Part shown: piece after piece, positions 1-64,000 of the stretch
How the letters are laid out: each line of letters starts with the position of its first letter
Position numbering within the stretch: position 1 is the first letter of the stretch
Assembly: GCA_016868475.1 (NCBI GenBank)
Contig: VGGU01000005.1
Location: forward strand, 1-64,000
DNA: 64,000 bases
Direction: 5' to 3'
Origin: Bacteroidota bacterium
GTDB taxonomy: Bacteria > Bacteroidota > Bacteroidia > Chitinophagales > Chitinophagaceae
Notes under the pieces: model-generated
Told to the model about the DNA's origin: nothing
The model's input: the letters and a program-made list of their open reading frames with translations, nothing else
Database searches by the model: none
Made by a program: the position numbers and the translations under genes

Positions 1-1068
1 AGTGGCAGTTCTTTGGATGGACTTGACCTTGTTTTTGCTCATTTTCATGAGCATGGGGGGCAATGGTCATTTGAAATCGAAGCGGCTGCCTGCTACAAGT
101 ATTCCACCGAATGGGAAAATAGACTTAGAGGGGCAGCTCAATTAGAGGCAAGGGCCTATTGTCAACTGCATGTGGACTATGGCCATTATCTCGGGAAAGA
201 AGTGAACCGTTTTATTAAAGAGCATCAATTAGATTATAAGGTTAGTTTAATAGGAAGTCATGGCCACACAGTTTTTCATTCGCCCTCTACCGGTTTGACC
301 ACACAAATAGGAGAAGGAGCGGCTTTGGCTGCCATAACCCAACTACCTGTAGTTACGGACCTGCGCACTATGGATCTGGCATGGGGCGGTCAGGGCGCGC
401 CATTGGTTCCCATTGGAGAATTGCAATTATTTTCCGGCTACTCATTTTTCTTGAATTTAGGAGGCATTGCCAATATCACACATGCTGCTGACCCATTTGT
501 GGCTTTTGATTGTTGTCCGGCTAATCGGGTACTCAATTTACTGGCCTCACAATTAGGTAAGCCCTATGATCAAGATGGTCTGATAGCTGCCAGCGGACAA
601 ATAAATACAGCTTTATTGACGCAGCTAAATGCCCACCCTTACTACAAGGAACCATTTCCAAAATCGTTGGCCAATGAATTAGGTACGGAACAGCATTTCC
701 CTTTGCTGATGGCAAGTGGCTCTTCCATTCCAGATCTATTGGCTACCTATTCACAGCACATTATAGATCAGATTACGCAATCTGCTCAACTATTAAATGC
801 TCAAGCAGTTGGAGCAGAAAATAAATGTTTGGTTACCGGTGGCGGAGCCTTTAATACGCATTTGATCAATGGTCTGGGAACTGCTTTTCGCAAACAGGGA
901 ATTTCGCTGGAACTGCCAAGCCCAGACCTGATAAATTATAAGGAAGCCTTGATCATGGCTTTTTTGGCCGTATTACGTTGGCGACAAGAGTACACGGTAA
1001 TTCCATCAGTAACAGGGGCTCGCAAGGCCAGTATTGGTGGAGCGCTTTGGAATGGTCAAGAAGCCTGA
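1..1068 (+). CDS. anmK: anhydro-N-acetylmuramic acid kinase, 5' end cut by window
   Basis: The enzyme phosphorylates 1,6-anhydro-MurNAc while opening its anhydro ring, giving MurNAc-6-phosphate for peptidoglycan recycling in the cytoplasm. 355 codons are visible of a family usually about 360-390 residues long, so only a few N-terminal residues are missing. The fragment opens inside the ATP-binding signature (SGSSLDGLD), carries the family block DLRTMDLAWGGQGAPLVP near residue 120, and has the second nucleotide-binding glycine motif (VTGGGAFN) near residue 276. A TTG at 13 lies inside the signature and is not the start; the true start is upstream of the window. The 3' end overlaps the convergent desaturase by 13 bases. 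Confidence 0.93.
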   Translation, partial: SGSSLDGLDLVFAHFHEHGGQWSFEIEAAACYKYSTEWENRLRGAAQLEARAYCQLHVDYGHYLGKEVNRFIKEHQLDYKVSLIGSHGHTVFHSPSTGLTTQIGEGAALAAITQLPVVTDLRTMDLAWGGQGAPLVPIGELQLFSGYSFFLNLGGIANITHAADPFVAFDCCPANRVLNLLASQLGKPYDQDGLIAASGQINTALLTQLNAHPYYKEPFPKSLANELGTEQHFPLLMASGSSIPDLLATYSQHIIDQITQSAQLLNAQAVGAENKCLVTGGGAFNTHLINGLGTAFRKQGISLELPSPDLINYKEALIMAFLAVLRWRQEYTVIPSVTGARKASIGGALWNGQEA

Positions 1069-2099
1069 GTGAACAAAGGCTGCGTGCGCAATTTCAACAA
1101 CAAAATGGCTTCCTCTTTGCTGGAATACATTTGATCGATATTGACCAATCGATCTGCTAGCTTATCGTACCGTTTAGTCATTAACCAAATGAAAATATGC
1201 AGGTAGTGTATGCCTTCAAAAGTGAAAATTTTCTTTTTGGCTAAGTCACTTTTTACACGCAAAAACTCTGTTGGCAGATCGGTATAGTGCATGGCGGGGC
1301 GGTCATGATGAATGGCATGATATCCATCGTTCCAGCAAATATGGTTGTAGGGAGTGTTAATGCAATTGATGGTATTTTTTTCAAAATCCTGAGGGTCCAC
1401 AAACGCATGCTGAGCCCAATTGCCGAGCATCATCACTATGCGGGCAAATAAAAATGGAATGATAAACACAAACAAGGCGGCTTTTGCGTTGAGATAATAA
1501 AGCACTATGCAGAGCAGATAAAAAGCTACTTCTCCTGCGGTCAAGCGTAGGTAGAAGCGTTTTCTATTTCTGGAAAAAAAATACATAAACGTATCACGAA
1601 AGCCCAAAAATAAAAAGCGAGATACATAGCAGATAAAACCCAAGAGCGAATCACGATGATATGGTAAAGTGCTGCTGGCATCGTTTTCCATATTATTTTC
1701 TACATGATGCATTCCCATATGATGCGCAAAATAAGTTTCGGGGGTATGGCCAAAAAAGGGACAAACCACCCAAATAACCCAGTGCTGCAAAAAAGCAACT
1801 TCCTTTTTGAATAAGCGGCGATGCACAATACAATGAAGCATCAGACCAAACCGACCTTTGAAATAAAGTTGAGAAATATAGAAGTAGGGAATGTAGGCCA
1901 ACCACCAATAGACTCCGGATAAAAAAGGGGTGAAAAGTAAAATAGCTACGGGTATTACCAACAAATGAATGCCCGTCAACAAATGAATAAAGGGTAGATC
2001 TCTTCTATCATTAATATAAGACAGCCAGAATTTTTCGTAAGCGGTAAAACGTTTCGGTAATTGATAAACGGGGTCGTTGATGACTGTTAGTGTTCGCAT
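1056..2099 (-). CDS. membrane fatty acid desaturase family protein
   Basis: 347 residues. A member of the di-iron membrane desaturase/hydroxylase superfamily, which inserts double bonds or hydroxyl groups into acyl chains or related lipids. Three histidine clusters are visible: HCIVH near residue 90, HHMGMHH near 127 and YHAIHH near 258, the expected ligands of a di-iron site. Hydrophobic stretches at about 40-75 and 165-225 fit four to six membrane segments. The ATG at 2099 is preferred to a GTG four codons upstream. It is the last gene of a minus-strand series trmD, GH109-like, desaturase (19 bases after the GH109-like gene). The exact substrate cannot be told from sequence; carotenoid or lipid hydroxylase is an alternative. 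Confidence 0.8.
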   Translation of the reverse strand: MRTLTVINDPVYQLPKRFTAYEKFWLSYINDRRDLPFIHLLTGIHLLVIPVAILLFTPFLSGVYWWLAYIPYFYISQLYFKGRFGLMLHCIVHRRLFKKEVAFLQHWVIWVVCPFFGHTPETYFAHHMGMHHVENNMENDASSTLPYHRDSLLGFICYVSRFLFLGFRDTFMYFFSRNRKRFYLRLTAGEVAFYLLCIVLYYLNAKAALFVFIIPFLFARIVMMLGNWAQHAFVDPQDFEKNTINCINTPYNHICWNDGYHAIHHDRPAMHYTDLPTEFLRVKSDLAKKKIFTFEGIHYLHIFIWLMTKRYDKLADRLVNIDQMYSSKEEAILLLKLRTQPLFTQAS

Positions 2100-2130
2100 A
2101 ATAACAATCACTGAAGTTACACCCTTCTTT

Positions 2131-3570
2131 CTACATCTTTAATGCAGGCTTATCCGTGCGCACTCCTGTAGTGGCTCCTCCCTCCAGTGTAAGATTTACG
2201 GGTTGATTTTTTTTCCAATTACCTCTTGTAAAATCTGGGATGTCTATCGTGCGTGATCTTTTCTGCGTGGAAAGAATGCTTAAAGGAACAATACTGCTCC
2301 AAGAGGCAGCATCATAAACATCTTGGTCAAGGGGTAGACCGTTTCTTAGGCAATCGATCAATCTCCAATCCATAATAAAATCCATTCCTCCATGTCCGCC
2401 CACTTCTTTGGCAATAGCACCAATATGTTTAACAATAGGAAGCGTATATTTTTCTTCCAATGATTTCAGTTCTTCCGGCTTGATCCAGTTATGCCCAAAA
2501 GCAATTTTTGCAGGGCCAGGCCATTTTTGTGCCATTCCTTTGGTTCCGCTCACCAAATGAATGCGAGAATAGGGGCGGGGTGTTGATACATCGTGTTGAA
2601 TCAAAATAGTTTTGCCTTTCACCGTGCGGATCATGGTGTTGTTCATATTTCCACGATAGTTTTTCCCAGCAAACGGTTGAAAGAATTGATCCTTAGCCGA
2701 TAGTTCTGCAGCTAAGGGAGCCAAACTAAAGTCTCCGGTACTCATACTTACCAGATGCTCCATCAGGTCCCCACGATTGATATTCATGCATTGCGCAACT
2801 GGGCCCAATCCGTGCGTGGGGTAAAGACTCCCATTCTTCCCGATATTTTCTTTGAGACGCCACATATCGGCGTAAGCCTTTTTGTTAAAGAGCCATCCGG
2901 TAGAAAGATCATGTACGTAGGCGCCTTCTGCATGTACAATATCGCCAAACAAACCTTGCCGACTCATATTCAAAGTGAGCAATTCAAAAAAGTCATAACA
3001 ACAGTTTTCGAGCATCATGCAATGACGCTTTGTTTTTTCTGAAGTATCAACCAGTTCCCAACACTGCTCAAGGGTCAATGCAGCAGGCACTTCAGTAGCT
3101 GCATGTTTACCATTTTTCATTGCATATACGGCTATGGGTGTATGCAAGGACCAAGGAGTAACAATATAGACCAGATCAATATCGTTGGATTCGCAAAGTG
3201 CTTTCCATCCTTCTTCTCCGCTATATTCTTTTGCTATTGGTCGATTGACAGCAGCCAAGGTTTTTTGCGCTCCCGCGATTCTATCTGCATATTTATCACA
3301 GAGCGCTATAATCTCAACTCCATCGATATACGCTAATCTTCCTACTGCATCAGATCCTCGCATGCCTAATCCCACGATTCCAATACGTACTACATCCAAC
3401 TTTGGTGCAGCATAACCACACATATTAAAACTGGGCGTTTGTTCAAGCATCTGCGCGGAATGGGCCAATGCTTCTTCATTGGGAGCAGTAGCAAAAACAG
3501 GTAAGCCCGTGGCTAATGCAGAACCGCCAAGAGTTAGCTTTCGAATAAATTCTCTTCTGTGTGTTGGCAT
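2131..3570 (-). CDS. Gfo/Idh/MocA family protein, GH109-like (alpha-N-acetylgalactosaminidase type), Tat-exported
   Basis: 479 residues. The N-terminus has a twin-arginine export signal (RREFIRK at residues 5-11, then a hydrophobic stretch ending in VFATA), so the protein is probably exported folded with its cofactor. An NAD-binding Rossmann motif follows (GIVGLGMRG near residue 66), then the Gfo/Idh/MocA catalytic region with the block ENCCYDFFELLTLNMSRQG and HGLGPVAQCMNINRGD. These blocks resemble GH109 enzymes, which use NAD to remove N-acetylgalactosamine from glycans by an elimination mechanism. Five bases downstream of trmD and 19 bases before the desaturase, so probably cotranscribed. 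Substrate is inferred from family only; a plain sugar dehydrogenase is the alternative. Confidence 0.85.
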   Translation of the reverse strand: MPTHRREFIRKLTLGGSALATGLPVFATAPNEEALAHSAQMLEQTPSFNMCGYAAPKLDVVRIGIVGLGMRGSDAVGRLAYIDGVEIIALCDKYADRIAGAQKTLAAVNRPIAKEYSGEEGWKALCESNDIDLVYIVTPWSLHTPIAVYAMKNGKHAATEVPAALTLEQCWELVDTSEKTKRHCMMLENCCYDFFELLTLNMSRQGLFGDIVHAEGAYVHDLSTGWLFNKKAYADMWRLKENIGKNGSLYPTHGLGPVAQCMNINRGDLMEHLVSMSTGDFSLAPLAAELSAKDQFFQPFAGKNYRGNMNNTMIRTVKGKTILIQHDVSTPRPYSRIHLVSGTKGMAQKWPGPAKIAFGHNWIKPEELKSLEEKYTLPIVKHIGAIAKEVGGHGGMDFIMDWRLIDCLRNGLPLDQDVYDAASWSSIVPLSILSTQKRSRTIDIPDFTRGNWKKNQPVNLTLEGGATTGVRTDKPALKM

Positions 3571-3575
3571 TTTGC

Positions 3576-4256
3576 TTAATCGTTCAATAGGTCAGGCCTT
3601 CTTTCTTTGGTTCTTTTCAACGCTTGCTCATAGCGCCAGTCTTCAATGTTTTTATGATTGCCGCTTAATAAAATATCAGGCACTCTCCATCCTCTGAATT
3701 CTTCTGGTCGGGTATAAACGGGTGGAGAAAGTAAATTATCCTGGAAAGAGTCTGTTAGTGCTGAGGTTTCGTCGTTCAAAACGCCGGGAATTAATCTGCC
3801 AATGGCATCTACCAAAATGGCGGCGGGCAACTCGCCTCCGCTCAGTACATAATCTCCGATGGAGATTTCGCGGGTAACATATTGCGTTCTGATTCGTTCG
3901 TCAATCCCTTTGTAGTGACCACAGATCAATAAAAGATTTTGTTGTAAAGAAAGCTGGTTCACGCGCGGTTGCGTTAATCTTTCGCCATCGGGGGTTAAAT
4001 AGATGATCTCGTTGTATTTCCTGTTGGCTGTCAATGCATCAATGGCATTAGCCAATGGTTGACACATCATTACCATGCCGGCCCCTCCGCCATATTGATA
4101 ATCATCTACCTGGCCATAATCATTCACGGCCCATTGTCTGAGTGAATGCACTTCAATGGAAAGCAAACCTTTTTCTTGTGCCCGTTTCATCATACTGTGT
4201 TGAAAGGGACTTTCCAGCAGTTCGGGCAATACGGTTATGATATCAATGTGCATCAT
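3576..4256 (-). CDS. trmD: tRNA (guanine-N1)-methyltransferase
   Basis: 226 residues, the usual length. TrmD methylates G37 of tRNAs reading CNN and GGN-type codons, using S-adenosylmethionine, and prevents +1 frameshifting. The deep-trefoil-knot SAM site is clear: YLTPDGERL near residue 88, [13 protein letters not shown] near 112, and [13 protein letters not shown] near 131. Two ATGs occur in tandem (4256 and 4253). A perfect -7 promoter element ends one base before the first ATG, which places the predicted transcript start at about the second ATG, so 4253 may be the real start on a leaderless mRNA. In many other bacteria trmD sits with rpsP and rimM; here those genes are close by but separated by dinB and the M20 peptidase. 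Confidence 0.96.
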
Positions 4257-4257
4257 A

Positions 4258-4265
4258 CAAATATA
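4258..4265 (-). promoter_or_regulatory. -7 promoter element of trmD
   Basis: TATATTTG on the minus strand is a full match to the Bacteroidota -7 consensus TAnnTTTG. A TTG at 4285-4283 lies 17 bases upstream and may be the -33 element. The element ends one base before the trmD ATG, so the transcript would start on or next to the start codon. Confidence 0.65.
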
Positions 4266-4288
4266 ACCTACTCTTTTTTTAACAAGGA

Positions 4289-5659
4289 TCAGGAAAGCGC
4301 TGCAAAATATTGGTGGAAGTAGGGAATGGTTTCAATGCCTTTATAATAATTCTCAATATTATACTTCTCATTGGGGCTATGTAAATTATCGTTATCTAAT
4401 CCAAAACCCATGAAAACTATTTTAATACCCAATTCTTTTTCCAAAATGGAACAAATAGGAATACTGCCTCCTCCCCGAACGGGAATGGGTGTTTTTCCAA
4501 AGGTGGTTTGAATTGCTTTTGCTGCGGCCTGGTATCCTTTACTATCAATAGGAGTCATGTAAGGCTCACCGCCATGATGGAGCGATGCTTTTACTTGTAC
4601 GCTTGCCGGAGCAATGGATTGAAAATACTCGATTAATTTTTGTGTAATGGTTGTTGCGGATTGATTAGGGACCAATCGTGCAGAGATTTTTGCATAGGCT
4701 TTTGAAGGCAATACGGTTTTTGCTCCTTCTCCTGTATATCCACCCCAGATTCCATTTACTTCAATGGTGGGGCGGATGCCGGTGCGTTCATAGGTCGAAA
4801 AATCTTTTTCGCCCCATAATTCCTGAATACCTAATTCTTCTTTGTACGCCTTTTCATCAAATGGCGCTTTATTGATCAACTCACGTTCGGCATCACTGGC
4901 TACTACTACATCATCATAAAAACCGGGTATGGTGATGTGATTGTTTTGGTCGTGACAACTGGCAATCATTTTGGCCAATATGGTTATGGGATTAGCAACA
5001 GCTCCTCCATAAGTGCCGCTATGTAAATCCCGATTAGCACCGGTAACTTCTATTTCAATATAACTTAGCCCTCGTACACCGGTATCCAGAGAAGGGGTAT
5101 CAAAACTTAGCATGGCAGAGTCGCTGATCAAGATCACATCTGCTTTTAGCAATGCTTTGTTTTTTGCTACAAAATTGCCCAGATTGGGCGATCCCACTTC
5201 TTCTTCGCCCTCAATTAAAAATTTGATATTGGTGCAAAGTGTTTGCGTTTGATTCATCATTTCTAATGCCTTCACATGCATATAGAACTGGCCTTTGTCA
5301 TCTGCAGAACCACGGGCAAATACTTTTCCGTCTTTGATCACTGGTTCAAAGGGCCCACTATGCCATAATTCCAATGGATCCGCAGGTTGAACATCGTAGT
5401 GGCCATATACTAAAACAGTAGGCGCTTTTGGGTCGATTATTTTTTCTCCATAAACAACGGGATAGCCTTCGGTTGGCATCACGGCTGCATGATCACAACC
5501 GGCCTCCAGCAAACTTTTTTTAACAGCCTCTGCGCAATGCAACATGTCTGCTTTGTGTGCTGATTTTGCACTGATCGATGGTATTTTCAAGAGGTCGATC
5601 ATCTCTTGCAAAAAGCGTTCTTGATTTTTTTCCTGATAGGTTTTCCAAGCAGCAGACAT
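4289..5659 (-). CDS. M20 family dipeptidase/metallopeptidase
   Basis: 456 residues, typical of M20 dipeptidases. The protein is expected to hydrolyse dipeptides or short peptides in the cytoplasm with two zinc ions. Metal-binding residues are visible: YGHYDVQP near residue 87, SADDKGQ near 118 with the bridging Asp, EGEEEVGS near 150 with the catalytic Glu and second Glu, and SDSAML near 179. The dimerisation (lid) domain with DLHSGTYGG follows near residue 212. No signal peptide. It has its own -7 element just upstream, in the gap after dinB, and ends 32 bases before trmD. Close relatives include carnosinase-like and succinyl-diaminopimelate desuccinylase enzymes, but length and motifs favour a dipeptidase. 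Confidence 0.9.
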
Positions 5660-5686
5660 AAGGGTGGTTTGTTATTATTTGAAATG

Positions 5687-5694
5687 CAAAAGTA
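5687..5694 (-). promoter_or_regulatory. -7 promoter element of the M20 peptidase gene
   Basis: TACTTTTG on the minus strand matches TAnnTTTG fully. It abuts the dinB stop codon and lies 27 bases before the M20 ATG at 5659. No clear -33 TTG was found, so the call rests on the -7 match and position. Confidence 0.5.
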
Positions 5695-6885
5695 CTATTT
5701 GTTTGGAGCCTTACCGCCGGCTACTTTGCCTTCCTGAGGGGGTAAGTTGCCAGCCTTTGTAAGGGTGCTTTTTCCAAATCGAGTATTCAATTGATCAACA
5801 GTTTGATAGAGTTGAAGCTTTTCTGCAGTCTGGTCAAACAAACTCATCTGTATCGAGAGCGGAACCAATTGGCTGCACCTCACCCCAAGTAATCTTACTT
5901 TTCTTCCTTTTTGATAAAGCTCCATGAATAATTGTTTTGCTTTTTCAGCAAAAACATCATCCAGCGCAGTATAGTCAAATGTTCCCTGTTTAGCGTTTAC
6001 CTCAAAGTCCTGATATTTTATTTTTACTGTTATACAGCCAGACATTTTTTCTTCTGCCCGCACTGCAGCCGCAGTTTCTTCCACCAGTTGAAGCAATTGT
6101 TGTGTCAAGAAATTAAGGTCCTGACTATCTTCCTCAAATGTTCTTTCGTGACTCACACTTTTTTGCTCCCAATCTGTGCTTATGGTAGTGCTTCCAATGC
6201 CCTGCGCTTTTTCCCATAATGATTCTCCCCACTTTCCAAGGTAAGAAACCAACAATTCTACGGGTGTTTTTGCGAGGTCTTCTATATAGTATAAGCCTTT
6301 GCTTCTTAGCAACACCGCAGTTTGTTGGCCCACTCCGTTTATTTTATCAATGGGTAAGGGCCACAAAAATTCTTTTTCTTTTCCGGGGGGCACTACTAAA
6401 AATCCATTTGGTTTGGCTTCGTTGGTGGCCATCTTAGCAATGTATCGTGCAGTTGCCAACCCACAGGAAATGGGAAGCCCTGTTGTTTCTGTAATATGTT
6501 GTCTTAAGGATTGGGCAAATGCAGTTACCCCAAAAAATCGATCCATGCCGGTGAGGTCTATATAAAACTCATCTATGCTGGCTTTTTCAAACAAAGGAAC
6601 TTTTGCTGCAATTAAATCGGTAACCCATCTTGAGTAATGGCTGTATTGTTTTCGGCTGGCATTGGTGATGATGGCTTGCGGGCAAAGTTTCAATGCTTGT
6701 TTGGTGGGCATGGCCGAATGAATGCCAAACTTTCTGGCTTCATAGCTACAAGCAGCCACCACACCCCGATCGCCTCCGCCAACTATCACTGGCTTTCCTT
6801 TTAGTGCAGGGTTATGAATAATTTCAACAGAAACAAAAAAAGAATCCAGGTCTAAATGTGCTATATGTCTAATGGGAGCTGACAT
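5695..6885 (-). CDS. dinB: DNA polymerase IV (Y family)
   Basis: 396 residues. A translesion polymerase that copies past damaged bases and extends mismatched ends. The palm catalytic motifs are present: HLDLDSFFVSVE at about residue 10 (first metal Asp) and SIDEFYIDLTG near residue 103 (second Asp-Glu pair). The helix-hairpin-helix region (INGVGQQTAVLLRSKGL) is near residue 183 and the little-finger domain follows, with VSHERTFEEDSQDL near 244. The C-terminus is basic and glycine-rich and lacks an obvious clamp-binding QxxL/F peptide at the very end, although QMSLFDQ near 350 is a good candidate clamp-binding motif. Seven bases after rimM, so rimM-dinB is probably one transcript. Confidence 0.95.
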   Translation of the reverse strand: MSAPIRHIAHLDLDSFFVSVEIIHNPALKGKPVIVGGGDRGVVAACSYEARKFGIHSAMPTKQALKLCPQAIITNASRKQYSHYSRWVTDLIAAKVPLFEKASIDEFYIDLTGMDRFFGVTAFAQSLRQHITETTGLPISCGLATARYIAKMATNEAKPNGFLVVPPGKEKEFLWPLPIDKINGVGQQTAVLLRSKGLYYIEDLAKTPVELLVSYLGKWGESLWEKAQGIGSTTISTDWEQKSVSHERTFEEDSQDLNFLTQQLLQLVEETAAAVRAEEKMSGCITVKIKYQDFEVNAKQGTFDYTALDDVFAEKAKQLFMELYQKGRKVRLLGVRCSQLVPLSIQMSLFDQTAEKLQLYQTVDQLNTRFGKSTLTKAGNLPPQEGKVAGGKAPNK

Positions 6886-6892
6886 GATAAGG

Positions 6893-7411
6893 TCAGGACA
6901 GGTATATGTCTAAGAGACCATCTGGTAACTGTACAAAAACCTTTTTAGCAGTATGATCAATAGAAAGCAAACTGTCTTCGTGTAAGGGAATAAGCACTTC
7001 CTGTTCCTGAATAAATACCTTGCAAAGGAGTTGTTGAGGCTGTTCAATTACTTCGCTAATGATGCCAATTTCTTTTTCATGTTCTACAATTTGATAGCCT
7101 AGTAAATTGGCGGGTGCATTTTTGCTGGACAATTGGTGGTAGAGTTCTTCTGGTATCCAAACTGCCCGAGACACCAATTGCTGTGCGCTCTCCCGGGTAT
7201 TAATTCCTTCCAAGGTAATAAATACAGCATTTGCTGTTTTTTTTCTGGTGGTTGCAACAAAATAGGGGAGCAAAGCTTTCTTGTAGTCCTCAATAAAAAG
7301 CACTTCCACCTTTTTAAGCGATGTTGCTTTGCCCAGCGTGTGCTCAAGTAGCAGCTCGCCTGTTAGCCCGTGTGCACTGATGATTTTACCCAATTTTAAA
7401 TATGCGCCCAT
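6893..7411 (-). CDS. rimM: 16S rRNA processing protein RimM
   Basis: 172 residues. RimM binds ribosomal protein S19 and helps mature the 30S subunit head. The N-terminal beta-barrel starts with LKLGKIISAHGLTGE, the family hallmark, at residues 4-18, and the C-terminal PRC-barrel contains IPLHEDSLLSID near 144. The ATG at 7411 is chosen: the longer frame starts at a TTG at 7420 that overlaps a near-match -7 element (TTGCTTTG, minus strand 7425-7418). That element would place the transcript start one to three bases before the ATG. It is separated from rpsP by a strong terminator, so the two are not a simple operon here. Confidence 0.93.
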   Translation of the reverse strand: MGAYLKLGKIISAHGLTGELLLEHTLGKATSLKKVEVLFIEDYKKALLPYFVATTRKKTANAVFITLEGINTRESAQQLVSRAVWIPEELYHQLSSKNAPANLLGYQIVEHEKEIGIISEVIEQPQQLLCKVFIQEQEVLIPLHEDSLLSIDHTAKKVFVQLPDGLLDIYLS

Positions 7412-7441
7412 CAGTTGCAAAGCAAATCAATAAAATGGAGC

Positions 7442-7473
7442 AAAAAAAATCCCGATGTGAGTTACATCGGGAT
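7442..7473 (-). terminator. intrinsic terminator after rpsP
   Basis: A perfect 10-base-pair stem (arms 7473-7464 and 7458-7449, read on the minus strand) with a five-base loop is followed by a run of T on the minus strand (7448-7442). It starts 22 bases after the rpsP stop and would end the rpsP transcript before rimM. Confidence 0.9.
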
Positions 7474-7495
7474 CAATATTAAATCTATAAAGAAT

Positions 7496-7984
7496 TTATG
7501 CTTCTTCTCCACCAGCTTCTTCAGCGGCAGGAGCTTCTTCTTGAGCAGGTGCAGCCTTAGCAGCTTTCATAGCTGCAGCTTCAGCAAGAACTGCCTGGCG
7601 TTTTTCGCGGCGCTTGCGTAGATTATCCTGGTCTTTGTTTATGAGCTGCTGATCATGTTGTGCAGTCCACTCGGTGAATTTCTGCATTGCGGCAGCCTCA
7701 TCAAATATCCCCATACTTACTCCGCGGAGCAAATGTTTGAGATAGAGTACTCCTTTGAAACTGAGAATACGACGTACCGTATCAGTTGGAGTAGCACCTT
7801 TGTTAAGCCATTCCAATGCTTTTTGACGATCTATCTGAATGGTAGCTGGAATTGTAAGTGGGTTATAAGTGCCCAACTTTTGAATGAACTTACCATCACG
7901 GGGAGAACGGGAATCGGCTACTACGATAAAGTAGAATGGTCTTTTTTTAGACCCTTGTCTTTGAAGACGAATTTTGGCTGACAT
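7496..7984 (-). CDS. rpsP: 30S ribosomal protein bS16
   Basis: 162 residues. A small-subunit protein needed for 30S assembly. The S16 core occupies the first ~80 residues: [18 protein letters not shown] at the start, [20 protein letters not shown] and later [13 protein letters not shown]. The remaining ~80 residues form a Lys/Ala/Glu-rich tail ending in EEAGGEEA, a C-terminal extension common in Bacteroidota S16. The ATG at 7984 is chosen because the extra 17 codons upstream run through the predicted promoter leader. A -7 element lies at 8040-8033 and a terminator at 7473-7442, so the gene looks like a one-gene transcript, unlike the classical rpsP-rimM-trmD operon. Confidence 0.97.
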
Positions 7985-8012
7985 AAATAAAAATTTAACA
8001 GCGTTAAACAAT

Positions 8013-8030
8013 ACCCGGTAAAAACCGGGT
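8013..8030. repeat. perfect inverted repeat at the predicted rpsP transcript start
   Basis: ACCCGGT and ACCGGGT form a perfect 7-base inverted repeat around an AAAA loop. It lies between the rpsP -7 element and the start codon, overlapping the expected +1. No T-run follows, so it does not look like a terminator of ffh; an operator or a leader hairpin is possible. Confidence 0.5.
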
Positions 8031-8032
8031 TG

Positions 8033-8040
8033 CAAATATA
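8033..8040 (-). promoter_or_regulatory. -7 promoter element of rpsP
   Basis: TATATTTG on the minus strand is a full TAnnTTTG match, 48 bases before the rpsP ATG at 7984. An inverted repeat (8030-8013) starts two bases after it. No clear -33 TTG was found. Confidence 0.55.
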
Positions 8041-8066
8041 GGATAAAAATCTTGTTTTTCCCGTAT

Positions 8067-9392
8067 TTATCGCCGCATTCCGGGCATCATCTTCCCAAAA
8101 GCTCCCAACTTGTTCATATTCTTCATCATATCACGCATTTGAGCAAATTGTTTTAGGAAATTATTAACCTCCTGAATGTCTTTCCCACTCCCCTTGGCTA
8201 TCCTTTTTTTACGACTTATATCAAGCAGATCGGGGTCTGCTCTTTCGGCCGGGGTCATAGAATTGATCATGGCTTCTATCCCCTTGAATGAATTTTCATC
8301 CACATCAAGGTCCTTGACTTTGCTACCCATGCCAGGGATCATGGAAAGCATATCCTTCATGTTCCCCATTTTTTTCAACTGTTCAAGCTGAAGCTTAAAA
8401 TCTGCAAAGTCAAATTTGTTTTTACGGAGCTTGGCTTCTAATTTCTTTGTTTCTTCCTCATTGAATTGCTCCTGAGCTTTCTCCACCAGCGTGGTGATAT
8501 CTCCCATGCCCAAAATCCGTTGAGCCATTCTTTCCGGATAAAAAATATCCAGCGTTTCTAGTTTCTCGCCACTACTTATAAACTTGATGGGCTTGTTCAC
8601 AGTGTAGGTAACAGATAGGGCAGCACCGCCGCGGGTGTCTCCATCCAATTTGGTGAGAACCACTCCGGTAAAGTCTAACCGATCATTAAAGGCCTTAGCT
8701 GTATTGACCGCATCTTGGCCGGTCATGCTGTCTACAACAAAAAGAATTTCCTGAGGTTGAACTGCAGTACGAATAGCGGCCACCTCACGCATCATCTCTT
8801 CATCAACGGCCAAACGACCCGCCGTGTCGATGATCACTACATTTTTATTTTTACTCCTGGCACTGGCCACAGCCTGAGTAACTATTTGTACGGGATCTTT
8901 TTGGGCTGCGTCTATATGTACATCTACTCCAATTTGCTGACCAAGGATGCTAAGTTGCTCCATTGCTGCAGGACGGTAAACGTCTGCCGCTACTAAGAGG
9001 GGAGATAGCCCTTTTTTATTTTTTAAATAGTTAGCCAGCTTGGCACTAAAGGTGGTTTTACCGCTACCTTGTAATCCGGCAATTAATATAACAGCCGGAT
9101 TTCCTTTGGCATTAAGAGAGGCTTCCTGCCCACCCATCAAGGCGGTTAATTGATCCTTGACAATCTTAACCATCAATTGTCCTGGAGAAACTGCTTGAAT
9201 TACTTTTTCTCCAATTGCCTTTTCTTTTACGCGGTCCGTAAATTCTTTGGCAATTTTAAAATTGACGTCGGCCTCCACCAAGGCTTTCCGAATTTCTTTA
9301 ACCGTAGTAGCTACGTTTATTTCGGTGATACGTCCCTGACCTTTGAGGTGTTTAAAGGCGGATTCTAATTTTTCTTGTAATCTGCTAAACAT
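8067..9392 (-). CDS. ffh: signal recognition particle protein (SRP54/Ffh GTPase)
   Basis: 441 residues. Ffh binds 4.5S RNA and signal sequences of nascent membrane proteins and delivers ribosomes to FtsY. The N domain comes first, then the GTPase G domain with GLQGSGKTT near residue 105, DTAGR near 190 and TKLDGD near 248. The methionine-rich M domain follows, with [24 protein letters not shown] and a C-terminal Met-rich tail ending MMPGMRR. The ATG at 9392 is used; a longer frame from a TTG at 9404 would overlap the -7 element. It is 23 bases after the sigma factor stop codon but has its own promoter match. Confidence 0.97.
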
Positions 9393-9401
9393 AGAAGGGC
9401 G

Positions 9402-9409
9402 CAAAGATA
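9402..9409 (-). promoter_or_regulatory. -7 promoter element of ffh
   Basis: TATCTTTG on the minus strand is a full TAnnTTTG match, followed by GC, with nine bases between it and the ffh ATG at 9392. The predicted leader is only about four to six bases. It also shows that the TTG at 9404 cannot be the start. Confidence 0.6.
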
Positions 9410-9415
9410 AGAAGC

Positions 9416-10294
9416 CTATTCCTTATGCCCTCCCAGATAGGAACGCAACTGCTGCGTTCGATGACCATGTTGAAGTCGTGCAATTGCCTTTTCTTTTATT
9501 TGACGAACCCGTTCCCGACTTATTCCCAATAATTTTCCGATCTCCTCCAGGCTTTTACCTTGTGGCTGCGCTATGCCAAAATAGGAAGTAAGCACAAACT
9601 GCTGACGCTGAGATAGTGTAGAAAATGATCTTTTAATTTCTATTTGAAGTGAGGTTACTTCCTCCAGATATTGGTCCGCTCTTCTGGTATTATGATCTGG
9701 TAGTGTATCTGAAAGATGAAGGTTCTCTTCCTCCGCTAGCGGCGCCTCTAATCGGTAATGTTTCACATTAATATACAAACTGGTTTTAACCTCTTCTTTG
9801 GAAAATCCAGTGGTGGTTGCCAGCTCCTCATAAGTAGCATCCCGCTCCAGTTGCTGCTCTAACAAGGATTGTGCTTTATAAACCTGCTGTGTAATTCCCA
9901 CTTTGCTTAATGGAATACGAACAACCCTCCCATGATCGGCCAGTGCTTGTAAAATGGATTGTCTAATCCACCAAACTGCATAAGAAATAAATTTAAAGCC
10001 TTTGGTGCCATCGAATCTGCTTGCAGCTTTCAATAGCCCGCAGTTGCCTTCATTAATTAAGTCGCTTAGTGGAAGGCCCTGATGTTGATACTGTTTGCAA
10101 ACTGAAATAACAAACCTAAGATTGGCCAACACCAACTGGTGCAGAGATAATTGGCATCCCATTTTGATTTTTTCAGAGAGCAAAAGTTCTTCCTCCGCAG
10201 TTATTCTTTTAATCCTGGATATTTCCATAAGATATCTTTCCATACTTGCGGTGTCTCTGAACGTGATGGAAGTCCCAATTTTTATTTGCCTCAT
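9416..10294 (-). CDS. RpoD-like sigma-70 factor, divergent paralogue
   Basis: 292 residues, the size of the short Bacteroidota primary sigma factor. It starts MRQIKIGTSITFRD, close to the conserved N-terminus of that family. Region 2 is well kept (NLRFVISVCKQYQHQG; GFKFISYAVWWIRQSILQAL), and region 4 has an intact helix-turn-helix (SLEEIGKLLGISRERVRQIK). Region 3 and the linker are unlike the very conserved main RpoD (for example ADHGRVVRIPLSKVGITQQ and the LHLSDTLPDHNTRRADQYL stretch), so this is probably a second, group-2-like sigma factor rather than the housekeeping one. Two ATGs lie in frame; 10294 matches the family start. Which promoters it serves is unknown. Confidence 0.85.
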   Translation of the reverse strand: MRQIKIGTSITFRDTASMERYLMEISRIKRITAEEELLLSEKIKMGCQLSLHQLVLANLRFVISVCKQYQHQGLPLSDLINEGNCGLLKAASRFDGTKGFKFISYAVWWIRQSILQALADHGRVVRIPLSKVGITQQVYKAQSLLEQQLERDATYEELATTTGFSKEEVKTSLYINVKHYRLEAPLAEEENLHLSDTLPDHNTRRADQYLEEVTSLQIEIKRSFSTLSQRQQFVLTSYFGIAQPQGKSLEEIGKLLGISRERVRQIKEKAIARLQHGHRTQQLRSYLGGHKE

Positions 10295-10364
10295 TCGCAT
10301 GTTCTTGGTTTTGGATTAAATTACTTTCTTCACGTGGGGCTAAACAAGTGGATTAAACAAATCC

Positions 10365-10386
10365 GGGGTGTAAAAACCCCTTTTTT
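10365..10386 (+). terminator. weak terminator-like hairpin in a divergent promoter region
   Basis: GGGGT (10365-10369) can pair with ACCCC (10376-10380), followed by TTTTTT. The CCCC can instead pair with GGGG at 10387-10390. It sits 53 bases before the START-like gene, in a region where no upstream plus-strand gene needs a terminator, so a leader attenuator is possible. The stem is only five base pairs. Confidence 0.3.
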
Positions 10387-10438
10387 GGGGATGATGTTAT
10401 TTTCTCTATTATTGCAATTGTTATAATTAATCTAAAGA

Positions 10439-10816
10439 ATGGCAAAGCAGCTTTACACATTGGAATTTCCTGTACGATGTTCTCCCTCTATACTTTTTGA
10501 CTTTCTGGCAACCCCCACTGGGTTAAGTGAGTGGTTTGCAGATAAGGTGGACGAAAGAGACGGCACTTTTTATTTTGCCTGGGATGGCAATGTGGAGCAG
10601 GCCCAAGTGGTAGAAATGGTGGAGGATAAATTTATTCGCTATCGTTGGCAAGGGGCTCCCGCAACCGAGTATTTTGAATTTTCCATTGAAAAATCAGAAA
10701 TCACCAATCAAACTATCCTTGTAATCAAGGATTTTGCTGAAAAGAAGGATATCAAGGATCAAACGCTTCTTTGGGATCATCAGGTGAAAGACTTGTTTCA
10801 TAGGTTGGGTAATTAG
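10439..10816 (+). CDS. START/SRPBCC-like domain protein
   Basis: 125 residues, cytoplasmic, no signal peptide. The fold is predicted from the pattern LEFPVRCSPSILFDFLATP, then LSEWFADKV near residue 30 and the strand-rich middle with FAWDG and YRWQGAP, which resembles the START-like/AHSA1 (SRPBCC) family common in Bacteroidota. These proteins have a hydrophobic cavity that binds lipids or other small molecules, but no function is established for this type. It begins a plus-strand group ahead of the LptF/LptG-type permease (45 bases apart, with a separate -7 element in the gap). Divergent from the sigma factor gene across 144 bases. Confidence 0.75.
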   Translation: MAKQLYTLEFPVRCSPSILFDFLATPTGLSEWFADKVDERDGTFYFAWDGNVEQAQVVEMVEDKFIRYRWQGAPATEYFEFSIEKSEITNQTILVIKDFAEKKDIKDQTLLWDHQVKDLFHRLGN

Positions 10817-10837
10817 GCTCTCCCTGTTGGAATAACT

Positions 10838-10845
10838 TACTTTTG
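10838..10845 (+). promoter_or_regulatory. -7 promoter element of the LptF/LptG-type gene
   Basis: TACTTTTG matches TAnnTTTG fully and lies 16 bases before the GTG start at 10862. It would drive the permease, cation efflux and OsmC-like genes as one transcript. Confidence 0.5.
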
Positions 10846-10861
10846 CAGGACTTTATTTACC

Positions 10862-12328
10862 GTGTTTAAAAAACTAGATAAGCTGGTGGTGAGGGCCTTT
10901 TTGGGTCCTTTTATGGCTACGTTCTTTGTTACGTTGTTGGTGCTTGTTATTCAGTTTTTCTGGCTTTATATTGATGATTTTGTAGGCAAAGGATTAGGCC
11001 CCGGCGTAATTCTGGAGTTTATTACCTATCAAAGTGCCGTACTAGTGCCATTGGCGCTTCCCCTGGCTGTGCTACTATCTTCCCTGATGACATTTGGAAG
11101 TTTGGGAGAAAGTTTTGAATTAGTTGCCATCAAATCGGCCGGTATTTCACTGCTTCGGTTTATGCGCCCTCTTTTTTTTATCAGCCTAGTAGTTGCTTTT
11201 GTGGCTTTTTTGTTTTCTAATTACGTGATCCCTGTTGCCAATCTAAAGTCGCGCACTTTACTGGCAGATATTGTTTATGCAAAACCTGCTTTTGATATTA
11301 AAGAAGGGGTCTTTTACGACCGCATCAATGGATATGCCATAAAAATTGGCAGCAAAGAGCCCAACGATAGTATCATACGCGATGTGATTATCTATGAGCA
11401 AGGCAATTTATTGCAAGACAATTTTATCATGGCAAAATCCGGGGTAATGCGCGTTACTTCGGATAAACGCATCCTTGAATTTTATCTACAAGATGGCTGG
11501 CGGTATCAGGAGCGAGGCAACCCTTATGAGAGAACAGGAAGTGAATATATACGAGTAGGCTTTAAAACCTACAACAAACAATTTGACCTAGGAAGTCTAG
11601 GATTTTCCAATAGAACTGCAGACAGTGTGAACAAGAACAATGAACGCATGTTTAGCATTCGTCAACTCAACAAAGCCTTGGATTCACTGGAAAAAGAAAC
11701 TGCTGCAGTTCAGAGCAGAATGTCTACGGATATGGCTTACTTATTTCCATTTTCGACCGTGTTGAAAATGCCTTGGAAAACGGATCGACTTACCGCAACT
11801 GAAATAATGAAAATCAAAGCTGTAAAGCATTTTAAACAATTGCTTCCCGACACGGCAATTATCAATGTTGGTTCTGCTGCAAAAAGTACGGCTACGGCTG
11901 TTCGGATGAACGCAGAATCGCTCCGCTCTGTGCTGGAAGAAAAGAGCAGGACCATCAACAAACATGCTATAGAATGGCATCGAAAAATTACACTATCGTT
12001 GGCGTGTATTATTCTTTTTTTAATTGGCGCGCCGCTGGGTGCCATCATAAGAAAGGGAGGGCTGGGTACTCCATTGATCTTTGCCATTGTCTTTTTTATG
12101 CTCTTTTATTTTTCAAGCACTATTGGTGAAAAATTTGCAAAGGAAAATAAGATGGCTCCTTGGCTGGGGATGTGGATGGCCACGTTGGTGCTTTTACCCG
12201 TGGGGCTATTCTTAACTTATAAGGCCATGAGAGATTCCAAGTTGTTGAACAAAGAAACCTACACGTCGGTGCTTAAATTGTTTTCAAGAATTACTTTGTT
12301 GAAAAAAAATTCAATCGCCTCTGCATGA
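10862..12328 (+). CDS. LptF/LptG (YjgP/YjgQ) family permease
   Basis: 488 residues, starting at a GTG. LptF and LptG are the inner-membrane partners of the LptB ATPase that extract lipopolysaccharide toward the outer membrane. Three N-terminal membrane segments (about 15-40, 50-80 and 95-125), a long periplasmic beta-jellyroll region (about 130-370) and three C-terminal segments (about 378-460) match the family. The family motif region LPLALPLAVLLSSLMTFG lies near residue 62. Only one family member is present here; the partner and lptB must be elsewhere, and F versus G cannot be told safely. The stop overlaps the next gene by four bases (ATGA), implying translational coupling. Confidence 0.88.
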   Translation: MFKKLDKLVVRAFLGPFMATFFVTLLVLVIQFFWLYIDDFVGKGLGPGVILEFITYQSAVLVPLALPLAVLLSSLMTFGSLGESFELVAIKSAGISLLRFMRPLFFISLVVAFVAFLFSNYVIPVANLKSRTLLADIVYAKPAFDIKEGVFYDRINGYAIKIGSKEPNDSIIRDVIIYEQGNLLQDNFIMAKSGVMRVTSDKRILEFYLQDGWRYQERGNPYERTGSEYIRVGFKTYNKQFDLGSLGFSNRTADSVNKNNERMFSIRQLNKALDSLEKETAAVQSRMSTDMAYLFPFSTVLKMPWKTDRLTATEIMKIKAVKHFKQLLPDTAIINVGSAAKSTATAVRMNAESLRSVLEEKSRTINKHAIEWHRKITLSLACIILFLIGAPLGAIIRKGGLGTPLIFAIVFFMLFYFSSTIGEKFAKENKMAPWLGMWMATLVLLPVGLFLTYKAMRDSKLLNKETYTSVLKLFSRITLLKKNSIASA

Positions 12329-13329
12329 GTAGCAATGTTTCGCAAGCCAAGCCGCAGCAAAATTTACGCGTTCAACAATGGGTGGCTGTAATTTCTGTGT
12401 TTTTGTTATTGGTAAAAATCATTGCCTATTATCTGACCAATTCTGTGGCCATTCTTACCGATGCCCTGGAGAGTATTGTTAATGTAGCGGCCGGATTTAT
12501 TGGACTTTATAGTCTTTATATTGCTGCCAAACCTGCCGATCAGGATCATCCCTATGGTCATGGCAAAGCCGAATTTATTTCTGCCGCCATTGAAGGCACC
12601 TTGATTGTAACGGCTGGAGCCCTGATCATTTACAAAGCGGTCAAAGCTTTTTTTTATCCAGAGGTTTTGTCTAGTGTAGATACCGGAATTCTATTGGTTG
12701 CATTGACTGCTGTAATAAATTTTATTATTGGTCAGTACTGCATCCGTGTGGGTGAACGCAATCAATCTTTGGCATTGGTGGCCAGTGGCCGGCATTTACA
12801 AACGGATACGCTTTCTACCTTAGGAATCATAGCAGGACTTGTGGTAGTATACTTCACAAATTGGATTTGGTTAGACAGTGCCGTTGCACTTTTTTTTGGA
12901 ATCCTGATCCTTTATACCGGTTACACTATTTTGATGAAATCTGTGGCGGGTATCATGGACAAAGCCGATCTATTATTGCTTAACAGAATGGTGGAGTTGC
13001 TAAACATCAACCGGCGTCCAAACTGGATAGACCTGCATAACCTTCGCATCATTAAATACGGATCAATCTTACACTTGGATTGTCATTTAACCTTACCCTG
13101 GTATTTGAATGTGCACGAAGCTCATGTAGAGATTGACCAATTAGCTTCATTGGTTCGCACTGAATTTGGCGAATCGCTAGAGCTGTTTGTACATAGCGAT
13201 GGGTGCTTGCCTTTTTCTTGTCAGATTTGTACAAAAGAAGATTGTCAGGAACGTAAGAAGGTCTTTGAGAAAAAAGTAACCTGGACCTTGGATAATATCC
13301 TGACCGACCAAAAACATAAGATAACATGA
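12325..13329 (+). CDS. cation diffusion facilitator family transporter
   Basis: 334 residues. CDF proteins export divalent metals such as zinc, iron or manganese from the cytoplasm in exchange for protons. Six membrane segments are visible between residues 15 and 210. The transport-site motif in segment 2 is TDALESIVN, with Ser instead of the usual second Asp, while segment 5 has HLQTD, a normal HxxxD pair; DHPYGHGKAE is the family loop. The cytoplasmic C-terminal domain ends with a cysteine cluster (SCQICTKEDC near 292-301) that could bind metal. It overlaps the genes on both sides by four bases. The metal is not predictable from these residues. Confidence 0.9.
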   Translation: MSSNVSQAKPQQNLRVQQWVAVISVFLLLVKIIAYYLTNSVAILTDALESIVNVAAGFIGLYSLYIAAKPADQDHPYGHGKAEFISAAIEGTLIVTAGALIIYKAVKAFFYPEVLSSVDTGILLVALTAVINFIIGQYCIRVGERNQSLALVASGRHLQTDTLSTLGIIAGLVVVYFTNWIWLDSAVALFFGILILYTGYTILMKSVAGIMDKADLLLLNRMVELLNINRRPNWIDLHNLRIIKYGSILHLDCHLTLPWYLNVHEAHVEIDQLASLVRTEFGESLELFVHSDGCLPFSCQICTKEDCQERKKVFEKKVTWTLDNILTDQKHKIT

Positions 13330-13721
13330 AAACAATTACTACCTGGAAAGGTGATCTTGTTTTTGAATCCATGCAAGAAGAGGCGGGTTCAGTTGTAATG
13401 GATGGAAATTTAAAAAATGGGGTTAGCCCTAAGGCTTTATTGTTAGCAGGTCTGTCCGGTTGCTCTGCTGTGGATGTGGTTGAGATCCTTCATAAAATGC
13501 GTATAAACTTTACTGCATTGCAAGTGGTTAGCGAAGCGGATCAAACGGATCAGCATCCACGCGTTTTCAAAGACATCACACTCACTTTTATACTAAAGGC
13601 AGATCAGGCCGATCTGGAAAAAATTCAAAAAGCAGTGGATCTTTCGATGGAAAAATATTGCGGGGTAGCCGCTATGCTTCGTAAAAACAGCAGCATTCAT
13701 GCAAAAGTGCAGCTTACCTGA
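13326..13721 (+). CDS. OsmC/Ohr family protein
   Basis: 131 residues. OsmC-like proteins reduce organic hydroperoxides or related oxidants through a pair of cysteines in the cytoplasm. Both cysteines are present: GLSGCSAVDVVEIL near residue 47 and KYCGVAAML near residue 113. The short form with GVSPKALLLAGLSGC resembles the YhfA-type subgroup rather than Ohr. The start ATG overlaps the stop of the cation efflux gene by four bases, so it is the third gene of a coupled set. Its 3' end overlaps the convergent rluA-type gene by eight bases. Confidence 0.88.
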   Translation: MKTITTWKGDLVFESMQEEAGSVVMDGNLKNGVSPKALLLAGLSGCSAVDVVEILHKMRINFTALQVVSEADQTDQHPRVFKDITLTFILKADQADLEKIQKAVDLSMEKYCGVAAMLRKNSSIHAKVQLT

Positions 13722-14454
13722 AACGAGGTGATGTTTGCCGCGAATATTTTCTTAATTGCAAAAGAGTAACTTGTAATTCTTTGGGGAGCTCGGCTTGAAT
13801 CTTTATTGTTTCTCCTGTTAAATCGGGAAAACTTAATTCCATGGCATGTAGAGCCAGTCTGTTTAATAATGGTTTCTCTTCTTCCTGGTGTTTGCTGATC
13901 TTATAACCTGGTTTTAATCTGGACAGATACAAAGGTTGCGCGTCTCCATACAAATGATCACAGACCAGCGGAAATCCAATGGACTGCATGTGCACACGAA
14001 TTTGGTGTGTTCGTCCGGTGATAGGTTCAAATAATACCCAGCTATACGGTGCAAACTGTTCTGCAACCATATAGTTTGTTTGAGAAGGTTTCCCGTTACG
14101 ATGAGTAGTCATTTTGCCCACAATGGCATGGTGTTCCTTGATAGGACTGGTAATACTGCCCTCCAAGGGGAGTGGTTTGCCAATAACAAGCCCGCCGTAT
14201 CTTTTCTGAACATTGCGTTGTTCAAACTGCATAGAGAGATAACGATGTGCCTCTTCATTTTTTGCAAAGAGAATCACACCACTGGTGTCACGATCCAAGC
14301 GGTGAACCGGCCAGATCTTTCCATATTGTTTTTGAAGTAGAGATTTTAGCGACTCTTCTTTGCCTTCTCTGTCAGGGACGGAAAGTAAACCAGCGGGTTT
14401 GTTCAGTGCAACCCAATGATCAGTTTCTGCTAGGAGGGGCAACCCTTTTTTCAT
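13714..14454 (-). CDS. RluA family pseudouridine synthase
   Basis: 246 residues. This enzyme converts specific uridines in rRNA or tRNA to pseudouridine. The catalytic motif HRLDRDTSGVILFAKN with the catalytic Asp is near residue 64, preceded by LNKPAGLLSVPDREGK near 18, and followed by PITGRTHQIRVHM near 139. There is no S4 domain, so it resembles the short RluA/RluC-like forms. ATG 14454 is used because the longer frame starts at a TTG. The start lies 35 bases inside the 3' end of the RluB-type gene, in another frame. The modified position is not predictable. Confidence 0.92.
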   Translation of the reverse strand: MKKGLPLLAETDHWVALNKPAGLLSVPDREGKEESLKSLLQKQYGKIWPVHRLDRDTSGVILFAKNEEAHRYLSMQFEQRNVQKRYGGLVIGKPLPLEGSITSPIKEHHAIVGKMTTHRNGKPSQTNYMVAEQFAPYSWVLFEPITGRTHQIRVHMQSIGFPLVCDHLYGDAQPLYLSRLKPGYKISKHQEEEKPLLNRLALHAMELSFPDLTGETIKIQAELPKELQVTLLQLRKYSRQTSPRFR

Positions 14455-15370
14455 CTTTCTTATTATTTCCAAAATGCTTGAGCAGGCGAACTTCTTTTTC
14501 TGTTAAAAAGCGCCATTTACCACGATCTACATTTTTTTTAGTGAGACCCGCAAACAATACCCGATCCAAATTTTTTACATCATAACCTACATGTTCAAAT
14601 AGTCTTCTTACAATACGGTTGCGCCCGCTGTGAATCTCCACTCCTAACTGTCTTTTATCTTTTGGGTCTGAATAAGCTATGGCATCTATGGTTACTGGTC
14701 CGTCCTCTAACACCACGCCATTTGCCAATTGAGTAAAATGATTTTTTTCCAGCGGTTTATCCAATGTTACCTGATAAATTTTACGAACCTGGTGGCTGGG
14801 GTGTGTCAATTGCTGAGCCAGATCTCCATCATTTGTCAAGAGTAAAACACCTGTTGTATTTCTGTCTAATCGGCCTACAGGATATATTCTTTCCTTGGTG
14901 GCTTTGCCCAACAAATCAATTACTGTTTTTCTTTTTTGAGGATCATCGGTGGTGGTGATGTAATCCTTGGGTTTGTTCATTAAAATGTATACCAAGGAAC
15001 GTTGTGGTTGCACTTTTTTACCATTCACGGTAACTAGGTCGGCCGGAGAAACCTTGTAGCCGGGTTCGTTCACCACAGCGCCATTAACTTTTACCAATCC
15101 ACTTTTAACCAGCTCGGCGGCTTCTCTTCTTGCAGCAATACCACCATGCGCAATAAATTTATTTAAAGGCATTTTTTCTGTGAACGGTTTTACGTTAGTA
15201 GGGGCTGCAGGCTGTTGCTGTGGATTGCGAAGCGCGGCTTTTTTCTTTTCAAAGTATTCCTCTCGCTCCTTCTTAGCTTTTTTCTTTTCTTGACGAAACT
15301 GCTCTTTAATGGCAGCGTTGGATTTGCGCGGGGCAAATTTGGCAAAGGGGTTGCCGGTAGATTTTTTCAT
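14420..15370 (-). CDS. RsuA/RluB family pseudouridine synthase with basic N-terminal extension
   Basis: 316 residues. RluB-type enzymes make a pseudouridine in 23S rRNA near the peptidyl transferase centre. Residues 1-60 form a Lys/Arg/Glu-rich, low-complexity extension. An S4 RNA-binding domain follows (PLNKFIAHGGIAARREAAEL near 70), then the catalytic domain with GRLDRNTTGVLLLTNDGDLA near 168 and GRNRIVRRLFEHVG near 255. A -7 element lies 31 bases before its ATG. The stop lies inside the next gene, another pseudouridine synthase of a different family. The target could be RluB-, RluE- or RsuA-like; S4 plus length favours RluB. Confidence 0.9.
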   Translation of the reverse strand: MKKSTGNPFAKFAPRKSNAAIKEQFRQEKKKAKKEREEYFEKKKAALRNPQQQPAAPTNVKPFTEKMPLNKFIAHGGIAARREAAELVKSGLVKVNGAVVNEPGYKVSPADLVTVNGKKVQPQRSLVYILMNKPKDYITTTDDPQKRKTVIDLLGKATKERIYPVGRLDRNTTGVLLLTNDGDLAQQLTHPSHQVRKIYQVTLDKPLEKNHFTQLANGVVLEDGPVTIDAIAYSDPKDKRQLGVEIHSGRNRIVRRLFEHVGYDVKNLDRVLFAGLTKKNVDRGKWRFLTEKEVRLLKHFGNNKKDEKRVAPPSRN

Positions 15371-15401
15371 ATTGAGTGTGCTGTTTTACAACAGGATTTT
15401 A

Positions 15402-15409
15402 CAAAGATA
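15402..15409 (-). promoter_or_regulatory. -7 promoter element of the rluB-rluA pair
   Basis: TATCTTTG on the minus strand matches TAnnTTTG fully, 31 bases before the RluB-type ATG at 15370 and just after the rlmN stop region. It suggests the two pseudouridine synthases can be expressed independently of rlmN. Confidence 0.55.
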
Positions 15410-15435
15410 CTATAAAAGAAATAAGCACTAAAAAG

Positions 15436-16479
15436 CTATCCTTTATTGGCCAGCTGACCGCAAGCGGCATCTATATCCTTACCCCGACTTCTGCGTAACC
15501 GCGCATTGACCCTGTTTTTACTCAAGTGATTCATAAATTGATCTACCTTGATGGCATCGGGTTTTTCAAATTTGGCCTTATCAATTGGATTGTATTCGAT
15601 AATATTTACCAGATCAGCAGGAACCTGTCTGTATAATTTCACCAACTCGTCAGCATCACGAAGTCCATCATTAAAATCTTTGAATAAGATATATTCAAAG
15701 GTGATTTCGTTTCCGGTTTCCTGATAAAAATAGTTTAGCGCATCCACCAATGACTTAATATTATTGGAATCATTGATTGGCATGATCTGATTTCTTTTTT
15801 CATCATTGGCGGCATGCAAAGAAAGCGCCAATTTGAATCGTACCCGATCGTCTGCCAACTGTCGAATGCCTTTGGCTACACCCGCAGTAGAAACAGTGAT
15901 CCTACGAGGACTCATCCCCATAGCATCGGGCGAACTAATGGTTTGTATTGCGCGTAAAACTTGTTTATAGTTCAACAAGGGTTCGCCCATGCCCATAAAA
16001 ACAATATTGGTTATTTTTTTATCCAACATTCGCTCCGCTTGCCGGTTTAATAAAACAACCTGATCTACGATTTCGTCGAACTGTAGATTTCTTTTACGTT
16101 CCATGTACCCTGTAGCGCAAAATTTACAAGTAAGCGAACATCCTACCTGCGAAGACACACAAGCCGTGATCCTTTTATCGGTGGGAATTAGCACGCCTTC
16201 AATGGCATGGCCATCCCAGGTCTTGAAGCGAGATTTGATGGTGCCGTCTGAGGAGTATTGAGTGGTTTCCACTTGTAAGGCAGGCAGACTGAATTGCTCT
16301 CCTAGTTGTTGGCGCAGTAATTTGCTGAGGTTGGTCATATCAGCAAAACTCATGGCTTGTTTTTTCCATAGCCATTCATAAATCTGTTGGGCCCTGAATT
16401 TCTTTTCGCCGGATTGTTCTACAAATTGCTCAAGTTCACCTAAGCTTAACTCACGGATGTTGCGGGGTTGTTTAATCAC
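15436..16479 (-). CDS. rlmN: 23S rRNA (adenine-C2)/tRNA methyltransferase, radical SAM
   Basis: 347 residues. RlmN methylates C2 of A2503 in 23S rRNA and A37 in some tRNAs. The radical-SAM cluster motif CKFCATGYM is near residue 113, with SQVGCSLTC just before it. MGMGEPLLNY near 160 and the late Cys in DIDAACGQL near 340 (the methyl-carrying Cys of the family) are present. I place the start at GTG 16479 (V/M-IKQPRNIREL) rather than ATG 16500, because a full -7 promoter element lies at 16491-16484, inside the longer frame. The predicted transcript start falls on this GTG. Its promoter is divergent from the thiolase gene. Confidence 0.95.
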   Translation of the reverse strand: MIKQPRNIRELSLGELEQFVEQSGEKKFRAQQIYEWLWKKQAMSFADMTNLSKLLRQQLGEQFSLPALQVETTQYSSDGTIKSRFKTWDGHAIEGVLIPTDKRITACVSSQVGCSLTCKFCATGYMERKRNLQFDEIVDQVVLLNRQAERMLDKKITNIVFMGMGEPLLNYKQVLRAIQTISSPDAMGMSPRRITVSTAGVAKGIRQLADDRVRFKLALSLHAANDEKRNQIMPINDSNNIKSLVDALNYFYQETGNEITFEYILFKDFNDGLRDADELVKLYRQVPADLVNIIEYNPIDKAKFEKPDAIKVDQFMNHLSKNRVNARLRRSRGKDIDAACGQLANKG

Positions 16480-16483
16480 GGTG

Positions 16484-16491
16484 CAAAGATA
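16484..16491 (-). promoter_or_regulatory. -7 promoter element of rlmN
   Basis: TATCTTTG on the minus strand is a full match, with four bases between it and the GTG at 16479. It lies inside the open frame from ATG 16500, which decides against that longer start. Confidence 0.6.
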
Positions 16492-16543
16492 AAGGCCCAT
16501 GAACCGATTTGAGGAATTAACGGATATTTGTACAAAGCATGTT

Positions 16544-17737
16544 ATGAAACCAGTTTATGTAATTGATGCGGTGCGAACACCAATTGGCAGATATGGTGGA
16601 GTATTAAGCGGTGTTCGTCCTGATGATTTATTGGCCACTGTGCTTCGTGCCTTGTTAAATCGAAATGAATCAATTGATCCATCTGCAATAGGAGATGTTA
16701 TTGCAGGTGCAGCTAATCAAGCAGGTGAAGACAACAGAAATGTAGCCAGAATGGCCGCATTATTAGCCGGTCTTCCTGTAACTGTACCTGGCACTACCGT
16801 AAATCGGCTTTGTGCATCGGGCTTGCAGGCAATCATGGATGGAAGTAGACAAATTGCCTGTGGTGATGCCGCGCTTATTTTAGCTGGAGGTGCTGAAAGT
16901 ATGACGCGGGCACCTTTTGTGATGGCCAAATCAAGTAGTGCTTTTGATCGTACGGCTACTGTATTTGATACGACTATGGGTTGGCGATTTATCAATCCTT
17001 TACTGGCGCAGCAATACCCTCCGTTTACCATGGGTGAAACAGCAGAAAATGTGGCAACACAATGGAACATTAGTCGGGAACAACAAGATGTTTTTGCATT
17101 GCATTCGCAAACCAAATATGCTGCCGCTAAATCTGCAGGAAAATGGGAGGATCAAACCGTAGCCGTTGAAATAAATAATAAAGGACTATTGAGTTGGGTG
17201 GTAGATGACGAACATCCACGTCAAACCTCATTGGAAAAATTGGCTGCATTACAACCGGCTTTTAAAAAAGGCGGAACGGTTACTGCTGGAAATTCTTCAG
17301 GTATCAATGATGGGGCAGCTGCTTTGTTATTGGCCAATGAGGAAAGTGTCAAGTTGTTCTCCTTGCAACCTATGGCGCGTGTGGTAGCAATGGCGGTTAC
17401 CGGTGTTGATCCATCAATTATGGGAATTGGTCCGGTTACTGCAACAAAATTGGTGTTGGAACGCGCCGGCTTAACACTAAAGGACATTGGTCTATTTGAG
17501 TTGAATGAGGCTTTTGCTTCTCAATCGCTGGCTTGTATAAAAGAATTAGGATTAGATCCCGAACGGGTCAATGTAAATGGGGGCGCCATTGCAATTGGGC
17601 ATCCTTTAGGTTGTAGTGGAGCCAGGATTTCTACCACACTGTTTTACGAAATGAAACGTCAAAACGTTAAATACGGAATAGCTACCATGTGCGTAGGAGT
17701 GGGTCAGGGAGCCGCAGTATTATATGAATTAGCTTAA
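16544..17737 (+). CDS. thiolase, PcaF/PaaJ-like 3-oxoadipyl-CoA or acetyl-CoA C-acyltransferase
   Basis: 397 residues. Thiolases cleave 3-oxoacyl-CoA or join two acyl-CoA units. The nucleophile is in [11 protein letters not shown] near residue 90, the catalytic His in [12 protein letters not shown] near 354, and the second Cys in CVGVGQGA near 383. [15 protein letters not shown] and [12 protein letters not shown] closely resemble PcaF/PaaJ, the 3-oxoadipyl-CoA thiolases of aromatic degradation, but no other such gene is nearby, so a general beta-oxidation role is equally possible. ATG 16544 ([13 protein letters not shown]) is chosen; a longer frame from 16499 would run through a near -7 element (GATATTTG, 16523-16530). 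The stop overlaps convergent hisS by nine bases. Confidence 0.9.
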
Positions 17738-19099
17738 CAAGTGCTTACTTAGATCTGCCCAGGCAACTGTTTCCTGTTTTCCTGTTTGTAAGTTTTTAAC
17801 GGTTGCAGTTTGCGAGGCAATTTCATTTTGCCCCATGATAATTACCGTGATTATTTTTTTTCTTTCGGCATATTTAAACTGCTTATCGAACTTGACCGCC
17901 TCAGGATAAAGTTCGCAGGATATTCCGGATTGTCTTAACTGTTGCATTTGTTGAAAGGCCAGTTTTGCTTCTTCTTCGCCCAAATTAAAAAACAGTACTT
18001 GCGTACTTGTTTGTGTGGTGGCCGGAAAAAGATTTAATTCCTCCAAAACATCATAGATCCGATCCACACCAAAAGAAATACCTACCCCGGGCATGTTGGG
18101 TACTCCAAAAAGTCCGGTTAGATCATCGTATCTGCCACCTCCTCCAATGCTACCGATCTTAACCGTATTGGGTGCCTGCAATTCAAAAATCACACCGGTA
18201 TAATAATTTAATCCGCGAGCCAAGGTGGGGTCGATTTGTACAGTAACTCCCTGCGCTTGCAAGGAAATAAACAAATTGGTTAGATCTTTAAAACCATCTT
18301 GTGCAGCTTTTTCATTGCCAAGTAACCTGTTTAATTCTTGCAGCAATTCAAGTCCATCTCCCTTTGTTAGCAGATATTTTTCAACGATAGCTATTGAGGA
18401 TGCGTCAAGTCCTTTTAACCGAAGTTCGTCTTTGACCTTATCCATTCCAATCTTATCGAGTTTGTCAATGGCTACGGTAATGGGCAACAGCCAATCGGCT
18501 CCTCCACAGTTTTCCGCCAAGGCCACCAACAATTTTCGGTGATTGATTCGCAATGTGTATCCGGGTAATCCAAGCTTGGTAAATATTTGGTGAGAAATGC
18601 AACCCAATTCAATTTCATTGAATAGCGAACTACTGCCTACAACATCCACATCGCATTGATAGAATTCTCTGTAACGTCCTTTTTGTGGTCTGTCTGCGCG
18701 CCATACCGGTTGAATCTGAAATCGCTTAAAGGGCATGGGAAGCTGCTGGTGCCAAGTGGCTACATAACGTGCAAAGGGAATGGTTAGGTCATAGCGCAAG
18801 GCTCGTTCTGTGATTTGCTTACTTGATTTTCCGGTAAGCACTTTTTCCCATTCTTCTCGAATACTTTTTTCTTTTTCCGGATTATCCAACCCGTTATTGA
18901 GAATTTTAAATATCAATTTGTCTCCTTCCTCGCCATATTTTCCCAGCAAGGTGTCTAGATTTTCCATTGCCGGTGTTTCGAGTGGTTCAAATCCATAGCA
19001 CTCAAAAACGGAACGAATGGTATCCAATATATAGCGTCTTTTCCGGACAGTGTCCGCACTAAAATCTCTGGTTCCTGATGGAAGGCTGGGTTTTGACAT
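17729..19099 (-). CDS. hisS: histidyl-tRNA synthetase
   Basis: 456 residues, class II synthetase that charges tRNA-His. Motif 1 region starts PSLPSGTRDFSAD. Motif 2 is MPFKRFQIQPVWRADRPQKG near residue 121, followed by YREFYQCDVDVVG. The histidine-specific loop GLNYYTGVIFEL is near 290 and motif 3, MPGVGISFGVDRIYDVLE, near 330. The C-terminal anticodon-binding domain with IIMGQNEIA near 415 is present. Six bases after the phosphatase gene, so probably cotranscribed with it. Tail-to-tail overlap with the thiolase gene. Confidence 0.97.
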   Translation of the reverse strand: MSKPSLPSGTRDFSADTVRKRRYILDTIRSVFECYGFEPLETPAMENLDTLLGKYGEEGDKLIFKILNNGLDNPEKEKSIREEWEKVLTGKSSKQITERALRYDLTIPFARYVATWHQQLPMPFKRFQIQPVWRADRPQKGRYREFYQCDVDVVGSSSLFNEIELGCISHQIFTKLGLPGYTLRINHRKLLVALAENCGGADWLLPITVAIDKLDKIGMDKVKDELRLKGLDASSIAIVEKYLLTKGDGLELLQELNRLLGNEKAAQDGFKDLTNLFISLQAQGVTVQIDPTLARGLNYYTGVIFELQAPNTVKIGSIGGGGRYDDLTGLFGVPNMPGVGISFGVDRIYDVLEELNLFPATTQTSTQVLFFNLGEEEAKLAFQQMQQLRQSGISCELYPEAVKFDKQFKYAERKKIITVIIMGQNEIASQTATVKNLQTGKQETVAWADLSKHLLS

Positions 19100-19105
19100 G
19101 TTATT

Positions 19106-19576
19106 TTAAGACGCTATTGATGTTTGATACTTTAAAATTAACTGATCGCATACTTCATCCAATAAATTATAAACTTCATGAAAATCTGGTTCTCCCCCGT
19201 AATAGGGGTCCGGCACATCCAGGTTTTTGCCTGGATATTGTTCATTCATCAGCAAATCTACCTTTGAATGGTCATATTTATTACCCGTAATCCTCTGGAT
19301 ATCATTCAGCACATCTTTGGCAAGGGCATATATTTTGTCAAACTGATTCAAATCCTCTGTGGTAAACCTTCTGGCACGTTGGTGTGTGATGTCGACCCCA
19401 TTTTCCAAGGCAACCTTTTGCGAGAGGGGATGAGGGGGGTCTCCGGTATGGTAATGATTAGTGCCGGCGCTGTCCACCACCCAGTTAAGGCCGGCTTTTT
19501 TTACCTTCTTTTGAAGAATACCCTCTGCTAGTGGGCTTCGGCAAATATTTCCCAAACAAACCATTAAAATTCTCAT
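19106..19576 (-). CDS. low-molecular-weight protein-tyrosine phosphatase
   Basis: 156 residues, the normal length for the family. The phosphate-binding loop CLGNICRSPLAEG (CX5R-S) begins at residue 7 and the acid Asp lies in VPDPYYGGEPDF near 120. These cytoplasmic enzymes remove phosphate from tyrosine residues or, in the related ArsC group, reduce arsenate; the DPYYGG loop favours the phosphatase. No exopolysaccharide tyrosine kinase gene is nearby. The gene leads hisS by six bases and a -7 element lies five bases before its ATG, so the pair is probably one short-leader transcript. Confidence 0.92.
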   Translation of the reverse strand: MRILMVCLGNICRSPLAEGILQKKVKKAGLNWVVDSAGTNHYHTGDPPHPLSQKVALENGVDITHQRARRFTTEDLNQFDKIYALAKDVLNDIQRITGNKYDHSKVDLLMNEQYPGKNLDVPDPYYGGEPDFHEVYNLLDEVCDQLILKYQTSIAS

Positions 19577-19581
19577 TGATG

Positions 19582-19589
19582 CAAATATA
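19582..19589 (-). promoter_or_regulatory. -7 promoter element of the phosphatase-hisS pair
   Basis: TATATTTG on the minus strand matches TAnnTTTG fully, five bases before the ATG at 19576, so the predicted +1 falls on or next to the start codon. A TTG at 19607-19605 is 15 bases upstream, a little close for a -33 element. Confidence 0.55.
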
Positions 19590-19648
19590 GCTAGCTGTAT
19601 TTACCAATTGATGACTCTTCTGGAATCAAAAATTACTAAATTGCCATC

Positions 19649-19912
19649 ATGCAGACTGATTATCGAAAAGAATTAAATAAACAACAAAAGCAATTGCTAA
19701 TGCTTAGAGACGTGGGCATGGGCATTGTAGTGATTGGCGCAGGTTTTTTCTTTCTGCTTCGCTCCTGGTTTGAGTTGGATTTTAATCAACGATATCCACC
19801 AGACCAGTTGGATAAATTATTTGGAATTGTTTGTTTACTATATGGCGGATGGCGTGGGTATCGGGGCTATTTACACACCCGCCCGTCCTCAACCCCTAAG
19901 CATGAAAAATAA
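19649..19912 (+). CDS. small membrane protein of unknown function
   Basis: 87 residues. Not recognised as a named family. After a charged N-terminus (DYRKELNKQQKQ), one hydrophobic segment spans about residues 25-45 (GIVVIGAGFFFLLR) and a second weaker one lies about 57-75 (LFGIVCLLYGGWRGYRGY); the C-terminus is polar. This pattern suggests a two-pass inner-membrane protein. Its last 11 bases overlap the start of the PstS-like gene, so the two are likely coupled and may act together. Divergent from the phosphatase gene. Confidence 0.7.
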   Translation: MQTDYRKELNKQQKQLLMLRDVGMGIVVIGAGFFFLLRSWFELDFNQRYPPDQLDKLFGIVCLLYGGWRGYRGYLHTRPSSTPKHEK

Positions 19913-20819
19913 CATCATAATTGCCGTTTTCCTTTTATTAGTCTTTGGCGTTGGGTGTACTACCTATGAGCAGCAACGAGATCAATTGCCAGACACGCCG
20001 GATAGAGGTCAGATTAGGATATCGGTAGATGAATCATTTAAGCCCCTTATGGACGAACTGATACAGGTGTATGAGTCCAATCATCCGCAAACAAAAATTA
20101 AAGTGGAGTACAAGACCGAAGCCGATTGTTTACGAGATGCACTCACCGACAGTATACGCCTGCTTTTTGTAACACGTCGGCTATCTATGGAGGAAAAAAC
20201 GCTGTTGTCGGACTCGCTCCGACTTAACGCAAAAAGTTTGGTTGTGGCCCGAGATGCGATTGCAGTTATTGTTCATCCTAATTCCCCAGACACTATTTTT
20301 TCCATGAAAGAGATCAGGGCGATTCTCACAGGGAATTACAAGAAAAAGTTAATTCCAGTTTTTGATGGGGTAAAGGCAACCAGTACGGTCCGATTTATTG
20401 TAGATTCAATCTTGAATGGAAACTCTCCAACTCCTGATGCTCTGGCTGCCAGAAATAGTGAGGGGGTGGTTGATTATGTAGCTTCACATCAGGAAGTGGT
20501 TGGATTTGTTGGAGTGGGATGGGTAGGTAATCCGGAAGATTCCCTGCAAATGAGTTTTCTTAAAAAAGTTAAAGTGGCGCACCTGGAGAGTGCGGATAAA
20601 AAGGGATCTTATGTTAAGGCATACCAGGCCAATATTTATGCAAAACGCTATCCTATGGTTAGGGATCTGGTGTACATCCTCAAAGAAAAGCATCGGGGGC
20701 TGGCCACGGGATTTGCTCATTTTGTCAGTGGGGAATTGGGGCAGCTTATCATTAGAAGAGCCTACCTGGCACCTGCCCAAAATAGGCTGGGGATACGCCC
20801 GGTTAAACTCAACGAGTAA
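19902..20819 (+). CDS. PstS-like substrate-binding lipoprotein
   Basis: 305 residues. The N-terminus is a signal peptide with a weak lipobox (LLVFGVGC, Cys at residue 20), so probably a lipoprotein. The mature part resembles PBP-like phosphate-binding proteins: RGQIRISVDESFKPLMDELI, then TRRLSMEE, AIAVIVHPNSPDTIFSMKEI (typical PstS segment for the second lobe) and GVVDYVASHQEVVGFVGVGW. The ATG at 19902 is chosen because it begins the signal peptide; a longer frame runs through the preceding gene. No pstCAB genes are close, so classical phosphate import is unproven. A TPR gene follows after 31 bases. Confidence 0.82.
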   Translation: MKNNIIIAVFLLLVFGVGCTTYEQQRDQLPDTPDRGQIRISVDESFKPLMDELIQVYESNHPQTKIKVEYKTEADCLRDALTDSIRLLFVTRRLSMEEKTLLSDSLRLNAKSLVVARDAIAVIVHPNSPDTIFSMKEIRAILTGNYKKKLIPVFDGVKATSTVRFIVDSILNGNSPTPDALAARNSEGVVDYVASHQEVVGFVGVGWVGNPEDSLQMSFLKKVKVAHLESADKKGSYVKAYQANIYAKRYPMVRDLVYILKEKHRGLATGFAHFVSGELGQLIIRRAYLAPAQNRLGIRPVKLNE

Positions 20820-20850
20820 TTGCCCTATATTTACAACCTTTTTAATGTAA

Positions 20851-22629
20851 ATGATTATGACTAATCGTGTCCTTGTTTTGGTTTTGTGTGTTGCGTTGAA
20901 CAATTTTTTTGCGAGTGCTCAATCTATTCAGGAAGGTAAAACACATTTTTCTGCACAGCGGTTTCAATTGGCCAATACAGTTTTTCAGCAATTATTAAAG
21001 AACAATCCGGCTGATGCCGAAGCTCTATACTGGGGTGGTCAAACGGCCATCAGTCTTGAATTGGATTCCGCCAGCAAACCAGCAGTGGCAAGGGCTTGGT
21101 ATGACAAAGCTTTGCAAATTGCGGCTGCTTCTCCACTTGTGCAAGTGGGGGCCGGGCAGGCTGATCTCTATGAAAACAAGCTCAATGAAGCTCGCCAAAA
21201 GTTTGAGTCTGCTTTAACGCAAACTCGGACCCGCAAAGGAGATAATGCAGAAATTTTAATTGCCATTGCTCGGGCTAATATTGATGCGCCGTTTCATGAA
21301 TTGGAAGCTATCATAGCAAAAATCAATATGCAGCTGGAAAAGGGCGAAAAAAATGCAGAGCTGTATTTGATGCAAGGAAATGCCATACGAAAGGCCAGAC
21401 CGGGTGAAGGCGGAGGAGAAGCTTTCAGAAATTATCAGGAAGCCCTTAAACTAAACCCTGGGTATGCATTGGCCAGTTACCGATTAGCTCGTTTGTTTGA
21501 TTCTCAGAAAAACTGGGAAATGGTGTTTCAATATTTAAGTGATTGCGTGCAAAAAGATTCCAGCTTTACGCCTGTTTATTACGAACTATTCTATTACTAC
21601 TTCTCTCGCCGGGATTTTTCCAAAGCAGAAGAACAACTCAAAAAATTCATAGATACCAAACAGCCAGAAAAAGATTTTCAGGACGAATTTCTTTATGCTC
21701 AATTGTGCTGGGCTCGTGGTGATTTTGATTGTGCCATTACAAAAGCCGAGTCCGTGCTGACTGCGATGGGCAACAATAGTAAGCCGGGTGTTTATCGGTT
21801 ATTATCCGATGCTAATTTTCAGGTAGGGGATACCTTACAAAAACAAGCCAATACCGAGGGTGCTAGCTTATCATTTGCAAATGCAAAAAAGTATAGTGAT
21901 CGCTTGTTTGAAAAAATTGGAGAGAATAGCGACGCCTTGGTTCTTTATGATTTTCAGCTAAGGGCAAATATTTTGGATAGAACAGGAGGCACCCCAGAAG
22001 AAATTTTGGCGCCCTATTTACGGGCTTTGCAGTTAGATACATTATATAACCTCAAGGTTGATCTTCTAAAGAGAGGAGCAGAGAGATTCAAAGCAAAAGG
22101 GGATAGCCTTAGTCGAATAATGGAAGGAATACTTCTTACGGAGGTGATAAAAGTTAAGCCAACGCCCAGCAATCGCGATTACTTTGATGCTGGTTTTGCC
22201 TTCTACCAAGGAAAAGATTTCCTACACGCCGACAGTATATTCTCAATTTATGTTACCAAGTACCCCGACGAACCGTTTGGGTACATGATGCAGTATAATA
22301 TTCAACGGGCAATAGACACTGCAATGGAAAAGGGGTCTGCTGTGCCTTGGGCTATCAAATACTTGGAAATTCTGGAACGGGATACCGTGAAAAACAGAAG
22401 AACCATTATTGGGGTGGCCGGCTACCTGGCAGCATACAGCGCTAACATACTCAAGGATAAAGAAAAAGCCCTTGAATATTTACGTAGAATGCTAGCCTTA
22501 GATCCAACCAATGCGGCCATTCAACAGAATATTACGGTACTAGAAAAGGCAGTAGCCAACAAGCCCGAAGCCGCAAGGGATACGGTTCCTGCCAACCAAG
22601 CAGCAAAGCCTGCTGGAAATATGCCCTAA
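20851..22629 (+). CDS. exported tetratricopeptide-repeat protein
   Basis: 592 residues with an N-terminal signal peptide (RVLVLVLCVALNNFFASAQS). The rest is rich in TPR-like helices, e.g. AEALYWGGQTAISLELD near 50, NPGYALASYRLARLFDSQKN near 210, and a C-terminal unit EKALEYLRRMLALDPTNAA near 550. The tail is low-complexity (Ala/Pro/Lys). TPR proteins serve as binding scaffolds; the partner is unknown. In some Bacteroidota genomes I recall a PstS-like gene and a TPR gene next to exbB-exbD-tonB; here the PstS-like and TPR genes are together but the exb genes are 15 kb away. Two in-frame ATGs (20851, 20857) are possible. Confidence 0.85.
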   Translation: MIMTNRVLVLVLCVALNNFFASAQSIQEGKTHFSAQRFQLANTVFQQLLKNNPADAEALYWGGQTAISLELDSASKPAVARAWYDKALQIAAASPLVQVGAGQADLYENKLNEARQKFESALTQTRTRKGDNAEILIAIARANIDAPFHELEAIIAKINMQLEKGEKNAELYLMQGNAIRKARPGEGGGEAFRNYQEALKLNPGYALASYRLARLFDSQKNWEMVFQYLSDCVQKDSSFTPVYYELFYYYFSRRDFSKAEEQLKKFIDTKQPEKDFQDEFLYAQLCWARGDFDCAITKAESVLTAMGNNSKPGVYRLLSDANFQVGDTLQKQANTEGASLSFANAKKYSDRLFEKIGENSDALVLYDFQLRANILDRTGGTPEEILAPYLRALQLDTLYNLKVDLLKRGAERFKAKGDSLSRIMEGILLTEVIKVKPTPSNRDYFDAGFAFYQGKDFLHADSIFSIYVTKYPDEPFGYMMQYNIQRAIDTAMEKGSAVPWAIKYLEILERDTVKNRRTIIGVAGYLAAYSANILKDKEKALEYLRRMLALDPTNAAIQQNITVLEKAVANKPEAARDTVPANQAAKPAGNMP

Positions 22630-22665
22630 CTACTGAAAACATAAGGTTTTTTCCTGCCCTCACCC

Positions 22666-22673
22666 TAACTTTG
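22666..22673 (+). promoter_or_regulatory. -7 promoter element of the nuo operon
   Basis: TAACTTTG matches TAnnTTTG fully and is followed by CGG. It ends 19 bases before the nuoA ATG at 22693. No good -33 TTG at the usual distance. Confidence 0.55.
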
Positions 22674-22692
22674 CGGCCAATAAAAAAGGGCT

Positions 22693-23088
22693 ATGTTTTA
22701 TTTGCTTCAAGCTGGTGCAACTTCGTCGAGTGCAACCACTTATTTGCCCCTTGCCTTACAAGTGCTGATTGCTGCAGGATTAGTTATTTTTTTAACGGTG
22801 GTGACCCATCTTTTGGGGCCTAGACGTAAAACTTCCGATAAGCTTCAAAACTTTACAAGTGGTATCGAATCGCATGGAGATGCCCGACAGCCCATCGCTA
22901 TCAAATATTTTTTAACTGCCATCCTCTTTGTATTGTTAGATGTAGAGGTGATTTTCTTTTACCCCTACGCAGTAAACATTCAAGGTTTGGGATGGTCAGG
23001 TTTCTGGGCAGTTTTATTATTTGTTGGTTTTTTCCTTTGTGGTTTTATATATATCGTCAAGAAGGGTGCGTTGAATTGGGAAGATTAA
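22693..23088 (+). CDS. nuoA: NADH-quinone oxidoreductase subunit A
   Basis: 131 residues. A small membrane subunit of complex I at the junction of the membrane and peripheral arms. Three membrane segments are visible (about 20-40, 74-95 and 100-122). The family loop with the conserved ESHGDARQPI around residue 57 and LFVLLDVEVIFFYPYA near 80 is intact; the Asp-Glu pair in the second segment (DVEV) is characteristic. First gene of the fourteen-gene nuo operon, with a -7 element 19 bases upstream. Confidence 0.97.
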   Translation: MFYLLQAGATSSSATTYLPLALQVLIAAGLVIFLTVVTHLLGPRRKTSDKLQNFTSGIESHGDARQPIAIKYFLTAILFVLLDVEVIFFYPYAVNIQGLGWSGFWAVLLFVGFFLCGFIYIVKKGALNWED

Positions 23089-23143
23089 CAGAGTTGTTAT
23101 CAACTGATTGCATTCTGGCTTGTTAAAATAAAAAGTGTTGAAT

Positions 23144-23728
23144 ATGAGTCGTCCGGTTTCATACAATTTATTTCAAAAACCGCTCGAAAAGGATATCAGT
23201 GTAGCGCCATTACCTGATGGGCATCAGGGTGAGGGATTTTTTGCAACCTCATTAGATAGTGTAATTGGACTTGCCCGAAAAAACTCTATTTGGCCGCTTC
23301 CCTTTGCCACTTCTTGTTGTGGAATTGAGTTTATGGCCACCATGGGCTCTCATTATGATTTAGCGCGTTTTGGTTCAGAACGGGTAGGATTTTCGCCCCG
23401 TCAATGTGATTTGTTGATGGTCATGGGAACTGTTGCTAAAAAAATGGGACCGGTTGTCAGACAAGTTTATTTACAAATGGCAGAACCACGTTGGGTTATA
23501 GCAGTGGGCGCCTGTGCCAGCAGCGGGGGAATATTTGATACCTATAGCGTTTTACAAGGAATTGACCAGGTAATACCTGTGGACGTATATGTACCAGGAT
23601 GTCCTCCCCGGCCGGAAGCGATTATCGATGGCGTATTACGTATTCAGGACTTGGTAGGGAAAGAAAGTCTGCGCAGAAGAAATAGTGAACAGTATCAGGC
23701 ACTTCTTAACAGTTACGGAATTCAATAA
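23144..23728 (+). CDS. nuoB: NADH-quinone oxidoreductase subunit B
   Basis: 194 residues. Carries iron-sulfur cluster N2, which passes electrons to quinone. The tandem cysteines are in [13 protein letters not shown] near residue 61, the third in VGACASSGG near 124 and the fourth in VPGCPPRPE near 154. ATG 23144 (MSRPVSYN) is preferred to a GTG three codons upstream. Fifteen bases before nuoC, 55 bases after nuoA. Confidence 0.97.
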
Positions 23729-23742
23729 ATGATTTTCATCAT

Positions 23743-24270
23743 ATGGCTTTAACAAATCCAATTATTCAACAACAGCTTCAGGAAAAATTTGGAGAATCTG
23801 TGTCTGCTATGGTGGATAGTTATGGCCTTCTGGAAATTACGGCACCTCGAGAGTTGAACCTGAAAGTACTCAACTTCCTCTATGACAATCCTACTCTTCA
23901 GTTTCAGTTCTTAACAGATTTAACCGGAGTGCACTATCCCTCTAAAAAAGGAAATGAGTTAGCTGTTGTATATCATTTGCACAGCCTAAAAGAAAATCTA
24001 AGAGTTCGCTTTAAAGTATTTGCACCTCTTGAACAACCTGAAGTGTATACAGCAACCGGATTATTCTCTGCTGCCAATTGGATGGAGCGTGAAACCTATG
24101 ATTTTTTTGGCATTCTGTTTTTAGGGCATCCTAACCTGAAACGAATTCTCAACGTAGAGCAGATGGATTATTTCCCATTACGTAAAGAATTTCCGCTGGA
24201 GGATCAAACCCGAATAGACAAAGACGACGAAATGTTTGGTAGAGGGGGAACATTAAAACAAATTGATTGA
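23743..24270 (+). CDS. nuoC: NADH-quinone oxidoreductase subunit C
   Basis: 175 residues. A peripheral-arm subunit contacting subunits B and D. The family signature is present as NWMERETYDFFGILFLGHP near residue 111, followed by the FPLRKEFPLED block near 145. It is a separate gene, not fused to nuoD as in E. coli. Eleven bases separate its stop from the nuoD ATG. Confidence 0.96.
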   Translation: MALTNPIIQQQLQEKFGESVSAMVDSYGLLEITAPRELNLKVLNFLYDNPTLQFQFLTDLTGVHYPSKKGNELAVVYHLHSLKENLRVRFKVFAPLEQPEVYTATGLFSAANWMERETYDFFGILFLGHPNLKRILNVEQMDYFPLRKEFPLEDQTRIDKDDEMFGRGGTLKQID

Positions 24271-24281
24271 CGCGATTGTAT

Positions 24282-25505
24282 ATGAGTGAACAGCACATCA
24301 AATTACCCGAGGGCTCCATTGAGAAAGTCACCAGTACACTCAATCTAGGTCCAACACACCCGGCCACGCACGGAGTAATGCAAAATATTTTGGAATTGAC
24401 CGGTGAACGAATTGTATCGGCTGATCAAACCATCGGGTATATCCATCGGGCTTTTGAAAAAATAGCGGAAAGACGTCCGCTTGCTCAAATCACTACGCTT
24501 ACGGATCGATTAAATTATTGTTCTTCGCCGCTCAATAACATGGGTTGGCATATGACCTGCGAAAAGTTATTGGGCGTGCAAACACCCAAGCGGGTGGACT
24601 ATTTGCGTGTGATCATGATGGAGCTGGCTCGAATTGCTGACCACTTGATCTGTAATTCAATCATGGGTGTGGATGCAGGTGCCTATACAGGGTTCTTGTA
24701 TGTGATGCAGTTTCGGGAATTGATCTATGAGATCTATGAAGAAGTTTGCGGAGCTCGTTTAACTACTAATATGGGTAGAATTGGTGGGTTTGAAAGAAAC
24801 TTTACCGATCAAGCTTTTCAAAAGTTGGAGAAGTTTTTAGCAGAGTATCCTCGCGCGCTGAAGGAGTTTGAAAATATGTTCCAGAGGAATCGAATTTTTA
24901 TGGATCGCACCATGGGTGTTGGAGGTATTTCAGCGGAGCGCGCATTAAACTATGGATTTACTGGGCCCAACCTACGTGCGGCCGGCGTTGACTATGATGT
25001 ACGTGTGCATAGTCCTTATGCCAGTTACCAGGATTTTAATTTTACCATTCCCGTTGGTACTACCGGAGATTGTTATGATCGCTGGTTAGTTCGTGAGCAA
25101 GAGATGTGGCAGAGCTTATCGATCCTTGAGCAGGCCTATCAAAAAATACAATCTTTCAAAGGCACTGAAGCAGAAATCTATCACGCTGATATTCCTGCTT
25201 ACTATCTGCCCGAGAAAAAAGAAGTGTATACCAAAATGGAAGCGCTGATCTTTCATTTTAAAATCATCATGGGCGAAACTGATATTCCTGTTGGAGAAGT
25301 TTATCACTCAGTTGAAGCAGGCAATGGCGAATTGGGATTTTATTTGGTCAGTGATGGGGGCCGTTCGCCATACCGATTACATTTCCGCCGACCTTGTTTT
25401 ATTTATTATCAGTCATTTGAGGAGCTGGTCAAAGGATCTATGTTAAGTGATGCGATTATGACAATGAGTAGTTTGAATTTGATTGCAGGCGAAATGGACG
25501 CTTAA
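24282..25505 (+). CDS. nuoD: NADH-quinone oxidoreductase subunit D
   Basis: 407 residues. Forms the quinone-binding pocket together with subunit B. Family blocks visible: NLGPTHPATHG near residue 21, IGYIHRAFEKIAERR near 54, NNMGWH near 85, and the C-terminal GGRSPYRLHFRRPCF near 364. Tyrosine and histidine residues that hold the quinone head group are in these blocks (the first His-Pro-Ala-Thr-His). ATG 24282 is used; a TTG five codons upstream overlaps the nuoC stop. Confidence 0.97.
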   Translation: MSEQHIKLPEGSIEKVTSTLNLGPTHPATHGVMQNILELTGERIVSADQTIGYIHRAFEKIAERRPLAQITTLTDRLNYCSSPLNNMGWHMTCEKLLGVQTPKRVDYLRVIMMELARIADHLICNSIMGVDAGAYTGFLYVMQFRELIYEIYEEVCGARLTTNMGRIGGFERNFTDQAFQKLEKFLAEYPRALKEFENMFQRNRIFMDRTMGVGGISAERALNYGFTGPNLRAAGVDYDVRVHSPYASYQDFNFTIPVGTTGDCYDRWLVREQEMWQSLSILEQAYQKIQSFKGTEAEIYHADIPAYYLPEKKEVYTKMEALIFHFKIIMGETDIPVGEVYHSVEAGNGELGFYLVSDGGRSPYRLHFRRPCFIYYQSFEELVKGSMLSDAIMTMSSLNLIAGEMDA

Positions 25506-25514
25506 AGTATAAAG

Positions 25515-26018
25515 ATGAAACCAAGTTTTACAAACGAGCAATTACAGGAGGTACAACGGCTGGTGAGCCGATATCCTCAGGGGCGTGAGAAAAGCGCTCT
25601 TATTCCTGTTTTGCATCTGGCCCAAAATACATTTGGAGGTTGGTTAAGCACAGAAACAATGGACTATGTAGCCACGTTGTTGCAGATAAAGCCAATTGAA
25701 GTGTATGAAGTGGCTTCTTTTTACTCTATGTTCAATCTTAATCCTGTTGGAAAACATGTACTGGAGGTTTGTCAAACAGGTCCTTGTATGCTAAATGGCA
25801 GCGATTCTATTGTTGACTATATCTATGAGCGATTGGGTATCAGGCCGGGCGAAACAACTCCGGATGGCCAGTTTACGTTGAAAACAGTAGAGTGTCTTGG
25901 CGCCTGTGGTTATGCACCTATGCTGCAATTGGGCGAACATTATAAAGAACATTTGACCAAAGAAAAAATTGATGCGCTGATTGAATCTTGTATTGCTAAA
26001 TCAGCTGCACTAAATTGA
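25515..26018 (+). CDS. nuoE: NADH-quinone oxidoreductase subunit E
   Basis: 167 residues. A thioredoxin-fold subunit carrying the [2Fe-2S] cluster N1a. Four cysteine ligands are visible: CQTGPC around residue 87-92 and ECLGACGYAP around 126-131. The N-terminal helices (YPQGREKSALIPVLHLAQ) match the family. Starts nine bases after nuoD and ends eight bases before nuoF. Confidence 0.96.
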   Translation: MKPSFTNEQLQEVQRLVSRYPQGREKSALIPVLHLAQNTFGGWLSTETMDYVATLLQIKPIEVYEVASFYSMFNLNPVGKHVLEVCQTGPCMLNGSDSIVDYIYERLGIRPGETTPDGQFTLKTVECLGACGYAPMLQLGEHYKEHLTKEKIDALIESCIAKSAALN

Positions 26019-26026
26019 ACTAAGGA

Positions 26027-27382
26027 ATGGGAAGAAAACTATTACTTGAGAAGGCACACATTGAGAACATTCGCTCTTACGAGGTGTATCGAAAAGAGGG
26101 AGGGTACCGTAGTGTGGAAAAAGCGCTTAAAACATTAACTCCTGATCAGGTAACTGACGAAGTGAAAAAAAGCGGGCTGCGAGGTCGTGGTGGAGCGGGA
26201 TTTCCTACCGGGATGAAATGGAGTTTTTTGACAAAGCCGGAGGGAGTGCCACGTTATTTGGTAGTGAATGCAGACGAATCTGAACCTGGAACTTTTAAGG
26301 ATCGCTATTTGATGGAGTTCATCCCCCATTTACTGATTGAGGGAATGGTTACTTCTTCTTATGCGCTGGGATCAAACCGATCTTATATCTATATCCGTGG
26401 CGAATACGCTTGGATTGCACATATTCTTGAACAAGCAATTGAAGAAGCGCATCAGCACGGGTGGTTAGGAAAAAATATTTTAGGCAGTGGGTTTGACTGC
26501 AACATTTATGTACAGCGTGGAGCTGGTGCCTATATCTGCGGAGAAGAAACTGCCTTGTTGGAATCATTGGAAGGTAAGCGTGGCAATCCGCGCATCAAGC
26601 CTCCTTTTCCGGCTGTAAAGGGATTGTGGGGTTGTCCTACTGCGGTTAACAATGTAGAAACCATTGCTGCATTGGTGCCAATCATCAATGAAGGTGGTGA
26701 GGAGTATGCAAAAATTGGCATGGGAAAATCCACGGGCACAAAACTTATTTCTGCCTGCGGCAATATCAATAAGCCAGGGGTCTATGAAATAGATATGACC
26801 ATTTCGGTGGAAGAGTTCATTTATAGTGATGAGTATTGTGGAGGTATTCCGCAGGGGAAAAAGCTAAAAGCGTGTATTCCGGGCGGTTCCTCAGTTCCCA
26901 TTCTTCCGGCCAACTTACTATTGAAAACAGCCAAAGGCGAAGCGCGTATGATGAATTATGAGAGTTTGGCCGACGGAGGTTTTGCTACCGGATCCATGAT
27001 GGGTTCCGGTGGTTTTATTGTTATGGATGATACGCAATGTGTGGTTAAACACACTTATACTCTTGCAAGATTTTACAGACATGAAAGTTGTGGACAGTGT
27101 TCGCCTTGTCGTGAGGGTACTGGTTGGATGGAAAAAATTCTTTGGAATCTTGAAACCGGTAAAGGGCGCTCCGGTGATATTGATCTACTCTGGGATATTC
27201 AGCGCAAGATAGAAGGAAACACTATTTGTCCATTAGGTGATGCGGCGGCATGGCCAGTTGCAGCTGCAATCCGACATTTCAGAGATGAGTTTGAATGGCA
27301 TGTTACACATCCGGAAGAAGCGCAAAAGCGTAATTACGGATTGGCTCACTATGCAGATCCTTTGTCAGTATCTGTAGCTTGA
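26027..27382 (+). CDS. nuoF: NADH-quinone oxidoreductase subunit F
   Basis: 451 residues. Binds NADH and FMN and holds [4Fe-4S] cluster N3. The FMN/NADH-binding glycine block LRGRGGAGFPTGMKW starts near residue 50, GAGAYICGEETALL is near 166 and the cluster ligands are SCGQCSPCREG near 353 plus TICPLGDAAAW near 400. A partial Shine-Dalgarno-like AAGGA lies right before the ATG, an exception in this window. The stop overlaps the ATG of nuoG by one base (TGATG). Confidence 0.97.
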   Translation: MGRKLLLEKAHIENIRSYEVYRKEGGYRSVEKALKTLTPDQVTDEVKKSGLRGRGGAGFPTGMKWSFLTKPEGVPRYLVVNADESEPGTFKDRYLMEFIPHLLIEGMVTSSYALGSNRSYIYIRGEYAWIAHILEQAIEEAHQHGWLGKNILGSGFDCNIYVQRGAGAYICGEETALLESLEGKRGNPRIKPPFPAVKGLWGCPTAVNNVETIAALVPIINEGGEEYAKIGMGKSTGTKLISACGNINKPGVYEIDMTISVEEFIYSDEYCGGIPQGKKLKACIPGGSSVPILPANLLLKTAKGEARMMNYESLADGGFATGSMMGSGGFIVMDDTQCVVKHTYTLARFYRHESCGQCSPCREGTGWMEKILWNLETGKGRSGDIDLLWDIQRKIEGNTICPLGDAAAWPVAAAIRHFRDEFEWHVTHPEEAQKRNYGLAHYADPLSVSVA

Positions 27383-28530
27383 TGGTTGAAAAAAAGAAAT
27401 TGATTATGGCAGACGAAATAAAAAAAGCACCCGCCCCGCTGAAGGTAACTATCGACAATATCACTGTTGAGGTTCCTGCAGGCACAACCATTTTAAAAGC
27501 GGCTCGTCAGATCGGCGGAGAGGTTACCCCACCGGCCATGTGTTACTACAGTAAGCTGGAGGGTAGTGGCGGTAAATGCAGAACTTGTTTGGTTGAAGTG
27601 GCAGCAGGATCTACGGCAGATCCACGTCCCATGCCAAAATTGGTAGCCAGTTGTCGGACAAACGTGATGGATGGGATGGTTGTAAAAAATATTACCAGCG
27701 AACGCGTACAAGAAGCGCGCGCCGGTGTTGTTGAATTTTTATTGCTGAATCATCCATTGGATTGTCCGGTCTGTGATCAGGCAGGAGAGTGTCACTTGCA
27801 AGACCTAGGTTACCAACATGGCAAAGAGGGAACTCGATATCAATTTGAACGTAGAACTTTTGAAAAAGAAGATATTGGCCCTAAGATACAATTGCATATG
27901 AATCGTTGCATTCTATGTTACCGTTGTACTTATGTGGCTGATCAATTAACAGATTGTCGGGTACATGGTGTATTGGATCGGGGCGATCACGCTAATATTT
28001 CTACGCATATTTCCAAAGCCATCGATAGCAATTTTAGCGGCAACATGATTGATGTTTGTCCGGTAGGGGCTTTAACAGATAAAACATTCCGCTTCAAAAA
28101 CCGTGTTTGGTTTACCAAGCCGGTGGATGCGCATCGTGATTGTCCTGAATGCTGCGGAAAGGTTACGCTATGGCAACGTGGAGATGAAGTGTTACGTGTT
28201 ACTGCTCGTAAAGATGAGTGGGGCGAAATACAATCCTATGACGGCAAGCCAGGTTGGATATGCAATACCTGCCGTTTTGAAAAGAAGGCTGCTGCTGATT
28301 GGGTAATTGAAGGACCTACAGTTGTTAACCGTCATTCTGTAATTTCTCAAGGACATTATCAGGGGATGCAAATGCCCAAAGAAACCATTCAGGATGTGAT
28401 GAGTGGACTTAATCCTCGCTTACTCATGGATATTCATGATATCAGTGAAGTGAATAAAATAGAATTGAGTCAATTGCCCGGTGCTGCCACCAGCGCTAAT
28501 TATAAAAACGAATCAACTAAATCAGAATAA
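27382..28530 (+). CDS. nuoG: NADH-quinone oxidoreductase subunit G, short form without molybdopterin domain
   Basis: 382 residues, against about 900 in E. coli. A [2Fe-2S] ferredoxin domain comes first (CYYSKLEGSGGKCRTC near residue 54, fourth Cys near 93), then the His-Cys3 cluster HPLDCPVCDQAGEC near 126 and the NRCILCYRC...VCPVGAL 4Fe-4S ligands from about 175 to 230. Two further cysteine pairs (CPECC near 254, CNTC near 294) follow. The protein ends at about residue 382, so the catalytically silent molybdopterin-oxidoreductase domain is absent. The ATG at 27382 overlaps the nuoF stop; ATG 27406 is an alternative. It is complete, not a pseudogene: reading frame, spacing and cluster ligands are all kept. 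Confidence 0.93.
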   Translation: MVEKKKLIMADEIKKAPAPLKVTIDNITVEVPAGTTILKAARQIGGEVTPPAMCYYSKLEGSGGKCRTCLVEVAAGSTADPRPMPKLVASCRTNVMDGMVVKNITSERVQEARAGVVEFLLLNHPLDCPVCDQAGECHLQDLGYQHGKEGTRYQFERRTFEKEDIGPKIQLHMNRCILCYRCTYVADQLTDCRVHGVLDRGDHANISTHISKAIDSNFSGNMIDVCPVGALTDKTFRFKNRVWFTKPVDAHRDCPECCGKVTLWQRGDEVLRVTARKDEWGEIQSYDGKPGWICNTCRFEKKAAADWVIEGPTVVNRHSVISQGHYQGMQMPKETIQDVMSGLNPRLLMDIHDISEVNKIELSQLPGAATSANYKNESTKSE

Positions 28531-29579
28531 TGGTGATAGGTGCAGTTACATTATGGTTTATACTGGAGAAGGTCATTTTGATTGCTTCAATTATTGGCTT
28601 GTCCTTTTTTATTGCCATGTACACCACGTTGGCGGAAAGAAAAGTTGCGGGATGGATGCAGGATCGTCATGGTCCTAATCGTGCTGGTCCCTTTGGAATT
28701 TTTCAGCCACTTGCCGATGGAGGTAAATTATTTTTTAAGGAAGAGATTACACCTATTGCCTCTAATTGGTTTTTGTTTTTACTCGGGCCTGCACTTGCCA
28801 TGATCGTTGCCCTGGTTACCAGCACCGTTATTCCTTGGGGAGCGCCAGTAATTACTGCTACAGGAACTATTCCTTTACAGGTGGCTGATGTAGATATGGG
28901 AATCTTGATTGTATTCAGCGTGGTTAGCATAGGAGTTTATGGTATTATGATCGGAGGCTGGGCTTCAAACAACAAATTTTCGCTGCTTGCGGCTATCCGC
29001 GCTGCTTCGCAGATGGTTTCGTATGAACTACCCATGAGCTTGGCATTGATTGCCGTGCTGTTCATGACAGGCTCATTAAAGATGAGTGAAATTGTATCTT
29101 ATCAAATGGCCAATGGATGGAACATTGTTTTTCAGCCGCTTGGTTTTTTAATATTTTTTATCTGTGCATTAGCAGAATGTAACCGAACACCCTTTGATCT
29201 GCCAGAAGCAGAAAATGAACTGAACTTTGGATATCACCAGGAGTATTCTTCGATGAAGTTGGGATTTTACCTCTTTGCCGAGTATATTAATATGTTTGTG
29301 AGCAGTGCCGTTATGGCTACTTTATTTTTAGGAGGCTATGACATCCCATTTGTCAACGAAGCAAGTTGGGGGTTGGCACCTTGGTTGTATTCCTTGATCA
29401 GCTTTGGTGTATTGATGGCAAAGGTTAGCTTTTTGCTATTTGTATTTATTTGGATTCGTTGGACCATTCCTCGTTTCCGCTATGATCAATTAATGAACCT
29501 GGGCTGGCGTAAACTAATTCCGCTGGCACTTTTTAACATGATATTGAGTGCGGCCATTTTATTATGGCTTAAATCGTAA
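28530..29579 (+). CDS. nuoH: NADH-quinone oxidoreductase subunit H
   Basis: 349 residues with about eight membrane segments. Subunit H links the quinone cavity to the proton channels. Family blocks: AERKVAGWMQDRHGPNRAGP near residue 31, CALAECNRTPFDLPEAENEL near 212, and FIWIRWTIPRFRYDQLM near 307. The ATG overlaps the nuoG stop by one base. Fourth-to-last peripheral/membrane boundary gene of the operon; followed by nuoI after 20 bases. Confidence 0.97.
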   Translation: MVIGAVTLWFILEKVILIASIIGLSFFIAMYTTLAERKVAGWMQDRHGPNRAGPFGIFQPLADGGKLFFKEEITPIASNWFLFLLGPALAMIVALVTSTVIPWGAPVITATGTIPLQVADVDMGILIVFSVVSIGVYGIMIGGWASNNKFSLLAAIRAASQMVSYELPMSLALIAVLFMTGSLKMSEIVSYQMANGWNIVFQPLGFLIFFICALAECNRTPFDLPEAENELNFGYHQEYSSMKLGFYLFAEYINMFVSSAVMATLFLGGYDIPFVNEASWGLAPWLYSLISFGVLMAKVSFLLFVFIWIRWTIPRFRYDQLMNLGWRKLIPLALFNMILSAAILLWLKS

Positions 29580-29599
29580 ACTGAAATGTGTAATTGACT

Positions 29600-30166
29600 A
29601 TGCAACTCACACCAAGAGCAAAACCGGTAGATCGCAGTCCCATGACTTTCCTGGAAAGTTTGTATCTGTGGAATATCATCAAGGGAATGGGTATTACCAT
29701 CAAGCATATGTTTCTTAAGAAAGCTACTATTCAATACCCAGAGGAAAAGCGTCCTTTTTCGCCGGTGTTCCGTGGCTTGCATGTGTTGAATAGAGATGCA
29801 GAGGGACGCGAAAATTGCACGGCTTGTGGACTTTGTGCTGTTGCCTGCCCTGCAGAGGCCATTACCATGGAGGCCGCAGAAAGACTACCTGGTGAAGAAA
29901 AGTTATACCGAGAAGAAAAGTATGCAGCCAAATACGAGATCAACATGCTCCGCTGTATTTTTTGCGGATTTTGTGAGGAAGCTTGCCCTAAGGATGCAGT
30001 TTATCTATCCCAAACCTTTGCGCCAGCCAATTATGCTCGTAATGGATTTATCTATGGAAAGCATGAATTATTAATTCCTCATCCCATTGAGCAACCGGAA
30101 GCTTACCAAAAAGCACTGGGAGATCGTCAACCATCTTCTCAAAACGTAAATCAACCAATAGCATGA
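29600..30166 (+). CDS. nuoI: NADH-quinone oxidoreductase subunit I
   Basis: 188 residues. Holds the two [4Fe-4S] clusters N6a and N6b between subunits G and B. Two ferredoxin repeats are clear: NCTACGLCAVACPAEAI near residue 72 and CIFCGFCEEACPKDAV near 118. ATG 29600 is used rather than the TTG two codons upstream. Its stop overlaps the nuoJ ATG by four bases (ATGA). Confidence 0.96.
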   Translation: MQLTPRAKPVDRSPMTFLESLYLWNIIKGMGITIKHMFLKKATIQYPEEKRPFSPVFRGLHVLNRDAEGRENCTACGLCAVACPAEAITMEAAERLPGEEKLYREEKYAAKYEINMLRCIFCGFCEEACPKDAVYLSQTFAPANYARNGFIYGKHELLIPHPIEQPEAYQKALGDRQPSSQNVNQPIA

Positions 30167-30663
30167 GTATATCCGCCATTTTGTTTTGGGTGCTGTCGAT
30201 AGCTGCACTTTTTAGTGCACTCATGGTGGTGACCAGCCGTAACCCCATTTACAGTGTTATCTGGCTGATAGTTACCTTTTTTACGATCTCTGGTCACTAC
30301 ATCCTTTTAAATGCTCAATTTTTAGCAGTGGTGAATATCATTGTTTATGCCGGGGCAATTATGGTGCTGTTTTTATTTGTTATCATGTTGATGAATTTAA
30401 ATAAGGAGAGTGAGCCTGCGCGCCATCGTTGGTTGCAATTGGCTGGCACAGCTAGCGGAGGCGCATTAATGTTGGTGCTCGTGGCTGCGCTCAAGGACAC
30501 TGAGTTAAAATCACAACAATCCCTATTGTTGGAAGGACATATCGGCTTGATCAAAACGTTGGGGCAGGAATTATTTTCCACCTATGTAGTTCCATTTGAG
30601 TTGAGTAGCGTTTTGTTTTTAAGTGCTATGATAGGGGCCGTATTAATTGGTAAAAAAGATTAA
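30163..30663 (+). CDS. nuoJ: NADH-quinone oxidoreductase subunit J
   Basis: 166 residues, about five membrane segments. A membrane-arm subunit whose third segment carries the pi-bulge important for coupling: the typical NAQFLAVVNIIVYAGAIMVL sequence is near residue 46. Ends with SSVLFLSAMIGAVLIGKKD. Nine bases before nuoK. Confidence 0.95.
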   Translation: MSISAILFWVLSIAALFSALMVVTSRNPIYSVIWLIVTFFTISGHYILLNAQFLAVVNIIVYAGAIMVLFLFVIMLMNLNKESEPARHRWLQLAGTASGGALMLVLVAALKDTELKSQQSLLLEGHIGLIKTLGQELFSTYVVPFELSSVLFLSAMIGAVLIGKKD

Positions 30664-30672
30664 TTAGCAAAC

Positions 30673-31011
30673 ATGCCAATCAATTATTATTTATTCTTAG
30701 CCATTGCCCTGTTTTCCATCGGAGTGGTTGGGGTGTTAACAAGAAGAAATGCCATCATCATATTCATGTGCATTGAGTTAATGTTGAACGCAGTTAATCT
30801 GTTGCTGGTGGCTTTTTCAAAAATGCACTACCACCAGGCTGCAGCAGCGGCTATTCCTGTTGCCAATCCGGGTATTGATGGGCAGCTTTTTGTTTTTTTT
30901 ATAATGGTGGTAGCGGCTGCTGAGGTAAGTGTGGGCTTGGCCATTATTGTTATGTTGTACAGAAATATTCACTCGGTGGATATTAATTTTTTAAACCGAT
31001 TGAAACATTGA
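30673..31011 (+). CDS. nuoK: NADH-quinone oxidoreductase subunit K
   Basis: 112 residues with three membrane segments. It carries two buried Glu residues of the proton path: one in [12 protein letters not shown] near residue 35 and one in [13 protein letters not shown] near 79. The extra-membrane loop between segments 2 and 3 is slightly expanded ([18 protein letters not shown]). Followed by nuoL after 17 bases, counting from its stop to the ATG at 31029. Confidence 0.96.
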
Positions 31012-31028
31012 TCAAACTGAACGCTTTT

Positions 31029-32930
31029 ATGCAATCTTCTTTTCAACTTGCTTTTTTAATTCCCCTACTGCCACTGATTGGATTCTTGATCAATGGGCTG
31101 GGGCGTAATTGGCACTCTAAGCAATGGTCAGGGCTGATTGGTTCCGGCGCTGTTTTGGGCTCTTTTGTAATTAGCTTATTAGTGTTCCAATCCGTTGAAG
31201 CGGGTCAGGATGCAGTGATCGCTTATTTTGATTTTATTCATGTAGAAGGATTGCATATTCCATTTGCCTTTCAATTGGATGCATTGTCCTCATTGTTTCT
31301 TCTTATTATAACCGGCATCGGGTTGCTGATCCATATTTATTCTATTGCGTACATGCGTGAGGAATCTTCTTCCTCGTTTGCGCGTTATTTTTCTTATTTG
31401 AACTTATTTGTGTTTTCCATGTTGTTGCTGGTCTTGGGCAGCAACTATGTGGTCATGTTCATTGGTTGGGAGGGAGTAGGTCTTTGTTCGTATTTGCTTA
31501 TTGGGTTTTGGTTTAAAAACCAAGAATATACAAAGGCAGCTAACAAAGCCTTTATTATGAACCGCATTGGTGATCTGGCTTTTCTGTTGGCTATTTTTTG
31601 GCTGGTTATTAAAACGGGGTCCGCTTCATTTTCAGAAGTTTTTGATTTTATATTAGCTAATGAGGGAACTGCCAAATTCACCGCAACCGACCTCACGGTG
31701 GTTACTCTTTTATTGTTTATTGGCGCAACCGGTAAGAGTGCGCAGCTTCCGCTTTATACCTGGCTACCCGATGCCATGGCCGGACCAACACCGGTTTCTG
31801 CATTGATCCACGCCGCAACCATGGTTACGGCAGGTATTTATATGATTGCCCGTAGCCATGTTATATATTCAATGGCCCCCTTTACTATGTCGTTGATTAG
31901 TTGGATAGGACTGGCAACTGCTTTTCTGGCCGCTACCATTGCATTGCAACAATTTGATATTAAAAAAGTGTTGGCCTATTCGACCGTAAGTCAATTAGGA
32001 TTTATGTTTTTGGCATTGGGAAGTGGCGCTTATATAGCTGCAGTATTTCATGTATTCACCCATGCATTCTTCAAAGCTCTACTTTTCTTAGGCAGTGGTA
32101 GTGTAATTCATGCTATGGGGGGCGAACAAGACATTCGTAAGATGGGTGGACTCTCAGGTAAATTAAAGATCACTTACCTCACCTTTATGATTGGCTGTTT
32201 AGCAATAGCCGGGCTTCCTCCATTAAGCGGGTTCTTTTCCAAGGATGCCATTTTGCTAAACGCGTTTCTGCACCATCCTTTGCAATATGGCCTTGCTTTA
32301 TTCACCGCTTTCTTGACCGCTTTCTATATGTTTCGCTTATTGTTCCTGACCTTTCATGGCTCGTTTCGCGGTACAGCTGCACAACAAGCTCACTTGCATG
32401 AGAGCCCTGCATTGATGACGGTGCCACTTATTTTGTTGGCCTTATTTTCTATAGTGAGCGGATGGATTGGTATTCCATCCGTGCTGGCTCATGACGCAGA
32501 CTGGTTAAGCAATTTTCTTTCTCCTGTTGTTGGTTCCGTGGTGCACGAGGTTTCTCATTCCACCGAATGGATATTAATGGCTCTTTCTGTGGGAGGGGTG
32601 TTACTGACCATTGGGTTTGCTTGGTATAAGTTTAGAAATTATTCCGCAACCGAATCAAAAGGGGTCTTTAGATTTTTTGAACAAAAGTGGTATGTGGATC
32701 AATTATACGATAAGGTGGTGGTTAAACCAATTGCTTACCTGGGTAAGCTGTTTAATGAATGGGTTGAGCCACATCTTATTGACGCCTTTGTCAATAGAAC
32801 GGGTAAAACGGTGCAGTTGGCCGGAAAACAAATTCGATTTTTACAAAGTGGAAAAATTGGAACTTATGTTTTGTTCATGGTGTTGGCCATGGTAACTGTC
32901 CTGCTGATTCAATTTTTTATCAGAAAGTAA
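31029..32930 (+). CDS. nuoL: NADH-quinone oxidoreductase subunit L
   Basis: 633 residues, an antiporter-like proton-pumping subunit with about 14-16 membrane segments and the long lateral C-terminal helix. Family blocks: FIGWEGVGLCSYLLIGFW near residue 144 with the key Glu, GKSAQLPLYTWLPDAMAGPT near 230 with the key Lys, and LIHAATMVTAGIYMIAR near 258. The C-terminal amphipathic region (about 540-600) precedes the last helix. ATG 31029 is chosen; a TTG at 31008 inside the nuoK stop is the only longer choice. Confidence 0.96.
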   Translation: MQSSFQLAFLIPLLPLIGFLINGLGRNWHSKQWSGLIGSGAVLGSFVISLLVFQSVEAGQDAVIAYFDFIHVEGLHIPFAFQLDALSSLFLLIITGIGLLIHIYSIAYMREESSSSFARYFSYLNLFVFSMLLLVLGSNYVVMFIGWEGVGLCSYLLIGFWFKNQEYTKAANKAFIMNRIGDLAFLLAIFWLVIKTGSASFSEVFDFILANEGTAKFTATDLTVVTLLLFIGATGKSAQLPLYTWLPDAMAGPTPVSALIHAATMVTAGIYMIARSHVIYSMAPFTMSLISWIGLATAFLAATIALQQFDIKKVLAYSTVSQLGFMFLALGSGAYIAAVFHVFTHAFFKALLFLGSGSVIHAMGGEQDIRKMGGLSGKLKITYLTFMIGCLAIAGLPPLSGFFSKDAILLNAFLHHPLQYGLALFTAFLTAFYMFRLLFLTFHGSFRGTAAQQAHLHESPALMTVPLILLALFSIVSGWIGIPSVLAHDADWLSNFLSPVVGSVVHEVSHSTEWILMALSVGGVLLTIGFAWYKFRNYSATESKGVFRFFEQKWYVDQLYDKVVVKPIAYLGKLFNEWVEPHLIDAFVNRTGKTVQLAGKQIRFLQSGKIGTYVLFMVLAMVTVLLIQFFIRK

Positions 32931-32951
32931 AAAGCGTAAGACGCAAAAAAT

Positions 32952-34430
32952 ATGGTTGTATTATTATTACTCTTGATTCCACTGATTGGTGTCTGCTTTC
33001 TTTTTTTGTATAAGGGAGATCATAAGTTTGCATCAGCTGCCAGCCTCAAGCTTTCTTTTGCATCATTGCTGGTCATGTGTTTCCGATTATGTTATTGGAA
33101 TACACCAGAACAGCTTTCTTTCACGGCCCCCTGGCTTACCTCGCTGGGTAGTTCATTTTCCATAAGGATGGATGGGCTGGGCACTATACTCAGTCTATTA
33201 ACTACGGCTGCATATTTTCTGCTTTTCTGGTATATGAAAAGCAGAACAATCGAAAGACCTGCCGCTTTTTTTGCTTGGTTGTTATTAGCTCAAGCAGGTA
33301 TGTTAGGCGTTTTTTTAGCAATGGACTCCTTGTTGTTTTATTTCTTTTGGGAGTTGGCGTTGATCCCCATGTATTTTTTGGCCTCGCAGTGGGGTGGAGC
33401 AAGAAGAATTCCGGTAACCTTTAAGTTTTTCATTTATACATTCTTGGGGTCAGTGTTTATGTTGATCGGGATCCTATACTTACAATCCAAAACAGCCGAT
33501 CATTCATTTGCATTAGAAAGCATTAAGAAAATAAAATTGACCAGCGATCAGCAGTCCTGGTTATTCTGGCTCTTTTTTATTGCCTTTGCTATCAAACTTC
33601 CTGTTTTTCCTTTTCATACATGGCAACCGGATACCTATGAAGAATCTCCCACACCTGTAACCGCAATTTTAAGTGCAATCATGGTAAAAATGGGAATCCT
33701 GGGTTTATTACGTTGGGTGTTGCCACTATTCCCTATCGCTTCGTATATGTGGGGTGATGTTGTAATGTCAATGGCTGTAGCTGGTATTGTATATGCCTCA
33801 TTTTTAGCTATGCAGCAAGTTGACATAAAGCGGTTAATTGCTTATTCCTCTATTGCGCATATTGGTTTAATGACGGCGGGTGCATTTGCACTAAATCAAC
33901 TAGCCTATCAAGGGTTATTAATTCAATTGTTTACGCACGGTATCAATATCCTTGGCATGTGGATACTTGTCGATATCATCGAGCGTAAAACAGGAACACG
34001 TTCAATCGATTCCTTAGGTGGAATTGCACAACACTCACCCACCTTGACCATATTCTTTGTGATCATTGCTTTGGCCAACATAGCATTACCCCTTACCAAT
34101 GCTTTTGTAGGGGAGTTTCTTCTTTTCATTGGCATATTAGCCACTCCTTCCACTTACTACTGGGTATTTGCTGTTGTAGGCGGACTGGGCATTATTCTTT
34201 CGGCCGTTTACACGCTTCGAATGATTCGAGCTGTGTTTTATGGCCAACCCAACGCAACCTCCTCAATGCCTATTACTTTATCTTGGCATGAGATTGGAGC
34301 GCTGGTTTTGATTGTTGGACTGATACTTTTCTTTGGTATCTATCCGCAGCCCCTACTAGATATGACAGCTGATTTTTCTAAAGATCTATTTGGTCAAACC
34401 GATATAACTTCCTTATTCCGCAAATCCTAA
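32952..34430 (+). CDS. nuoM: NADH-quinone oxidoreductase subunit M
   Basis: 492 residues, antiporter-like proton-pumping subunit. FFWELALIPMYFLASQWG near residue 131 holds the key Glu, and AIKLPVFPFHTWQPDTYEES near 215 holds a key Lys. QVDIKRLIAYSSIAHIGLM near 287 is the family signature for the second half. Twenty-one bases after nuoL and nine bases before nuoN. Confidence 0.96.
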   Translation: MVVLLLLLIPLIGVCFLFLYKGDHKFASAASLKLSFASLLVMCFRLCYWNTPEQLSFTAPWLTSLGSSFSIRMDGLGTILSLLTTAAYFLLFWYMKSRTIERPAAFFAWLLLAQAGMLGVFLAMDSLLFYFFWELALIPMYFLASQWGGARRIPVTFKFFIYTFLGSVFMLIGILYLQSKTADHSFALESIKKIKLTSDQQSWLFWLFFIAFAIKLPVFPFHTWQPDTYEESPTPVTAILSAIMVKMGILGLLRWVLPLFPIASYMWGDVVMSMAVAGIVYASFLAMQQVDIKRLIAYSSIAHIGLMTAGAFALNQLAYQGLLIQLFTHGINILGMWILVDIIERKTGTRSIDSLGGIAQHSPTLTIFFVIIALANIALPLTNAFVGEFLLFIGILATPSTYYWVFAVVGGLGIILSAVYTLRMIRAVFYGQPNATSSMPITLSWHEIGALVLIVGLILFFGIYPQPLLDMTADFSKDLFGQTDITSLFRKS

Positions 34431-34439
34431 GCATCCTTT

Positions 34440-35810
34440 ATGAACGTCTTATTTGTATCTGCAATCCTGGGAGTTTTGTTAATGCTCAGCAGTCTTTTTA
34501 TTAAGCATAGAGCTTACATACACAGCTTGGCATTGATTGGTTTAGCCGTATTGTTTGCAATCAATTTGGCCGAATTCAATGGATGGTTGCTTTTTGAAAT
34601 GGACCTGTCGGGAATGCTTCGTTTTGATCGGTATGCATTAGTCATGAATGCTATTGTATTGGCTTCCTTTTTCTTTTACTTACTGCTCAGCGGAAGTGCA
34701 ATGGAAAAAGTGGGCCCACATTATGCAGATTATCTTGCTTTATTGTTTTTTATCTGCTCCGGACTATTTATGGTTACCGGGTTCGAGTCCTTACTGATCC
34801 TATTCTTGGGTATTGAAATAATTTCAATTCCCCTGTATATTCTTACGGGTAGCGACAAGCGAAACTTAAAAAGCAACGAAGCGGCTTTGAAATATTTCTT
34901 ATTGGGATCATTTTCAACCGGTTTATTATTACTGGGCATTGCCTTCTTTTATGGAGCAAGAGGAAACTTTATAGCCACCGCTTCGGTTGACCCCACTGTT
35001 ATGAGTTCTTCACTACAACTTGCAGCTGTTTTGTTACTATTATTTGCGATGTCATTCAAAGTCTCTGTAGCTCCTTTTCATTTTTGGACGCCGGATGTTT
35101 ATGACGGAGCACCAACTGTATTTACTTCTTTCATGGCCACCATTGTTAAAGGGGCATTATTTGCAGCTTTTGTTCGACTTTTTGAAGACACATTCAGCCC
35201 TCAATTTTCATTGTGGCAACCCTGGGTGGCTGGTTTTATAGTCCTAACCTTACTCATAGGAAACTTAACGGCTGTTTTTCAACAAAGCGTAAAACGTATG
35301 CTTGCTTATTCAAGCATTGCACAGGCAGGATTTATGCTATTGGCTGTTTATGCAATCAATGGAGATAGTAAAGAAGGCTTATTGTTATACGCTGCATCTT
35401 ATTCACTGGCTACAATTGGCATATTTGCCGTACTTGTTTATTTGCAGGATCACACCTTTGAAGGATTCAATGGACTTGCAAAAAAACAACCCATTGTGGC
35501 TGCTTCATTGGCCATTTTTTTCCTATCACTTGCAGGTATACCGCTTACCGGAGGCTTTTTGGCTAAACTTTTTATGATAAAAGCCGCTTTAGCGTATCAA
35601 CCCTGGTTGGCAATTGTGTCGGTGGTCATGGCAGTGGTGTCCGTTTCTTATTATTTCCGGGTAATACAAGCCATGTACTTTCGCACAGACGCCCAATCCA
35701 GTTCAATTGAGTTTCCAAAGTCCCTGTCAATAGGATTATTTATTACGGCATTGATTGTTGTTTTGCTGGGCATTTTTCCTGAGACCATCTTAGGGCTTCT
35801 TTATTTTTGA
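34440..35810 (+). CDS. nuoN: NADH-quinone oxidoreductase subunit N
   Basis: 456 residues, the third antiporter-like subunit and the last gene of the nuo operon. Visible blocks: LFLGIEIISIPLYILTGSDK near residue 121, MSFKVSVAPFHFWTPDVYDG near 204, and SVKRMLAYSSIAQAGFMLL near 282. No intrinsic terminator was found in the 68 bases before the next gene, so read-through into the permease gene is possible. Confidence 0.96.
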   Translation: MNVLFVSAILGVLLMLSSLFIKHRAYIHSLALIGLAVLFAINLAEFNGWLLFEMDLSGMLRFDRYALVMNAIVLASFFFYLLLSGSAMEKVGPHYADYLALLFFICSGLFMVTGFESLLILFLGIEIISIPLYILTGSDKRNLKSNEAALKYFLLGSFSTGLLLLGIAFFYGARGNFIATASVDPTVMSSSLQLAAVLLLLFAMSFKVSVAPFHFWTPDVYDGAPTVFTSFMATIVKGALFAAFVRLFEDTFSPQFSLWQPWVAGFIVLTLLIGNLTAVFQQSVKRMLAYSSIAQAGFMLLAVYAINGDSKEGLLLYAASYSLATIGIFAVLVYLQDHTFEGFNGLAKKQPIVAASLAIFFLSLAGIPLTGGFLAKLFMIKAALAYQPWLAIVSVVMAVVSVSYYFRVIQAMYFRTDAQSSSIEFPKSLSIGLFITALIVVLLGIFPETILGLLYF

Positions 35811-35878
35811 TAGCGCCCACAAGCCGTTCATCAAGCTTTTGCGGATATGGAGTTTTTCGGCGGTACCTTTAATTTCTC

Positions 35879-37165
35879 ATGATGCAGTTTGCTGATATTT
35901 TTTCATTGGCATTTAGAACCATTCGGGGTAATAAACTTCGAACAGGCCTTACGGTGTGCATCATTGCTTTTGGAATAATGGCCTTGATTGGAATTATCAC
36001 CGCCATCGAAGCCATGAATCAAAAATTGACGGAAAGCTTCTCTACTATGGGGGCCAATGGTTTTACTATTCGTTACAAACAACGTAATATTCGATTTGGA
36101 CAGGGTGGAGGCAACAACTCCGAGGTAAAGCTTTCCCAAAAAGGACAACGTAAGGAACGCAGTTCCAACCTCGATAAAAAAATTACTATTAAGCAAGCGG
36201 AATTGTTTGTAGACAGTTTTCAATTTCCTGCCACCATTGGAATTGGCATTAGCGGTGGAAAAAATAGTGTTATCTCTTACGAAACTCGAAAAACAAGCCC
36301 CAATATCTTTTTGCTCGGTGGGGATGAAAATTATTTGACGTTGAATGGTTTTGCCGTAGAGCTGGGGCGAAATTTCAATCGATTGGATATTCAGTCGGCC
36401 CGAAATGTGTGCGTATTAGGTTACGATGTGGCCAATAAATTATTCAAACAAAATATTCAGGGTGCTGTCAATAAAATAGTTCGTATTAACTCTATACCTT
36501 ATCGTGTACTTGGTGTGCTGGAGAGTAGAGGTTCTACATTTGGGTTTAGTCGAGATAATGTGGTGCTAACTAGTTACACAAACATGGAACGAAATTTTAA
36601 TTCCGGAGGGTCTTACAGCATAGCTATTCAAACAACAGCAATTGATCAAGTGCCTGCTGTAATGGGAGAAGCAGAAGGATTGTTCCGGTCCATACGCAGA
36701 TTGAGCACTACGGAGCAAAGTAACTTTGTATTGGATCGGGCAGATAGTATAGCAGAAAAAGCAATGAACAGTCTTGGATTTTTAACCATATCTGCAACAG
36801 TAATAGGACTGATTACCTTGATAGGAGCAGCAATTGGCTTAATGAATATTATGCTGGTCTCAGTTTCTGAGCGTACCCGGGAAGTAGGATTGATTAAAGC
36901 AATTGGTGGGAAACGTAAATCTGTAAGTCAGCAATTTTTATTAGAAGCCATTATTATTAGCATACTAGGCGCCTTTTTTGGCATTATTCTGGGTATTGCC
37001 GTTGGTAATCTTTTTTCCTTTGTGCTTAAAACAGGTTTTGTGCTTCCTTGGAACTGGGTTTTTTACGGGATTGCAATTTGCACCGGGGTGGGGCTAACCG
37101 CTGGTATCTATCCAGCCAGAAAGGCCGGAAAGCTAAACCCGATTGAAGCCTTGAGATACGAGTAG
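35879..37165 (+). CDS. ABC transporter permease, MacB/FtsX type (orphan)
   Basis: 428 residues. An N-terminal membrane segment (about 20-45, IAFGIMALIGIITAIEAM) precedes a large periplasmic MacB-type core (about 50-300), followed by three membrane segments forming the FtsX domain (about 305-330, 355-380, 390-415). The motif VSERTREVGLIKAIGG near residue 333 is the conserved coupling loop of this family. Such permeases export peptides or lipoproteins, or transmit mechanical signals, with a separate ATPase. No ATPase gene is in the window, so the partner is elsewhere. ATG 35879 and ATG 35882 are adjacent alternatives. Confidence 0.88.
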   Translation: MMQFADIFSLAFRTIRGNKLRTGLTVCIIAFGIMALIGIITAIEAMNQKLTESFSTMGANGFTIRYKQRNIRFGQGGGNNSEVKLSQKGQRKERSSNLDKKITIKQAELFVDSFQFPATIGIGISGGKNSVISYETRKTSPNIFLLGGDENYLTLNGFAVELGRNFNRLDIQSARNVCVLGYDVANKLFKQNIQGAVNKIVRINSIPYRVLGVLESRGSTFGFSRDNVVLTSYTNMERNFNSGGSYSIAIQTTAIDQVPAVMGEAEGLFRSIRRLSTTEQSNFVLDRADSIAEKAMNSLGFLTISATVIGLITLIGAAIGLMNIMLVSVSERTREVGLIKAIGGKRKSVSQQFLLEAIIISILGAFFGIILGIAVGNLFSFVLKTGFVLPWNWVFYGIAICTGVGLTAGIYPARKAGKLNPIEALRYE

Positions 37166-37335
37166 TTTCCCCACATTTTACCTACTTTTTCTGCCCTGCG
37201 TATCAGGCAGTTATGATTTTCTTCTTTAAAGATTTATTACTCATAAAAAAATCCTTAACTTGACCCCCCTTCTGATAGAAAGGGTAATAAAAAATTTTAT
37301 TTAAACACCTATAACTCAACAAAAAAACAACGACA

Positions 37336-38196
37336 ATGGCAGAGACTAAACCAACTGCAACAGCCGCTTCAAAGGCAAGTTCCGTTCAGGCAAAACATGA
37401 CAATAATATTATTTCATGGCTTGCACCATTAGTTTGTACACTAGCTGGTTATGCAATATGGCGCTTTATGATGGGGAGCGCAAGTGGGTTTGCTGAACCC
37501 GATTCAAGTGGTGGATTTTGGCCATCACACAGAGGACCAAAAGATGCATTTCATCGTATCTACGAAGGAGGTATCATTGTTCCTTTATTGATTGGTATGT
37601 TTTTGATGGTGGTCGTTTTCTCTATTGAGCGTTATCTGACCATTCGTCGTGCATTAGGAAATGGAGCTATTGCTGAGTTTATCCGCAAAGTGCAATTTCA
37701 TTTGGCAAGCCGTAATGTAGATGCTGCAATCGCTGAATGCGATAAGCAACATGGTTCAGTAGGTAATGTAATGAAGGCTGGTCTTCGTCGTTACAAGGAT
37801 ATGATTGCTGAAGGCAATATGTCTATTGATCAAAAAGTAATGGCTATTCAAAAAGAAGTGGAAGAAGCAACAGCATTGGAATTACCTATGATGCAAAAGA
37901 ACCTGGTGTTCCTATCTACAATTACATCTGTAGGTACCTTGATTGCCCTTTTGGGAACTGTATTAGGTATGATCCGTTCATTTGCTGCCCTAGGTGAAGA
38001 AGGGGGCGGAGGCGCTGCAGCTGATTTGGCTGTGGGTATCTCTGAGGCCCTTTATAACACCGCATTGGGTATTGGTACCTCTGCTATTGCATTGATTCTT
38101 TACAACGTATTTACTACTAAGATTGACTCAATCACGCACGGTATAGATGAATCTGGTTTCACCTTGACACAAAGTTTTGCTTCTTTGTATAAATAA
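37336..38196 (+). CDS. exbB: MotA/TolQ/ExbB proton channel family protein
   Basis: 286 residues. ExbB forms the proton channel that powers TonB or Tol-type transport across the periplasm. A first membrane segment is near 30-48, the second about 85-105 (GGIIVPLLIGMFLMVVVFSIE), and the ExbB/TolQ signature spans about 195-270 (LVFLSTITSVGTLIALLGTV, then AVGISEALYNTALGI). The Ala-rich N-terminal tail is predicted in the periplasm or cytoplasm. It opens an operon with two exbD genes and tonB. The 170 bases upstream hold no clear -7 match. Confidence 0.94.
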   Translation: MAETKPTATAASKASSVQAKHDNNIISWLAPLVCTLAGYAIWRFMMGSASGFAEPDSSGGFWPSHRGPKDAFHRIYEGGIIVPLLIGMFLMVVVFSIERYLTIRRALGNGAIAEFIRKVQFHLASRNVDAAIAECDKQHGSVGNVMKAGLRRYKDMIAEGNMSIDQKVMAIQKEVEEATALELPMMQKNLVFLSTITSVGTLIALLGTVLGMIRSFAALGEEGGGGAAADLAVGISEALYNTALGIGTSAIALILYNVFTTKIDSITHGIDESGFTLTQSFASLYK

Positions 38197-38251
38197 GCAT
38201 TACTGTAATTACATGTGTGCAACTGTTTCTTCACGAAAAAACTAATTCATC

Positions 38252-38905
38252 ATGCCCAGTGCCAAGATACCCCGGAGAAGTACGGATACCGATATGACCC
38301 CATTTGTGGACATCGCGTTTCTGATCCTTTCCTTTTTCATCATGGCCACCAAATTCAAGCCACCAGAGCCTGTAGAAATTACTACTCCCGGTTCGGTGCT
38401 TTCTCAGAAACTTCCTGAGAATAATGCTGTGATGATCATTATAGACTCTGCTAACAAAGTTTACTTTTCCGTAATGTCTGATCGCGACCCTTCCAAGTAC
38501 GATGCAATTATCCAAGGGATAAACTCCAGTCAAAACCTGGGATTGAGCCCTGCTGAAATGGCTAATTTCAGAAAGACATTTGTGGTTGGAGTAGACTTTG
38601 CTAACCTCAAACAACTACTCGCTACTGATTTTCACGATCAGCAAAAGATCAAGCAGCCTGGAATACCTGTTGCAGATACCTTAAACAACCAGCTTGTCTG
38701 GTGGATTAAGGAAGCTAAAACAGCTTTTGCCGGCGAAAAGCTGAATTATCTTATTAAAGGGGATGGACTTTCCAAGTATCCCACTTTTGCTGCAGTGGTG
38801 TATGCCCTGAAAAGGAATGAGGAGTTCAAGTACAATCTGGTTACTTCTCTCGACGATATTCCCCCCGGAACAGAACTGTATAAAGAGGAGCAAAACAAGA
38901 AATAA
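38252..38905 (+). CDS. exbD: ExbD/TolR family protein, first copy
   Basis: 217 residues, longer than enterobacterial ExbD (about 140). A single membrane segment about residues 15-35 holds the proton-carrying Asp in DMTPFVDIAFLILSFFIM. The periplasmic domain is extended and includes an inserted stretch around residues 95-150. It stabilises ExbB and TonB and conducts protons with ExbB. Located 55 bases after exbB and 26 before the second copy. The two copies are only distantly similar, so they probably have distinct places in the complex. Confidence 0.9.
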   Translation: MPSAKIPRRSTDTDMTPFVDIAFLILSFFIMATKFKPPEPVEITTPGSVLSQKLPENNAVMIIIDSANKVYFSVMSDRDPSKYDAIIQGINSSQNLGLSPAEMANFRKTFVVGVDFANLKQLLATDFHDQQKIKQPGIPVADTLNNQLVWWIKEAKTAFAGEKLNYLIKGDGLSKYPTFAAVVYALKRNEEFKYNLVTSLDDIPPGTELYKEEQNKK

Positions 38906-38931
38906 ATTATAACCACTAACTACACTTAATT

Positions 38932-39558
38932 ATGGCAAGTATAGATACCGGTGCGGAACAAGGTGGCAAAAAAGGTCCAGGGGTCAAGAAAGCTAAAAAA
39001 CTTTCTACCCGTGTGGATATGACTCCCATGGTGGACCTTGGCTTTTTGTTGATCACCTTCTTCGTTTTCACCGCAACGATGAGCTCGCCCACAACCTTAG
39101 ACTTGAACATGCCTAAGGATATTAAAAAGCAGGAAGATCAAACGGAGGTAAAAGAATCCTCTGTGTTGACCGTAATGCTGGGGAAGGCCGATCAGGTATA
39201 TTATTACGAAGGAAAACTGGTAGTAGATGCCACAGGTAATAATTTTAAGCAAACCACGTTTAAAGGAATAAGAGACATCATTGTCAATAAAAAGAAAGAA
39301 GTGATGGATCGTTATTACCAGCGTCCGGACCGTGAATGCGAGGCTAAGGCCACCGCAGCCGGGAAACCAGTGAGCAATTGCGCGGACAAGGATTTTGTGG
39401 TCATTATTAAACCTAGCAATGATGCCACCTATCGAAATACAGTAGACATATTGGATGAGATGACAATTAATCAGGTTCGTACCTATGCAATGGTAAAAAT
39501 TGCGGATGTAGAATACGAATTGATTAAGAAAACGGAAGAATCCAACGGCATCAAATAG
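38932..39558 (+). CDS. exbD: ExbD/TolR family protein, second copy
   Basis: 208 residues. The single membrane segment with the conserved Asp is near residues 30-50 (RVDMTPMVDLGFLLITFFVF). The N-terminal ~25 residues are Lys/Gly-rich and the periplasmic domain carries three cysteines close together (CEAKATAAGKPVSNCADK near 142-158) that could form a disulfide. Works with ExbB to energise TonB. Twenty bases before tonB. A two-ExbD layout is common in Bacteroidota. Confidence 0.9.
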   Translation: MASIDTGAEQGGKKGPGVKKAKKLSTRVDMTPMVDLGFLLITFFVFTATMSSPTTLDLNMPKDIKKQEDQTEVKESSVLTVMLGKADQVYYYEGKLVVDATGNNFKQTTFKGIRDIIVNKKKEVMDRYYQRPDRECEAKATAAGKPVSNCADKDFVVIIKPSNDATYRNTVDILDEMTINQVRTYAMVKIADVEYELIKKTEESNGIK

Positions 39559-39578
39559 TAAACGACAAAACAGCGAGC

Positions 39579-40400
39579 ATGGAAGTCAACAAAATACTAT
39601 CGGCAGATCTGTTGGACATCATATTCGAAGGAAGAAATAAAGAATATGGAGCCTACTATCTGCGTAAAACTTACAATCAACGAATCAAGCGTGCCTTGAT
39701 TATTACTGCGTCAATTGCCGGAATGATCCTTTTGATTTCTTTCCTGAATCAAACACTGAGCAATAGGAACGACGCCAAAGTAAAGATCAATGAGATGACT
39801 TTACAGGATGTAAAGCAGGAGGAAAAAGAACCTCCGCCACCACCTCCGCCACCACCTCCAAAGCAGGAGCCGCCCAAAGTGGAAATGAAGCAGTTTACTC
39901 CTCCTGTAATTAAAAAGGATGAGGAAGTGGAGAAACCCCCACCACCACAAGAAGAATTAAAAGAGGCAAAGATCGATGTGGTTAACGTAGAGGGTATCAA
40001 AGACGAAGGATTATCTGCTCCGGTAGACATTGATCAAGGACGTCAAATAGTAGAAGAAAAAATTGACGATAACAAGATTTTTGATAAGGTAGAGATTGAA
40101 GCAAGCTTTCCTGGAGGCGACAGCAAATGGCGTCAGTATCTTGAACGCAATGCCAACGGACAAGTTGCTACCGATCATAATGCTCCTGAGGGCTCTTATA
40201 CCGTAGTTGTACAGTTTGTGGTGGATAAAGAGGGAAATATCTCTGACGTTCGCACACTTACTAATCATGGCTATGGCATGGAGGAAGAAGCCCTGCGTGT
40301 AATACGTAAAGGACCAAAATGGAATCCTGCCGTACAAAACGGACGCCAGGTAAAAGCGTATCGCAAACAACCTATTACGTTCCGTGTTGAGTCTGATTAA
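39579..40400 (+). CDS. tonB: TonB energy transducer protein
   Basis: 273 residues. TonB spans the periplasm and pulls on outer-membrane receptors. The cytoplasmic N-terminus has the Bacteroidota motif NKEYGAYYLRKTYNQR near residue 22, one membrane segment follows (about 40-60), then a proline-rich spacer (about 85-130, including a run of nine or ten Pro) and the C-terminal TonB domain with SYTVVVQFVVDKEGNISDV near 203 and GMEEEALRVIRKGPKWNPA near 228. The last residues (KQPITFRVESD) are typical of the family end. A strong terminator follows at 40423-40452. Confidence 0.95.
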   Translation: MEVNKILSADLLDIIFEGRNKEYGAYYLRKTYNQRIKRALIITASIAGMILLISFLNQTLSNRNDAKVKINEMTLQDVKQEEKEPPPPPPPPPPKQEPPKVEMKQFTPPVIKKDEEVEKPPPPQEELKEAKIDVVNVEGIKDEGLSAPVDIDQGRQIVEEKIDDNKIFDKVEIEASFPGGDSKWRQYLERNANGQVATDHNAPEGSYTVVVQFVVDKEGNISDVRTLTNHGYGMEEEALRVIRKGPKWNPAVQNGRQVKAYRKQPITFRVESD

Positions 40401-40422
40401 AATAATAATGATTTATTTCAGT

Positions 40423-40452
40423 TGTCCCCTCCTGGTGAGGGGACATTTTTTT
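40423..40452 (+). terminator. intrinsic terminator after tonB
   Basis: A perfect 9-base-pair stem (40423-40431 with 40437-40445, five-base loop) is followed by seven T. It closes exbB-exbD-exbD-tonB 23 bases after the tonB stop and just upstream of the mnmE promoter. Confidence 0.9.
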
Positions 40453-40473
40453 ATACCCCCAATCCCTTTGTGT

Positions 40474-40481
40474 TAATTTTG
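40474..40481 (+). promoter_or_regulatory. -7 promoter element of mnmE
   Basis: TAATTTTG matches TAnnTTTG fully, with four bases to the mnmE ATG at 40486, so the predicted transcript start falls on or next to the start codon. It lies after the tonB terminator. No -33 TTG at the usual distance. Confidence 0.55.
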
Positions 40482-40485
40482 TGAC

Positions 40486-41868
40486 ATGCATCAATTGTCG
40501 GGTTGGGATGATACTATTGTAGCCTTAGCTACTCCTCCGGGTGTGGGAGCTATTGGCGTAATACGGGTAAGTGGTAAACAAGCGCTATGCATGGTTGATC
40601 AGTTGTTCCCCGCCAAAGACTTGACAACACTGCCCACCCATACCGCACATGTTGGATTTTTACAAAAGGATAAAAAAGTATTGGACGAAGTTGTTTTAAC
40701 GCTATTCAAGTCTCCACGCTCTTACACCGGAGAGGACGTAGTTGAAATAAGTTGTCATGGTTCGCCCTTTGTACAACGTGAGGTAATTGATGCTATAGTT
40801 CAATTAGGAGCTCGGTTAGCTCGCCCAGGTGAATTTACACAACGTGCTTTTTTGCAGGGGAAACTTGATTTAACACAAGCTGAAGCGGTTGCCGATCTTA
40901 TTGCTTCCGGCACCGAAGCTGCACAACGTGCTGCGTTACAGGGTTTACGAGGTGGTTTTTCAGCTGAGTTGAAACAATTACGCGAGCAGCTTATTCAATT
41001 TTCATCCTTGTTGGAATTAGAGCTTGATTTTTCTCAGGAGGATGTAACGTTTGCAGATCGTACGCAATTAAACGAATTGTTGAATCGTCTAGCGGCTACC
41101 ACCCAAACCTTGCTGCAATCTTTTAAGTTGGGTAATGTAATTAAGAACGGCGTAGGTGTGGCCATAGTTGGTAAGCCCAATGCAGGAAAAAGTACACTGC
41201 TGAATAGCTTGCTGAATGAGAATAGAGCCATAGTCAGTGAAATTGCCGGCACAACGCGAGACACCATTGAGGAGGTATTGAATATCGAAGGCGTATTGTT
41301 TAGACTAATAGACACGGCCGGACTGCGCAGCACCACTAATGACCAGATTGAACAAGTTGGTATTGAAAGAAGCTATGAAAAAATGCGAACAGCCGATTTA
41401 GTGATTTATTTATTTGATGTAGCTGATCCAGTTGAAGAGGTTAAACAATGGGCTGAAGAGGCAAGTGCACAAGGCTTGCATTTTCTGCTGGTTGGAAATA
41501 AAATAGATTTAGCCCCTGCGCAATCATTGGATGAAAAATTTTCTCAACTGTCTGTGGCTCCGCTCCTCATTGCTGCTAAAAACAAAACAAATTTAGCCGC
41601 ATTAACATCAGCCATGTTAAAGGAAGTGTTGAGCGGACAGGTTTTGCATGAAAATATTATTGTTACCAACCAGCGTCATTACCAAGCATTACTTCAGGTA
41701 AATCTGGCGTTGGAGGATACGCAAAAAGGAATCAAGGAAGGATTGGCCAGTGATTTAGTGGCCTTGGAAATAAGAAGGTGTTTGCAATATCTCGGAGAAA
41801 TTACCGGTGAGATCACCAATGAAGAGCAGCTAGATTATATTTTTAGTAAGTTTTGTATCGGGAAGTGA
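40486..41868 (+). CDS. mnmE: tRNA uridine-5-carboxymethylaminomethyl modification GTPase
   Basis: 460 residues. MnmE with MnmG modifies the wobble uridine of several tRNAs. The folate-binding N-terminal domain starts DTIVALATPPGVGAIGVIRV. The G domain has the P-loop VGKPNAGKSTLLNS near residue 225, the switch region GTTRDTIEEVL near 254 and DTAGLRST near 276. The C-terminal catalytic Cys is in the conserved end FCIGK. ATG 40486 is used; the -7 element lies just four bases upstream. Last gene before the AT-rich cassette. Confidence 0.97.
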   Translation: MHQLSGWDDTIVALATPPGVGAIGVIRVSGKQALCMVDQLFPAKDLTTLPTHTAHVGFLQKDKKVLDEVVLTLFKSPRSYTGEDVVEISCHGSPFVQREVIDAIVQLGARLARPGEFTQRAFLQGKLDLTQAEAVADLIASGTEAAQRAALQGLRGGFSAELKQLREQLIQFSSLLELELDFSQEDVTFADRTQLNELLNRLAATTQTLLQSFKLGNVIKNGVGVAIVGKPNAGKSTLLNSLLNENRAIVSEIAGTTRDTIEEVLNIEGVLFRLIDTAGLRSTTNDQIEQVGIERSYEKMRTADLVIYLFDVADPVEEVKQWAEEASAQGLHFLLVGNKIDLAPAQSLDEKFSQLSVAPLLIAAKNKTNLAALTSAMLKEVLSGQVLHENIIVTNQRHYQALLQVNLALEDTQKGIKEGLASDLVALEIRRCLQYLGEITGEITNEEQLDYIFSKFCIGK

Positions 41869-42314
41869 AGTTGTCAGAAACTTGTTTACTATAGCTTAGT
41901 TTTCAATAGGTTAGACATAAAATCTTCAGTTTACTTGTTCTCCCAACAATGCCATCGTTAGCTGCCCAATCTTTCTTGAATGTCGAATTTTTGCTTTATA
42001 ATTGTTTACGTCTAAATGATGAAACGCAGTCAAGCTATTAGCTCTAAAACACCTTCTTTGGAGCTAGAAGGAATTGCTGATTTGGGCTAAATTACATGAT
42101 GGTGCCTAAATTTGAGTTGAAGATTGAAGCAACAAGTTTAATAAAGTCGACCACACGAAATGAAAACTAACAATCCGTCACAAATCTTTGATAGTTCATA
42201 AACAAAATTTGTATTATCGACAATAATAAATAGAAGACTTGACTTCATTAAAAAACGGGGCGAAACCGAAAAGCCAGAAGAGTAGGGCAAACTTAAAATT
42301 TAAAAACATTAAAA
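41869..42314. other. 446-base AT-rich intergenic region with a possible promoter
   Basis: No gene is seen on either strand. A full TAnnTTTG match (TAAATTTG, 42107-42114, plus strand) with TTTG at 42081-42084 22 bases upstream is a possible promoter for the TM2 operon, giving a leader of about 200 bases. A wobble-containing inverted repeat (42040-42048 with 42057-42065, loop 8) has no T-run. Hand-counted base composition is AT-rich like the genes that follow. Confidence 0.5.
42081..42114 (+). promoter_or_regulatory. candidate promoter of the four-gene membrane cassette
   Basis: TTTG at 42081-42084 and TAAATTTG at 42107-42114, spacing 22 bases, resemble -33 and -7 elements. The distance to the TM2 start codon is about 200 bases, longer than for other genes here, so the call is tentative. 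Confidence 0.35.
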
Positions 42315-42653
42315 ATGGATGCACATAAAGTCGACATGTTTTTAATGGCAAACAGCAAATTCTTTGAGAGTCATCAAATGAACATGATTAGAGAAAGATT
42401 AGTTAACCTAGATGATTCAAAATGGGCAATGCTATCAATAATTCAGTTCAAAGACCCAACAACCAGTCTTATTGTTTCAATCTTGGCGGGAAGCTTAGGT
42501 ATAGACAGGTTTATGATTGGGGACACCGGTTTAGGTGTTGGCAAACTTCTTACTTGTGGCGGTTTAGGAATTTGGGCAATTGTTGATTGGTTTCAAATTC
42601 AAAAAGCAACAAGAGAAAAGAATATGCAAAAAATTCAGCAATTTTTATATTGA
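42315..42653 (+). CDS. TM2 domain protein
   Basis: 112 residues. After a charged N-terminal region (DAHKVDMFLMANSKFFE), the TM2 pattern appears at about residues 50-100: TSLIVSILAGSLGIDRFMIG then two hydrophobic helices with the DxF and DW turns (GIDRF, AIVDWFQ). TM2 proteins are small membrane proteins of unknown function, with a PGxxxHRF/GxDRF-like turn between helices. Its stop overlaps the next ATG by one base (TGATG). First gene of a coupled four-gene set. Confidence 0.85.
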   Translation: MDAHKVDMFLMANSKFFESHQMNMIRERLVNLDDSKWAMLSIIQFKDPTTSLIVSILAGSLGIDRFMIGDTGLGVGKLLTCGGLGIWAIVDWFQIQKATREKNMQKIQQFLY

Positions 42654-43069
42654 TGCTACTTGACAGGAACAAGCTGTATTCAATACTGCTAATAGCATGT
42701 TTAGCAGGGTATATTTGGCTATATTATAGCATTACATCAAATGTAACTGAAAATAATTCAGTAGAAGTATGCTTGATAAAGCACACCATAAACATACCCT
42801 GCCCCTCCTGTGGTTCAACACGTTCTATAATTTCATTGACTAAAGGTAATTTTTGGGAAGCCTTTGATTTAAACCCAATAGGATATATAATAGCAGTTAT
42901 TATGCTAATTGCTCCTGTTTGGGTTTTTGTAGACATACGATTGAGAAATAACTCACTATTCGTGTGTTACCAAAAAATTGAAAGCCGCCTAAAAAAACCG
43001 AAGTATGCAATCCCGCTGGCTTTTTTAGTAATTATGAATTGGATTTGGAACATCACTAAAGGATTATGA
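42653..43069 (+). CDS. DUF2752 family small membrane protein
   Basis: 138 residues. Three hydrophobic segments are visible (about 9-25, 75-95 and 120-135). The DUF2752 hallmark is clear: CPSCGSTRSIISLTKG near residue 46, followed by AFDLNPIGYII. CxxCGxTR may bind metal or form a redox pair, but no function is known for the family. The ATG overlaps the TM2 stop by one base; a longer frame from 42587 would overlap TM2 deeply and lacks family similarity. Overlaps the next gene by four bases. Confidence 0.85.
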   Translation: MLLDRNKLYSILLIACLAGYIWLYYSITSNVTENNSVEVCLIKHTINIPCPSCGSTRSIISLTKGNFWEAFDLNPIGYIIAVIMLIAPVWVFVDIRLRNNSLFVCYQKIESRLKKPKYAIPLAFLVIMNWIWNITKGL

Positions 43070-43500
43070 TAAATCTTAAACAATTTAGTTACGAACCGGG
43101 TGAACATGAAGCAGAGACGGCTTCAAATAGTTATTTGATGTCATTGATAGCTATTATAGTGGGGTTGCCGCTGCCAATAGTAAACTTAATAGCCACATTG
43201 ATATTTTATTATGGAAATAGAAAGTCCACTTACTTTGTCCGCTGGCATTGCACCCAAGCTTTACTTTCACAATTATCTATGCTACTCATTAATAGCTTTG
43301 GATTTTGGTGGACAATATCAATAATATTCACAGACGAGACAATCACAAGTAAATACATTGCCTACCTATTTGCGGCACTTTTCTTTAATCTGACTGAATT
43401 TATTGCAACCATTTATACAACAATTCAGACAAGAAAAGGAATTCATGTAGAATGGTGGTTTTTTGGTTCATTGACTAACTTAATTTGCAAACCGAATTGA
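43066..43500 (+). CDS. DUF4870-like (Tic20-like) membrane protein
   Basis: 144 residues with four predicted membrane segments (about 25-45, 60-80, 95-115, 122-140). The pattern ...ATLIFYYGNRKSTYFVRWHCTQALLSQL near residue 45-70 resembles the DUF4870/Tic20-like family, in which a conserved HxxQAL region follows the first helix. Function unknown. Overlaps the genes on both sides by four bases and one base, implying coupled translation. Confidence 0.65.
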   Translation: MINLKQFSYEPGEHEAETASNSYLMSLIAIIVGLPLPIVNLIATLIFYYGNRKSTYFVRWHCTQALLSQLSMLLINSFGFWWTISIIFTDETITSKYIAYLFAALFFNLTEFIATIYTTIQTRKGIHVEWWFFGSLTNLICKPN

Positions 43501-44297
43501 TGAAGAAATCTATCTCACAAGGTCTAATAACCATACTCCTTTTTCTTGGAACTTGGTATGCGCTAGCGCAAGTGGACTGGATGAATATTTTTAAAGTCCA
43601 ACAAGTCACAGACAAAACAGAGCAAAAACTAGGAGAACTTTTTTGGGAAGTTTTTAAAAATGCAGAAAGAGAAATAAAAAGCACACCTGTTGTGAATTCG
43701 ATTGATAGCATGGTAACACATTTCTGTAAAGCAAATTTGATTGATAGAAGTAAGTTAAAGATTCATGTTCTTGACAAAGAAGACATTAACGCATTTGCTT
43801 TGCCTAATGGACACCTAATTGTTTATAGTGGTTTAATTCTAAATGCTAGCAATCAAGAAGAATTAGCAGGTGTAATTTGCCATGAAATTGCACACATAGA
43901 ATTGAATCATGTAATGAAAAAATTAGTAAAGGAAATTGGACTTTCCGTTTTAATTTCTATGACAACTGGTAATAGTGGTGCCGAAGTGATCAAGGAAACT
44001 GCAAAAATGCTTTCTTCCACTGCATTTGACAGAAGTTTAGAAAAGGATGCGGATATCAAAGCCGTTGACTATTTGGTTAAAGCAAATCTAAATCCCAAAC
44101 CTTTTGCTGACTTCCTATATAAACTTTCAGACACTGAACATGAAGCAACAAAATATTTAACATGGATCAGCACTCATCCTGACTCAAAAGCTAGAGCAGA
44201 ATATATCATTGAATACAGCAAAGGTAAAGAGTCAGCATATAAGCCCATTTTAGCAAATGATACTTGGGAGAAGTTGAAAGCAGAATTGGAGAACTGA
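43500..44297 (+). CDS. M48-type membrane-anchored metalloprotease
   Basis: 265 residues. One N-terminal membrane segment (about 8-28) anchors a zinc protease domain. The zinc site HEIAH with the catalytic Glu is near residue 128 (GVICHEIAHIELNH) and the third ligand Glu is in RSLEKDADIKAVDY near 180, as in the M48 (Ste24/HtpX-like) family. ALPNGHLIVYSG near 98 and STHPDSKAR near 223 are also typical. M48 proteases degrade misfolded or oxidised membrane or periplasmic proteins. The ATG overlaps the previous stop by one base. It is the last gene of the cassette. Confidence 0.88.
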   Translation: MKKSISQGLITILLFLGTWYALAQVDWMNIFKVQQVTDKTEQKLGELFWEVFKNAEREIKSTPVVNSIDSMVTHFCKANLIDRSKLKIHVLDKEDINAFALPNGHLIVYSGLILNASNQEELAGVICHEIAHIELNHVMKKLVKEIGLSVLISMTTGNSGAEVIKETAKMLSSTAFDRSLEKDADIKAVDYLVKANLNPKPFADFLYKLSDTEHEATKYLTWISTHPDSKARAEYIIEYSKGKESAYKPILANDTWEKLKAELEN

Positions 44298-44598
44298 GAT
44301 GAAAGCAGATAAACTTACCAAAAGCTCTCTCTGAATTCCAATTCCATAGATTACTAAACCAATTTAGGGCATATGCTTATGGGCTATGCAGGAATGTGTT
44401 AACACCAAAATGAGTTGTTTAATAAAGAACAGCCAATTTCTCCTAAGCCGAAAAATTCTTTTTGGTTTTTGACGCGATTCTCATATTTGCGGACTTTTAT
44501 AAAGCAGTAAAAATCAATATTTTACGTAGGGCTGCGTTAATTAGCTGAATTGCCAAAAATTGAATACATTGCGACACCATTACTAATAAAAAATCTTT
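44298..44598. other. 301-base intergenic region upstream of the TonB-dependent receptor
   Basis: No gene is seen. A 7-of-8 match to the -7 element (CATATTTG, 44482-44489, plus strand) lies about 110 bases before the receptor ATG, which would give a leader of about 100 bases. No B12 box, FMN or other riboswitch core was recognised. The bases directly before the ATG are A/T-rich (TAATAAAAAATCTTT), as usual for translation initiation in Bacteroidota. Confidence 0.5.
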
Positions 44599-47280
44599 AT
44601 GAAAAAACATCTATTAAGTTTTCTAGTTATGGCTCTGCCATTACTAGCGGTAGCGCAATCATCGCTATCAGGCAAAGTAGTTAGCAACTCAGGTGCAGTT
44701 GCTTCTGCAAGCGTTTCTGTAAGCCCAGGGGGCAAAAGCACAATTACCGACGAGAATGGTAAGTTTTCGTTCTCCTTAGAAAGCGGTTCTTACAAAGTAA
44801 CTGTTTCTTCGGTAGGACTTACTACCAAAACCGTAAATGTAACTTTAGGCGCTAATCAGTCTAAAGATATAACGGTTGAACTAGCAGAAGGAGTAACCGA
44901 TATCCAGGAAGTGGTTGTGGTGGGTACTCGTACGGCTCCAAGGTCTAGCACTAACTCTCCATTACCGGTAGATGTGTTCCAATCAAGCGACATCACCTCA
45001 ACTGGACAAGTGAGTTTTGACAAAGCGCTTCAATACAGAGTGCCGTCTTTTAACACCGTACAAACTCCTGTTAACGATGCAACATCTTTGTTAGATCCTT
45101 ATGAGATCCGTAACATGGGGCCAAGCAGAACTTTAATTCTTATCAATGGAAAAAGAAAGAATATGAGTTCATTGCTTTATGTACAAACTTCTCCAGGCCG
45201 TGGTGAAACAGGTGCCGATATTTCTGCAATCCCTACAGAAGCAATTAAAAGTGTTGAGATATTAAGAGATGGTGCATCCGCTCAATACGGTTCTGATGCT
45301 ATTGCGGGTGTAATGAACATTGTGTTAAAGGACAAAGCAGAATACGGAACAGTTACTATCAATAGCGGTATTACGCATGAAGGAGATGGTGAGAGCTATG
45401 GCGTTTCATTAAATAATGGAAAGCAATTTGGAAAAAATGGCTTTTTAAATTATACCGTTTCTTTATCTCAGGTAGACCTGGCCAATCGTCCAGGAAAAGT
45501 TGATGCAAGAGCAGATGCGGATGATAACATTGGTTTCGGAGCTCCTTTGGCTACTGTTCAATCTTTCTTAAGTAAACATCCTGACGGAGGAAATATCAAT
45601 GGTTCTCCAAAAACTACTGCTGCTAAATTTTTAGTAAATGGTTCCGTTCCTCTTGAAGGCGACGAGTCTTTTTACTTTAATGCAGCCTACGTTTATAAAA
45701 AAGTAAATAGTTATGCTAACTACAGAACTCCATACTGGAAAAGCAGAGCTTCAAACCCATTGTTAGTTCTATTAGGCCCTAATGTTGGATTGACAGAAGG
45801 TTATGTTCCCACTTTTGAGGGTACTATGAGCGACTACAATGCAACAGTTGGATTCAAATCTAAATTAGGCAGTTGGAATTCAGATGCCAGCTTTACAACT
45901 GGTGGTAACAGCATCGATTTTGATGTAAGAAATACCGTAAACTATGGTTTGGGTATGGCTTCACCAATTGAATTTAAACCTGGTGGTTTTGCATTTAATC
46001 ATATAGTAGGAAACTTGGATATCAACAAGCAAGTGGCTAGTAATTTGAGCGTTGCATTTGGTACAGAGTTTAGAGCTGAAGAATTTACCATGCGCAGAGG
46101 AGACACTGCTTCTTATGTTAGAGGTGGTGCCAATTCCTTCCCTGGTTTTCAATTGGATAACAAAGATTTGAGAAGTACACGTTTTAACATTGGTTTTTAC
46201 GGAGATCTTAGTTACGACCTATCTAAAGATTTCTTAGTTAATGCTACTTTAAGAAGTGAGAACTATAGTGATTTTGGTAAGGCCTTTGTATGGAAAGTAA
46301 GTTCAAGATATAAGTTAATGGACGATAAACTAACATTAAGAGCTTCTGCAAGTACTGGTTTTAGAGCACCATCCTTACATCAAACATCATTACAGTTATC
46401 GCAAGCCAGCTTCTTGCCTGGTGGTGCAATTGTTATAGAAGGTATCATTAACAATGGTAGCGCACAAGCAAAAGCTTTAGGTGTGGAAAAACTAAGAGCT
46501 GAAAAAAGCGATAACATAACATTTGGTTTTGGGTTGAAAGCAAACAAAGACCTAAGCGTTACAGTTGACTATTATAGCATTAAAGTAAAAGACCGTATCG
46601 TGTTGGGCTCAAAGCTTAACACCTCTGTAGGAAGAGTATCGTTCTTTACCAATGGTATTACCACACAGACCACTGGTTTTGACTTTGTACTTACGCAGAG
46701 AAATATTGCGTTAGGCAGAGGAAAATTATCTGCTAACCTAGCTGGTAATGTTACTTTATCTAACGAACTGGTAGGCGGTTTGACCGGTGGAGTAAAAAAT
46801 CCAGCAGCTATAGCCGCTACAGGACAATCTATTTTTGATGCTACCCAAGAGGCCTTGTTGTTGAGTAGCCGTCCTGCAACTAAAGTAATTTTTGGATTGG
46901 ATTACAAAGTTGGAAAAGTAAATTTCAACCTGAACAATACTTACTTTGGAAAAACTACTTTCCACCAAGATGGAATCAACCAAAATCTAAACACAGAATT
47001 TATTCCTAAGATTGTTACAGACCTGGGGGTAAATATCAATTTCAACAAAAAGGTAAATTTTGCATTTAACATTAATAATCTACTTAATGTTATGCCAGAA
47101 TGGAAGTTTGTTGGATTGAATAGTGCTGGTACTACATACATTGCAAATGCCAACAATTTATGGGAACAAACCAATCTGTTAACCTTTAACGGACGTTACA
47201 GTAACGTAACCTATGATGGTTCTCATTTTAGCCAATTAGGTACCTTGTATCAAGCTACGTTAACATTTAAGTTTTATTAA
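44599..47280 (+). CDS. TonB-dependent outer-membrane receptor
   Basis: 893 residues. Signal peptide (KKHLLSFLVMALPLLAVAQ), a carboxypeptidase-like regulatory domain at about 22-92 (SLSGKVVSNSGAVASASV) typical of Bacteroidota receptors, then the plug with EVVVVGTRTAPRSS near 110-125 and ALQYRVPSFNTVQTPVND. ALQYRVPSFN and RDGASAQYGSDAIAGVMNIV near 220 are conserved plug elements. The beta-barrel fills the rest and ends in an aromatic residue (LTFKFY). Not a SusC: no SusD partner follows. The ligand is unknown. A good terminator follows at 47301-47333. It probably uses the TonB/ExbBD system at 37.3-40.4 kb. Confidence 0.93.
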   Translation: MKKHLLSFLVMALPLLAVAQSSLSGKVVSNSGAVASASVSVSPGGKSTITDENGKFSFSLESGSYKVTVSSVGLTTKTVNVTLGANQSKDITVELAEGVTDIQEVVVVGTRTAPRSSTNSPLPVDVFQSSDITSTGQVSFDKALQYRVPSFNTVQTPVNDATSLLDPYEIRNMGPSRTLILINGKRKNMSSLLYVQTSPGRGETGADISAIPTEAIKSVEILRDGASAQYGSDAIAGVMNIVLKDKAEYGTVTINSGITHEGDGESYGVSLNNGKQFGKNGFLNYTVSLSQVDLANRPGKVDARADADDNIGFGAPLATVQSFLSKHPDGGNINGSPKTTAAKFLVNGSVPLEGDESFYFNAAYVYKKVNSYANYRTPYWKSRASNPLLVLLGPNVGLTEGYVPTFEGTMSDYNATVGFKSKLGSWNSDASFTTGGNSIDFDVRNTVNYGLGMASPIEFKPGGFAFNHIVGNLDINKQVASNLSVAFGTEFRAEEFTMRRGDTASYVRGGANSFPGFQLDNKDLRSTRFNIGFYGDLSYDLSKDFLVNATLRSENYSDFGKAFVWKVSSRYKLMDDKLTLRASASTGFRAPSLHQTSLQLSQASFLPGGAIVIEGIINNGSAQAKALGVEKLRAEKSDNITFGFGLKANKDLSVTVDYYSIKVKDRIVLGSKLNTSVGRVSFFTNGITTQTTGFDFVLTQRNIALGRGKLSANLAGNVTLSNELVGGLTGGVKNPAAIAATGQSIFDATQEALLLSSRPATKVIFGLDYKVGKVNFNLNNTYFGKTTFHQDGINQNLNTEFIPKIVTDLGVNINFNKKVNFAFNINNLLNVMPEWKFVGLNSAGTTYIANANNLWEQTNLLTFNGRYSNVTYDGSHFSQLGTLYQATLTFKFY

Positions 47281-47300
47281 TAATAGAATTATTAATAGTA

Positions 47301-47333
47301 AAAGGGCTGCTTCAAAAAAGCAGCCCTTTTTTT
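47301..47333 (+). terminator. intrinsic terminator after the TonB-dependent receptor
   Basis: A perfect 12-base-pair stem (47301-47312 with 47318-47329, five-base loop) runs into a T tract (47327-47333). It ends the receptor transcript 20 bases after the stop and isolates it from recG. Confidence 0.92.
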
Positions 47334-47402
47334 ATTCAGAAAAAATATTACATTGGACAAAGATTGGTAACCTGATCAACTTCAATCAAAACTAGCTTTC
47401 CA

Positions 47403-49505
47403 TTGTCTCGTCTTCTGCAAAATCCTATTGAATACTTAAAAGGGGTGGGCCCATTAAGAGCCGACTTGTTAAAAAAAGAGTTGGGAGTTTTTACCTATGA
47501 AGATCTATTGAACCATTTCCCTTTCCGGCATATTGACAGAACAAGAGTTAGTACTATTTCCCAATTAACACATGAGGCTGACTTTGCACAGGTTGCCGGT
47601 GTGGTGTTGCAGGTAGATATAATTGGACAGCGCTCGGGTAAGCGATTAGTGGCGCAGTTCAAGGATAAGACGGGAGTCATGGAACTTACTTGGTTTAAAG
47701 GGATTAGTTGGGTACAGAAAACAATTATTCCCGGACAATCCTATTTGATTTTTGGCCGATTGGGATTTTTTAATGATCGCCCGCAGTTTGTTCATCCTGA
47801 AGTGGAAAGAATAGAAGTCGCTCAGCCCTTAGAAAAGAATTACCTGGAGCCGGTTTATTCCACTACAGAAAAGCTAAAGGCAAAGGGCTTGGGGGGTAGA
47901 CAATTAGCTAAACTAACGCAAGTATTGTTGAGTCAGATAAGTTCTGCAGATATACCTGAATTTTTATCTCCAACTTTATTTAAGGAGCTGGGTTTGATGG
48001 AAAGAAGAGAGGCGTATCAACAAATTCACTTTCCAGCCAATGCAGCACTGGCTGCCAGCGCATTGAAGAGACTAAAGTTCGAAGAATTTTTTATTGCCCA
48101 ACTCCGTATGCAGTTGATACGAGCGCAAAGACATAACCATTCAGTGGGGGTGGTTTTTGAAAAGGTGGGCAATGCCTTTAATGACTATTATTCCACTTGT
48201 TTGCCATTTGAATTAACCAATGCACAGAAACGGGTGTTGAAAGAAATTCGTAACGATACGGCAAAGGGCAGACAAATGAATCGTTTACTGCAGGGAGATG
48301 TGGGTAGTGGTAAAACCATTGTGGCCTTACTGGCTATGTTGTTGGCTGTAGATAATGGATACCAAGCTTGCCTGATGGCACCCACAGAGATATTGGCACA
48401 ACAACATTTTGCTTCAATTCAAGGTTCGCTTTCTACCATCGGAATGACCATTGGGTTAATTACCGGCTCAACTAAAACAGCTGAACGTAAAAAGATATTG
48501 GCTGCCTTAGAAGAAGGATCGCTTCATCTGTTGGTGGGCACACATGCTCTCATTGAAGAAACAGTAAAATTTAGCAAATTAGGCTTGGTGGTTATTGACG
48601 AACAACACCGATTTGGAGTGGCACAGCGGGCTCGCTTATGGAAAAAAGCAGTAGTTCCCCCTCACATTTTAGTAATGACGGCTACCCCTATTCCTCGAAC
48701 CTTGGCTATGACCGCCTATGGCGATCTTGATTATAGTGCAATCGATGAATTGCCTCCTGGTCGTAAACCTATTCAAACAGCACATCGTTACGAAAAAGAT
48801 CGAAGTCGGGTAATGGAATTTATTAAAACTGAAATCTCCAAGGGAAGGCAATGTTATATTATTTATCCGCTGATTGAAGAAAGCGCCAAATTGGATTATG
48901 AGAATCTAATGAAAGGTTATGAGGAAGTAAAAGCCTTTTTTCCGGAACCGGCGTATTGGATAAGCATGGTGCATGGTCGGCAGCCTGCTGCACAAAAAGA
49001 AATTAATATGCAACGCTTTGTTAGCGGTGACACACAAATCATGGTGGCCACTACCGTAATTGAAGTGGGGGTGAATGTGCCAAATGCCACCGTGATGCTT
49101 ATTGAAAGTGCAGAAAAATTTGGATTATCTCAGTTACATCAGCTTAGAGGAAGAGTGGGTCGGGGGGCTGAAAAAAGTTATTGTATACTACTTACCCCGC
49201 CAAGTATTGGTAAGGAGGCTAGTGAGCGCATGAAGATTATGGCAAAAACGGCAAGTGGTTTTGAAATAGCTGAAAAGGATCTCTTATTAAGGGGGCCTGG
49301 AGAAATTGAAGGAACCAGACAGAGCGGGGCACTAAATTTCAAATTAGCCAATGTGCTTCAGGATCGGCCTTTATTGGAATGGGCAAGGGAGCAGGCAGCT
49401 CGGGTACTTGATGCAGATCCCTCGCTTGGGAAGCCTGAAAATCAACCGTTGAGGATTTATTTGCAACAACATAGGGGAGCTGTTAACTGGAGTAAAATAT
49501 CTTAG
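47403..49505 (+). CDS. recG: ATP-dependent DNA helicase RecG
   Basis: 700 residues. RecG remodels stalled replication forks and Holliday junctions. The wedge/OB region comes first (LLQNPIEYLKGVGPLRADLL), helicase motif I is LQGDVGSGKTIVALL near residue 298, the DExx box is VVIDEQHRFGVAQRAR near 395, and motif VI region QLRGRVGRG near 578 is present. The only start choice after an in-frame stop at 47373 is TTG 47403, so a non-ATG start is likely. Separated from the receptor by a terminator; 124 bases with no clear motif follow. Confidence 0.95.
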   Translation: MSRLLQNPIEYLKGVGPLRADLLKKELGVFTYEDLLNHFPFRHIDRTRVSTISQLTHEADFAQVAGVVLQVDIIGQRSGKRLVAQFKDKTGVMELTWFKGISWVQKTIIPGQSYLIFGRLGFFNDRPQFVHPEVERIEVAQPLEKNYLEPVYSTTEKLKAKGLGGRQLAKLTQVLLSQISSADIPEFLSPTLFKELGLMERREAYQQIHFPANAALAASALKRLKFEEFFIAQLRMQLIRAQRHNHSVGVVFEKVGNAFNDYYSTCLPFELTNAQKRVLKEIRNDTAKGRQMNRLLQGDVGSGKTIVALLAMLLAVDNGYQACLMAPTEILAQQHFASIQGSLSTIGMTIGLITGSTKTAERKKILAALEEGSLHLLVGTHALIEETVKFSKLGLVVIDEQHRFGVAQRARLWKKAVVPPHILVMTATPIPRTLAMTAYGDLDYSAIDELPPGRKPIQTAHRYEKDRSRVMEFIKTEISKGRQCYIIYPLIEESAKLDYENLMKGYEEVKAFFPEPAYWISMVHGRQPAAQKEINMQRFVSGDTQIMVATTVIEVGVNVPNATVMLIESAEKFGLSQLHQLRGRVGRGAEKSYCILLTPPSIGKEASERMKIMAKTASGFEIAEKDLLLRGPGEIEGTRQSGALNFKLANVLQDRPLLEWAREQAARVLDADPSLGKPENQPLRIYLQQHRGAVNWSKIS

Positions 49506-49629
49506 CGTTTCATTCGTTTTTTAAACAGTTCCGACTTTGAAAAGTCAAAAGCAGAGGAAGTATTCTTTCTTAACGTTTCTTTCTCATGCCTTGATTTGTT
49601 TATTCGGTAATTTAAAGTAAACACACCTG

Positions 49630-52600
49630 TTGAAACGCTTATTTTTCATACTCTGCATTGAATTGTACTGCTCTTTTTTATATGCGCAGGAAGCCATTCA
49701 ATTTGTGGAGAACAAAGGACAATGGAATGCCGCAGTTCGCTATAGAGGAGAAGTGTCCAATGGTGTTTTTTTCATTCAGGAAAATGGACACACTATTTTG
49801 CAACACCACCCCGTTGACATGGAGCGGTTGCAAGCGGCAAAACATCAAGGCAATGACACCTTTTTAATTCGCTCTCATGCTTGGGCAGTCAACTTCCTGA
49901 CCAATGATGGCAAAAAGAAAAAAGCCAGCTCCACGCTTGTTCCGGAAAAGAAAGTGCCCACTTACAATAATTATTTTATTGGAAATGACTCCGCCCATTG
50001 GGCAAATACTTGTTCCATTTATCAGGTTGTTACACATCAGGAAGTATATCCCAATATAGACGTGCGATACTATACGGACAGAGGCACACTGAAATACGAT
50101 TTTCTGGTAAAACCTGGCGGACGTGTCCAAGATATTTTAATACAGTATACAGGGGTGGATGGGTTAGCAATAAAAAACAAAGAGTTGGTGGTTCAAACCT
50201 CTTTAGGAAATTTTCGCGAATCGGCTCCATTTACCTATCAACCAACAGCTGCGGGAAGAGCGGTGGTTCCCTGTAGATATAGTTTAAAAGATCAGTTAGT
50301 TAGTTTTGAAGTGGGGGATTATGACAAGTCACAACCATTGGTGATTGATCCCTCTATAATTTTTTGTTCATTTTCTGGAAGCACTGCCGACAACTGGGGA
50401 TTTACGGCTACCTATGGTCCCGATGGCAGCATGTTTGCAGGAGGAATAGTATTTAATGACACTGGCAGATTTCCTACTTCATTGGGGGCTATTCAATCTA
50501 ACTTCCAGGGTGGCGAAACCGATATGTGCTTGATCAAATTGAGCCCGGATGGAAGAAACCGGTTATGGGCAACTTATCTGGGAGGATCTGGCAATGAACA
50601 GCCGCATAGTTTAGTGGTGGATGGGCAACAAAATTTGTATTTAACCGGACGAACTAATTCTCCTAATAGTGCAATAGGTTTTCCTGTGATTGGAAATGGG
50701 TTGTTGGCCGGAGACGGGTATGATATTGTTGTTGCTAAAATTAATGCAACAGGTACCGCATTGCTAGGGTCTCGTAAAATTGGTGGAAGTAGCGCAGACG
50801 GCGTAAACATTGCTACCACGCGTGCATTAAATTCACTGCAAAAAAATTATGGCGACGATGGGCGGGGCGAAATTATTTTAGATCAGGCCGGTAATGTTTG
50901 GGTGGCTTCTCATTCGCAATCAGGAGGAGTAGTGCCAGGGTCTATCAAATTCCCTGTTACAGCCGGGGCATTTCAAACAAATTTTGGAGGGGGCTTACAA
51001 GATGCTGTAATACTCAAGTTTTCAAATAATCTTTCCAATCTTTTTTGTGCTAGTTTCTTTGGCGGATCTGCCAATGATGCAGGATATGTATTATCAATAA
51101 ACCCTGGCAATGGTAATGTGTACATGGCTGGAGGCACGGAGAGTCCTAATTTAATTCCAGCTTCGCAAACAGGCACTGTTATTGGTCCTTCATTAGGAGG
51201 AGCCGTTGATGGTTACTTGACTATAATTGCTCCTGATGGTTCGCAACGATTGCGCACCAGTTATATTGGCACATCGGCAATTGATCAGGTTTTTGGTGTG
51301 CAGTTTGACGTAAATGGATTTCCTTATGTAATGGGGCAAACCACAGGAGCGTGGCCTATTCAAAATGCAGTGTATAATAACCCTTCCGGAAAACAATTTA
51401 TTGCTAAACTTCAACCAGATCTTTCTGCATATGTTTATTCTACAGCATTTGGTTCCGGTTCGGCGATTCCAAATATTTCGCCAGTTGCTTTTTTAGTGGA
51501 TCGTTGCGAAAATGTATATATGTCAGGTTGGGGTGGCACAGGATTTGGAACTGGATTTACCAGTGCAGGTACGGCAGGATTGCCGATAACACCTGATGCA
51601 TTTAAATCAAACACCGATGGCAAGGATTTTTACTTTTTTGTATTGAAGAAAGATGCAAGTGGTCAGCTCTTTGGTAGTTTTTTTGGAGAGGACAATTCAG
51701 TGAATGGCGGAAATGATCATGTAGATGGAGGAACCAGTCGATTTGATCGAAGTGGAGCTATATATCAAGCAATTTGTGGAAATTGTTCTATTGGTAATGG
51801 ACCACGCCCAAATTATCCTGTTACGGCAGGGGCGTGGTCAACAACCAATAATTCAAGCGGAGCGGGTTGTAGTTTAACTATGGTAAAAATTGCTATGAAT
51901 TTATCAGGTGTGCAAAGTGCAATTCGATCAAGTATTAACAATGTAACTGGCGACACCCTTGGTTGTGTACCCTTAACGGTTGCATTTCAGGATACAGTAG
52001 GTAATGCTCAGACTTACGAATGGGATTTTGGAGATGGTTCCCCTCGTGTTACAACCAATACGCCTAATAACACACACATATTTACAACCGTGGGAACCTT
52101 TCGAGTGATGTTGATTGCCTCTGATCCGGCTTCCTGCAATGGAAGAGACACTTCGTATGTACAAATACGAGTGGGAAATATTGAATCAAATTTGAACTTC
52201 AATCCGGTCAAATTAGCCCCCTGCACTTCATTCAGCTATCGGTTTGATAATTTATCCACTACATTGCCAGGATATCCATTTGGTGCTAACTCCTTTACTT
52301 GGAATTTTGGCGATGGCACAGCGCTGGTCACTGCAGGTTCGGGACCTGTTTTACACAGTTATGCTACACCAGGAAGCTACCCTGTTACACTTTACTTAGT
52401 AGACACTACTTATTGCAATGCTCCAGACTCTTTGCGGATCACAATAACGGTGGCAGAAAATGTAAAAGCAGCTTTTACTACTGGGTCAATTGCTTGTGCT
52501 CCTTATGCTGCAACATTCAACAACACATCTACCGCTGCACAAACCTATCAGTGGATATTTGGGGATGGTAATGTGTCAAACCTGGCAAATCCTACCAATA

Positions 52601-53229
52601 CCTACACATCACCTGGCACGTATCAGGTTCTATTGATTGCTAACAATCCCAATACTTGTAATCTAACCGATACGGCTAGATTTACTATTCAAGTATTAGC
52701 TGCGCCACAAGCTAATTTTAGCTTTTCACCTTTAACACCCGTACCCAATACTCCTCATACTTTCACCAATCTATCTAGTGCTGATGCCATTCGGTTTAAA
52801 TGGACTTTTGGCAATGGAGACAGCTTACTGACTACTTCAAGATTACCTTTTACCTATCAATACAAATCAGCTGGAACTTTTCAGGTTTGTTTGACTGCCT
52901 ATAATCAATTGGATTGTCCAGGTGTTTTTTGCAGAACAGTAGATGCTGCTATCAATCCCTTGGTTGATGTGCCTAGTGCATTTACTCCTCAAAGTAATGA
53001 TGTAAATAGTGTGATACAAGTAAAAGGTTTTGGTATGATAAAACTAAAGTGGGAGATCTGGAACCGATGGGGACAAAAAGTATTTGAAACCAGTGATCAG
53101 TCTATTGGATGGGATGGAAAATACAAAGGAGTATTGCAGCCGATGGATGTGTACATGTATACCTTATCTGTTGAATTCTTTGATGGAAAAATATTGAACA
53201 AAAAAGGAGATATAACCTTAATTCGATAA
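49630..53229 (+). CDS. PKD-repeat, beta-propeller type IX secretion cargo with type B C-terminal domain
   Basis: 1199 residues. Signal peptide (MKRLFFILCIELYCSFLYAQ), an N-terminal domain starting FVENKGQWNAAVRYRG typical of SBBP-type proteins, then beta-propeller-like repeats (LGGSGNEQPHSLVVDGQQNLY, GGSANDAGYVLSINPGNGNVY) to about residue 770. Four PKD domains follow, each with a W.FGDG core (about 797, 893, 975, 1057). The end (about 1110-1199, SAFTPQSNDVNSV, WNRWGQKVFETSDQSIGWDG, KGDITLIR) is the gliding-motility-type type B sorting domain, so the protein is probably a surface adhesin exported by the type IX system. Start is TTG 49630 after an in-frame stop. Confidence 0.93.
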   Translation: MKRLFFILCIELYCSFLYAQEAIQFVENKGQWNAAVRYRGEVSNGVFFIQENGHTILQHHPVDMERLQAAKHQGNDTFLIRSHAWAVNFLTNDGKKKKASSTLVPEKKVPTYNNYFIGNDSAHWANTCSIYQVVTHQEVYPNIDVRYYTDRGTLKYDFLVKPGGRVQDILIQYTGVDGLAIKNKELVVQTSLGNFRESAPFTYQPTAAGRAVVPCRYSLKDQLVSFEVGDYDKSQPLVIDPSIIFCSFSGSTADNWGFTATYGPDGSMFAGGIVFNDTGRFPTSLGAIQSNFQGGETDMCLIKLSPDGRNRLWATYLGGSGNEQPHSLVVDGQQNLYLTGRTNSPNSAIGFPVIGNGLLAGDGYDIVVAKINATGTALLGSRKIGGSSADGVNIATTRALNSLQKNYGDDGRGEIILDQAGNVWVASHSQSGGVVPGSIKFPVTAGAFQTNFGGGLQDAVILKFSNNLSNLFCASFFGGSANDAGYVLSINPGNGNVYMAGGTESPNLIPASQTGTVIGPSLGGAVDGYLTIIAPDGSQRLRTSYIGTSAIDQVFGVQFDVNGFPYVMGQTTGAWPIQNAVYNNPSGKQFIAKLQPDLSAYVYSTAFGSGSAIPNISPVAFLVDRCENVYMSGWGGTGFGTGFTSAGTAGLPITPDAFKSNTDGKDFYFFVLKKDASGQLFGSFFGEDNSVNGGNDHVDGGTSRFDRSGAIYQAICGNCSIGNGPRPNYPVTAGAWSTTNNSSGAGCSLTMVKIAMNLSGVQSAIRSSINNVTGDTLGCVPLTVAFQDTVGNAQTYEWDFGDGSPRVTTNTPNNTHIFTTVGTFRVMLIASDPASCNGRDTSYVQIRVGNIESNLNFNPVKLAPCTSFSYRFDNLSTTLPGYPFGANSFTWNFGDGTALVTAGSGPVLHSYATPGSYPVTLYLVDTTYCNAPDSLRITITVAENVKAAFTTGSIACAPYAATFNNTSTAAQTYQWIFGDGNVSNLANPTNTYTSPGTYQVLLIANNPNTCNLTDTARFTIQVLAAPQANFSFSPLTPVPNTPHTFTNLSSADAIRFKWTFGNGDSLLTTSRLPFTYQYKSAGTFQVCLTAYNQLDCPGVFCRTVDAAINPLVDVPSAFTPQSNDVNSVIQVKGFGMIKLKWEIWNRWGQKVFETSDQSIGWDGKYKGVLQPMDVYMYTLSVEFFDGKILNKKGDITLIR

Positions 53230-53232
53230 GCA

Positions 53233-54258
53233 GTGATCAAAAACCTGACTTGTGCAGTTTTTTTTGTGATGGCCTTGAAATCTCAGGGACAGGATCTTCA
53301 TTTTTCTCAGTTTATGCAAACTCCCCTGTTGATCAATCCTGCTAACACCGGATTTATTCCGGATGGAGATTATCGAATGGGAATCAATTATAGAAATCAA
53401 TGGACTTCTCTATCGGCATTTCCTTATAAAACGATGAGTGCTTATGGAGATTGGCAGTTGTTGCAAAACAGCCAAGAAACAGGTTGGTTGGGATTAGGCG
53501 GAGTGATATTGCGAGACGTAGCTGGAACTAGTGTATTGACTTCAACCAAAGTATATGGATCAGTGGCTTATCATCAAATGATCAACAATGGAAGTCTGGT
53601 GAGTGTAGGATTTAATGCAGGGTGGGCTAATAAAAGGATTAATACGGCTAACCTTACCTTTCCCTCGCAATGGAACGGTCAGTTCTTTGATGTACATCAA
53701 AGCGCACAAGCTCCATTGTTAGCGGCAAATCAAACCAATTATCTGGATTTGCAGGTGGGAATGAACTATGCTTATTTCCCTAATTTATCCGTGTACATCA
53801 ATACAGGGTTTTCGGCCATGCATTTGAACAGACCCATTGAAAGTTTTTGGGCTAATGCAACCGGGATAGACAATCGGGTTGCCATTAGGTATAATGGATT
53901 TATTAATGCCAGTTTTAAGCTTAATGATCAACTAATTCTTAAGCCCAATCTGTATTATTCCCGTCAGGCAGGCGCCTGGGAGGGGGTGGGTGGGCTTGCT
54001 GCGATTTATAATGCTTCCGGCGACGGGGACTATACCCTTTCTGCAGGGGCCTATTATCGGATCAACGAATCATTGATTCCACAGCTTGGGTTAGGAATCC
54101 GTCAGCTTCAATTTACTTTTAGCTACGATGTAACGGCCTCCTCGCTTAAAAATTTTAATGACAGAAGAGGGGCCTTTGAGTTATCCATCACCAAGGAGGG
54201 TGTTGCAAACCCCTATCGAGGAAACAGACAACAGTCTCTTTGTCCAACCTTTCGTTGA
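53233..54258 (+). CDS. PorP/SprF family type IX secretion outer-membrane protein
   Basis: 341 residues, starting at a GTG three bases after the cargo gene. Signal peptide (IKNLTCAVFFVMALKSQGQ), then the hallmark DLHFSQFMQTPLLINPANTG at about residues 22-41, with the family block YRMGINYRNQWTSLS following. A beta-barrel is predicted. PorP/SprF proteins act with the type IX machinery, and each is often paired with one type B cargo protein, as here, where it probably helps secrete or attach that protein. Confidence 0.93.
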   Translation: MIKNLTCAVFFVMALKSQGQDLHFSQFMQTPLLINPANTGFIPDGDYRMGINYRNQWTSLSAFPYKTMSAYGDWQLLQNSQETGWLGLGGVILRDVAGTSVLTSTKVYGSVAYHQMINNGSLVSVGFNAGWANKRINTANLTFPSQWNGQFFDVHQSAQAPLLAANQTNYLDLQVGMNYAYFPNLSVYINTGFSAMHLNRPIESFWANATGIDNRVAIRYNGFINASFKLNDQLILKPNLYYSRQAGAWEGVGGLAAIYNASGDGDYTLSAGAYYRINESLIPQLGLGIRQLQFTFSYDVTASSLKNFNDRRGAFELSITKEGVANPYRGNRQQSLCPTFR

Positions 54259-54306
54259 CTTTACATACTGGTTATTTATTCCGAAATTTGCCACCAATCT
54301 ATTAGT

Positions 54307-55710
54307 ATGCCCAATCAGGGAAAACTTACCAATCAACATGTAGACCAATTCTGCAAGATCCTGGGAACAGAATTTGTGCTATTGGACCAGGAAACACTGG
54401 AACATTTTTCACATGACCAAACGGAGGACCTCCGCTTTTTACCTGAAGTAGTTGTAAAGCCCAGAACTGCAGAAGAGATTAGTGCAATTTTGAAAATATG
54501 TAATCAGGACCTCATCCCCGTAACACCAAGAGGAGCAGGAACCGGTTTAAGCGGAGGAGCATTACCACATTTAGGAGGTGTTTTGATCAGCACTGAGCGC
54601 ATGAATTGTATTCTTGAGATTGACGAACGCAATTTGCAAGTAATTACTGAACCTGGTGTAATAACAGAGGTTTTACAAAATGCCGTAAAGGCTAAAAAAT
54701 TATTTTATCCGCCTGACCCCAGTAGTCGTGGCTCTTGTTTTATTGGGGGAAATGTGGCAGAGAATAGCGGAGGGCCCAAGGCAGTTAAATACGGCGTAGT
54801 TAAGGACTATGTATTAAATCTGGAAGTGGTTTTACCTACTGGTGAAATAATCTGGACCGGTTCTAATGTGATCAAAAATGTTACAGGCTATAATCTTACG
54901 CAATTATTGGTAGGCAGTGAAGGCACTTTAGGCATTGTAACAAAGATTGTTCTTAAGCTAATCCCACTTCCCACACATGATTTATTGATGTTAGTTCCCT
55001 TTAGAAATCTGGAGCAAGCTGGTGAAGCGGTTAGTGCTATTTTCAGGGCCGGATTTACCCCCAGCGCATTAGAGTTGATTGAAATAGATGCCTTACGCAT
55101 AGTAAGTAAAATGATAGATGAAAACGCTGTGCCTATTACCGACGATACTGCAGCTCATCTTATCATAGAAGTGGATGGAAATGACCCGGACGTGCTTATG
55201 CGTGAAATGGAAGCCATTGGTGAATTATTAGCCCAATATGACATTGGTGAAATCTATTTTGCGGAAGATGTTAATCAAAAAGAACGTTTGTGGAAGCTAA
55301 GAAGAAGAGCAGCAGAGGCAGTGAAATTAGTAGGATACACCATTGAAGAAGATACGGTAGTACCAAGGGCTGAGTTACCTACGTTAATCCGTGAATTAAA
55401 AGCACTAGGACAAAAGCATGGGGTGGATGTGGTTTGTTATGGCCATGCCGGAGATGGCAATTTACATGTACGATTACGTAAAGAAGGTACGCCCAATAGT
55501 TACGGAGACCCTGAAATGAAAAAAATACTGACGGAGTTGTTTGAGATCGTTTATCGGCTAGGCGGCACCATCAGTGCAGAACATGGAATTGGGTTGATTC
55601 AAAAGGAGTTCATGCCTATAGTGTTCCAAGAGAAAAGCCTTGATTTAATGCGTGCAATCAAAACCGTTTTTGATCCAAATAATATCTTAAACGCGGGAAA
55701 GGTCATTTAA
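54307..55710 (+). CDS. FAD-linked oxidase, glycolate oxidase subunit D-like
   Basis: 467 residues. A PCMH-type FAD-binding domain (TPRGAGTGLSGGALP near residue 75, GNVAENSGGPKAVKYGV near 145, LLVGSEGTLGIVTKIVL near 200) is followed by a FAD-oxidase C-terminal domain with CYGHAGDGNLHVRL near 378. It oxidises a 2-hydroxyacid such as glycolate or D-lactate, passing electrons to an acceptor. The motifs resemble GlcD. No glcE/glcF genes follow, so the real substrate (glycolate, D-lactate or 2-hydroxyglutarate) is open. ATG 54307 chosen; GAAATTTG (54283-54290) is a near -7 match upstream. Confidence 0.88.
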   Translation: MPNQGKLTNQHVDQFCKILGTEFVLLDQETLEHFSHDQTEDLRFLPEVVVKPRTAEEISAILKICNQDLIPVTPRGAGTGLSGGALPHLGGVLISTERMNCILEIDERNLQVITEPGVITEVLQNAVKAKKLFYPPDPSSRGSCFIGGNVAENSGGPKAVKYGVVKDYVLNLEVVLPTGEIIWTGSNVIKNVTGYNLTQLLVGSEGTLGIVTKIVLKLIPLPTHDLLMLVPFRNLEQAGEAVSAIFRAGFTPSALELIEIDALRIVSKMIDENAVPITDDTAAHLIIEVDGNDPDVLMREMEAIGELLAQYDIGEIYFAEDVNQKERLWKLRRRAAEAVKLVGYTIEEDTVVPRAELPTLIRELKALGQKHGVDVVCYGHAGDGNLHVRLRKEGTPNSYGDPEMKKILTELFEIVYRLGGTISAEHGIGLIQKEFMPIVFQEKSLDLMRAIKTVFDPNNILNAGKVI

Positions 55711-55716
55711 TTTTCT

Positions 55717-56253
55717 CTATAAAAAGTAAGCCAATTCTTCCGGCTTTTGGAGAACGTGAAGTTTTTCCAATGAGGTTGGTGTTAGAAACCCTTCTGTTCT
55801 CATCATTTGCAATTGTTGAAGTAAAGGATCGTAAAACTGATTGATATTTAATAGAAAGATTTCCTTATCGTGAATGGTTAATTGATTCCAGGTAAGCACT
55901 TCGAATAACTCATCCAATGTGCCTACGCCACCAGGTAATACAAGCGCAGCATCCGCCTTGCTATAAATCTTGAGTTTTCGCTCATGCATATCATCGCAAA
56001 TGATTAATTCAGAAATGGAGCGGTGCTCAACTTCCCAGGCCAACAGTAGTTTAGGGATAATACCAATTACCCATCCTCCATTGTTCATTACGGCATCTGC
56101 AATTACACCCATCAATCCTACACTGCCGCCGCCATAAATCATCTTGATTTTTCTTTGCGCCAACAATTGGCCTATTTCCTCGGCATGATCACTATAGCAG
56201 GGAGAATTTCCTTTTTTTGATCCGCAAAACACGGCGATGGATGCAATGGCCAT
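55717..56253 (-). CDS. LOG family protein (cytokinin riboside 5'-monophosphate phosphoribohydrolase type)
   Basis: 178 residues. The LOG signature PGGVGTLDELFEVLTWNQL (PGGxGTxxE) is near residue 105, and the N-terminal fold starts IAVFCGSKKGNSP and YGGGSVGLMGVIADAVMNNG. LOG enzymes release the base from nucleoside 5'-monophosphates; older names call them lysine decarboxylase-like. ATG 56253 is used; a longer frame from 56301 crosses a near -7 element (TCTCTTTG on minus, 56279-56272). The stop is six bases from the convergent glcD-like stop. Confidence 0.88.
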   Translation of the reverse strand: MAIASIAVFCGSKKGNSPCYSDHAEEIGQLLAQRKIKMIYGGGSVGLMGVIADAVMNNGGWVIGIIPKLLLAWEVEHRSISELIICDDMHERKLKIYSKADAALVLPGGVGTLDELFEVLTWNQLTIHDKEIFLLNINQFYDPLLQQLQMMRTEGFLTPTSLEKLHVLQKPEELAYFL

Positions 56254-56322
56254 TGTAAATGATTGATCGGGCAAAGAGAGTCTTTTTTTAGCTATCTTCA
56301 AAACTCAATCCAATCTACTTGT

Positions 56323-57837
56323 ATGTCGCCAATTCTTCTTTTTTCTTTTGTCATTGGATACTTTCTTTTATTACTGGGCGTAGCTTGGTATACTTCACGC
56401 AATGCCAACAACGACTCCTTCTTTATAGGAAATAGAAACAGCAATTGGATGTTGGTGGCTTTTGGGATGGTAGGAACCTCTCTCTCCGGTGTTACATTTG
56501 TTAGTGTTCCTGGTAATGTGGGAACCATTCAATTCAACTATTTCCAGCTGGTTATTGGGTATGTACTTGGCTACGTGGTGGTGGCTTTTATTTTATTGCC
56601 TCTTTATTATAAAATGAATTTGACCAGTATCTATACCTACCTGGAAAAAAGGTTTGGGATGAATGCACACAAAGCAGGGGCCTTCTTTTTTATTCTATCT
56701 CGCACAGTGGGTGCCACCGCTAGACTTTATCTGGTAATAAATATTCTGCAACTGTTTATTCTTGACAAATTAGGCGTTCCCTTTATTGCAACTGCCTTGG
56801 TAATACTGCTCCTGATTCTACTCTATACATTTGAAGGAGGAGTGCGCACTATTATATTCACGGACACTTTACAGACCTCCGGCATGCTCATTGGATTAGT
56901 GGCTTGTTTGTTGGTTTTAATGAATACGCTTGGCACGGATTTAGCCGGAACTTGGCAATTGATCAGCGATAATAATTATAATCAAGTACTGAATTGGGAT
57001 GCAAAAAGTCCTTTCAATTTTTGGAAACAATTGATCGGGGGTATGTTTATCACCATTACTATGACCGGGCTAGATCAGGAAATGATGCAAAAAAATATCA
57101 GCGTTCGCACGCTTAAGGATTCACAGAAAAATGTGATGACGCTGAGTTTTATTCTGGTGATAGTAAATGCCTTGTTTCTTCTATTAGGGGCTGTGCTTTA
57201 TTTGTATGCTACTTCAACAGGATTGGCTGCCAGGGGAGACGACCTGTTCCCTACCATTGCGTTAAGTGACGCATTTTCCGGCACCATTGGCGTGATATTT
57301 ATTATTGCACTGATTTCTGCCTTGTTTCCTAGTGTGGATGGGGCCATTACTTCATTGACTTCTAGTTTTTGTATTGACATTTTAGATTTTAACCGCAGTG
57401 CTGCTGATGAGAGTATAAAAAGACGTCGGCGATTGGCTGTGCATTTGAGTTTTGCTATCGTTTTTCTAATCATGGTTTTAGTTTTTAAAATAATAAATGA
57501 TAAGACCATCATTCAATTTATTATCAAGTTTGCAGGAATTACATACGGTCCCTTACTTGGCCTTTTTTCATTTGGCATTTTAACAAAGCGTGTGTTGAAG
57601 GATTCTTTGGTATGGCTTATTTGCCTGACCGGACCACTCCTCACCTTGGTGTTGGACCTGCTTTGTAATCCACACTATTACGAGGGGTTGTTGCACATCC
57701 CCTTAGGAATGGATTCTATTTCCACACCGCTATTTAATGGATATAAAATTGGCCCGGAGTTGATCTTACTCAATGGAGTAATTACTTTTTTGGGCTTATG
57801 GTTGATTTCAAGACCGGCGCATAAGCCAAACAATTGA
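56323..57837 (+). CDS. sodium:solute symporter family protein
   Basis: 504 residues with about 13 membrane segments. It couples solute uptake to sodium. The start MSPILLFSFVIGYFLLLLGV, then FFIGNRNSNWMLVAFGMVGTSLSGVTFVSVPG, matches the SSS family N-terminus, and TGLDQEMMQKNISVRTLKDS near 250 is the typical intracellular region. ATG 56323 is used; the longer frame overlaps the divergent LOG gene. Solute unknown (sugar, amino acid or proline-like). Confidence 0.9.
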   Translation: MSPILLFSFVIGYFLLLLGVAWYTSRNANNDSFFIGNRNSNWMLVAFGMVGTSLSGVTFVSVPGNVGTIQFNYFQLVIGYVLGYVVVAFILLPLYYKMNLTSIYTYLEKRFGMNAHKAGAFFFILSRTVGATARLYLVINILQLFILDKLGVPFIATALVILLLILLYTFEGGVRTIIFTDTLQTSGMLIGLVACLLVLMNTLGTDLAGTWQLISDNNYNQVLNWDAKSPFNFWKQLIGGMFITITMTGLDQEMMQKNISVRTLKDSQKNVMTLSFILVIVNALFLLLGAVLYLYATSTGLAARGDDLFPTIALSDAFSGTIGVIFIIALISALFPSVDGAITSLTSSFCIDILDFNRSAADESIKRRRRLAVHLSFAIVFLIMVLVFKIINDKTIIQFIIKFAGITYGPLLGLFSFGILTKRVLKDSLVWLICLTGPLLTLVLDLLCNPHYYEGLLHIPLGMDSISTPLFNGYKIGPELILLNGVITFLGLWLISRPAHKPNN

Positions 57838-57849
57838 ATCAACATCCAG

Positions 57850-57857
57850 TACCTTTG
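57850..57857 (+). promoter_or_regulatory. -7 promoter element of the O-methyltransferase gene
   Basis: TACCTTTG matches TAnnTTTG fully, 16 bases before the GTG start at 57874. Probably drives the O-methyltransferase, glucosaminidase and hpt genes. Confidence 0.5.
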
Positions 57858-57873
57858 CTCCTAAACTTTTATT

Positions 57874-58515
57874 GTGGATATTCTTCACCCACTAGCCCAA
57901 GCTTACGCTGAAAAACATAGCACTCCGCAGGATAGTTTATTGCAGGAACTGGAGGTATATACACGGGCTCATCATCAGGCTCCGCATATGATCAGCGGAT
58001 TTCTGCAAGGACAATTTCTTCAGTTATTCAGCACCTTGGTACAGCCACAAAGCATCTTAGAAATTGGAACTATGACTGGTTATAGCGCTTTGTGTTTGGC
58101 AACAGGTTTAACTTCCACAGGTCAATTACACACTATAGAGTTAAGAGAACAAGATGCCAGCGTTGCGCAATCCTTTTTTGATCGGAGTCCTTATGCAGCT
58201 AAGATTCACCTGCATTGTGGTGATGCGCATACTATTATTCCGGACTTACATCAGACCTGGGATTTGGTTTTCATAGATGCGGACAAGGTTTCTTATTTGG
58301 ACTATTTTAACATGGTTTTGCCTTCTGTTAGAGTGGGCGGTTATATCTTAGCGGACAATATTTTTTTCCACGGGCAGGTATTTGAAGAACCGATGCATGG
58401 AAAAAATGCAAAAGCAATTGCGGCCTTCAATACGGCAATCGTAAAACGAGATGATGTAACAATTACGGTTATTCCACTTCGGGATGGATTAAGTGTGATT
58501 AAAAAAGTTAAGTAG
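57874..58515 (+). CDS. class I SAM-dependent O-methyltransferase
   Basis: 213 residues, starting at a GTG. The SAM-binding motif ILEIGTMTGYSALCLATGL is near residue 65, an acidic residue follows in HTIELREQDASVA near 90 and the metal/catalytic region DLVFIDADKVSYLDYF near 130. It resembles the catechol/caffeoyl-CoA O-methyltransferase family. Substrate unknown. Its stop is one base before the start of the glucosaminidase gene, so the two are cotranscribed. Confidence 0.9.
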   Translation: MDILHPLAQAYAEKHSTPQDSLLQELEVYTRAHHQAPHMISGFLQGQFLQLFSTLVQPQSILEIGTMTGYSALCLATGLTSTGQLHTIELREQDASVAQSFFDRSPYAAKIHLHCGDAHTIIPDLHQTWDLVFIDADKVSYLDYFNMVLPSVRVGGYILADNIFFHGQVFEEPMHGKNAKAIAAFNTAIVKRDDVTITVIPLRDGLSVIKKVK

Positions 58516-58516
58516 T

Positions 58517-59419
58517 ATGCGTTATTTTTTTTCACTGGTTCTCATTTTCATAGTAAATATCAGCTTGGCGCAGCCGGCAGCAACTATACACGACTATATT
58601 GACCAATATAAAGACCTTGCAATTAAGGAAATGAAGCGTACGGGTGTGCCTGCCTCTATTAAATTAGCGCAGGGAATTCATGAAACCATGGCAGGTCAAA
58701 GTCCATTGGTTTTAAAATCAAACAATCATTTTGGAATCAAATGTAAAACGGGATGGAATGGGCCCTCTGTTAGGCATACAGATGATGCACGTAATGAGTG
58801 TTTCCGAAAATATAACTCAGCAGCGGAGTCCTACAAGGATCATTCAAACTTTTTAAAAGGAAGTAATCGCTATGCTTCTCTTTTTGAATTAGATCCTACT
58901 GATTATGAAGCTTGGGCAAAAGGATTGAAATCTGCAGGATATGCTACCAACCCCATCTACGCTCAAACATTGATCCGTTTGATTGAAGACTACGACTTAC
59001 AACAATATACCATGGTAGCGTTGGGTTATGGAGTGGAGGACAGCACAGAAGAAAGTGTAACGGTAACAGCAACCACCACTACTCCTGAAGTGCGTCAACC
59101 TTCAGTGGAAGTTGCCGCTGTGATCGTAGAAAAGTTTCCCCCTAAACAGGAAGAAAACTCAGCAGATACTTCGCTCAAGCAAATACCAGACAATCGTTAT
59201 CCCAGCGGGGTGTTCAAGGAAAATGGCATCCGCGCTATTTATATAACAGCAGGAACTCCATTTTTAGTAATTGCACAGCAATATCATGTACCGCTGGCTC
59301 GACTTTTTGAATGGAACAATTTGGTTCCCACTACGGAGGCCAAATTTTCGCAGGTGCTACTGTTGGAGAAAAAAATTAAAAGCCCATTACGTTTACCAAC
59401 CTTTGGCGCCAGATTGTAA
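58517..59419 (+). CDS. exported N-acetylglucosaminidase/lysozyme-like hydrolase with LysM domain
   Basis: 300 residues. Signal peptide (RYFFSLVLIFIVNISLAQP), then a glucosaminidase domain at about 25-170 (ASIKLAQGIHETMAGQSPLV with the catalytic Glu of the IHETMAG motif, and NNHFGIKCKTGWNG). A Thr/Val-rich linker follows, and a LysM-like domain at about 240-300 (ITAGTPFLVIAQQYHVPLARLFEWNNL) binds peptidoglycan. It likely cuts glycan strands in the periplasm during cell-wall turnover. The ATG directly follows the previous stop by one base. Confidence 0.9.
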   Translation: MRYFFSLVLIFIVNISLAQPAATIHDYIDQYKDLAIKEMKRTGVPASIKLAQGIHETMAGQSPLVLKSNNHFGIKCKTGWNGPSVRHTDDARNECFRKYNSAAESYKDHSNFLKGSNRYASLFELDPTDYEAWAKGLKSAGYATNPIYAQTLIRLIEDYDLQQYTMVALGYGVEDSTEESVTVTATTTTPEVRQPSVEVAAVIVEKFPPKQEENSADTSLKQIPDNRYPSGVFKENGIRAIYITAGTPFLVIAQQYHVPLARLFEWNNLVPTTEAKFSQVLLLEKKIKSPLRLPTFGARL

Positions 59420-59438
59420 CTTAGCTGATAATTCTTTT

Positions 59439-59972
59439 ATGAGAACAATTCAGGTACACGATAAGGAATTTAAAGAATGTCTCTCCGCTGTATTGATTCA
59501 ACAACGGGTTGCGGAATTAGCGCAACAAATCAACACAGATTATGCCAACAAAAAGCCATTATTTCTAGCCATACTTAATGGTTCTTTTATGTTTGCTGCT
59601 GATCTGTACAGACAGATCAAATTGGATGCCGAAATTTCGTTCATAAAAATTGCTTCCTATCAAGGAATGCGTTCTTCTGGTCAAGTGATGACAGCTATAG
59701 GCATGGACCAAGATTTACATGGACGGGATGTAATCATTGTGGAAGACATTGTTGATACAGGAAAAACCTTACACCATTTTCTTCCTTCTCTTCATCAACT
59801 TGAGCCTGCATCCATTCGGATAGCAACCTTTTTACACAAGCCGGAGGCTACTACTTTTCCGGTTCCAATAGATTACGTAGGGTTTACTATCCCCAATCAA
59901 TTTGTGGTTGGATACGGCCTCGATTATGATGGATTAGGGCGAAACTATGGAGCGTTGTTTCAGTTGATATAA
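59439..59972 (+). CDS. hpt: hypoxanthine phosphoribosyltransferase
   Basis: 177 residues, the normal length. Converts hypoxanthine (or guanine) plus PRPP to the nucleotide, a purine salvage step. The PRPP loop is VIIVEDIVDTGKTLHHF near residue 97, preceded by LAILNGSFMFAADLYRQI near 43, and the base-binding end VGFTIPNQFVVGYGLDYDG near 147 is present. ATG 59439 is used; a longer frame from 59271 runs inside the glucosaminidase gene. Nineteen bases after it. Confidence 0.95.
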   Translation: MRTIQVHDKEFKECLSAVLIQQRVAELAQQINTDYANKKPLFLAILNGSFMFAADLYRQIKLDAEISFIKIASYQGMRSSGQVMTAIGMDQDLHGRDVIIVEDIVDTGKTLHHFLPSLHQLEPASIRIATFLHKPEATTFPVPIDYVGFTIPNQFVVGYGLDYDGLGRNYGALFQLI

Positions 59973-60006
59973 TGTTCTTCTAATAAGGGTTTCAATATTG
60001 TTGCCT

Positions 60007-61791
60007 ATGAGGCCTGGAAGCATTTTACTACTCTGCTTATTTTTTTACACGGCTACGGGTGTGGCACAGGAGTACTTTGTGAGAGGGGTAATAAAGGACT
60101 CAACGGGGCAACCTTTGCAAAACGTACAGGTTCAGCAAGTTTCAACAGGGTTAATTTTTAAAACAGGGGCTTGGGGAAGTTTTGGATTTTCCTCCAATCG
60201 GTTTACAGATACCTTATTGATTTCAGGGAAAAGATTTCGTGCAAAAAAAATCACTACAGTTGGAAACACTCCGCTACAAATTGTTCTTGAACAGCTTCCT
60301 CCGGGGCAACGATTAACGGAAAACACAGGATTGGCTTCCCGCGCTATAAATATGGACAGGGATCAGCGTAAAGGTTGGTTTACGGGTGATGAGACCTATG
60401 CGGACTTGCTCGAAAATAAATGGATTAACACTGCTGCGTTTCCTACTACGGGCATTTCATTATCAGTTGATCAAGCCTCTTACTCTAATATTAGACGTTT
60501 TATTTCTCGAGGCACTTATGTACCGGCTGACGCAGTAAGAATTGAAGAGATTTTTAATTATTTCCCTCCTGCTTATGTGCCTCCCGTTGATTCGGCTGCA
60601 TTTTCGGTGTCCTCGCAATTGGGTCCATGCCCCTGGAACTGGAATAATCATTTGTTACAAATAAATCTATCAGCACGTAAATTAAACTTAGACTCTCTGC
60701 CTCCGGCGAATCTGGTTTTTTTAATTGATATTTCTGCTTCAATGGATATGCCAAATCGATTGCCTCTGTTGCAGTCTGGATTTGGCCTGTTACTGTCTAA
60801 TTTAAGAGAGAAGGATACTGTTTCCATAGTGGTCTATGGTGGTACAACCACTGTATTAGTCCATTCGCTTAGCGGCTGTGAAAGGGACAGCCTCAAAAAG
60901 GTGATAAATGAATTGGTTCCGGGAGGAGCAACACCAGGCGAATCAGGTATTCGATTGGCTTATCAGGTTGCCAAGCAGCACTATATTGAAGGAGGAAACA
61001 ATCGTGTAATCCTGGCCACCGATGGTGATTTCAATGTTGGATTAAAAACGGAAAATGAATTAGAAGAATTAATCAATACTCAACGCCAGCAGGGTATTTA
61101 TCTCACTTGTTTAGGAGTAGGCATGGGTAATTACAAGGATTCAAAAATTCAACTATTGGCAGAACGCGGTAACGGCAACTTTGCTTATCTGGATCGAGAA
61201 AAAGAAGCAGAGCGTGTATTAATGACAGAGTTTACAAAAACTCTATATACGGTTGCAGAGGATGTGCATATGAATATAACTTTTGATCCATCGTTGATAA
61301 AAAGTTATCGATTGATAGGATTTGATAATAAGGTAGGTGCTTTTTTGGATTCACTGTCGCAGGTAGAAGGGGCTGAAGTAGGATCAGGGCATACCTTGAC
61401 CGTTTTAGTGGAAATTGAACCCACTACATTGTTTACATCAATTGCTCATAAAAAAAAGGACCTTGATTCTATAGCGCAAATACAATTTATGTATCGGTTG
61501 CCAAACGATACGGCGCAACGCATAGCGCAAGTGCGTATTCCACTTTATTATGTTTACCTCGAAAAAGAACTTAAACAAGCCATGTTCATGGCTGCATTGG
61601 CACAATTTGGAATGCTATTGAAGAGCTCTCCGCACTTGAATAGGTCCAGCTGGAATGATTTGGTGCAGTTGGGAGAACAGGTGATTGACAGTAATAATCC
61701 GGCACAAGTAGAGTGGTTGACATTGGTCAAACAAAGCCAAGGGCTTTATACTAAAAAGAAAAAAAGAAGTTGGAGACGAATGCGCCGGTAG
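60007..61791 (+). CDS. exported von Willebrand factor A domain protein
   Basis: 594 residues. Signal peptide (RPGSILLLCLFFYTATGVAQ), an N-terminal carboxypeptidase-like regulatory fold (about 22-95, GVIKDSTGQPLQNVQVQQV), a vWF-type N-terminal region (ISLSVDQASYSNIRRFI), then a vWA domain from about 230 with an intact metal site (DISASMD; later ATDGDFNVG near 340), and a C-terminal DUF3520-like part. These proteins bind partners at the cell surface; the exact role is unknown. ATG 60007 is used rather than TTG 59998. Its stop touches the dnaJ stop with no gap. Confidence 0.88.
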   Translation: MRPGSILLLCLFFYTATGVAQEYFVRGVIKDSTGQPLQNVQVQQVSTGLIFKTGAWGSFGFSSNRFTDTLLISGKRFRAKKITTVGNTPLQIVLEQLPPGQRLTENTGLASRAINMDRDQRKGWFTGDETYADLLENKWINTAAFPTTGISLSVDQASYSNIRRFISRGTYVPADAVRIEEIFNYFPPAYVPPVDSAAFSVSSQLGPCPWNWNNHLLQINLSARKLNLDSLPPANLVFLIDISASMDMPNRLPLLQSGFGLLLSNLREKDTVSIVVYGGTTTVLVHSLSGCERDSLKKVINELVPGGATPGESGIRLAYQVAKQHYIEGGNNRVILATDGDFNVGLKTENELEELINTQRQQGIYLTCLGVGMGNYKDSKIQLLAERGNGNFAYLDREKEAERVLMTEFTKTLYTVAEDVHMNITFDPSLIKSYRLIGFDNKVGAFLDSLSQVEGAEVGSGHTLTVLVEIEPTTLFTSIAHKKKDLDSIAQIQFMYRLPNDTAQRIAQVRIPLYYVYLEKELKQAMFMAALAQFGMLLKSSPHLNRSSWNDLVQLGEQVIDSNNPAQVEWLTLVKQSQGLYTKKKKRSWRRMRR

Positions 61792-62952
61792 TTATTGAAA
61801 AATATCCTTAATCCTTTCAAAAAAGTTTCGTTCCGATTTATCAGGATGCGGTTGCATATTTGAAGACCCGTTTAATTTCTCCAAGGTTGCTTTTTCTTCA
61901 TCGCTCAATTGCTGTGGTGTCCATACGCTAACCTGAATTAACTGATCGCCCTTTTCGTAGGAGTTCATGGCAGGAAAACCTTTGCCCTTTAATCTAAAGA
62001 TCTTGCCGCTCTGTGTGCCGGCAGGAATTTTAATTTTTGCCTTTCCATCAATAGTAGGCACTTCTACCTGAGTTCCAAAAACAACATCGGTAAAAGAGAG
62101 GTGTAATTCATAAGCCACATTAAGTCCATCTCTGTACAATTCCTTGTGTGCTTCCTCTTCGATTAGGATAATCAGATCTCCGGGAGAACCTCCTCTTTCA
62201 CCTGCATTCCCTTTGCCGGTAACGTTAAGTTGCATTCCTTCTTGTACACCTGCAGGAATTTCAATGGTAACTGTTTCCTCCGCATAAGTTCTTCCTTCGC
62301 CTTTACAAGCGGTACATTTTGCTGTAATCGTAGAGCCATCTCCATTACAGGTTGGACAGGTGGTTACCGTTTGCATTTGCCCGAGAAAAGTATTTTGAAC
62401 TCTTCTCACCTTACCACTTCCGTTACAGCCTGTACAGGTTTGCGTGCTGCCTTTGTCTTTTGCGCCGCTACCACTACAAGTAGTACAAGGAACGTATTTT
62501 TTTACTTTAATGTTTTTGCTGACTCCATTTGCGATCTCCTCGTAGTTCAGCTTGAGTTTGATTCTGAGATTACTTCCTCTAACACCTCGAGAACGAGAAC
62601 GACCATTTCCACCGCGTTGACCTCCTCCAAAAAATCCTCCAAACAAATCATCTCCGAAAATATCTCCAAACTGGCTGAAAATATCCTCCATATTCATTCC
62701 GCCTCCATATCCTCTTCCCCCGGCGCCACCAACTCCCGCATGACCAAAACGATCGTATTGCGCGCGTTTGTCCGCATCGCTTAGTACTTCATAGGCTTCT
62801 GCAGCTTCTTTAAATTTTTCTTCCGCTGCTTTGTCTCCCGGATTTCTATCCGGGTGATATTGCATGGCTACTTTGCGGTAGGATTTTTTAATATCGTCGG
62901 CTGATGACGATTTGCTGACGCCTAATATTTCGTAATAATCTCTCTTGCTCAT
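61792..62952 (-). CDS. dnaJ: molecular chaperone DnaJ
   Basis: 386 residues. J domain with YHPDRNPGD (HPD) near residue 32, a Gly/Phe-rich linker (about 75-125), then four zinc-binding CxxCxGxG repeats ([32 protein letters not shown] at about 155-220) and the C-terminal substrate-binding domain. Works with DnaK, whose gene is not in this window. Three bases after grpE, so grpE-dnaJ is one transcript. Convergent with the vWA gene with no intergenic base. Confidence 0.97.
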
Positions 62953-62955
62953 AGT

Positions 62956-63504
62956 TTATTTTCCTACTACCACCTTCGGGTGTCGGATTACTTTATCGTT
63001 GAGTAAATATCCTTTGACCACTTCATCAATGATTTTTCCTTTCATCTCTTCATGAGGTGCGGGAATTTCGGTTATTGCTTCGTGTAGGTCGGCATCGAAT
63101 ATCTGGTTTATGGTCTCCATTGCTTTTAATCCTCTGTTTTGCAATTTAGTTTTGAGTTTGTTAAAGACCAGTTTAACGCCCTCCCACTCAGCAGATTCTG
63201 CTGACCCGGCTTTTTCTATGGTTTGTTGCGCCCGTTCACAATCGTCCAACACATCCAGCAACTCCGTGATAATATCCTTGCCGGCAGTTTGCATAAGCTC
63301 TATTCTTTCTTTTGCATTACGACGTTTGAAGTTATCAAACTCAGCAATGGTCCGAATGTATTTGTCTTTATACGATTCCAATTCTGCATTTAACTTATCC
63401 AATTCGGACTCTTCTGTTGTATTTTCCACTTGCTCAGCGGAATTGGTCAACGCTTCTTCTTGGGTATGTTCTGCTTCTGTCAACTTGTTAACTTGTTCTT
63501 CCAT
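62956..63504 (-). CDS. grpE: nucleotide exchange factor GrpE
   Basis: 182 residues. GrpE releases ADP from DnaK. A long acidic N-terminal helix region (EEALTNSAEQVENTTEESE) precedes the coiled coil (LNAELESYKDKYIRTIAEFDNFKRR near 35-60) and the C-terminal beta domain (MKGKIIDEVVKGYLLNDKVIRHPKVVV). A well-placed promoter precedes it. No CIRCE inverted repeat was seen upstream, so HrcA-type control is not indicated. Confidence 0.96.
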   Translation of the reverse strand: MEEQVNKLTEAEHTQEEALTNSAEQVENTTEESELDKLNAELESYKDKYIRTIAEFDNFKRRNAKERIELMQTAGKDIITELLDVLDDCERAQQTIEKAGSAESAEWEGVKLVFNKLKTKLQNRGLKAMETINQIFDADLHEAITEIPAPHEEMKGKIIDEVVKGYLLNDKVIRHPKVVVGK

Positions 63505-63524
63505 AAATGGTTCTAAATTGGTTG

Positions 63525-63554
63525 CAAAGGTAAGTCCGACAATTTTACTACCAA
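63525..63554 (-). promoter_or_regulatory. -33/-7 promoter of grpE-dnaJ
   Basis: On the minus strand TACCTTTG (63532-63525) is a full -7 match, and TTG (63554-63552) lies exactly 19 bases upstream, in the expected -33 position. The ATG at 63504 is 20 bases after the -7 element. This is the best-formed promoter found in the window. Confidence 0.75.
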
Positions 63555-63656
63555 GCGAAAACTACTTGACGCTTCTGTGGGTTTAAGGACAAAATGGCTT
63601 TAAATACAAGCTGTTACGCCTTTCTGTCTGTTTCTTTAAAGCTATCTTCGTTATCT

Positions 63657-64000
63657 ATGAGTCAAGTTTTTCTGCGTCGAAATATTGCACCCCGCGTTCA
63701 AAACGGGCATCCTTGGATTTTTGCAAATGAAATTGATAGGATAGAGGGGTCCCCTGAACCGGCTGATATTGTGGAAGTGTATACACATGAGGGTAAGTGG
63801 ATAGGAAGTGGTTATTATAATCCCAAGTCTCAAATTAGCATTAGAATACTTTCTCGTAAGAAAGGACAAGTGATTGATGCTGGTTTTTTTAAAGACCAAA
63901 TACAACGGTGCTGGGAATATCGCCAGCAAATCGGGTATGCCGAAAATTGTAGATTGGTTTTTGGGGAAGCGGATGGGCTACCTCAGTTAATCATAGACAA
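63657..64000 (+). CDS. RlmI-like SAM-dependent methyltransferase with PUA domain, 3' end cut by window
   Basis: About 114 residues visible. The N-terminal PUA-type RNA-binding domain is clear: RRNIAPRVQNGHPWIFANEI at residues 7-26, GYYNPKSQISIRILS near 53, and the family link segment RLVFGEADGLPQLIID at the right edge. RlmI methylates C5 of a cytosine in 23S rRNA. The SAM-binding half lies outside the window. ATG 63657 is chosen; TATCTTCG (63643-63650), a 7-of-8 match to the -7 element, is six bases upstream. A related RNA methyltransferase other than RlmI is possible. Confidence 0.85.
   Translation, partial: MSQVFLRRNIAPRVQNGHPWIFANEIDRIEGSPEPADIVEVYTHEGKWIGSGYYNPKSQISIRILSRKKGQVIDAGFFKDQIQRCWEYRQQIGYAENCRLVFGEADGLPQLIID

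Follow-up and report, generated by a model that had tools for sequence, protein, structure and literature searches.

A conserved four-gene cassette of three small membrane proteins and an M48 protease in Bacteroidota, a putative travelling inner-membrane protease module

Membrane-bound proteases of the M48 family include HtpX and Ste24, which have several membrane helices. An M48-type protease is also part of the transmissible heat-resistance loci of Proteobacteria, which are mobile envelope-stress sets with a much larger number of genes than the locus described here. For the protein families TM2, DUF2752 and DUF4870, we know of no agreed function in bacteria. According to a passage of PMC7950410, the four M48 enzymes of Escherichia coli appear to act in the quality control of membrane-protein biogenesis, and an HPx4R motif that plugs the active site is described there for BepA.

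The window analysed is a stretch of 64,000 nt from a Bacteroidota bacterium of the Chitinophagaceae (assembly GCA_016868475.1, contig VGGU01000005.1, positions 1-64,000, forward strand). At positions 42315-44297, it carries four plus-strand genes in the order TM2, DUF2752, DUF4870-like and M48 protease (Table 1). These genes overlap by 1, 4 and 1 bases with ATG starts at 42653 for the DUF2752 gene and at 43500 for the M48 gene, for which a TTG at 43485 is listed as an alternative start. A preliminary description had named the four genes, their families and their overlaps, all of which agree with the coordinates and with Pfam, and had described CPSCGxTR, HEIAH and ExxxD motifs as intact, which is confirmed by the motifs read in the sequence. 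Absent from that description were the leader RNA at 42226-42292, the low G+C content of the cassette and the recombination of its parts. Further upstream, beyond mnmE, the genes at 37336-40400 have translations that resemble ExbB, ExbD (two proteins) and TonB.

Table 1. Features of the cassette and its upstream region (positions in the window)
Feature	Position	Strand	Remarks
Promoter-like box	42186..42220	+	pattern from close copies
Leader RNA, Rfam RF03081 (DUF805 RNA)	42226..42292	+	ends 22 bases before gene 1 start codon
Second hairpin and pseudoknot of leader RNA	42259..42286	+	hairpin 42259-42261 with 42273-42275; pseudoknot C42266-G42286, C42267-G42285; covariation
Gene 1, TM2 protein	42315..42653	+	112 aa; Pfam
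Gene 2, DUF2752 protein	42653..43069	+	138 aa; Pfam; AlphaFold2 pLDDT 87.4
CPSCGSTR motif, gene 2	42800..42823	+	residues 50-57
Gene 3, DUF4870-like protein	43066..43500	+	144 aa; AlphaFold2 pLDDT 88.2
Gene 4, M48 protease	43500..44297	+	265 aa; one N-terminal hydrophobic stretch
HEIAH zinc-binding motif, gene 4	43881..43895	+	residues 128-132
ExxxD motif, gene 4	44040..44054	+	E181, D185
HPx4R active-site plug motif, gene 4	44175..44195	+	H226, P227, R232

Genes 1 and 2 encode members of the Pfam families TM2 (PF05154; 57.1 bits, cut-off 27.9) and DUF2752 (PF10825; 59.6 bits, cut-off 27), respectively, and the residues C50, P51, S52, C53, G54 and R57 of the DUF2752 protein are invariant in 39 aligned rows. 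Gene 3 reaches 24.1 bits against DUF4870 (PF09685), which is 0.9 below the cut-off of 25, and three relatives from a recombined form of the cassette (form B, see below) score 41.2, 42.7 and 35.9 bits, all over this cut-off. Among the four cassette proteins, conservation is highest for gene 3, together with TM2. The AlphaFold2 models of genes 2 and 3 are helical proteins, and no significant fold match was found for either model in the PDB.

The protein encoded by gene 4 belongs to the M48 family according to its score against Peptidase_M48 of Pfam (88.2 bits, cut-off 20.3) and its HExxH...E and HPx4R motifs. The residues H128, E129, H132, E181, D185, H226, P227 and R232 do not vary among 29 cassette proteases, and the single hydrophobic stretch is centred on residues 6-22. 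Its closest relatives of solved structure are 3c37 and BepA. Against the NCBIfam model of BepA, the protein scores 82.6 bits with a cut-off of 570 and a match ending at residue 232; against that of LoiP, it scores 69.2 bits with a cut-off of 365, and there is no cysteine within its first 24 residues. Among the 147 genomes of the window's family, all 14 M48 matches above 250 bits adjoin gene 3, the next match reaches 141 bits, and no M48 protease of the cassette clade was found apart from gene 3. A second M48 protease is encoded in the window's genome in a frame of about 360 aa (L285, G000:C7:65877-66614), and its clade is that of the M48 protease of form C (see below).

A profile search with gene 3 in a collection with one genome per species (84,980 species) yielded 320 places with a relative, and the best 80 of these were analysed. 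All four genes are present in the same order and on the same strand in 77 of these 80 loci, a proportion that describes the copies nearest to that of the window and not the 240 remoter ones. One of the three exceptions is cut by a contig end (L081), and the other two are without a protease (L086 and L116). In L116 (2584-4400), gene 3 is complete and is followed right after its stop codon by unrelated DNA in which no M48 gene was found, indicating loss of the protease. The DUF2752 and DUF4870 genes overlap by 4 bases at 74 of the 77 complete loci. Two entries (L118 and L119) are one contig, with 9650 of 9651 bases alike, so that no more than 79 of the 80 loci are distinct; the names of the two, Algoriphagus and Saprospiraceae, belong to two orders, which probably reflects a binning error in one of them.

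Within the window's family, gene 3 matches were found in 15 of the 147 genomes, one of which is weak and contains stops (G026). The four genes lie on one contig in 12 of the remaining 14 genomes, including that of the window, although the end gene is cut by a contig end in two of them (G092 and G033); in the other two, the cassette is split over two contigs (G139) or the contig begins inside gene 3 (G140). Thus, none of the 14 genomes contradicts the cassette order. Weak gene 3 matches with internal stops (G026 and G092:C84) and the match in G333 (E 8.3e-4) were treated as noise. The preliminary description had named a frequent conserved order across distant Bacteroidota as support for a system, and such an order is found with the 77 of 80 loci, the names of which cover six classes. 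It had also named two observations that would speak against a system, namely occurrence in one strain only and occurrence of each part alone with unrelated neighbours; neither holds, though other arrangements occur. The four genes are a real conserved module.

These other arrangements show that the parts of the four-gene cassette (form A) are recombined. In form B (G156, G158, G418 and G344), a doubled-DUF4389 protein is encoded first, followed by DUF4870 and M48; the DUF4389 scores of the three proteins scanned are 66.8, 63.5 and 71.9 bits, and the fourth was judged by eye. In form C (G135 and G047), TM2 and DUF2752 directly precede an M48 protease that is larger (about 360 aa), and DUF4870 is lacking. 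In a quick tree, this protease groups with ten other M48 proteases of the family, apart from the cassette clade (SH-aLRT 100). Hence, M48 proteases are associated with two different membrane modules, one of which occurs with proteases of two clades, and the pairing of small membrane proteins with such proteases is a recurrent feature. A divergent four-gene form is present in G690 and G846, and DUF4870-M48 without TM2-DUF2752 in G608 (L246). TM2-DUF2752 without an adjacent protease was found at four loci (L171, L172, L283 and L284), and therefore the small proteins can exist without one next to them. In G798, gene 3 is broken and no protease was found.

The best 80 of the 320 loci come from Flavobacteriia (20), Bacteroidia (14), Chitinophagia (11), Cytophagia (9), Sphingobacteriia (4) and Saprospiria (3), while 19 are without a class; these labels are the names of assembled genomes and may be loose. 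In a tree of the four proteins with 78 rows, 60 of them with a class, 27 class changes are required compared to a minimum of 5; one of the 27 may be false, since the contig shared by L118 and L119 is counted under both names. With shuffled labels, the mean is 35 changes and no shuffle gets down to 27, and therefore some inheritance occurs within classes, too. The nearest copy to that of the window among the tree rows is from Flavobacterium glaciei, with 85% identity over 656 columns. Taken together, the tree indicates that the cassette travels horizontally between classes of Bacteroidota. The G+C content of the cassette is about 34-35% compared to about 42% in the genes upstream of it in the window, and it is below that of the flanks in 61 of the 76 loci with enough flanking DNA. 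Of 396 genomes of the order, 22 have a gene 3 match, and of 395 sampled from the phylum, 13 do; these counts include the weak match in G333, the broken gene in G798 and recombined forms. The cassette is rare and patchy in the phylum.

No neighbour gene is shared by the best 80 of the 320 loci, with the commonest cluster present at 7 of 80 loci in varied positions. The Pfam families listed for the 86 nearest neighbours are mostly metabolic or housekeeping families, each in at most two proteins, and neither a transposase nor an integrase is among the 25 listed of the 95 matched families. In the window, the cassette lies together with a TonB-dependent receptor gene and shorter frames between mnmE and recG. 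Three genomes of the same genus were compared at the mnmE-recG site only; in G868, the gap is about 20 bases and the cassette site is empty, and in G860 and G869, one other gene is located there. In the closest genome of the genus (G471), in which no gene 3 match was found, DNA similarity stops at the mnmE stop codon and other cargo follows. The mnmE-recG space (41866-47403 in the window; L277-L280) thus varies within the genus and looks like a place that accepts new genes. Islands of the SGI1 type, which we take to insert site-specifically at the 3' end of mnmE (trmE) and to carry an integrase inside and, at the opposite border, a second copy of the mnmE end, were considered as a model. An integrase-borne island of this kind was rejected, as the window contains one copy of the mnmE end (up to 3 mismatches) and the loci have no common neighbour. 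The repeats found in the window are short pairs only.

The region upstream of gene 1 encodes a full-length member of RF03081 (57.4 bits, gathering score 51.1, positions 1-68 of 68), which is the only match at the gathering score in the window and in the genome. In its first hairpin, one consensus pair is non-standard in the window. A pseudoknot joins the loop of the RNA with its GAGTAGG end. In an alignment of 51 sequences, the outer pseudoknot pair is C-G in 36, A-U in 9, U-A in 5 and unpaired in 1, and the inner pair is C-G in 41, U-A in 5, U-G in 4 and unpaired in 1. Both-sided changes were found for 8 of the 9 pairs tested, which include the two pairs of the pseudoknot. Across the alignment, from which L126 (9 mismatches) and L119 were left out, 92.9% of the cells are paired, whereas shuffles give 82.1% and shifted partners no more than 46.3%; the rows were picked by motif likeness, which flatters this percentage but is no source of compensating changes. 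Pairing is less consistent in the first hairpin, two pairs of which have 10 and 7 unpaired cells.

The leader RNA accompanies only part of the cassettes. A loose pattern places it before the cassette at 52 of the 79 best loci, of which one (L126) is doubtful, and about one third are without it. The Rfam gathering score confirms the RNA at all 14 loci chosen from the pattern-positive ones. It is reached at 3 of 20 family and order loci, some of which appear to be identical to named loci (L145 to L071 and L150 to L117, with the same scores), and at none of 15 loci that represent forms B and C, parts standing alone, copies that are broken or divergent, and G223, which has a four-gene copy. The pattern of the promoter-like box occurs in 16 of 78 upstream stretches with up to 5 mismatches, 3 in the case of the window, compared to 0.25 of 78 on average with shuffled letters.

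RF03081 is not restricted to the cassette but is carried by 69 of 395 genomes of the phylum, sometimes in two or three copies within a few kb. In such rows (L205-L213, from G669, G494, G579, G673, G754, G762, G712, G806 and G775), each copy mostly precedes a different small gene. In 40 stretches, an open reading frame starts 77-114 bases from the first base of the RNA for 43 of 54 copies, and 77-95 bases from it for 40 of 54; for 600 random positions in the same stretches, the proportions are 19% (range 70-116) and 8% (range 77-95). The 43 proteins encoded behind the RNA match 27 Pfam families at E-values up to 0.001, some of which overlap on one protein. A fixed distance before varied genes fits a control of translation and speaks against a single metabolite. 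A metabolite riboswitch was accordingly rejected, given the variety of genes behind RF03081 elsewhere, and no ligand is claimed.

We regard the cassette as a horizontally travelling, self-contained inner-membrane protease module, with a probability of roughly 0.55. Based on charge and hydropathy and the positive-inside rule, the N-terminus of gene 4 is predicted to lie inside and the zinc domain in the periplasm, and there are weak indications that the CPxCG segment of DUF2752 faces the same side. The protease would be held in the membrane by its N-terminal helix, and TM2, DUF2752 and the DUF4870-like protein would form a membrane part that positions and gates it. DUF2752 and the DUF4870-like protein may position or gate the protease, which would otherwise be kept closed by its own plug, and TM2 would complete the membrane part. 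When the other genes are accounted for, the partial distance correlation in 78 copies is 0.66 for DUF2752-M48, 0.38 for TM2-DUF4870, 0.37 for DUF4870-M48 and 0.11 or less for the remaining three pairs; the first value may in part be due to these being the two faster-changing genes. DUF2752 is the best candidate for a direct contact with the protease because its CPxCG segment is predicted on the same side and its divergence follows that of the protease most closely. Under some form of stress, the module would remove or process membrane or envelope proteins that are misassembled, similar to BepA and YcaL, and the leader RNA would adjust the translation of the four-gene set. The joint membrane complex and the quality-control role suggested in the preliminary description fit this anatomy and the known roles of M48 proteases. 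In summary, a regulated inner-membrane protease complex that acts in the periplasm, as in BepA-type quality control, is the most likely reading, for which we infer the complex, its substrate and its signal.

The joint function has to be weighed against the possibility that the four genes are passengers, which share a promoter and move together without forming a single machine. Operon-like sets can travel for joint expression alone, and the TM2-DUF2752 pairs standing alone in some genomes fit this explanation. Further observations count against the protease module as proposed: the protease-less loci L086 and L116, the broken copy in G798 and the lack of the leader RNA in about one third of the loci. 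Overlaps as such say little about joint function, but the near-zero gaps are kept with a regularity that argues against mere passengers, as does the strict adjacency of the cassette-clade protease to gene 3 in the 147 family genomes. Recombination of the parts is stronger evidence. Forms B and C arose by two different recombinations and each keeps an M48 partner, which is the best evidence that the membrane modules work with the protease and not merely beside it; we therefore consider passengers improbable. A device for export or maturation, in which the DUF4870-like protein would be a Tic20-type channel and the M48 protease would trim passing cargo, perhaps TM2 or a peptide encoded elsewhere, is the least probable of the readings considered. 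It is favoured by a passage of PMC3581485, in which PF09685 bore the name Tic20 in 2013, by a weak TIC20 match of one form B relative of gene 3 (17.8 bits, under the cut-off of 28.6) and by the Tic20 chains of two TOC-TIC entries in the fold lists of gene 3. However, none of these fold matches reaches significance (Foldseek E 2.6 and 4.0; Z 6.6 and 5.7), and they stand amid unrelated helical folds; the fold lists and the former name are a lead only. No TIC20 match of gene 3 itself was found in Pfam at E-values up to 1. In addition, form C does without DUF4870, and no common extra gene or peptide was found beside the 80 loci among open reading frames of at least 50 aa.

The preliminary description had also considered a role in defence. 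In such a system, directed against phages or other bacteria, the membrane proteins would sense envelope damage or injection and release the protease, which would arrest or kill the cell. A patchy distribution and transfer between classes, both seen here, are common for defence genes, a passage of PMC7950410 describes the plug motif as common to the phage-exclusion protease Lit, and gene 4 has a weak PADLOC match to Lit (13.7 bits, E 0.0068, 16 residues). No PADLOC match was found for genes 1-3, though, and the 86 nearest neighbours match 47 PADLOC models, none of them in more than one protein and with generic helicases among the models listed. Moreover, with gene 3 as the sole query, no relatives were found in viral, plasmid and phage collections. 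The suggestion of a defence role is not supported by these results, and we consider it about as unlikely as that of passengers.

Beyond the inner-membrane protease module itself, a wider reading is conceivable, although we put it forward as rather doubtful. The cassette could represent one variant within a hitherto undescribed class of membrane-protease systems of Bacteroidota, modular and travelling, in which exchangeable modules of small membrane proteins (TM2-DUF2752 or DUF4389), with or without a DUF4870 scaffold, would sense the state of the membrane and lift the plug of the M48 protease. The leader RNA, which recurs before many other genes, would then be one translational signal, perhaps of envelope stress or stationary phase. 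Each family as such and quality control by M48 proteases are already known, while a description of the four-part travelling module, its recombined forms or the link to the RNA was not found in open-licence PMC papers. The same collection yielded no paper on DUF2752, on pairs of the family names or on their combination, and none on the DUF805 RNA by name. With the cassette and the recombined forms that keep the protease, orphan families come together in a single hypothesis that can be tested. The operon also gives a defined context to an orphan regulatory RNA, whose pseudoknot has covariation support and whose signal can be searched for via a proteolysis phenotype. Should the complex exist, it would reveal how an M48 protease, presumably kept closed by its own plug, is opened by partner proteins.

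Compared with described systems, the DUF4870-like protein is connected to DUF4870 by relatives above the cut-off of that family and lacks a significant fold match to Tic20. The leader of the window is a full-length DUF805 RNA, which differs from other members in being tied to a four-gene cassette; the printed Rfam structure line of RF03081 has no pseudoknot, whereas leaders of the window's type have one supported by covariation. The heat-resistance loci of Proteobacteria, as generally described, resemble the cassette in being mobile and in having an M48-type protease but belong to another phylum and are larger. HtpX and Ste24 are likewise membrane-bound M48 proteases, to which gene 4 has weak sequence matches and from which it differs by its one hydrophobic stretch. 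The periplasmic M48 proteases BepA, YcaL and LoiP of E. coli share with gene 4 the M48 family by sequence, the zinc ligands, the HPx4R plug and the predicted action in the periplasm. The scores of gene 4 are far under the NCBIfam cut-offs of both BepA and LoiP; with 265 aa, the protein is too short for the C-terminal TPR part of BepA, and without an N-terminal cysteine, it has no lipoprotein signal as in LoiP. The cassette differs from all three of these systems by adding three small membrane protein genes to the protease in one set.
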